Shown here piece after piece: positions 1 to 20,657 of a stretch of DNA of 20,657 nucleotides. The notes under the pieces were generated by a model. That model was not told where the DNA came from. It worked only from the letters and a program-made list of their open reading frames with translations, and searched no databases. Source of the DNA: a virus. The DNA is taken from positions 1 through 20,657 of the IMG/VR virus record IMGVR_UViG_3300047172_000189. One strand, written 5' to 3'. How positions within the stretch are numbered: position 1 is the stretch's first letter; the number at the start of each line of letters is the position of its first letter. The position numbers and the translations under genes were made by a program.

Positions 1-178
1 CCTAACCTTTCGCCAGGCACTCATGTCGGGAGTATTGCCTGTGGGAACTTGCTTTACGAAATCGCGATATCCTCGCGCATCGACATGGGAGACATTATGG
101 CACACGAACAATTTAAAGAAAAGAGGCGCGCTAACCCAGTCCTAAAGCACGGGGTTTGCGCGTGTCCAAGGGATCAAA
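1..178 (-). mobile_element. IS200/IS605-like terminal element, part 1 (continues from 20531-20657)
   Basis: With the window ends joined, 20531-20657 plus 1-178 form one structured element without a transposase gene. Read on the minus strand it starts near a hairpin at 133-156 (AACCCAGTCC / GGGGTT type, TAAA loop), passes a stem CAGGCA (14-19) / TGCCTG (36-41), and ends beyond the window junction at a hairpin of the kind found at TnpB-element right ends. Bases 59-178 match 11079-11198 in inverted orientation with a single difference (base 148), which weakens the hairpin. A short ORF starting at 97 (MAHEQFKEK) is preserved in both copies, but hairpin conservation explains it as well as coding does. 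Assignment to IS200/IS605 is inference from hairpin style and terminus, not from a transposase. Confidence 0.55.
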
Positions 179-189
179 GCATCCATCTT

Positions 190-390
190 CTACTTATCTC
201 TTCTTTCGATCAGCCTTTCAATAGTCTGAATGTATCTCTCTTCTAAAGTACACAGTCTCCCATGAAACTCTTTAGATTCTGCTTCCCATCTACGAGCGTC
301 GGCTCGCGCTTCTGATCTATTCCAAAAGAACATCGGAAGAGTCCAAGCTGCGTTCCCCAAAATAATTCCTAAAACATGTGACCATTCCAT
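190..390 (-). CDS. Small membrane protein with one N-terminal TM helix and a charged helical tail
   Basis: This 66-residue protein has an apolar stretch at about residues 5-23 (HVLGIILGNAAWTLPMFFW), followed by a strongly charged, helix-prone tail rich in Glu and Arg. It is probably a bitopic inner-membrane protein. The start at 390 is supported by AAGGAG (398-403) seven bases upstream. It follows the frameshifted small ORF at 404-537, apparently in one minus-strand operon, and its stop lies only 12 bp from the end of the repeated element. The architecture recalls small phage spanin or holin-accessory proteins, but nothing in the sequence proves a lysis role and no endolysin is nearby. Confidence 0.65.
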   Translation of the reverse strand: MEWSHVLGIILGNAAWTLPMFFWNRSEARADARRWEAESKEFHGRLCTLEERYIQTIERLIERRDK

Positions 391-403
391 TATCTTTCTC
401 CTT

Positions 404-537
404 CTACTCCGGCAACCAATTTTCGTCTAAAACCTGTTCTTTCACAAACGGACACTCGCTCGGAAAGTCTTTAAGAAAAGCTGGGCATTCCCCCATTCAT
501 AAAAGTCTTTGTCGTATGACACTTCTCGAATGCTCAT
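404..537 (-). pseudogene. Frameshifted 44-codon ORF (1-nt indel in a run of five G)
   Basis: On the minus strand a strong ribosome binding site (AGGAGG, 543-548) lies five bases before ATG at 537, and translation begins MSIREVSYDKDFYEWG. The reading frame then runs off at a run of five G (plus-strand CCCCC, 490-494). Adding one G restores an open frame ending ...FVKEQVLDENWLPE and stopping at 404-406, directly before the ribosome binding site of the next gene. The product would be about 44 acidic residues of unknown function. The lesion could be a homopolymer sequencing error, a true mutation, or slippage. Confidence 0.55.
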
Positions 538-673
538 ACATACCTCCTATTTGTATATAAATATGCCAAAACTCACCTATTCCACGTAAGTCCTAATCAT
601 TATTTTAATCTCTTTCAACAAATGTCTCTGTCAAGTAAATTCTTTTTTAGACACACAATCCTCAGGAGTCCTT

Positions 674-1483
674 ATGTCAGCCCCATCTAATCCAGGCGCA
701 GAAGTCTATACCCAGTCCTTTGGAAGCGCTTCTCTTAGCGCTCTAGGCATCATTCCGGTATTGGCGACCTACGCGCCCGCTAGCAGCAACATCCAAGGCC
801 CATCAGGCCCCTTTAAATTGGGCCAGATCTGGATAAACACTTCTAACGGCAATATCTATCAGCTGGGCGCCCTCTCTTCATCTGGGGGCAAAGTAACCGC
901 TACCTGGACTCAGAGCGGCGCTGGCACAGGGATTCTGATTGAATTGACTCCTGGTGCAGGAACTTCCCCTGTCTTTCCTGTAGCGGGCAATATTAGCATC
1001 CTAGGAACTGCAAATCAGATTACCACCACAGGTACGGCCGGTACGGTCGCCATTTCATTGCCATCGGCAATAACAGCCCCAGGTTCATTAGCAACCACTA
1101 CCACCCTAACCGCAGGCACTGGCCTCACAGCAACCACCGGAGCAATCACCGCCGCCAACGGAAATCTGGTATTAGGTACAGCTGGCAACAAGATCGTCAG
1201 CACCAGCGTAGGAACCACAAGCGCAGCAGGTGCCAACTCTTTTGGATCGGTCGCTTTAGCGGCAGGCGCTGCAACGGTTTCGACTACAGCCGTTACAGCA
1301 AATTCTCTAATTATTTTATGGAGACAATCGATCGGCGCTACTGGCTCAGCTGCTTTGGGACTACCTACCGTAGGCACTATTACAGCAGGCACCTCTTTTT
1401 CGATCGGGTCACTAAGCGAAACTAACGCAACTGCACTTGTTGCAACTGATGTATCTATAATCGGTTGGATGATAATTAACTAA
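674..1483 (+). CDS. Virion/tail structural protein, low-complexity Ala/Thr/Gly-rich
   Basis: This 269-residue protein starts after AGGAG (CTCAGGAGTCCTTATG) and opens the plus-strand fibre operon. Its first 80 residues hold a compact motif (GQIWINTS at 50-57, then YQLG, GG.V.A.W.Q) that also occurs at residues 44-80 of the 407-residue protein at 6707, so this is probably a shared attachment module. Residues 85-205 are a low-complexity beta-prone region of Thr, Ala and Gly with repeated TAGTG and TGTAG patterns, typical of phage fibre shafts. The last 60 residues (SLIILWRQSIGATG... to GWMIIN) look like a small beta-rich head domain. No signal peptide or TM helix is seen. The exact virion position is inference. 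Confidence 0.7.
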   Translation: MSAPSNPGAEVYTQSFGSASLSALGIIPVLATYAPASSNIQGPSGPFKLGQIWINTSNGNIYQLGALSSSGGKVTATWTQSGAGTGILIELTPGAGTSPVFPVAGNISILGTANQITTTGTAGTVAISLPSAITAPGSLATTTTLTAGTGLTATTGAITAANGNLVLGTAGNKIVSTSVGTTSAAGANSFGSVALAAGAATVSTTAVTANSLIILWRQSIGATGSAALGLPTVGTITAGTSFSIGSLSETNATALVATDVSIIGWMIIN

Positions 1484-1494
1484 CGAGGCTTACT

Positions 1495-1857
1495 TTGAGC
1501 AATAGTCAAACTGTACAAGTCGAACCTCTACGTTCTTTAGCTGAGGGTAGCATTACTACCAGCTATGCGGCCGTGGGAACGCCATTTCTTAATCCCATCC
1601 GGATCATGTGTATCACCAACAATACGGATGGTGATATGATCTTCAGTATAGATGGAGTTAATGCCCATTTTTTCCTTCCCAAATCATCCTTTCGTCTCTA
1701 TGACTTCACCACTAATAAGAAACTAGTCGATCAACTCTTTGCCATCAGTCAAGGCGTGCAAATCTATGTAAAATATAGCACAATGCCATCGACCGGTTCG
1801 GTCTATGTTGAGGCAATCTATGGAAGTACTCCAAATCCAAAACCAGGCGGTCTATGA
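1495..1857 (+). CDS. Small virion-associated protein (beta-rich)
   Basis: This 120-residue protein uses a TTG start at 1495, with a GAGG sequence seven to eight bases upstream and only 11 bp after the preceding stop. The pattern of a SYAAVGTPF.NP.R...I.NNTD segment, an IDG(V)N segment, and a late QIYVKY...GSVYVEAIYG strand is one I associate with a small structural protein common in tailed-phage fibre or neck clusters. It overlaps the next gene by 4 bp (ATGA), so the two are probably translated together. Predicted all-beta, no TM. Its role in the particle is not known from the sequence alone. Confidence 0.65.
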   Translation: MSNSQTVQVEPLRSLAEGSITTSYAAVGTPFLNPIRIMCITNNTDGDMIFSIDGVNAHFFLPKSSFRLYDFTTNKKLVDQLFAISQGVQIYVKYSTMPSTGSVYVEAIYGSTPNPKPGGL

Positions 1858-2726
1858 CAGATCAGGAAAAATTTGATTTTTTGGACAAAAAAATTGCCGC
1901 ATTCGCCAACAGGATAGCTCGACTAGAAGCTTCTTTAGATGCTTCCAAGCAACAAATCGAACAATTCTCATCCCTTCGACAGGATTTCCAGGCTGAACAA
2001 ACCAAAACATCTGAATCTCATGCGTCACTCGTTTCAATGTTTGCCGCGAGGGATTCTAAAAGAACCCAAGATCATAATTTTTCCGTTGAAAATCGATTAA
2101 GGATTGATGAACTCGAGAAGTTCATCAAGTCTTTCGAATCATTAATGTCTTCTAGATTTCTTTCTCACAACCAATCCATTCATGATTTGGCTTTCGTTTT
2201 AAAAGAAATAGAAAAAGATGTTGTGAAAAAACAAGACCTGGATTCTTTGAAGATTCAACATGAAGAAAGGATTTCCTCTGCCGAATCCAACCTACGTTCT
2301 GCTAGATCCAATCACGAAAGTCTCAGTGGTAAAGTCTCCGAATTTATTACCCATTTATCCAACGACATTGTGAACTTACGAAAAGAACATGCCGAATTTA
2401 TTAAAACCATCCAATCGTCTTTTTCTAACTCTTTATCCGATGTGAATAAGAAAATCACAGATATGGGACGAGAAAACTCATCTAGACTATATCTAGTCAA
2501 CACACTGATAGAATCATTATCTAAAGAGTTTGATCAGAAGCTAGTCTCATCCCCATCCTCACTTGGTGCGGCTAAAGAGGAGATCTATCAAAAGTTCAAG
2601 ATCGCGGAGCTAGATGCTTCTAATTCCCTATTGAAGTCTCAGAACAATGAACAGCACATAAAGATCTTAGAAAGGAAGTTGGAAAGCGCTTTGCTTCTAA
2701 TCAAGAAATTTGAGCTGAACCAATAG
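1854..2726 (+). CDS. Long coiled-coil structural protein
   Basis: This 290-residue protein starts at an ATGA overlap with the upstream stop. Almost the whole chain is charged and helical with heptad-like spacing of Leu and Ile (for example IARLEASLDASKQQIEQF near the N-terminus and the KILERKLESALLLIKKFEL ending), so a long parallel coiled coil is likely. It sits between a small beta protein and a fibre protein. A rod or linker within a tail appendage, or an internal virion protein, would fit. There is no enzymatic motif and no cysteine cluster. The function is inferred from shape and position only. Confidence 0.65.
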   Translation: MTDQEKFDFLDKKIAAFANRIARLEASLDASKQQIEQFSSLRQDFQAEQTKTSESHASLVSMFAARDSKRTQDHNFSVENRLRIDELEKFIKSFESLMSSRFLSHNQSIHDLAFVLKEIEKDVVKKQDLDSLKIQHEERISSAESNLRSARSNHESLSGKVSEFITHLSNDIVNLRKEHAEFIKTIQSSFSNSLSDVNKKITDMGRENSSRLYLVNTLIESLSKEFDQKLVSSPSSLGAAKEEIYQKFKIAELDASNSLLKSQNNEQHIKILERKLESALLLIKKFELNQ

Positions 2727-2733
2727 GGGGCTC

Positions 2734-4056
2734 GTGAGTCAATCAGGCCCACTAAACATCCTGAACTCGGGTGACACAGTCACCTCAGCGACTGGTGTAT
2801 CTCCTATTCTGGTTAATGGCGTCTCAGGAGTTGCTGAAACCGGCGCGATCACTATTTCTATTGCGTCGGGCGGCGACGTTGTCTCAATTACCGCGACTGC
2901 CCCTATTACCGCGAATGGAGTTTCTGGAACGCCGGAGGGTGGAACGGTTACAGTGGCTCTCACTACACCTGTCTCCGCGGCCTATGGAGGAACAGGAGCT
3001 GCTACTCTTACTGGGGTGTTGATTGGGAATGGGACGAGTGCCGTTACCGGCAATGCGATTACTCAGCATGATGTTCTTGTAGGGGGAGCGAGTAATGCGA
3101 TTACATCCGTTTCTCCATCGACATCGGGATTTGTCCTGACATCCAACGGAGTGGGAAGCGATCCTTCATTTCAGGCTGCGAGTCCTTCTGGTGCAGTTAC
3201 CACCCTTGATGGAAATTCTGGGAGCGCTAGTCCATCCGCAGGGGTAATAACAATCAGCGGTGGGAGCACCGGACTAACTACTTCCGCCTCCGCATCCACT
3301 ATGAACCTTACGGGAACTTTGATCTTGGCTAATGGGGGTACAAGTGCGTCTCTAACAGCTTCCAACGGGGGAATATTCTATTCTACAGCGACAACGGGCG
3401 CTATCCTAGCTGGAACAGCCACCGCCAGGCAGATGCTACAGTCTGGCTCTTCTACGACACCAGCTTGGTCCACGGCAACCTATCCCGCCGCGACTACCGT
3501 TAACCAGATTCTGTACAGCTCTTCGTCTAACGTAATCGCTGGGCTTGCGACGGCGGTGCAGGGGGTTTTGACAACAGGGACGGGGGGTATTCCTGTCATC
3601 ACTTCATTGGCCGCTAATGGACAGCTTATCATAGGATCGACCGCTGGAGCGCCAGCAGCCGCTACCCTTACAGCTGGCGTAGGCATATCAATTGTTAACG
3701 GGTCTAACAGCATCACAATCGCGGCCGCTGGGTCAGAAATGGTGTGGACCGATGAGGCTATCAGCTTCAATGCGGCGGCTGGAAATGGATATTTTGTTAC
3801 GGCGGCCGCTACAGCAACATTGCCAGCCTCCCCTACTCAAGGAACCGAAATCGCATTTGCGGTTGACAATGACGCCGCTATATTGACAATACAAGCAAAC
3901 ACAGGACAGATCATTAGAGTGGGTACTGCCGTATCTGCTTCGGCGGGAACGGGTGTAAGCAACAAAAACGGAGACTCAATATGGCTGATTTTCAGAAGTT
4001 CAGACAATTCGTGGATCGCTGTCGGGGCGCCGCAAGGGACGTGGACTATTACATGA
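2734..4056 (+). CDS. Tail-fibre-like protein with repetitive beta shaft and C-terminal capping domain
   Basis: This 440-residue protein begins at GTG (2734) behind AGGGGG, seven bases after the coiled-coil gene. The shaft is built of Thr/Ser/Gly/Ala segments with signatures common in phage fibres, such as AYGGTGAATLTGVLIGNGTS near residues 90-110 and VLTSNG..SDPSFQAAS near 165-180. The last 105 residues (from about 335, MVWTDEAISF) form a distinct domain containing YFVTAAATATLPASPTQG, ILTIQA, GQIIRVG and a terminal W-rich strand; domains of this kind end many phage and prophage fibre proteins. It is probably a trimeric receptor-binding or shaft component. Confidence 0.75.
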   Translation: MSQSGPLNILNSGDTVTSATGVSPILVNGVSGVAETGAITISIASGGDVVSITATAPITANGVSGTPEGGTVTVALTTPVSAAYGGTGAATLTGVLIGNGTSAVTGNAITQHDVLVGGASNAITSVSPSTSGFVLTSNGVGSDPSFQAASPSGAVTTLDGNSGSASPSAGVITISGGSTGLTTSASASTMNLTGTLILANGGTSASLTASNGGIFYSTATTGAILAGTATARQMLQSGSSTTPAWSTATYPAATTVNQILYSSSSNVIAGLATAVQGVLTTGTGGIPVITSLAANGQLIIGSTAGAPAAATLTAGVGISIVNGSNSITIAAAGSEMVWTDEAISFNAAAGNGYFVTAAATATLPASPTQGTEIAFAVDNDAAILTIQANTGQIIRVGTAVSASAGTGVSNKNGDSIWLIFRSSDNSWIAVGAPQGTWTIT

Positions 4057-4066
4057 TGAGGACAAG

Positions 4067-4120
4067 ATGGGTTTAACCGCAGCAACAGTTCAGTATTTTA
4101 ACCTAGTGGGATTGATCTGA
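4067..4120 (+). CDS. 17-residue micro-ORF coupled to the fibre gene
   Basis: ATG at 4067 follows GAGG with five bases between, and encodes MGLTAATVQYFNLVGLI before a TGA whose last base is the A of the next gene's ATG (4120). This arrangement would feed ribosomes straight into the large S74 fibre gene, which has no other clear ribosome binding site. The peptide itself may have no function, and the ORF could be the remnant of a larger gene. Evidence is limited to spacing and start signals. Confidence 0.35.
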   Translation: MGLTAATVQYFNLVGLI

Positions 4121-6324
4121 TGCCAGCAACACCCGCAAACGCAATCAATGAGTCTGGGGCCAGCGGTCTGGTTAATTTTGACGGCACAGCTACCTTTAGC
4201 ACGACACCCGCTGCTATTTACAACGTTGTCTCTGGTGCTGGTGCGAATACTATCCACAATATCGTGCCTACCGCAACCTCTGGCGTACCTATTATTTCGC
4301 AAGGAAGCGCGGCTCAGCCTATTTTTGGTACAGCTGTAGTTTCGGGGGGTGGCACGGGAGCGGCGTCTTTCACCGCCTATGCGCCGCTTTGCGGAGGGAC
4401 CACAACTACGGGGATATTGCAGAGCGCCGCAACTGGAATCGGAACGTCGGGGACAGTTTTGACGAGCAATGGCGCTGCGGCTCTCCCTTCATTCCAGGCG
4501 CTGAGCGGTTTGGCGGTCACATCGATTACCGGAACCGCAAACCAGATCTCTGCGAGCGCAAGCACGGGTGCGGTTACCCTTTCAATTCCGACAACGGTGG
4601 CGATTGGAACGTCCAACACAGTGTCTACCTCTACGCAAATCACCCACAACGCAACAGCGGCTTACAATACTAGTCTTGTCGGTACTCAAACCTCGTTAGA
4701 CGTAAACAGTATTCAGCTGGGCCTAAATATCAGTAACATCTTCCAGCCAGCCAGCGATTCCACCTATTCCGCAGCTGTTTCTATTTCCGCAGATATGGCA
4801 CCAGCTTCTGGCAGAACGATTTCAACTAGCTTTGGGATTCTAGTGAATCCGACATTTGGAAATAGCGGAACAGTGGATTCGTATTACGGCGTGTATACCA
4901 ATTTTGCCAACGGAACCACCGGATCATTGACCTCTATCTACGGCGGATTTTTCAGTAACCCTTCGTACGGATCGGGAATTAATGTCGCCCTCTACTCCGA
5001 TGATGTTTCTGTAGGGTATGAAAGCGCCGCCCCAACGAATGGGTTGATCGTTAGCGGCATCTCTGGATTTGGAACGTCATCGCCCAATTCGGTTTCTCAA
5101 GTAACAGTCTCGTCGACATTGGCATTCAATATTTTAATGAATGGGATTCAGGCCGCTACGGATTCTGGAAATTCCGGTGGGTTAACCGTGGGCCTGAACG
5201 TCTCTCCCACATTCCGACCGACTCCTGGAGCGGGAAATGCCATTGGTTTGTACAGCTCATGCACATTCGCCGCTCTGACCTCTAAGACTATTTCTACAGC
5301 AGCAGCGATGTTGATTTATAACAATTATGGTGGAAACGCCGGAACGATTACAACTGCATATGGAATTTTTGTAAATACTGGAGGCGCCGGAGCGGGGACA
5401 ATCACCACATCGTACGGTTTATATTGTAGCGCCCCAACAGCTGGATCTACTAAAATTGCGATGTACACTGATAATCTTGCTGTAGGATATGCAGGTGTCG
5501 CTCCACCCAGCTCTGGAATGATCGTTAGCGGTCAGGTTGGTATTGGAACATCTGCACCAAATTCAGGCGCCGTTCTTCATATCCAAGGAACTGTTAATAA
5601 TCAGTACGCCTATCCTCTACTGGTTAATACGAATTTAACTCCATCAGGAGCAGGCGGTCAACAATTCGCGATCGCTAGCGAGCCAAAGTTTATAGCGGCC
5701 AGCGCCCAAACCATTACCGCAGCTTGTGGACTGTATGTATTCAACACAGTAAGCAGCAATGTCGGGACTATCTCCACTTTATATGGGATTTTGATAGACA
5801 CAACTAGTTCAGGAGCCGGAACCATTACAAACGCATATGGGCTATACTGCAATACTCCTATCTGCGCTACCAACAACTATTGCGCATATTTCCAGGGAAA
5901 TGTAGGAATTGGAACGCCGTCTCCAACATACGCTATCCACGTTGTAGGAACGCAGGGATCGACCACCTCAACCCTATGGACGCTGATTTCCGATGCCGCG
6001 ATCAAAAAAGACATAGAGAACGTAGAAGAAGCTCTCCCGATCATCAACTCACTTATACCTAGAAAATTCAGGTATACACAGGAGTGGTTTGACAACCACG
6101 ACGGCCATCCCGAAGACAAGATTTACTACGGGTTAGTAGCTCAGGAAGTAGAAAAGGTGATTCCATCGTGCATTCCTGTGCGCCGTCAAACTGTAGGTAA
6201 TCGCACGGGCTTGAAATCGCTGGACATGCACAACATCAACATCCTGCTCATTAAGGCCGTCCAAGAACTTAGCGCAGAAATCAAAGAACTAAAAGGAAAA
6301 ATATGCCAGACCCAACTTTTATAA
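4120..6324 (+). CDS. Tail fibre/tailspike with C-terminal peptidase S74 intramolecular chaperone
   Basis: This 734-residue protein has three parts. Residues 1-160 carry common fibre motifs (VVSGGGTGAASFTAYAPLCG, GTVLTSNGAAALPSFQ). Residues 180-610 hold three divergent copies of a module of about 130 residues, each containing YG(I/V/L)..., GTIT or GTVD turns, a (M/L)Y.D..VGY or YCAYFQGNVG strand, and a GxGTSxPNS-like end. The final 111 residues match the S74 chaperone: SDAAIKKDI at 624-632 gives the expected Ser624 with Lys629/630 for self-cleavage before Ser624, followed by KFRYT, YYGLVAQEVEKVIP and a C-terminal coiled coil. Family knowledge: the chaperone trimerises the fibre and then is cut off. 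The host receptor is unknown. The ATG at 4120 is translationally coupled to the micro-ORF. Confidence 0.85.
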   Translation: MPATPANAINESGASGLVNFDGTATFSTTPAAIYNVVSGAGANTIHNIVPTATSGVPIISQGSAAQPIFGTAVVSGGGTGAASFTAYAPLCGGTTTTGILQSAATGIGTSGTVLTSNGAAALPSFQALSGLAVTSITGTANQISASASTGAVTLSIPTTVAIGTSNTVSTSTQITHNATAAYNTSLVGTQTSLDVNSIQLGLNISNIFQPASDSTYSAAVSISADMAPASGRTISTSFGILVNPTFGNSGTVDSYYGVYTNFANGTTGSLTSIYGGFFSNPSYGSGINVALYSDDVSVGYESAAPTNGLIVSGISGFGTSSPNSVSQVTVSSTLAFNILMNGIQAATDSGNSGGLTVGLNVSPTFRPTPGAGNAIGLYSSCTFAALTSKTISTAAAMLIYNNYGGNAGTITTAYGIFVNTGGAGAGTITTSYGLYCSAPTAGSTKIAMYTDNLAVGYAGVAPPSSGMIVSGQVGIGTSAPNSGAVLHIQGTVNNQYAYPLLVNTNLTPSGAGGQQFAIASEPKFIAASAQTITAACGLYVFNTVSSNVGTISTLYGILIDTTSSGAGTITNAYGLYCNTPICATNNYCAYFQGNVGIGTPSPTYAIHVVGTQGSTTSTLWTLISDAAIKKDIENVEEALPIINSLIPRKFRYTQEWFDNHDGHPEDKIYYGLVAQEVEKVIPSCIPVRRQTVGNRTGLKSLDMHNINILLIKAVQELSAEIKELKGKICQTQLL

Positions 6325-6545
6325 ATGACGCTGTTTTTGTGTCTGTCTATAACAATTACAGTACTTATTTAGGGTACATGCAACAGTGGGCAAATTCTGT
6401 GTCTCTGGTCGGTCAGCAGATACAAAATGATCCTAACTTCGCCGTCGGATTGCTTCCCTCAGAACAACAGGGCGTGCAAACGGCTGTAACTGCGGCGAAA
6501 GCATTCTTGAAAGCCGTCCCGATAACTCTCTTAACACCAATCTAA
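6303..6545 (+). CDS. Small fibre-operon protein of unknown function
   Basis: This 80-residue protein starts inside the 3' end of the S74 fibre gene (22-bp overlap), with AAAAGGA placed five to six bases before ATG 6303. It has a mixed helical composition (NNYSTYLGYMQQWANSV..., then LPSEQQGVQTAVTAAKAFLKAVP) and a hydrophobic C-terminus but no convincing TM helix. Small proteins following a fibre gene are often fibre-assembly helpers or structural fragments; that is inference only. I do not recognise the family. Confidence 0.6.
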   Translation: MPDPTFINDAVFVSVYNNYSTYLGYMQQWANSVSLVGQQIQNDPNFAVGLLPSEQQGVQTAVTAAKAFLKAVPITLLTPI

Positions 6546-6557
6546 AAAGGATAAAGA

Positions 6558-6710
6558 ATGAAAAAAATCTTAGAAATCACCGAAGAAGTAGAAAAACACC
6601 TGATCGCCGTTTTCGATGCCGCCCTCAAAAGCGGAGGAATGAATCTTTTACCATCCATCGATCGGATCAGATCCCTTATCGTTCAACAACAAGACCCAGG
6701 GCAAAAATGA
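6558..6710 (+). CDS. 50-residue helical protein of unknown function
   Basis: ATG at 6558 is preceded by AAAAAGGATAAAGA, a good ribosome binding site, and the product starts MKKILEITEEVEKHLIAVF and ends QQQDPGQK. It is predicted to be almost all helix with alternating charged and apolar faces. It lies 12 bp after the preceding stop and overlaps the following fibre gene by ATGA at 6707-6710, so it belongs to the same operon. No family recognised. Confidence 0.6.
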   Translation: MKKILEITEEVEKHLIAVFDAALKSGGMNLLPSIDRIRSLIVQQQDPGQK

Positions 6711-7930
6711 CCTACCCCACCCCAACCAACAACTATGCAGTTTCAGTAGGAGCGGCCTCAACCGCTCCTTTTATCACGATCATCGAGAACCGTGCTCCTA
6801 CGGGTAACGATGGGCCTACTCAGCATTATCTCGTTGGCCAGAGGTGGATTGATACATCAACTAATAGCAACGAATATTTCTTGCTTAACTACACCTCCTT
6901 AGGGGGTGTAGTTCAGGCCAACTGGGTTCAAATCGCAGGTGGATCTAATCAGATCATCAACATTGACGGAGACACAGGTTCAATCACTGGATCTACTGTG
7001 ACAATCTACGCAAACAATGCTGCCCTGAACTGTGGAGAATCTGTTTCTTTTGTTAATTCTGGAACGGTTTCTACGCTCAATGTAACCGATGTGAATAATA
7101 ATACTATTATCGGGAAGGGCTCTGGTAAATCGGGAATGACAGGGACTCTAAACACTTGCCTGGGATACTTATCGGGATCTTCTCTAACTGGCGGTAATTA
7201 CAATATTTTAATCGGAAATCTGTCAGGGAACAATCTAACAACAACCGAAACCGGAAATATCTTAGTTAACAACGCGGGGGTCAACGCAGAAAGCCATACA
7301 ATCCGCATTGGAACACAGGGATCTACCGGTTCGGAACAGAACGCATGTTACATCGCGGGTATCTATGGAAATTCACCCGCAGCACCACAAATGGCCACGG
7401 TTAATTCAACAGGTCAAATGGGGAGCCAAGCAATTCCCGCTTTGAATCTAGTTCAAACCGTAACTGGATCGGGATCAGCTTCACTTTCTGTAACTTCTGG
7501 ACTATCTTATAAGATATTGTTCATGGAATTCTCCGTTCTTGTTGGAACCGCAGGGGCTAACATACTATTGCAAACATCCACTAATGGAGGATCGACATGG
7601 ACAACGACAGGTTATGCATCCGGAGTAAATTCTAATCCTTATAATTCAGCCGCCATTACTAACACCAATGCAACTTCTGGAATTATTGTAGTTCCGGATG
7701 CGCCTACAACTGGTGGATGTTCCGGATATGCATGGGCTATGGATTTCTCAAACGCCGGTGGAGTAACAAAATTTAACGGTCAATCCACTTATGATGATAA
7801 TGCGAGCGGGACTTGGTCATTTGCATCTTTTGGTGGGCAAAACCCTGCATCGGGAGTAAATGCAATAAGACTTATTGCGTCCACTGGAACTATTACCGGG
7901 TCATTTTCAGTGTATGGATTAACAAACTAG
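6707..7930 (+). CDS. Tail-fibre-like protein sharing the N-terminal module of the 674-1483 product
   Basis: This 407-residue protein begins at an ATGA overlap. Residues 36-80 contain GQRWIDTS, then YFLL, GGVVQANWVQ, matching the spacing of GQIWINTS...GGKVTATWTQ in the protein at 674. Residues 110-225 have repeats of the type NTCLGYLSG, NYNILIGNLSG, NILVNNAG and HTIRIGTQGS, resembling the repeated fibre heads of trimeric phage and adhesin proteins. The last 160 residues (from about LVQTVTGSG) form a beta-rich domain with many Gly/Asn/Ser loops. It is probably a second receptor-binding or decoration protein using the same docking site. This is the last large gene of the fibre operon. Confidence 0.72.
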   Translation: MTYPTPTNNYAVSVGAASTAPFITIIENRAPTGNDGPTQHYLVGQRWIDTSTNSNEYFLLNYTSLGGVVQANWVQIAGGSNQIINIDGDTGSITGSTVTIYANNAALNCGESVSFVNSGTVSTLNVTDVNNNTIIGKGSGKSGMTGTLNTCLGYLSGSSLTGGNYNILIGNLSGNNLTTTETGNILVNNAGVNAESHTIRIGTQGSTGSEQNACYIAGIYGNSPAAPQMATVNSTGQMGSQAIPALNLVQTVTGSGSASLSVTSGLSYKILFMEFSVLVGTAGANILLQTSTNGGSTWTTTGYASGVNSNPYNSAAITNTNATSGIIVVPDAPTTGGCSGYAWAMDFSNAGGVTKFNGQSTYDDNASGTWSFASFGGQNPASGVNAIRLIASTGTITGSFSVYGLTN

Positions 7931-7959
7931 TAGATTCTTGATCCAATGGAGTACATCGG

Positions 7960-8055
7960 ATGGTCTTTCTCCATTTTCTTATCCTTGTGATGGCCATCAT
8001 ATTTGTGGTATCACTTCTGCTTTACTGCCTCCCCTACGATGAAGATACGCCCTAA
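7960..8055 (+). CDS. 31-residue single-TM peptide
   Basis: ATG at 7960 lies eight bases after a GGAG sequence and 30 bp after the fibre stop. The product (MVFLHFLILVMAIIFVV..., ending YDEDTP) is one TM helix over residues 3-24 with a short acidic tail, so it is probably an inner-membrane micropeptide. It overlaps the start of the zinc-ribbon gene in another frame. Its place after the late operon would suit a lysis accessory protein, but this is only positional inference. Confidence 0.5.
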   Translation: MVFLHFLILVMAIIFVVSLLLYCLPYDEDTP

Positions 8056-8230
8056 ATGTACAAGAAAATCCCCTTTCTTAGTTGTCCGACCTACCTTCTG
8101 TTGCCCAAAATGTAAGATCCATTTCTCCAAAAAAAGATTCACGGTCCTTTGGCATGACGTCGTTGAGTGCTCTGATTGCGGACACATCTGGGTTGCACTT
8201 AGCTACGACGAGCTCAAGAAATACCTTTAA
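8039..8230 (+). CDS. Small zinc-ribbon protein
   Basis: From ATG 8039 the product has 63 residues with two CxxC knuckles, CPKC and CSDC, about 20 residues apart, the classical four-cysteine zinc ribbon. Flanking residues are basic, suiting nucleic-acid or protein binding. An upstream in-frame ATG at 8003 would add 12 residues but lies inside the TM peptide gene, and no clear ribosome binding site precedes either start, so the start is uncertain. Translational coupling with the overlapping upstream ORF is possible. Four-cysteine ribbons occur in many phage transcription-related proteins; no specific role is claimed. Confidence 0.55.
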   Translation: MKIRPKCTRKSPFLVVRPTFCCPKCKIHFSKKRFTVLWHDVVECSDCGHIWVALSYDELKKYL

Positions 8231-8508
8231 ATGGCCTAGGGTTCATTATCTCGGTTAAATCGACCTCGGACAAGGGTCAAATGGCGTTAAGCGATCCTAG
8301 GCCAAAAGAAATGTGCTAGAGTTTTTTACGGATTATCTTTAGTCTGGTCTAGAAAAAGAGAAGCCACTGCAGGAACAGTGGCCTCAAGGTCTTCGCTGGT
8401 TGTGAAGATCTTAAATCATACCTAAGATCGAATTTAAGTACATCTTAAGAAAAGATTTGATAAGAGGCAAACATTCCTGCAGCGGCTCCTAAACCATAGG
8501 AGTTTCCC
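8231..8508 (+). other. Gene-free structured gap between fibre and replication genes
   Basis: No gene was found here. A perfect 9-bp inverted repeat (TGGCCTAGG 8232-8240 / CCTAGGCCA 8296-8304) closes a 55-nt loop, followed by six T at 8322-8327. Two tight hairpins come next: GCCACTG/CAGTGGC at 8363-8382, and a 9-bp stem with one G-T pair at 8386-8412. A weaker TAAGAT/ATCTTA stem lies at 8423-8447. The ribosome binding site of the next gene is at its end. It probably carries terminators for the late operon and the promoter of the early one, or a small structured RNA. Confidence 0.5.
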
Positions 8509-9279
8509 ATGCAAAATCCACCCCGTGACTTTAAAGGAATCTGGATCTCAAAAGAGATTTGGCTCCATCCCGAACTATCAATCGAAGAAAAGGTTCTACT
8601 CGCAGAAATCCATAGTCTTGATGGAGAAGATGGATGCTTCGCCTCAAATGAATATTTCATGAAATTCTTTGGATGGAAGAAAAGGAATCTCCAAGATCGA
8701 CTATCGCGTCTCAAGAAATTAGGCTTCATACAACAAGAAAGTTTCGATGGCCGTACGAGAATATTAAGATCTTATGCAAAAACTACATATGAAAAATTTA
8801 GCACCTCACAGGTGCAAAATCCTGCACCTCCGAGATGCAAAATCCTGCACCCCTCGCTCATAGGGAAGCCCATAGAGCGGGAGAACAAAGAGGAGAACAA
8901 AGATAAGATTCCTCCTCCTCCCTCCTCATCATCCCCCGCAAAAGAGGAACAACCCACAAAAGAGGAGGAGGAGGAACTTTCCATTCGATTAAAAGAGAGA
9001 CCCAAAGAATATCCTCCAGTAAAATGTTTGGATAAGTGGAAGAGAGCGGCCCTTGAGAAGATCCGAAAGGACTCTGTGGCAAAGAAAGTGGATTCTCTGC
9101 GTATTGTGAAAAGACGATCGGCAGCCATGAAGTTCGACGCCTTACCGTGGCCTAAAGACAAAGACTTCAAAGTGTGGGCGTTAGCGGATCATGTAGAATT
9201 TGTTTATGGTTCACAAATAATTACGGTTAGATATGATGTTTCAGATGAAGAATGGGAGAAAAAGACCGGATGGAAGTGA
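8509..9279 (+). CDS. Phage replication initiator-like winged-helix protein
   Basis: This 256-residue protein starts after TAGGAGTTTCCC. Residues 7-90 are a winged helix-turn-helix of the type seen in phage replication (DnaD/O-like) and plasmid initiators: FKGIWISKEIWLHPELSIEEK, then LLAEIHSLD, a GCFASNEY(F) segment, and RNLQDRLSRLKKLGFI as recognition helix and wing. Residues 120-160 are a low-complexity linker of Pro, Ser, Lys and Glu. The C-terminal 90 residues are basic and helical, perhaps for helicase loading. The coding sequence itself contains iteron-like repeats (8801-8851), an arrangement like the lambda O gene and its origin. The SpoVG-like gene follows in the same direction. Confidence 0.65.
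   Translation: MQNPPRDFKGIWISKEIWLHPELSIEEKVLLAEIHSLDGEDGCFASNEYFMKFFGWKKRNLQDRLSRLKKLGFIQQESFDGRTRILRSYAKTTYEKFSTSQVQNPAPPRCKILHPSLIGKPIERENKEENKDKIPPPPSSSSPAKEEQPTKEEEEELSIRLKERPKEYPPVKCLDKWKRAALEKIRKDSVAKKVDSLRIVKRRSAAMKFDALPWPKDKDFKVWALADHVEFVYGSQIITVRYDVSDEEWEKKTGWK
8801..8851 (+). repeat. Iteron-like repeats inside the initiator gene (candidate replication origin)
   Basis: The 16-bp sequence TGCAAAATCCTGCACC occurs perfectly at 8813-8828 and 8836-8851. The pitch of 23 bp is not a multiple of three, so the repeats encode different peptides and conservation must be at DNA level. GCACCT-CAC-AGGTGC (8801-8815) and AGGTGC-AAAATCCT-GCACCT (8810-8829) add overlapping inverted repeats. About 60 bp downstream a 12-bp inverted repeat of pyrimidine/purine runs (8909-8920 / 8965-8976) follows. 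Confidence 0.55.
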
Positions 9280-9326
9280 CTCAACAAGAAATGCACGAGA
9301 AATATAAAGCGTAAAAGGATCAAAGA

Positions 9327-9611
9327 GTGCAGATTCTTAATTACCAAGAGCAACCCCCGACAGGCTCCGTTGCAGCCATCTTCAGCCTATACATCGAAGG
9401 CTTCGGAATGACTTTTCACAAGATGAAGCTGATCAGAACCAAGAAAGGCGCCCTGATGGTCGTGTTCCCCTCTTTCTCGAATCCTAAAGACGACGGAACC
9501 AAAACTTGGCATTCGTTAGTGGAATTGTCCGAGAACAGGAAGACTGAGTTCAACAAGAAGGTAATGGAGGCCCTCAATCCATTTCTAAAGGGCCCAGATT
9601 TTGTGGTTTAG
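9327..9611 (+). CDS. SpoVG-like small DNA-binding protein (putative)
   Basis: This 94-residue protein uses GTG at 9327, behind AAAAGGAT. It has the order of elements seen in SpoVG: a beta strand near ...FSLYIEGFGMTFHKMKLI, a K-G-A-L-M-V-V-F-P-S turn (compare the G-L-F-V-A-M-P-S of SpoVG), a PKDDG segment where SpoVG has PDGEF, a W-H-S and a closing helix. Family knowledge: SpoVG proteins bind DNA or RNA and some phages encode them. The stop overlaps the convergent exonuclease stop by 4 bp. The assignment rests on motif order, with low primary identity. Confidence 0.5.
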   Translation: MQILNYQEQPPTGSVAAIFSLYIEGFGMTFHKMKLIRTKKGALMVVFPSFSNPKDDGTKTWHSLVELSENRKTEFNKKVMEALNPFLKGPDFVV

Positions 9612-10459
9612 GTCACTCGCCAAGATTCTCGACCTGGCTTGCGATACTTCTCAAGATCCACACCGTTCAGCTCAGGAATAGAGCTGTAATCGACAGATCC
9701 CTTTGAAAAGAACTTAGTCACCACCACGCCGGCCCCTTCGCAGCTTTCCTCGCCAGACATCCTGATCAGATCCTGCCTAGCTTCATCGTAACGGCGTTGA
9801 ACAATCTCCAAATTGTCCGTTGCCAAGATCATTTCTGCCGCGGCCTTCGACCACTCCTCATCATTTCTCTCCTTCCAGTCCCCTTTCTCTAGCTTGGGAG
9901 GAATCATCTTCATCACGTGCTCTCGCCAGAAAACCTCTTCTTCACTGATCAGATCCTCGATCATGTATGGATCCGAAGGAATTTGCACCTGAAACCCTAT
10001 CTTTCCATCTGAGACGTAAAGAATGGCTTTCTTGGCCATCGGGAAGCAAAGCTGATGCTGTACTTGCCACTGCCACATTTCAGGGATCTGGAATATATCA
10101 CCTACCAGCATCGATTGTAGCTTTTGAGCAGACGTGGTCTTTATCTCCAAAACCGTACCATCCTCACTTAATCCATCGAAGCTGCACATCATCCACGGAT
10201 ACTGCGGGTGAACCTGCACGCATGAAGGGAATAATTGTCCCGTTAGTTTCTCCACCTCTTCTCTGATCTTGCTCTCAAGGTTGACGCCTCTCTGCATAGC
10301 TAAATTCATCGGCTGCTCTTCCCCCAAAACCTTTTCCCGCCACAGTTTGTATCGGGTTTTGTAGGGAGAAGATCTCATGATAACAGGAGCGTCGCTACTT
10401 CCTATGTGCGTACGTCTGGCTTGCTTCCATTCGTCGCTTCTTTGGTCTTGTGTAATCAT
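9608..10459 (-). CDS. YqaJ-family viral exonuclease (lambda-Exo-like recombinase nuclease)
   Basis: This 283-residue protein carries the YqaJ signatures in order: RRTHIGSSDAPVIM (residues 15-28), GVNLESKIREE with Glu62, FDGLSEDGTVLEIKTT with Asp95, Glu105 and Lys107 as the PD-(D/E)xK active site, and WQWQVQHQL (129-137). It should digest one strand of linear double-stranded DNA from the ends and leave single strands for the annealing protein. The start at 10459 overlaps the ERF stop by ATGA, so the two are translated as a pair. It ends tail to tail with the SpoVG-like gene. The length is normal for the family and all expected catalytic residues are present. Confidence 0.88.
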   Translation of the reverse strand: MITQDQRSDEWKQARRTHIGSSDAPVIMRSSPYKTRYKLWREKVLGEEQPMNLAMQRGVNLESKIREEVEKLTGQLFPSCVQVHPQYPWMMCSFDGLSEDGTVLEIKTTSAQKLQSMLVGDIFQIPEMWQWQVQHQLCFPMAKKAILYVSDGKIGFQVQIPSDPYMIEDLISEEEVFWREHVMKMIPPKLEKGDWKERNDEEWSKAAAEMILATDNLEIVQRRYDEARQDLIRMSGEESCEGAGVVVTKFFSKGSVDYSSIPELNGVDLEKYRKPGRESWRVT

Positions 10460-11061
10460 CGGTTCTTCAAAGCCTCCATGATAAATTTGTATTGGTTAGA
10501 AGGGATATCCTTCAATGATAGCTTCTTGTTGAGCTGCAATATCTTGTTCAAGAAAGCAATGTCTTCGCCGATCAACCCTTCGATCTCAGCGACTTGTTGC
10601 TCAGAAAGGTTCACTGATTTAGGAGTTTCGATCTGTTTAACATCTTGATGCGGAATATTTAAAGGAACTTTCACTTCAGGGGCTTCCCCTTCGTCTTCGT
10701 CAGCTACAAGGCTTAACATAGAAACCAACGCATATCTTCTCATGTACGTTATTGCAGCACCGAGCTGCTTATGATCAACGTTAGGAGAAATTCCTAGACT
10801 CACTGAATTAGAAATATACTGGCCGCTGTTATGCAAAAGAGTTGTGTTGAGGTTAGACCCATCAATCATCTGGATAACCGAAAGACCGCATTCCCCCAAT
10901 GGCTTGCGGATCACACCCCAAATCGCCGAAAGATCGGCATAAGAGAATTTCCGGCCCGAATATGATACGGTTTTATTGGTTGTTATGGTCTCAATGCGTC
11001 TATGAAATAAAGCCAACGCGGTCGCAAGATCTTCTAATTTTTCACTCATCATTTGATTCAT
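10456..11061 (-). CDS. erf: ERF-family single-strand annealing protein
   Basis: ATG 11061 is chosen because AAGGAG (11069-11074) lies seven bases upstream, giving 201 residues. A longer frame beginning at 11172 runs through the repeated element and is rejected. ERF hallmarks are FSYADLSAIW (39-48), GL (59-60), QLGAAITYMRRYALVSML (99-116) and the acidic DEDEGE that follows. A flexible linker leads to a small helical C-terminal domain (about 148-201). The protein anneals complementary single strands and is paired with the YqaJ exonuclease as a two-gene recombination system. It may also circularise the genome after entry. A weak promoter can be drawn inside the upstream repeat. Confidence 0.87.
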   Translation of the reverse strand: MNQMMSEKLEDLATALALFHRRIETITTNKTVSYSGRKFSYADLSAIWGVIRKPLGECGLSVIQMIDGSNLNTTLLHNSGQYISNSVSLGISPNVDHKQLGAAITYMRRYALVSMLSLVADEDEGEAPEVKVPLNIPHQDVKQIETPKSVNLSEQQVAEIEGLIGEDIAFLNKILQLNKKLSLKDIPSNQYKFIMEALKNR

Positions 11062-11078
11062 CTTCATACTCCTTTTCT

Positions 11079-11230
11079 TTTGATCCCTTGGACACGCGCA
11101 AACCCCGTCCTTTAGGACTGGGTTAGCGCGCCTCTTTTCTTTAAATTGTTCGTGTGCCATAATGTCTCCCATGTCGATGCGCGAGGATATCGCGATTTTG
11201 CAAAACCTGCAAGACGCCGTATGAATCTCC
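11079..11230 (+). mobile_element. Inverted, internally deleted copy of the terminal IS605-like element
   Basis: Bases 11079-11198 are the reverse complement of 59-178 (119 of 120 identical), and 11192-11230 of 20557-20595 (38 of 39). The 98 bp that separate these parts at the window junction are absent here. The join lies on AAATCGC, a 7-bp sequence present at both edges of that 98-bp stretch, as expected for deletion between short direct repeats. Homology stops at 11230, and a strong terminator takes the place of the terminal hairpin. The copy lies directly upstream of the ERF gene. Confidence 0.75.
11184..11212 (-). promoter_or_regulatory. Possible promoter for the ERF-exonuclease operon, inside the repeat
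   Basis: On the minus strand TTGCAG (11207-11212) and TATCCT (11184-11189) are separated by 17 bp. Each box matches four of six consensus bases. It is the best candidate seen upstream of the ERF gene, but matches of this quality occur by chance. Confidence 0.25.
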
Positions 11231-11234
11231 TTTT

Positions 11235-11265
11235 ACCCCGGGCGGTTCACCCGGGGTTTTTTTTT
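11235..11265 (+). terminator. Strong intrinsic terminator
   Basis: ACCCCGGG (11235-11242) pairs perfectly with CCCGGGGT (11250-11257) around a 7-nt loop, followed by nine T (11257-11265) on the plus strand. The minus strand has no T-run. It would end any plus-strand transcript crossing the element copy at 11079-11230. Confidence 0.85.
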
Positions 11266-11271
11266 ATCCAC

Positions 11272-11301
11272 TTGACAGTAACGATATCCAAATCGTAACA
11301 T
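11272..11301 (+). promoter_or_regulatory. Sigma70-like promoter for the 11374 operon
   Basis: TTGACA (11272-11277) is a perfect -35 box, and TAACAT (11296-11301), 18 bp downstream, matches four of six -10 bases. It lies just after the intrinsic terminator. The -10 box is inside the first 29-bp operator-like repeat. Confidence 0.55.
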
Positions 11302-11362
11302 TTTGGAATATTTACGTCAAATCGTAACATTTTGCAATATTTACGTCAAATTGTAATAAATA
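11289..11362 (+). repeat. 29-bp tandem direct repeats (2.5 copies), likely operator
   Basis: Units at 11289-11317 and 11318-11346 begin CAAATCGTAACATTTTG and end AATATTTACGT, and differ at one base. A partial third unit (CAAATTGTAATAAATA) covers 11347-11362 and leads directly into the ribosome binding site of the excisionase-like gene. The overlap with the promoter suggests binding of a repressor or of the HTH protein encoded next to it. Confidence 0.6.
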
Positions 11363-11373
11363 GGAGAGAAGAT

Positions 11374-11559
11374 ATGCACCCTCAAGACTGGATCAGTCTA
11401 TCGCAATTCGTTGAAAGATATCCAAACTTTGGACCGATCCATTCACTTAGGTGGATGATCAAAAAGCATCATGATAAAGAATTTATTAGCAAAAAAGGCC
11501 CTAAATCGACAAGGATTAGTCCTTCCAGATTCTTCGAATGGTTGGCTAAAAATGACTAG
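11374..11559 (+). CDS. Small HTH protein, AlpA/excisionase-like
   Basis: The ATG at 11374 follows AGGAG by seven bases and gives 61 residues. WISLSQFVERYPNFGPIHSLRWMI resembles the MerR/AlpA-type winged HTH (a helix, a turn, then a recognition helix that sets off the wing), and RISPSRFFEWLAKND is the usual closing helix of such proteins, where an (I/V).xxxxxEWL pattern is typical. It follows the tandem operator-like repeats, which it may bind. It could control the early operon or serve as a recombination directionality factor, but no integrase is visible. Confidence 0.6.
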   Translation: MHPQDWISLSQFVERYPNFGPIHSLRWMIKKHHDKEFISKKGPKSTRISPSRFFEWLAKND

Positions 11560-11704
11560 AAGACCCTATTGGATACCGACTCTGATTATTGGCTCTATTT
11601 CGGGAATATTTGGCCTTCCCTTCGACGAGTGGCAGAGAGTAGTTATAGCATCTCTAACATCATTCATATTGACGTGCGTATGGATACAGATCAAATCACC
11701 GTGA
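11552..11704 (+). CDS. Two-TM small membrane protein, holin-like
   Basis: This 50-residue protein overlaps the HTH gene by 8 bp. Two apolar segments (about residues 7-23 and 29-47) flank a short DEWQR turn. The N-terminus is basic (MTRRP) and the C-terminus ends IQIKSP, giving the shape of a short two-helix holin. The preceding stop probably brings the ribosomes, as no strong ribosome binding site is seen. Its position among early genes is unusual for a holin, so another membrane role is possible. Confidence 0.5.
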   Translation: MTRRPYWIPTLIIGSISGIFGLPFDEWQRVVIASLTSFILTCVWIQIKSP

Positions 11705-12032
11705 CCCTATCAGGGCCGCCAGTTCCTTGGACACCGTCCAGAGTGGTCAGGGGTAAATATGCCTTTTCTCCCAGATATCGAGAAAAGCAACATCATCAAT
11801 GGGAAGTTAAACAGCAGTACCCTCATCCGCATCTAAAAAGCAGCGAGAAAAGATGTTGGCGAATATCATTCCGCACACGAAACGTCCCGATTGCACAAAT
11901 ATGCAGAAATACGCTGAAGATTGTCTGGTTGGCATAGTTCTAAAAGATGATTCCCAAGTTATCTGGGTTCGAACACAAAAACAGTATGCAGAAATCCCGA
12001 AAACCGTAATATCGATACTAAAATGGGAGTAA
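11680..12032 (+). pseudogene. rusA: RusA-type Holliday junction resolvase, broken by an out-of-frame internal deletion
   Basis: From ATG 11680 the N-terminal frame reads ITVTLSGPPVPWTPSR, then RGKYAFSPRYREKQHHQWEVK, a RusA start. The C-terminal half is in another frame, open from about 11805 to the stop at 12030-12032: VPSSASKKQREKML, HTKRPDCTNMQKYAEDCL and VLKDDSQV, which carry the conserved aspartates of RusA (Asp in RPD, AED and KDD). Between the halves the central strand of about 15-20 residues expected in RusA appears missing. Simple frameshifting would not restore it, so the gene is probably dead, or the assembly is wrong here. The intact enzyme would resolve branched DNA, in keeping with the ERF module. 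Confidence 0.75.
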
Positions 12033-12036
12033 TCAG

Positions 12037-12192
12037 ATGCCCCTCAAAAAAGGCTCGTCAAAGAAAGTTATCAGCGAAAATATTAGAGAGATGCGTCATT
12101 CGGGCCATCCCGAAGCTCAAAGCGTCGCGGCCTCCCTATCCCAAGCCAGAAAATCAGGTGCAAAAATCCCAAAACCCAAAGGTAAAAAATGA
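12037..12192 (+). CDS. DUF6496-like small basic protein
   Basis: This 51-residue protein starts [19 protein letters not shown], followed by [18 protein letters not shown] and a Lys/Pro-rich tail. This is the layout of a family of small phage proteins in which a conserved KKVISENI helix precedes a second amphipathic helix ending in A/S-L-S-x-A. It begins 4 bp after the broken RusA frame. It may bind nucleic acid given its charge (net strongly positive), but the function is unknown. An 11-residue ORF ([11 protein letters not shown], 12189-12224) overlaps its stop as ATGA. Confidence 0.65.
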
Positions 12193-12224
12193 AGAAGCCA
12201 GAACCAAAACCACCAAAAAAATAG
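12189..12224 (+). CDS. 11-residue micro-ORF overlapping the DUF6496-like stop
   Basis: ATG 12189 overlaps the preceding TGA in an ATGA arrangement and encodes [11 protein letters not shown]. It is the last reading frame before the operon terminator. The peptide is too short for a confident call; coupling geometry is the only evidence. Confidence 0.2.
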
Positions 12225-12252
12225 TCCTCTCCTCCTTTTGTTAGAAAAAAGG

Positions 12253-12274
12253 CCCCTCTATTCGAGGGGTTTTT
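12253..12274. terminator. Bidirectional intrinsic terminator
   Basis: CCCCTC (12253-12258) pairs with GAGGGG (12264-12269) around a TATTC loop. Five T follow on the plus strand, and the plus-strand AAAAAA before the stem gives a T-run on the minus strand. It separates the early plus operon from the convergent gene at 12258, whose stop codon lies in the stem. Confidence 0.8.
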
Positions 12275-12482
12275 CTTCAACGACTTCTATGAAGCTAGTG
12301 AAACCACGAACACCCCCTACTATCCTTCCATTTATCCTGAAATAGATACCCGATTGATCTAATACGACCTCATCAGCTGAGTAAATCTCAGAGTAATACT
12401 CCTGTCCCGCAGAAGTTTTTACCTCATAAATACGAAGTGGGGATTTTTTAGGTTCGTTGAACTTAGGTTTTATTCTTGCCAT
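12258..12482 (-). CDS. Small hypothetical protein, beta-rich
   Basis: This 74-residue protein starts at 12482 with GAGG four bases upstream. It reads MARIKPKFNEPKKSPLRIYE, then alternating strands (YYSEIYSADEVVLDQSGIYF, INGRIVGGVRGFTSF) and an acidic end. The basic N-terminus plus a small SH3-like beta pattern could be a nucleic-acid or protein adaptor, but no family is recognised. It is divergent from the 12534 gene and shares the short promoter gap with it. Its stop codon lies within the bidirectional terminator. Confidence 0.6.
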   Translation of the reverse strand: MARIKPKFNEPKKSPLRIYEVKTSAGQEYYSEIYSADEVVLDQSGIYFRINGRIVGGVRGFTSFIEVVEEKPLE

Positions 12483-12511
12483 TTGACCTCAATTGGTTGA
12501 TATAGTATCAT
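12483..12511 (+). promoter_or_regulatory. Sigma70-like promoter for the packaging operon
   Basis: TTGACC (12483-12488) and TATCAT (12506-12511), each five of six to consensus, are 17 bp apart. The expected start near 12518 is just upstream of the 12534 ribosome binding site. Divergent transcription of the minus-strand gene starts from the same gap. Confidence 0.65.
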
Positions 12512-12533
12512 TTATGTCTAAAAAAGGGTAAAA

Positions 12534-12734
12534 ATGCAACAATTTGATCTCTACGAACAGACCGTCATCAGCAAGCTCGCTCGCCTCGAAAAGTGGATGT
12601 CACGCATCCAAAAGCAAATGGCCGCCGCTCAAGACGATCTCTATTTACTCAAGACGGGCCATCCTCCGCGCCCACGCATAAAACGTGCTCAAGATCACTC
12701 CAAGATCACTCAAATCGACATGTTCGGCACATAG
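12534..12734 (+). CDS. Short coiled-coil protein with a C-terminal sliding-clamp-binding-like motif
   Basis: The 66 residues begin MQQFDLYEQTVISKLARLEK and continue as one amphipathic coiled coil to about residue 42. A Pro/Arg linker (GHPPRPRIKRAQ) leads to the end KITQIDMFGT. QIDMF near the C-terminus matches the bacterial beta-clamp-binding pentapeptide pattern (Q-L/I-D/S-L/M-F). AAAAAGGG five bases upstream supports the start. This is the first gene behind the 12483 promoter and precedes the packaging genes. It could dock to the host replication clamp; that role is inference from one short motif. Confidence 0.6.
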   Translation: MQQFDLYEQTVISKLARLEKWMSRIQKQMAAAQDDLYLLKTGHPPRPRIKRAQDHSKITQIDMFGT

Positions 12735-12825
12735 ACGAAAATAGCTCCCCCCATCATTGTCCTTCCCATAAATTAAAGAAATTGCTTTACTAAACTAGTA
12801 AGAAATATTTACAAGTTGGAAGCAA

Positions 12826-12960
12826 ATGGACAAATCTTACAAGAAGCTCATCAAAGAAGAAAAGCACCTAGAGAAAGACACCAAGAAAGTCCTCTCCAAA
12901 GACAAAGCCCGAGACAAATTAGTTGAGAAGGGCAAGAAAGCGATGAAGAAGGGCCGATAA
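12826..12960 (+). CDS. 44-residue highly charged Lys-rich protein
   Basis: ATG 12826 follows GGAAG by four bases. The product (MDKSYKKLIKEEKHLEKD..., ending KAMKKGR) is a single charged helix rich in Lys and Glu. The stop shares a base with the next ATG (TAATG), so the two genes are coupled. Short Lys-rich proteins like this occur in many phage structural or packaging operons without known function. Confidence 0.6.
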   Translation: MDKSYKKLIKEEKHLEKDTKKVLSKDKARDKLVEKGKKAMKKGR

Positions 12961-13142
12961 TGGTCATCACCGTTAAAGTCTCGAATTCAGAACGCGCCCT
13001 CAAAGAAAAGCACCTCATGATAGGAGCTAAAATACTGGCGGATCATAGCGATCCAACTCTCCTGAAACTTGTCGAAGATGCGATTAAATCCTTCGGACAA
13101 GGTCACGAAGATGTTCAACTAATCATAAGCATGACATGGTAG
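12960..13142 (+). CDS. Small hypothetical protein
   Basis: This 60-residue protein begins at the TAATG overlap and ends 7 bp into the terminase small subunit gene. It has a short beta start (MVITVKVSN), a helix (RALKEKHLMIGAKIL) and a second helix (TLLKLVEDAIKSF), so a compact alpha/beta fold is likely. No family recognised. Tight coupling on both sides shows it belongs to the packaging operon. Confidence 0.55.
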   Translation: MVITVKVSNSERALKEKHLMIGAKILADHSDPTLLKLVEDAIKSFGQGHEDVQLIISMTW

Positions 13143-13636
13143 CTGCTCTAGGTAATAATTACGCAACGAAGCTCAAAAATCCAGAAGCCCGTCAAAGAGC
13201 TTATCAGGCCTATTGTGATTGGTTGGCTAAGGGTAAAACAAAAAAGTCATTCACTTTTGTTGAAGATGATTTAATGTGTTGCTGGGCTACTATAGAAAGT
13301 TATATAAAAGAAGCACCACAAGATTTTGACCCCTTAAAAAAAGAAATAGCATACGCCAGGGGATGTGCATTCTGGGAAGACGCTGTTGACGAGACCGCCC
13401 TAGGTATCAGAAAAGAAACTTCAGTTCCCACCCTTAACATGGTCATGCGAAATAAATACAAGTGGGACACCGTCGAGCACTCTAATGACGTTCAGGAAAA
13501 GACTGCGGATCTTCGCGCGCTTTCTCAAGACATGAAGGCAGGGCGCGCCGAACGTACTGGAGCGCAACCAGCAAGTCATAGTGCGAAACCGGCAGATTCA
13601 GATGTTCAGCCTCCATGCCCTCATAGATTTGAATAA
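13136..13636 (+). CDS. terS: Terminase small subunit-like protein
   Basis: This 166-residue protein has the pattern of small terminase proteins that accompany P22-type packaging motors: RAYQAYCDWLAKGKTKKSF (residues 21-39), then an ESYIKEAPQDFDPLKKEIA segment, RGCAFWEDAVDETALGI, and SVPTLNMVMRNKYKWD. The small subunit recognises phage DNA and starts packaging with the large subunit, encoded 49 bp downstream. The last 35 residues are low complexity (GAQPASHSAKPADSDVQPPC), and an antisense ORF of 57 codons lies opposite them. The start overlaps the upstream stop by 7 bp. Confidence 0.75.
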   Translation: MVAALGNNYATKLKNPEARQRAYQAYCDWLAKGKTKKSFTFVEDDLMCCWATIESYIKEAPQDFDPLKKEIAYARGCAFWEDAVDETALGIRKETSVPTLNMVMRNKYKWDTVEHSNDVQEKTADLRALSQDMKAGRAERTGAQPASHSAKPADSDVQPPCPHRFE

Positions 13637-13655
13637 ATCTATCTAGATCTTCCAT
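13482..13655 (-). CDS. Antisense ORF opposite the terS 3' end
   Basis: On the minus strand, ATG 13655 follows GGGAG by four bases and encodes 57 residues (MEDLDRFIQIYEGMEAEHLN..., ending EDPQSFPERH) with a normal, helical, non-repetitive composition. By contrast the terS C-terminal tail on the other strand is of low complexity. Either both frames are used, or terS runs into the inverted remnant of another gene. No homologue is recognised, and overlap with a real gene lowers the confidence. Confidence 0.35.
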   Translation of the reverse strand: MEDLDRFIQIYEGMEAEHLNLPVSHYDLLVALQYVRRALPSCLEKAREDPQSFPERH

Positions 13656-13685
13656 TTTACTCCCAAATAGTTCATAATAAAATTA

Positions 13686-14930
13686 ATGCTATCACATAAA
13701 CAGCAAAAGTTTATAGATGAATCTACAGCGAAAATCAATATCGCTCATGGTTCTGTTCGTGGCGGAAAGACTTTTTCGACTTCTGTTCGCTTTGTGGAGC
13801 TTGTGATTGATTGCCCAAATAGCGAAATCATCATGATCGGTAACTCGTTCTCAACGATCAAGGCGAACGTTGTGGATTTACTGCTTAACGGGCCCTACCG
13901 TGGTTACTGTACTTGGAGTGATAAGAAACTAATATTTGGAGACAAGAAGATACGTGTGATCGGTGCCCACGACGAAGGTTCAGTACGAGCTATCCAGGGC
14001 AACACACATTCTCTTGCATACGTTGATGAACTTACTACTATTCCTTGGGGTTTTGTGGATATGCTCACGACTCGCCTATCTCACCCGTGGTCCAAAATGA
14101 TAGCTACCTGCAACCCGAATTCACCGGTACACCCGGTAAAGGAGAAGCTTATCGACTGCAATGACCCAAAATACTGCTACTCCCTCCATTTCGAAGTAGA
14201 CGACAATCCTACTCTTACCGAAGAATACAAGAACGACCTGCGAACCAAGTACTCAGGACTGTTCTATAAGAGATATATTTTGGGTGAATGGGTAGCCGCG
14301 GAAGGAGCGATTTACAGTGACTTTTCAAGAAAAACTCATGTTCTGGATCGCCCTCCTCATTATTCAGACAATTACTTTTGCGGTGTTGATTACGGCATCA
14401 ATAATGCTTTTGCCGCTGTACTTATTGGACAGAATAACACATACTCTCCGCATCTGTGGGTGGAAAAAGAGCTCTATTGGGACTCTGCCAAGACCTTTCG
14501 ACAAAAACTAAATTCAGAACTAGCAGATGATCTTCAGCAATTTTTGGATGGCTATAATGTGCGTGGGATTTACCTTGATCCTAGTGCTGAAAGCTTTGAG
14601 GTAGAGCTGAAGAGAAGGCATATGCGCGTGATTCAGGCAAAGAATGACGTTTATCCCGGGATTACCTTCATGGCTAATCTCATTGCCAATCACGAGCTAA
14701 AGATCGTAAAAGACTGCCCCAATACCATCGCTGAGATGGAGATGTATGTGTGGGATAGCAAGAAGTCAGCACGAGGCATAGAAGAGCCTGTAAAGAAGCG
14801 TGACCATTGCATGGACGCACTGAGATATGGTGTATTCACACCATTTGGATTAAAGAAAAACTTACGATGGGGAGATCTAACAGATGACGGAAGAGCGCTC
14901 GGAAGCGGGCCAAGAACAAGCAGATTTTAA
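13686..14930 (+). CDS. terL: Terminase large subunit (packaging ATPase/nuclease)
   Basis: This 414-residue protein carries a Walker A motif GSVRGGKT (22-29), a Walker B SLAYVDEL with Asp114 and the catalytic Glu115, and the coupling motif TCNPNSP (141-147). The RNase-H-like nuclease follows, with Asp235 (CGVDYG), Asp298 (IYLDPS) and the KRDHCMDALRYG segment (Asp373/Asp377). It translocates DNA into the prohead at the portal and cuts the concatemer. Start 13686 lacks a clear ribosome binding site, but the N-terminus fits the family. The length matches short terminases of the Terminase_6 type. A 44-residue gene overlaps its 3' end. Confidence 0.93.
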   Translation: MLSHKQQKFIDESTAKINIAHGSVRGGKTFSTSVRFVELVIDCPNSEIIMIGNSFSTIKANVVDLLLNGPYRGYCTWSDKKLIFGDKKIRVIGAHDEGSVRAIQGNTHSLAYVDELTTIPWGFVDMLTTRLSHPWSKMIATCNPNSPVHPVKEKLIDCNDPKYCYSLHFEVDDNPTLTEEYKNDLRTKYSGLFYKRYILGEWVAAEGAIYSDFSRKTHVLDRPPHYSDNYFCGVDYGINNAFAAVLIGQNNTYSPHLWVEKELYWDSAKTFRQKLNSELADDLQQFLDGYNVRGIYLDPSAESFEVELKRRHMRVIQAKNDVYPGITFMANLIANHELKIVKDCPNTIAEMEMYVWDSKKSARGIEEPVKKRDHCMDALRYGVFTPFGLKKNLRWGDLTDDGRALGSGPRTSRF

Positions 14931-15018
14931 GAAAGAGTTAACGAAGATCTATTCCAGAATAGGAGATATTGAGTCGCATTTGGTGAATCTCATTCATCCA
15001 AAGTGTACCCAAATTTGA
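14884..15018 (+). CDS. 44-residue coiled-coil protein overlapping terL
   Basis: ATG 14884, inside the terL 3' end, follows GGGGAG by nine bases. The product reads MTEERSEAGQEQADFKKELT, then KIYSRIGDIESHLVNLIHP and CTQI; it is acidic then helical with a heptad-like pattern. The overlap with terL is 47 bp. No family recognised. A second frame (15003-15134) continues with plausible protein sequence, so the gene may originally have been longer. Confidence 0.5.
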   Translation: MTEERSEAGQEQADFKKELTKIYSRIGDIESHLVNLIHPKCTQI

Positions 15019-15134
15019 AGAAGAGAAGGTCACAAAAGAGCCGAAGAACAAACTACGTCGGCGCCGGTGAAGAGGAAAATATAACTTCATTATGGGTAAG
15101 AGAGTGCAAAAACGAAGAAATAAAGCCAGAATAA
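15003..15134 (+). CDS. Possible 43-residue basic/acidic ORF
   Basis: From GTG 15003 the frame reads VYPNLKKRRSQKSRRTNYVG and ends NEEIKPE at 15132-15134. The frame is open from 14973, upstream of any start codon. The composition is protein-like (basic first half, acidic second half), but there is no ribosome binding site. It could be the frameshifted C-terminus of the 14884 gene. Confidence 0.25.
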   Translation: MYPNLKKRRSQKSRRTNYVGAGEEENITSLWVRECKNEEIKPE

Positions 15135-15146
15135 GGTAAGGAAAAT

Positions 15147-15374
15147 ATGCTAAATATCGACTATCCCCCAGGTTACCTGCCGAAAACCGAACAAATCGCT
15201 GTTTACAAATTCCCCCCTGAGGAGGTTGATGAAGAGGACGAATTCATCCTCAACATGATTGAGGGAAAATCTCGAGTAATTTGTTGCATTCCATGCAGTA
15301 ATGGAATGGTCCTTGTTGTTAGAGAGAGTGAAGAGGGTGAAGCAAACTACCCATTTACATTAATCGAAAAATAA
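15147..15374 (+). CDS. Small acidic hypothetical protein
   Basis: This 75-residue protein starts after AAGG with five bases to ATG. It reads MLNIDYPPGYLPKTEQIAVY, then an acidic helix region (FPPEEVDEEDEFILNMIEG) and beta strands (RVICCIPCSNGMVLVVRES). Two Cys-Cys/CxxC-like cysteines (CCIPC) lie close together. No family recognised. It is the last plus-strand gene before the pentamer array, which begins only 2 bp after its stop, so its mRNA would run into the array. Confidence 0.6.
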   Translation: MLNIDYPPGYLPKTEQIAVYKFPPEEVDEEDEFILNMIEGKSRVICCIPCSNGMVLVVRESEEGEANYPFTLIEK

Positions 15375-15375
15375 A

Positions 15376-16075
15376 CCTTGCCACGCCTCGCCATGCCACG
15401 CCTTGCCTTGCCAAGCCTCGCCATGCCACGCCAGGCCATGCCGAGCCTTGCCGCATTAAAGAGCTCGCGCCCACATAAAACCATGCCACGCGTTGCCTTG
15501 CCGTGCCGTGCCACGCCATGCCTTGCCTGGCCATGCCCCTCCAAACCATGCCTGGCCGTTCCAAATTAAAGAGCTTGCGCCCACATAAAACCATGCCACG
15601 CCTTGCCAGGCCATGCCACGCCAGGCCGTGCCAGGCCGTGCCTGGCCTTGCCACGCCATGCCGAGCCTTGCCAAATTAAAGAGCTTGCGCCCACATAAAA
15701 CCATGCCACGCGTTGCCTTGCCTTGCCTTGCCGTGCCACGCCCTGCCAGGCCTCGCCATGCCACGCCAGGCCTTGCCTGGCCTCGCCATGCCACGCCAGG
15801 CCATGCCGCATTAAAGAGCTTGCGCCCACATAAAACCATGCCATGCCACGCCTCGCCATGCCTGGCCAGGCCACGCCTTGCCCTGTAAAATTAAAGAGCT
15901 TGCGCCCACATAAAACCATGCCACGCGTTGCCTTGCCGTGCCGTGCCTGGCCTTGCCTGGCCCTGCCCTGCCGTGCCTGGCCATGCCGCATTAAAGAGCT
16001 TGCGCCCACATAAAACCTTGCCAGGCCATGCCAGGCCATGCCACGCCATGCCTGGCCGTGCCTGGCCATGCCTTG
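15376..16075. repeat. Pentanucleotide (CCNNG)n array punctuated by six 30-bp conserved linkers
   Basis: The 700 bp are in strict 5-bp register (140 units). Seven blocks of 15, 16, 16, 21, 10, 14 and 12 pentamers (104 in all) alternate with six 30-bp linkers at 15451, 15561, 15671, 15806, 15886 and 15986. Ninety-eight of the 104 pentamers fit CCNNG; the inner two bases vary over TT, AC, TC, AT, AA, AG, GA, GT, TG and CT, and CCTAG never occurs. Exceptions are CGTTG (third or same relative position in blocks 2, 4 and 6) and three odd units in block 2. The linkers end in a 26-bp core that starts ATTAAAGAGCTTGCGC and ends CACATAAAA, identical in five copies with one change in the first. The array is a convergent intergenic region. 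Long open frames occur because the 5-bp unit lacks stops; none has a start signal. Confidence 0.95.
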
Positions 16076-16089
16076 CAGTTAGTATTTCT

Positions 16090-16677
16090 TTAATGTTCTT
16101 TAGATTGTGAAAAACTCAATAGCTTAAACCTGCCGAAACCGATCTTTCGACCGTCTCCAATTCCTTCAAATAATCCTGCATTTTCGATGCAAGCCTTCAT
16201 GTCTTCTTTCGATACTGCTCGATCGTCCCAGCTCAAGGTAGCGTTCATCTTCCAGCCTTCCTTCGCACCGATCCGGTATCTCAAGTTTCTTCCTTTCGTC
16301 ATGGGGTTGACAACGCTTCGAACGTCCAAATAGACTAACTCATCAGGTTTCCTCAAAAGCTCGCTATCTAATGGCACGAATCGATCTATAAGCAAAACCT
16401 GGTCGTCTAAAACCTCCAGAGTGGCTCCCACCTTCTTGGAAAGGTTACCCTTCCCAACCTTGATATGCTTCCCTCCTCCCACGATCGAACCAACCAAATA
16501 AGTGTTGTAAACGTAAAGATTTCGGTCTGAGGTCATAAGTACAGTCTTCTTCCACGACTCTTCATCATTACCCGTCGTACCACTCTTTGATTTAGAGGAA
16601 GAAAGAGTGTCAATTGGAAATGTGTTGAATAGAATTTGTTTGACGCCTTCAATAGAAATGTCGTAATAAATTTTCAT
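16090..16677 (-). CDS. Phage protein with a RAMP-like glycine-rich C-terminal loop
   Basis: ATG 16677 is chosen over an upstream in-frame ATG at 16719 because AAGGAG lies immediately before it, giving 195 residues. The N-terminus is MKIYYDISIEGVKQILFN, a beta-alpha start typical of a family of phage proteins of unknown function. The middle has Lys-rich patches (GGGKHIKVGKGNLSKK). The C-terminus is GLFEGIGDGRKIGFGRFKLL, containing GIG-DGRKI-GFG, the GxG-x5-GFG spacing of the G-rich loop in RAMP/ferredoxin-like RNA-binding proteins such as Cas6. The match is one motif only. It is convergent with the 15147 gene, and the pentamer array begins 15 bp beyond its stop. A usable promoter lies at 16774-16803. 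Confidence 0.6.
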   Translation of the reverse strand: MKIYYDISIEGVKQILFNTFPIDTLSSSKSKSGTTGNDEESWKKTVLMTSDRNLYVYNTYLVGSIVGGGKHIKVGKGNLSKKVGATLEVLDDQVLLIDRFVPLDSELLRKPDELVYLDVRSVVNPMTKGRNLRYRIGAKEGWKMNATLSWDDRAVSKEDMKACIENAGLFEGIGDGRKIGFGRFKLLSFSQSKEH

Positions 16678-16773
16678 AATCTCCTTTTGAAATTTAAAAA
16701 CATTCCAATGTGATATCATAAGGTGGAATTTAAGAACAGAGGATTCTCAAAATCAGGGAAGGTAATTTTATTC

Positions 16774-16803
16774 ATTATAGTTTTTATTTTAAATTGCCGC
16801 CAA
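16774..16803 (-). promoter_or_regulatory. Sigma70-like promoter for the RAMP-motif gene
   Basis: On the minus strand TATAAT (16774-16779, perfect) lies 18 bp after TTGGCG (16798-16803, four of six). It sits about 97 bp upstream of ATG 16677, in the AT-rich gap before the divergent DUF551 genes. Confidence 0.5.
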
Positions 16804-16902
16804 AATGTCCGGAATGGCATAGTTTCCGTTGACAGATCTTGGGCCGCCAGCTTGAGCAAGAAGATGTTTTTCGGGTGGCCCCATTTAGGAGTAAGAGGAT
16901 GT

Positions 16903-17106
16903 ATGGACGGTTGGATTAGCGTTAAGGTTAGATTGCCGGAAGAAGACGACACGGCTTGTCTGGTATACGATATTGGATCGAATCGAACCCCGGTGGTCGC
17001 TTGGTATGAGTTTGATGGCGTACCTGCTGGATTTTATACGAAAGAGACCCATTTCAGGATTATTGTAACTCACTGGATGCCGTTACCAAAGGCTCCAAGT
17101 GAGTGA
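16903..17106 (+). CDS. DUF551 protein (first of two tandem copies)
   Basis: ATG 16903 follows AGAGG by four bases and gives 67 residues: MDGWISVKVRLPEEDDTACL, then YDIGSNRTPVVAWYEFDG, and the closing THWMPLPKAPSE. The N-terminal WISVK.RLP and the C-terminal HWMPLP.P are the DUF551 signature. Function unknown; these proteins are frequent in phage early or accessory regions. A longer frame from 16723 has no ribosome binding site and a hydrophobic stretch that looks accidental. The stop overlaps the next gene by 8 bp. Confidence 0.75.
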   Translation: MDGWISVKVRLPEEDDTACLVYDIGSNRTPVVAWYEFDGVPAGFYTKETHFRIIVTHWMPLPKAPSE

Positions 17107-17317
17107 ATGGATAAGCGTTAAAGAACGAATTCCCGTCGACAATGAGTATGTATTGGCGCTTGCTAGGTTGATGAAGGATGGCACGGGAGTGGAAACGCCG
17201 ATTTTGGCTCAATTTAATCGATGCTTCGGGTGGGTTTTATGCAATAAAATGATATCAAATGATATCTTATCCTCTGTGAGATACTGGATGCCGTTACCCG
17301 AGTTCCCAAACGTCTGA
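17099..17317 (+). CDS. DUF551 protein (second tandem copy)
   Basis: This 72-residue protein uses GTG 17099, overlapping the first copy. It has WISVKERIP near the N-terminus and YWMPLPEFPNV at the end, again DUF551. The middle (MKDGTGVETPILAQFNRCFGWVLC) differs completely from that of its neighbour, so the duplication is old or the genes were acquired separately. A weak inverted repeat followed by T (TGCTTGATCAGCA near 17346-17363) lies beyond the stop. Confidence 0.72.
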   Translation: MSEWISVKERIPVDNEYVLALARLMKDGTGVETPILAQFNRCFGWVLCNKMISNDILSSVRYWMPLPEFPNV

Positions 17318-17402
17318 TAATACTACTTATGTTACTTAAAATTTGCTTGATCAGCAGGTTTTTCACGAAATGTCAAGAATCAAGTGAACTAGGTTTCCTA
17401 CG

Positions 17403-17756
17403 ATGAAAAAGAATTATCCTCTAAAGGCCTGTCCCTGGTGCGGAATTACTCCCAAATTTAACATGTCCACCCCTCTCGACCAAACGTGGCTCCCAATAAT
17501 TCAATGTAACAACCCCGATTGCCCCGTCCAGCCCAAGACCAAGTACATTCCTATTCGGAAAAAGCAACGGGGCGATTGCCTAACCATGATGATAAAGATC
17601 GACAAAATAGTTTCCCGTTGGAATTCGGGGAACCTACCCTATAACAACGAGGGGTTTAGATTGGACTTTGAATTGATAGCCAGACACTTCGAAGAAGGAA
17701 CTATTGGGCTGCCAGGATATACACAGGCGTGGCCGTCCGATTCTGTTTGCAAGTAA
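17403..17756 (+). CDS. Lar-like restriction alleviation zinc-ribbon protein
   Basis: This 117-residue protein begins MKKNYPLKACPWCGITPKF, then IIQCNNPDCPVQPKT, and later KIVSRWNSGNLPYNNEG. A CPxCG knuckle, a second C-x4-C pair about 25 residues on and an I/V..WN motif are the Lar family layout. Lar proteins relieve type I restriction by modulating the host enzyme; whether this one does is unknown. The tail after WN (40 residues, mostly charged) is longer than usual. A terminator-like hairpin follows at 17764. Confidence 0.65.
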   Translation: MKKNYPLKACPWCGITPKFNMSTPLDQTWLPIIQCNNPDCPVQPKTKYIPIRKKQRGDCLTMMIKIDKIVSRWNSGNLPYNNEGFRLDFELIARHFEEGTIGLPGYTQAWPSDSVCK

Positions 17757-17763
17757 AAATTTT

Positions 17764-17806
17764 AATGGTATCTTCCTCATAAAAAGAGGTGTACCATTTC
17801 TTTTTA
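17764..17806 (+). terminator. Probable terminator after the Lar-like gene
   Basis: AATGGTA (17764-17770) pairs with TACCATT (17792-17798); inside, CCTC (17775-17778) pairs with GAGG (17786-17789). A T-rich run (TTTCTTTTT) follows. The stem is interrupted, so efficiency is uncertain. It separates the accessory genes from the portal gene. Confidence 0.5.
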
Positions 17807-17843
17807 CTATCCCCCTTGGAACGCAGACGTCGAGCCCTCCCAA

Positions 17844-19922
17844 GTGAATGTTCGCCAATGGCTCGATAATCTCTACAGCAAGTTCCAGCCCATCGAACAA
17901 GCCCGATGGAACCAAAGCAATATCGACACTCTATTTTACGCAGGTTCACAGACATTCATCAATCGATATTTTAATTTCACTCCATCATTCAGCTACCAGA
18001 ACTTCTACTTCAACCTGATCCAGCAACCCGTAAATATGGTCACTGGCTATCAACGCCAACACCGCAAAAACATCAATTACATCCCCTCTGAAGGTGCTGA
18101 CCCAAATACGACCGACCAGTACACTCGCCTCGTTACTCACATTTCCAACACAGAAGGGATCAATGAGCAATTTTCTAAAGCGTGTGAATTGGCAGCGGTT
18201 AGCGGAATGGTTCTTCTTCAGCCTTACTTGGATTATACTGGGGACGATCCTGCTCAAGGGTCACTGCGGCTCAAGATATGGGAATACAACGCATTCCTCG
18301 TTGATCCATACTTCCGAAACCCCGATATGTCAGATGCTCAGTTCGTCTGGTGCCAAGAATACATCTCCAAGAAAGAAGCTGAGGCAAGATTCCCCGATAA
18401 GATCGGAAACATTTCCCCAATGGCCGGCACTCCGCAGCGTTACGGATCATTTTACTTCTTGCCCGAAAACTACAACATGGCTCGTAACGACCTCATGGTC
18501 TTATCCTACGTGTGGTACAAATGGAAAAAGAAGAAAAAGCGATTGTATTCTGCCCAAAGAAATCAATTTTTCGACTTCGGAGGCGGCGAGCCGCAACTCG
18601 ACCAGATCTTATATCATATCCCTGACCTGGAAGTTGTAGAAATTGAAGTACCAACATGGAAATTAGCAACAGTCCTGAATGATCAACTTATGTTCCAAGG
18701 GGACAATCCCCTGGGTTTTGACAGTTGTCCCTTCATACCGGTCTTCTGGAACTACGAACCCCATATTAATTATTACGATCTTCGGGTTCGTTCTCTTATT
18801 AAGACAATGCGAGACCCACAATTTCTTTTGAATCGTAGAATCATCCTCAATCACGATATCAGCGAATCTTCGATCAACACGGGATATAAACGAAAGGTTG
18901 GGGCGGTTGGAAATGAAGACAACCTGAAGAAGTCTGGCCAAGGCTGGGATATCTTAATCAACGAAGGTTACGAGATGACCGACGTAGAGAAGATTATTCC
19001 TAACGCCGTTCCCCCCTCGGACATGGCTTTAGCCGATCAGCTCACGAATCTCATCTTCAGCGTCTCCGGCATCAATATGGAGAGCTGGACTGGAGATGAT
19101 CAAAAACAGCTGTCTGGTCTTACTCTGATGTTGAAACAAGCGGCTAATCTCACCATCCTGCAAAAGTACTTCGATCAATGGGATTTCAGCCTAAAACAGC
19201 TGGGAGACAGGATTCTACAGATCATTCTCAATGGGTGGAATGCTCAGAAAGTAGGCCTTATCATAGGCGAAGAGCCAAGTCCTCACTTTTTCTCACGTAT
19301 ATTTGCCAAATACCAAGTGATAGTGGAAGAGGGAGCGAATACTCCAACTCAGCAAGCCGCCCAGGCTCAGCAATTACTCGAGATCAATCAGATCTACGGA
19401 CGAGAGGTGTTTCCGCCATCGTTCGTGATCAAGAACATGAATCTATCGGGCAAAGCAGAGGCGATGGAGTTCTTGCAGCAGCAAGAGCAACAAGCGTCGT
19501 CACAAGCGGAACATGCGCAGATGGTCGCGGGTGCGCTTGAAGAAGCTAAACTCAAAGAGCTGTATTCTAAGGCTGTCAGCAACATCGCTACCGCCCGCGA
19601 GAAACATGGTCGTGCCGAGAGCAACATAGGGTTATTTGAGGAAAGATTATCGATGATCGGGCGCAACAACAGCATGAGCGCAAAAGCTAAAGCTGAAGCT
19701 CTCGAGAAGCTCGTTGAAGTGACCCATCGCTATGGTGAGCTCGAGGCTCATCTCAAGATGAACGAACTTGAATCGATCGACAATCAGGAAGAGAACAAGG
19801 AAGCGATGGCGAAAGCCGACGCTAAACGAACTTCGATGGCGAACGATTTTGTCGCACAGATGCTGGCAGGTGGTATGAGTGGTCAGCAGGTTCAAGAACA
19901 GGGTCAAATGCAAGGGCAATAG
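17844..19922 (+). CDS. P22-like portal protein
   Basis: This 692-residue protein begins at GTG 17844 and reads NVRQWLDNLYSKFQPIEQAR and then NQSNIDTLFYAGSQTF. The long, tryptophan- and tyrosine-rich core (QNFYFNLIQQPVNMVTGYQR, LAAVSGMVLLQPYLDY, WEYNAFLVDPYFRNPDMSDAQ) and its size, close to the P22 portal (725 residues), support a portal. Residues 450-692 are mostly helical with a Gln/Ala-rich end (QQQEQQASSQAEHAQMVAG), comparable with the C-terminal barrel of P22. The portal forms the dodecameric DNA entry channel on which the terminase docks. No prohead, scaffold or coat gene follows it as they do in P22. The ribosome binding site is weak. Confidence 0.8.
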   Translation: MNVRQWLDNLYSKFQPIEQARWNQSNIDTLFYAGSQTFINRYFNFTPSFSYQNFYFNLIQQPVNMVTGYQRQHRKNINYIPSEGADPNTTDQYTRLVTHISNTEGINEQFSKACELAAVSGMVLLQPYLDYTGDDPAQGSLRLKIWEYNAFLVDPYFRNPDMSDAQFVWCQEYISKKEAEARFPDKIGNISPMAGTPQRYGSFYFLPENYNMARNDLMVLSYVWYKWKKKKKRLYSAQRNQFFDFGGGEPQLDQILYHIPDLEVVEIEVPTWKLATVLNDQLMFQGDNPLGFDSCPFIPVFWNYEPHINYYDLRVRSLIKTMRDPQFLLNRRIILNHDISESSINTGYKRKVGAVGNEDNLKKSGQGWDILINEGYEMTDVEKIIPNAVPPSDMALADQLTNLIFSVSGINMESWTGDDQKQLSGLTLMLKQAANLTILQKYFDQWDFSLKQLGDRILQIILNGWNAQKVGLIIGEEPSPHFFSRIFAKYQVIVEEGANTPTQQAAQAQQLLEINQIYGREVFPPSFVIKNMNLSGKAEAMEFLQQQEQQASSQAEHAQMVAGALEEAKLKELYSKAVSNIATAREKHGRAESNIGLFEERLSMIGRNNSMSAKAKAEALEKLVEVTHRYGELEAHLKMNELESIDNQEENKEAMAKADAKRTSMANDFVAQMLAGGMSGQQVQEQGQMQGQ

Positions 19923-20001
19923 CGAGTCAAATTGGATGGGATCGTCTCAAGAAATAATATCGGTAGGTACATTAAGCATTTTACAATTGAAAAGGCAATA
20001 A

Positions 20002-20530
20002 TTGAACTGGGAAATATTAGAGGGCGATTCTCTTGAAATAATGAGAAAGTGGCCTGACAACCATTTTAGTGCTATTGTAACAGATAGTCCTTATGGAATT
20101 TCTTTCCTCGGGAATGGTTGGGATCGTGATATTCCCCCGATTGAGTATTGGAAAGAAATGCTGCGTATTTTAAAACCTGGCGGTCATCTTATTGCGGCTG
20201 GGTTGCCCAGAATGATGCACCGCTTAATTTGCGTGATAGAAGATGCAGGATTCCAAATTCGAGATCTAGGGAATATATGTGGATTATAATGATTTCGGTT
20301 ATGAAAGAGGAATAAAAGACTCCGGCGGAGCATCCCGTTTTTTTTATTTTCCTAAAGCTTCGAGGCGAGAGAGGAACGAGGGATTGGACGAATTGCCGGA
20401 CACTAAATGTCAAACTGGTTGCGGTGGCGCAATGCCAATTGACGATGATGGGAAAGAAAGGGATCGATTTAAGAAGATTGCCAAGAACCATCATGCGACG
20501 GTTAAGCCCCTAAAACTCATGGAATACCTC
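20002..20530 (+). pseudogene. DNA methyltransferase remnant (internal deletion and 3' truncation)
   Basis: From TTG 20002 (AAAAGG upstream) the first frame has a methyltransferase start: LEGDSLEIM, SAIVTDSPYGISF with the TDSPY motif (D/SPPY-type catalytic site), and LRILKPGGHLIAAG. It stops at 20287-20289 after GFQIRDLGN. A second frame from 20279 continues with the C-terminal landmarks ASRFFYFPKASRRERNEGL and NHHATVKPLKLMEYLL. The target-recognition middle usually found between these parts is absent, so an out-of-frame deletion is likely. The gene is cut at 20530, before the SAM-binding DPFxGSG motif expected downstream of VKPLKLMEYL. Both lesions make it non-functional. Confidence 0.8.
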
Positions 20531-20657
20531 TTGACATCCTCCCCTTCCTAAAGGAAGGAGATTCCTACGGCGTCTTGCAGGTTTTGCAAAATCGCTTCGG
20601 TAGGTACTTTCGACCCGTTAGGAATTATCCTAACCTTTCGCCAGGCACTCATGTCGG
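20531..20657 (-). mobile_element. IS200/IS605-like terminal element, part 2 (3' end, inserted in the methyltransferase)
   Basis: On the minus strand the element ends ...CGTAGGAATCTCC, hairpin CCTTCC-TTTA-GGAAGG (20543-20558), then GGAGGATGTCAA, flush with the methyltransferase at 20530/20531. This layout resembles the ends of TnpB-type elements (compare the GTGAGGTTCAA end of ISDra2), where the omega RNA scaffold stops and the guide begins. Inside, GTTAGGA-ATTA-TCCTAAC (20617-20634) forms a perfect hairpin across the window junction. Bases 20557-20595 match the inverted copy at 11192-11230 with one difference. No tnpA or tnpB is present. Identification is by structure and terminus, not by a sequence search. 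Confidence 0.55.

What the first reader, a model, noticed from the sequence alone, without database searches (positions are those of the whole stretch)
15376..16075. A 700-bp array of degenerate pentamers in perfect 5-bp register, cut into seven blocks by six identical linkers
Every base falls in a 5-bp grid: 104 CCNNG-type units and six 30-bp linkers, exactly 140 units. The conserved frame but variable inner dinucleotides (10 of 16 seen, none TA) rule out simple microsatellite slippage, where units would be identical. Shared openings of blocks 2, 4 and 6 (CCATG CCACG CGTTG CCTTG) show that block-plus-linker units have been duplicated. The array lies downstream of terL and beside a RAMP-motif protein. 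Possible roles: packaging or binding site read by a modular protein, a structured or processed RNA, a recombination track, or a written record. I know of no described element with this design.
Basis: seen in the sequence. Interest (0 to 1): 0.92.

Follow-up and report, generated by a model that had tools for sequence, protein, structure and literature searches.

The report
Phage VIPR guide-RNA array, seven guides
The 700-bp pentamer array is a set of seven guide RNAs of a recently described phage RNA-guided system (VIPR), read on the opposite strand together with its CRISPR-like partner protein next door, and this copy is an unusually divergent member of that system.

Summary
The informative strand is the minus strand, where the array reads (CNNGG)n and starts 14 bp after the stop of a minus-strand gene (16090-16677). 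That gene encodes a small RAMP protein: PHROG phrog_4652, with a predicted fold matching Csm3/Cas7. I searched viral contigs for (CCNNG)10 alone: 92 of 121 loci carry a relative of this protein, 91 on the GGCNN strand, at a median 24 bp from the array; 0 of 141 control loci do. Eight sequenced phages carrying the protein have GGYNN arrays beside it. One is Escherichia phage SUSP1, in which a 2026 preprint (PMC13142463) described this architecture as VIPR: a RAMP protein plus 'vrRNAs' of alternating GGY/NN units and a 3' tail, whose NN pairs recognise DNA under a one-base skip rule. The 'linkers' are best read as vrRNA 3' tails, and the array as seven guides, six with tails. This is a new, highly divergent member (at most about 26% identity to other Viprs sampled). 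The two accessory families tested were not found, and no target could be identified.

The parts
16090..16677 (-). vipr gene, 195-aa RAMP protein (the ORF is open to 16719; the ATG at 16677 is preferred)
   Evidence: phrog_4652 E=3e-8; HMM built without this sequence E=2.6e-25; AlphaFold model pLDDT 80, pTM 0.78; Foldseek best hits Csm-complex Cas7/Csm3-type subunits E=8.7e-9, prob 1.00; AGGAG Shine-Dalgarno just before the ATG at 16677
15376..16075 (-). vrRNA array: seven (YNNGG)n tracts with six tails between them
16016..16075 (-). vrRNA 1 tract, 12 units; NN = AA AT CA AC CA AT GT AT CT AT CT AA
15991..16015 (-). tail 1 TTTTATGTGGGCGCAAGCTCTTTAA
15916..15990 (-). vrRNA 2 tract, 14-15 units
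15891..15915 (-). tail 2
15836..15890 (-). vrRNA 3 tract, 10-11 units
15811..15835 (-). tail 3
15701..15810 (-). vrRNA 4 tract, 21-22 units, longer than the 9-16 reported and with an internal duplication CCTGG CGTGG CATGG CGAGG
15676..15700 (-). tail 4
15591..15675 (-). vrRNA 5 tract, 16-17 units
15566..15590 (-). tail 5
15481..15565 (-). vrRNA 6 tract, up to 17 units, several imperfect (AACGG, TTTGG, AGGGG, CAACG)
15456..15480 (-). tail 6; tetraloop GCGA instead of GCAA (still GNRA)
15376..15455 (-). vrRNA 7 tract, 15-16 units, no canonical tail after it
16774..16803 (-). candidate sigma-70-type promoter for vipr and the array (TTGGCG-18-TATAAT)
   Evidence: consensus scan only

Best explanation
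This is a VIPR locus (Viral Interference Programmable Repeat) of a tailed phage. A minus-strand RAMP protein (Vipr) is encoded directly upstream of seven tandem vrRNA tracts made of YNNGG repeats, six of them followed by a 25-nt hairpin tail. Inferred mechanism, by transfer from the published systems: the transcript yields individual vrRNAs; Vipr binds the regularly spaced GGY motifs; the displayed NN dinucleotides pair with double-stranded DNA as NN-skip-NN-skip; the bound complex represses genes of competing phages or satellites. Shown here: the array, its strand, its coupling to a phrog_4652/RAMP gene, the Cas7/Csm3-like predicted fold, and the same architecture in SUSP1 and seven other sequenced phages. 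Inferred: transcription, processing, the tail's role, DNA targeting and the identity of the target.
For: Exact pentamer register. Seven GGYNN runs on the minus strand of the 41-kb sister record and none elsewhere. Loci chosen by pattern alone: 92 of 121 carry a Vipr homologue, 91 on the GGCNN strand, median distance 24 bp; 0 of 141 loci chosen by unrelated patterns do (38 of the positive loci contributed to the HMM, the rest did not). 38 of 39 adjacent proteins match one PHROG, phrog_4652. SUSP1 Vipr, the protein studied in PMC13142463, matches the same PHROG at 1.4e-96. Arrays of 6-17 GGY units lie on the vipr strand in LESphi2, DSL-LC04, Medea1, UmaThurman, prophiBWHA-1, HY02, Brocalys and SUSP1, against at most 5 in random sequence. 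Fold: Csm3/Cas7-type CRISPR subunits. Published description of GGY/NN vrRNAs with a 3' tail and 1-nt skip.
Against: No vap accessory gene was found: neither phrog_5926 (SUSP1 Vap1) nor phrog_15946 occurs in the 41-kb record, with positive controls ringing. The window Vipr is very divergent (end branch 2.55, best identity 26%) and lacks the common 'RP' of the G-loop. The tail hairpin has only 4 bp and does not fold clearly better than shuffles (z -1.5 and -0.9), unlike the tails of L003 and L013 (z -4 to -5). vrRNA 7 has no tail. No convincing target was found.
Confidence: 0.86

Rival explanations
1. A decaying VIPR relic: the locus descends from VIPR but no longer silences anything in this phage.
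For: Imperfect units in vrRNA 6 and CAACG units, tail-less last tract, no accessory gene found, no target found; divergent Vipr.
Against: The Vipr ORF is intact with the residues invariant across the family; 140 pentamers hold register with no indel; the tail core has one change in six copies, within a GNRA loop.
Confidence: 0.1
2. A DNA-level element: a recombination, packaging or replication track bound as DNA by a protein.
For: Block-plus-tail duplications show recombination within the array; the array lies near terL.
Against: The array is coupled in strand and distance to a RAMP gene in 91 of 92 loci, not to terL; SUSP1 arrays of the same kind are experimentally transcribed guides.
Confidence: 0.02
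3. A CRISPR-like array in which the linkers are the repeats and the pentamer blocks the spacers.
For: Repeated 25-bp element between variable blocks; RAMP protein next door.
Against: Blocks are internally periodic and 55-110 bp long, and the published homologues read only the NN pairs as guide. No dedicated cas1/cas2 search was done; none was seen among the ORFs scanned.
Confidence: 0.01
4. A protein-coding repeat (period 15 nt gives pentapeptide repeats in several frames).
For: Open frames cross the array on both strands, up to 167 aa.
Against: Frames are open in many phases at once, as any (CCNNG)n gives; across phages the arrays are intergenic, mostly just after a stop codon.
Confidence: 0.01

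Closest known systems
VIPR systems (PMC13142463), experimental example Escherichia phage SUSP1
   Same: RAMP protein of the same PHROG; GGY/NN tandem tracts on the vipr strand; invariable 3' tail; several vrRNAs in one array; phage-encoded
   Different: Vipr only distantly related (window protein at most 26% identical to any sampled Vipr); SUSP1 Vap1 family not found; all seven tracts downstream; GGC rather than mostly GGT; short GNRA hairpin tail; one tract of about 21 units
CRISPR-Cas type III Cas7 (Csm3)
   Same: Predicted fold (Foldseek E=8.7e-9) and C-terminal glycine-rich loop
   Different: Single small protein, no repeat-spacer array, periodic noncontiguous guide
VIPR-type loci in Pseudomonas LESphi2 and Mycobacterium Brocalys (found here)
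   Same: vipr with GGCNN arrays on the same strand
   Different: vipr is followed by a gene of phrog_5926 or phrog_15946, not found in the window phage

Membership tests
VIPR | RAMP protein with RRM core and glycine-rich loop, of the Vipr family | tested here: met
   phrog_4652, HMM without the window sequence E=2.6e-25, Csm3/Cas7-like model
VIPR | Noncoding tracts of alternating GGY/NN (YNNGG) repeats on the vipr strand beside vipr | tested here: met
   seven tracts, 10-21 GGY units
VIPR | 9-16 repeats per vrRNA | tested here: inconclusive
   five or six of seven tracts fit, depending on how end units are counted; vrRNA 4 has 21-22
VIPR | Invariable structured 3' tail after each tract | tested here: inconclusive
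   25-nt element after six of seven tracts, 4-bp GNRA hairpin in both variants, but fold not clearly better than shuffles
VIPR | vap accessory gene next to vipr (typical) | tested here: not met
   phrog_5926 and phrog_15946 absent from the 41-kb record with positive controls; only these two families could be tested, the other vap families of the preprint could not. The preprint calls the vap gene typical, so this is not read as excluding membership
VIPR | Carried mainly by phages or proviruses | tested here: met
   terL and P22-like portal in the window; IMG/VR virus record
VIPR | NN pairs match a target with a 1-nt skip | tested here: inconclusive
   six vrRNAs searched in viral contigs and one of them in genomes; hits no better than chance
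VIPR | vrRNA expressed and bound by Vipr; DNA binding and repression | not testable with these tools
   needs experiment
CRISPR-Cas | Repeat-spacer array with contiguous spacers | tested here: not met
   blocks are 5-nt periodic
CRISPR-Cas | cas1/cas2 adaptation genes | not tested
   no dedicated search made; none among the ORFs scanned

The most novel reading that the evidence does not exclude
The locus represents a VIPR lineage outside the seven published types: a solitary, accessory-free Vipr with an all-downstream array of seven vrRNAs, carried as an antisense cassette between terL and the portal gene.
Probability: 0.2. Interest if true: 0.6.

Novelty: new member of a known kind. Interest (0 to 1): 0.5.

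Why it matters
VIPR is proposed to be an ancestor of CRISPR with a noncontiguous guide code. The window copy is a distant relative that appears to work, if it works, without a known accessory protein, which makes the minimal requirements of the system testable.

Tried and rejected
Rfam: no family. tRNAs: none. A first literature search with 'pentameric repeats' found nothing relevant. The window Vipr has no close relative in genome contigs. Pfam has no model for the family. Target search: 8-10-unit decoded patterns of vrRNAs 1, 2, 3, 5, 6 and 7 in viral contigs and of vrRNA 1 in genomes gave hits whose flanking units match at or near background, or lie in low-complexity coding repeats; vrRNA 3 gave none and vrRNA 4 was not searched. 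No self-target in the phage. I considered the Wang-Griffith nucleosome-excluding (G/C)3NN motif from memory; it does not explain the strand coupling to a RAMP gene.

Full report
OBSERVATION. The 700 bp at 15376-16075 divide into exactly 140 pentamers: 98 strict CCNNG, six near-units and six 30-bp linkers. Five units in a row occur 62 times, all in the array, against none in 100 dinucleotide shuffles. The pattern is on one strand only, and its reversed control has no match. The linker core TTAAAGAGCT[T/C]GCGCCCACATAAAA is 25 bp and has one variant copy. A second IMG/VR record of 41,229 bp holds the same array and 8.8 kb around it at 100% identity.

THE OTHER STRAND AND THE NEIGHBOUR. On the minus strand the array reads CNNGG, that is GGC plus two variable bases. 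It begins 14 bp after the stop codon of a minus-strand gene. The start at 16677 is preferred, because an AGGAG stands just before that ATG and relatives begin at the equivalent residue. The flanking terL (13686-14930) and portal (17844-19922) genes are on the plus strand, so vipr plus array sit as an antisense cassette between them.

AN UNBIASED TEST. I searched 2.9 million viral contigs for (CCNNG)10 only, with nothing about the protein. Nearly all arrays use many different NN pairs, and in each locus the arrays lie on one strand only. The gene just upstream on the G-rich strand kept ending in the same motif, of the kind G(I/V)GDFRPxFGRF. 39 such proteins align with five invariant columns, and 38 of them match one PHROG of unknown function, phrog_4652; Pfam has no model. 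With an HMM, 92 of 121 array-chosen loci hold a relative, against 0 of 141 loci brought in by unrelated patterns. 91 of the 92 lie on the GGCNN strand, at a median 24 bp from the array. Thirty-eight of these loci contributed to the HMM; the others did not. The 29 loci without a relative include simple microsatellites with one to three NN types and stretches cut near the array.

SEQUENCED PHAGES. Starting instead from the protein, I found annotated phages that carry it: LESphi2, DSL-LC04, Medea1, UmaThurman, prophiBWHA-1, HY02 and Brocalys. All seven have GGYNN runs beside the gene, on its strand, of 6 to 17 units, against at most 5 in random sequence of similar dinucleotide content. The Felix O1-like phage HY02 uses mostly GGT, others GGC.

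THE KNOWN SYSTEM. A literature search with the motif and 'RNA-guided' led to PMC13142463, which describes VIPR. Vipr is a RAMP protein; vrRNAs have 9-16 YNNGG repeats and an invariable 3' tail. The NN pairs specify double-stranded DNA with one skipped base between pairs, and the complex represses genes, mostly of competing phages. Its experimental model is Escherichia phage SUSP1. I fetched SUSP1: its Vipr matches phrog_4652 at 1.4e-96, its Vap1 matches phrog_5926, and its intergenic regions contain GGYNN tracts.

STRUCTURE. The AlphaFold model of the window protein (39 sequences, pLDDT 80, pTM 0.78) matches Csm3-type subunits of CRISPR Csm complexes (E=8.7e-9, probability 1.00, TM 0.55). This agrees with a RAMP fold. 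The thumb domain was not examined.

ANATOMY OF THE GUIDES. In the direction of transcription there are seven tracts with 12, 14, 10, 21, 17, 14 and 16 GGY units, six followed by TTTTATGTGGGCGC[A/G]AGCTCTTTAA. This element folds into a 4-bp hairpin with a GNRA loop in both variants, although shuffles fold nearly as well. In other array loci the inter-block element is a strong hairpin (L013, L003; z -4 to -5), supporting the reading of linkers as tails. The tail-proximal units of vrRNAs 2, 4 and 6 are shared, so guide-plus-tail units have been duplicated and then diverged towards the 5' end. The sister record has no other GGYNN run.

WHAT IS DIFFERENT HERE. The window Vipr has the longest branch of 47 sampled (2.55 against a median of 0.56) and at most 26% identity to any other, yet an HMM made without it finds it at 2.6e-25. 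Neither vap family that I could recognise (phrog_5926 of SUSP1 and LESphi2; phrog_15946 of Brocalys) is in the 41-kb record, while both ring in their control phages. Other vap families of the preprint could not be tested.

TARGETS. I decoded the tracts with the 1-nt skip rule and searched viral contigs with vrRNAs 1, 2, 3, 5, 6 and 7 and genomes with vrRNA 1. The hits' flanking units match little better than background. The genome hits lie in a low-complexity repeat region of Mammaliicoccus, a Bacillus contig and a short frame of a MAG. No target is claimed.

VERDICT. The feature is real, and it is a VIPR guide array with its Vipr gene (about 0.95 for the class, 0.86 for working as described). 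Activity in this phage is inferred and the target is unknown. Novelty: a new, divergent member of a kind described in 2026; an eighth type cannot be excluded.

Noticed in passing
window 1-178, 11079-11204 and 20531-20657; sister record L134-L136 (14018-14296, 20291-20569, 31471-31722, and both ends): A 250-280-bp dispersed repeat occurs three times in full in the 41-kb sister contig, in both orientations, and in part at both its ends; the window record begins and ends inside copies, so it is probably a fragment of a genome of about 41 kb cut at repeats. One copy supplies the first residues of the ERF ORF (MAHEQFKEKRRANPVLKDGVCACPRDQ).
   Followed up: partly
L003-L122 (IMG/VR loci with arrays), e.g. 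L066, L117, L076: VIPR-like arrays turn up in about 90 viral contigs with a single DNA pattern; several loci have arrays on both sides of vipr, and some have arrays but no recognisable vipr in the stretch held (e.g. L122, L094, L046).
   Followed up: partly
L129 4570-5025 and 16 members of alignment A2: phrog_15946 (about 150 aa, unknown function) follows vipr in Brocalys and is the commonest other neighbour family of the array loci; phrog_5926 is the family of SUSP1 Vap1 and also follows vipr in LESphi2.
   Followed up: partly
window 16723-17317: Two adjacent DUF551 proteins (E=9e-10 and 2e-8) lie directly upstream of vipr on the opposite strand, perhaps a local duplication.
   Followed up: no
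window 4120-6324: A 734-aa protein with a C-terminal Peptidase_S74 chaperone, probably a tail fibre or spike.
   Followed up: no
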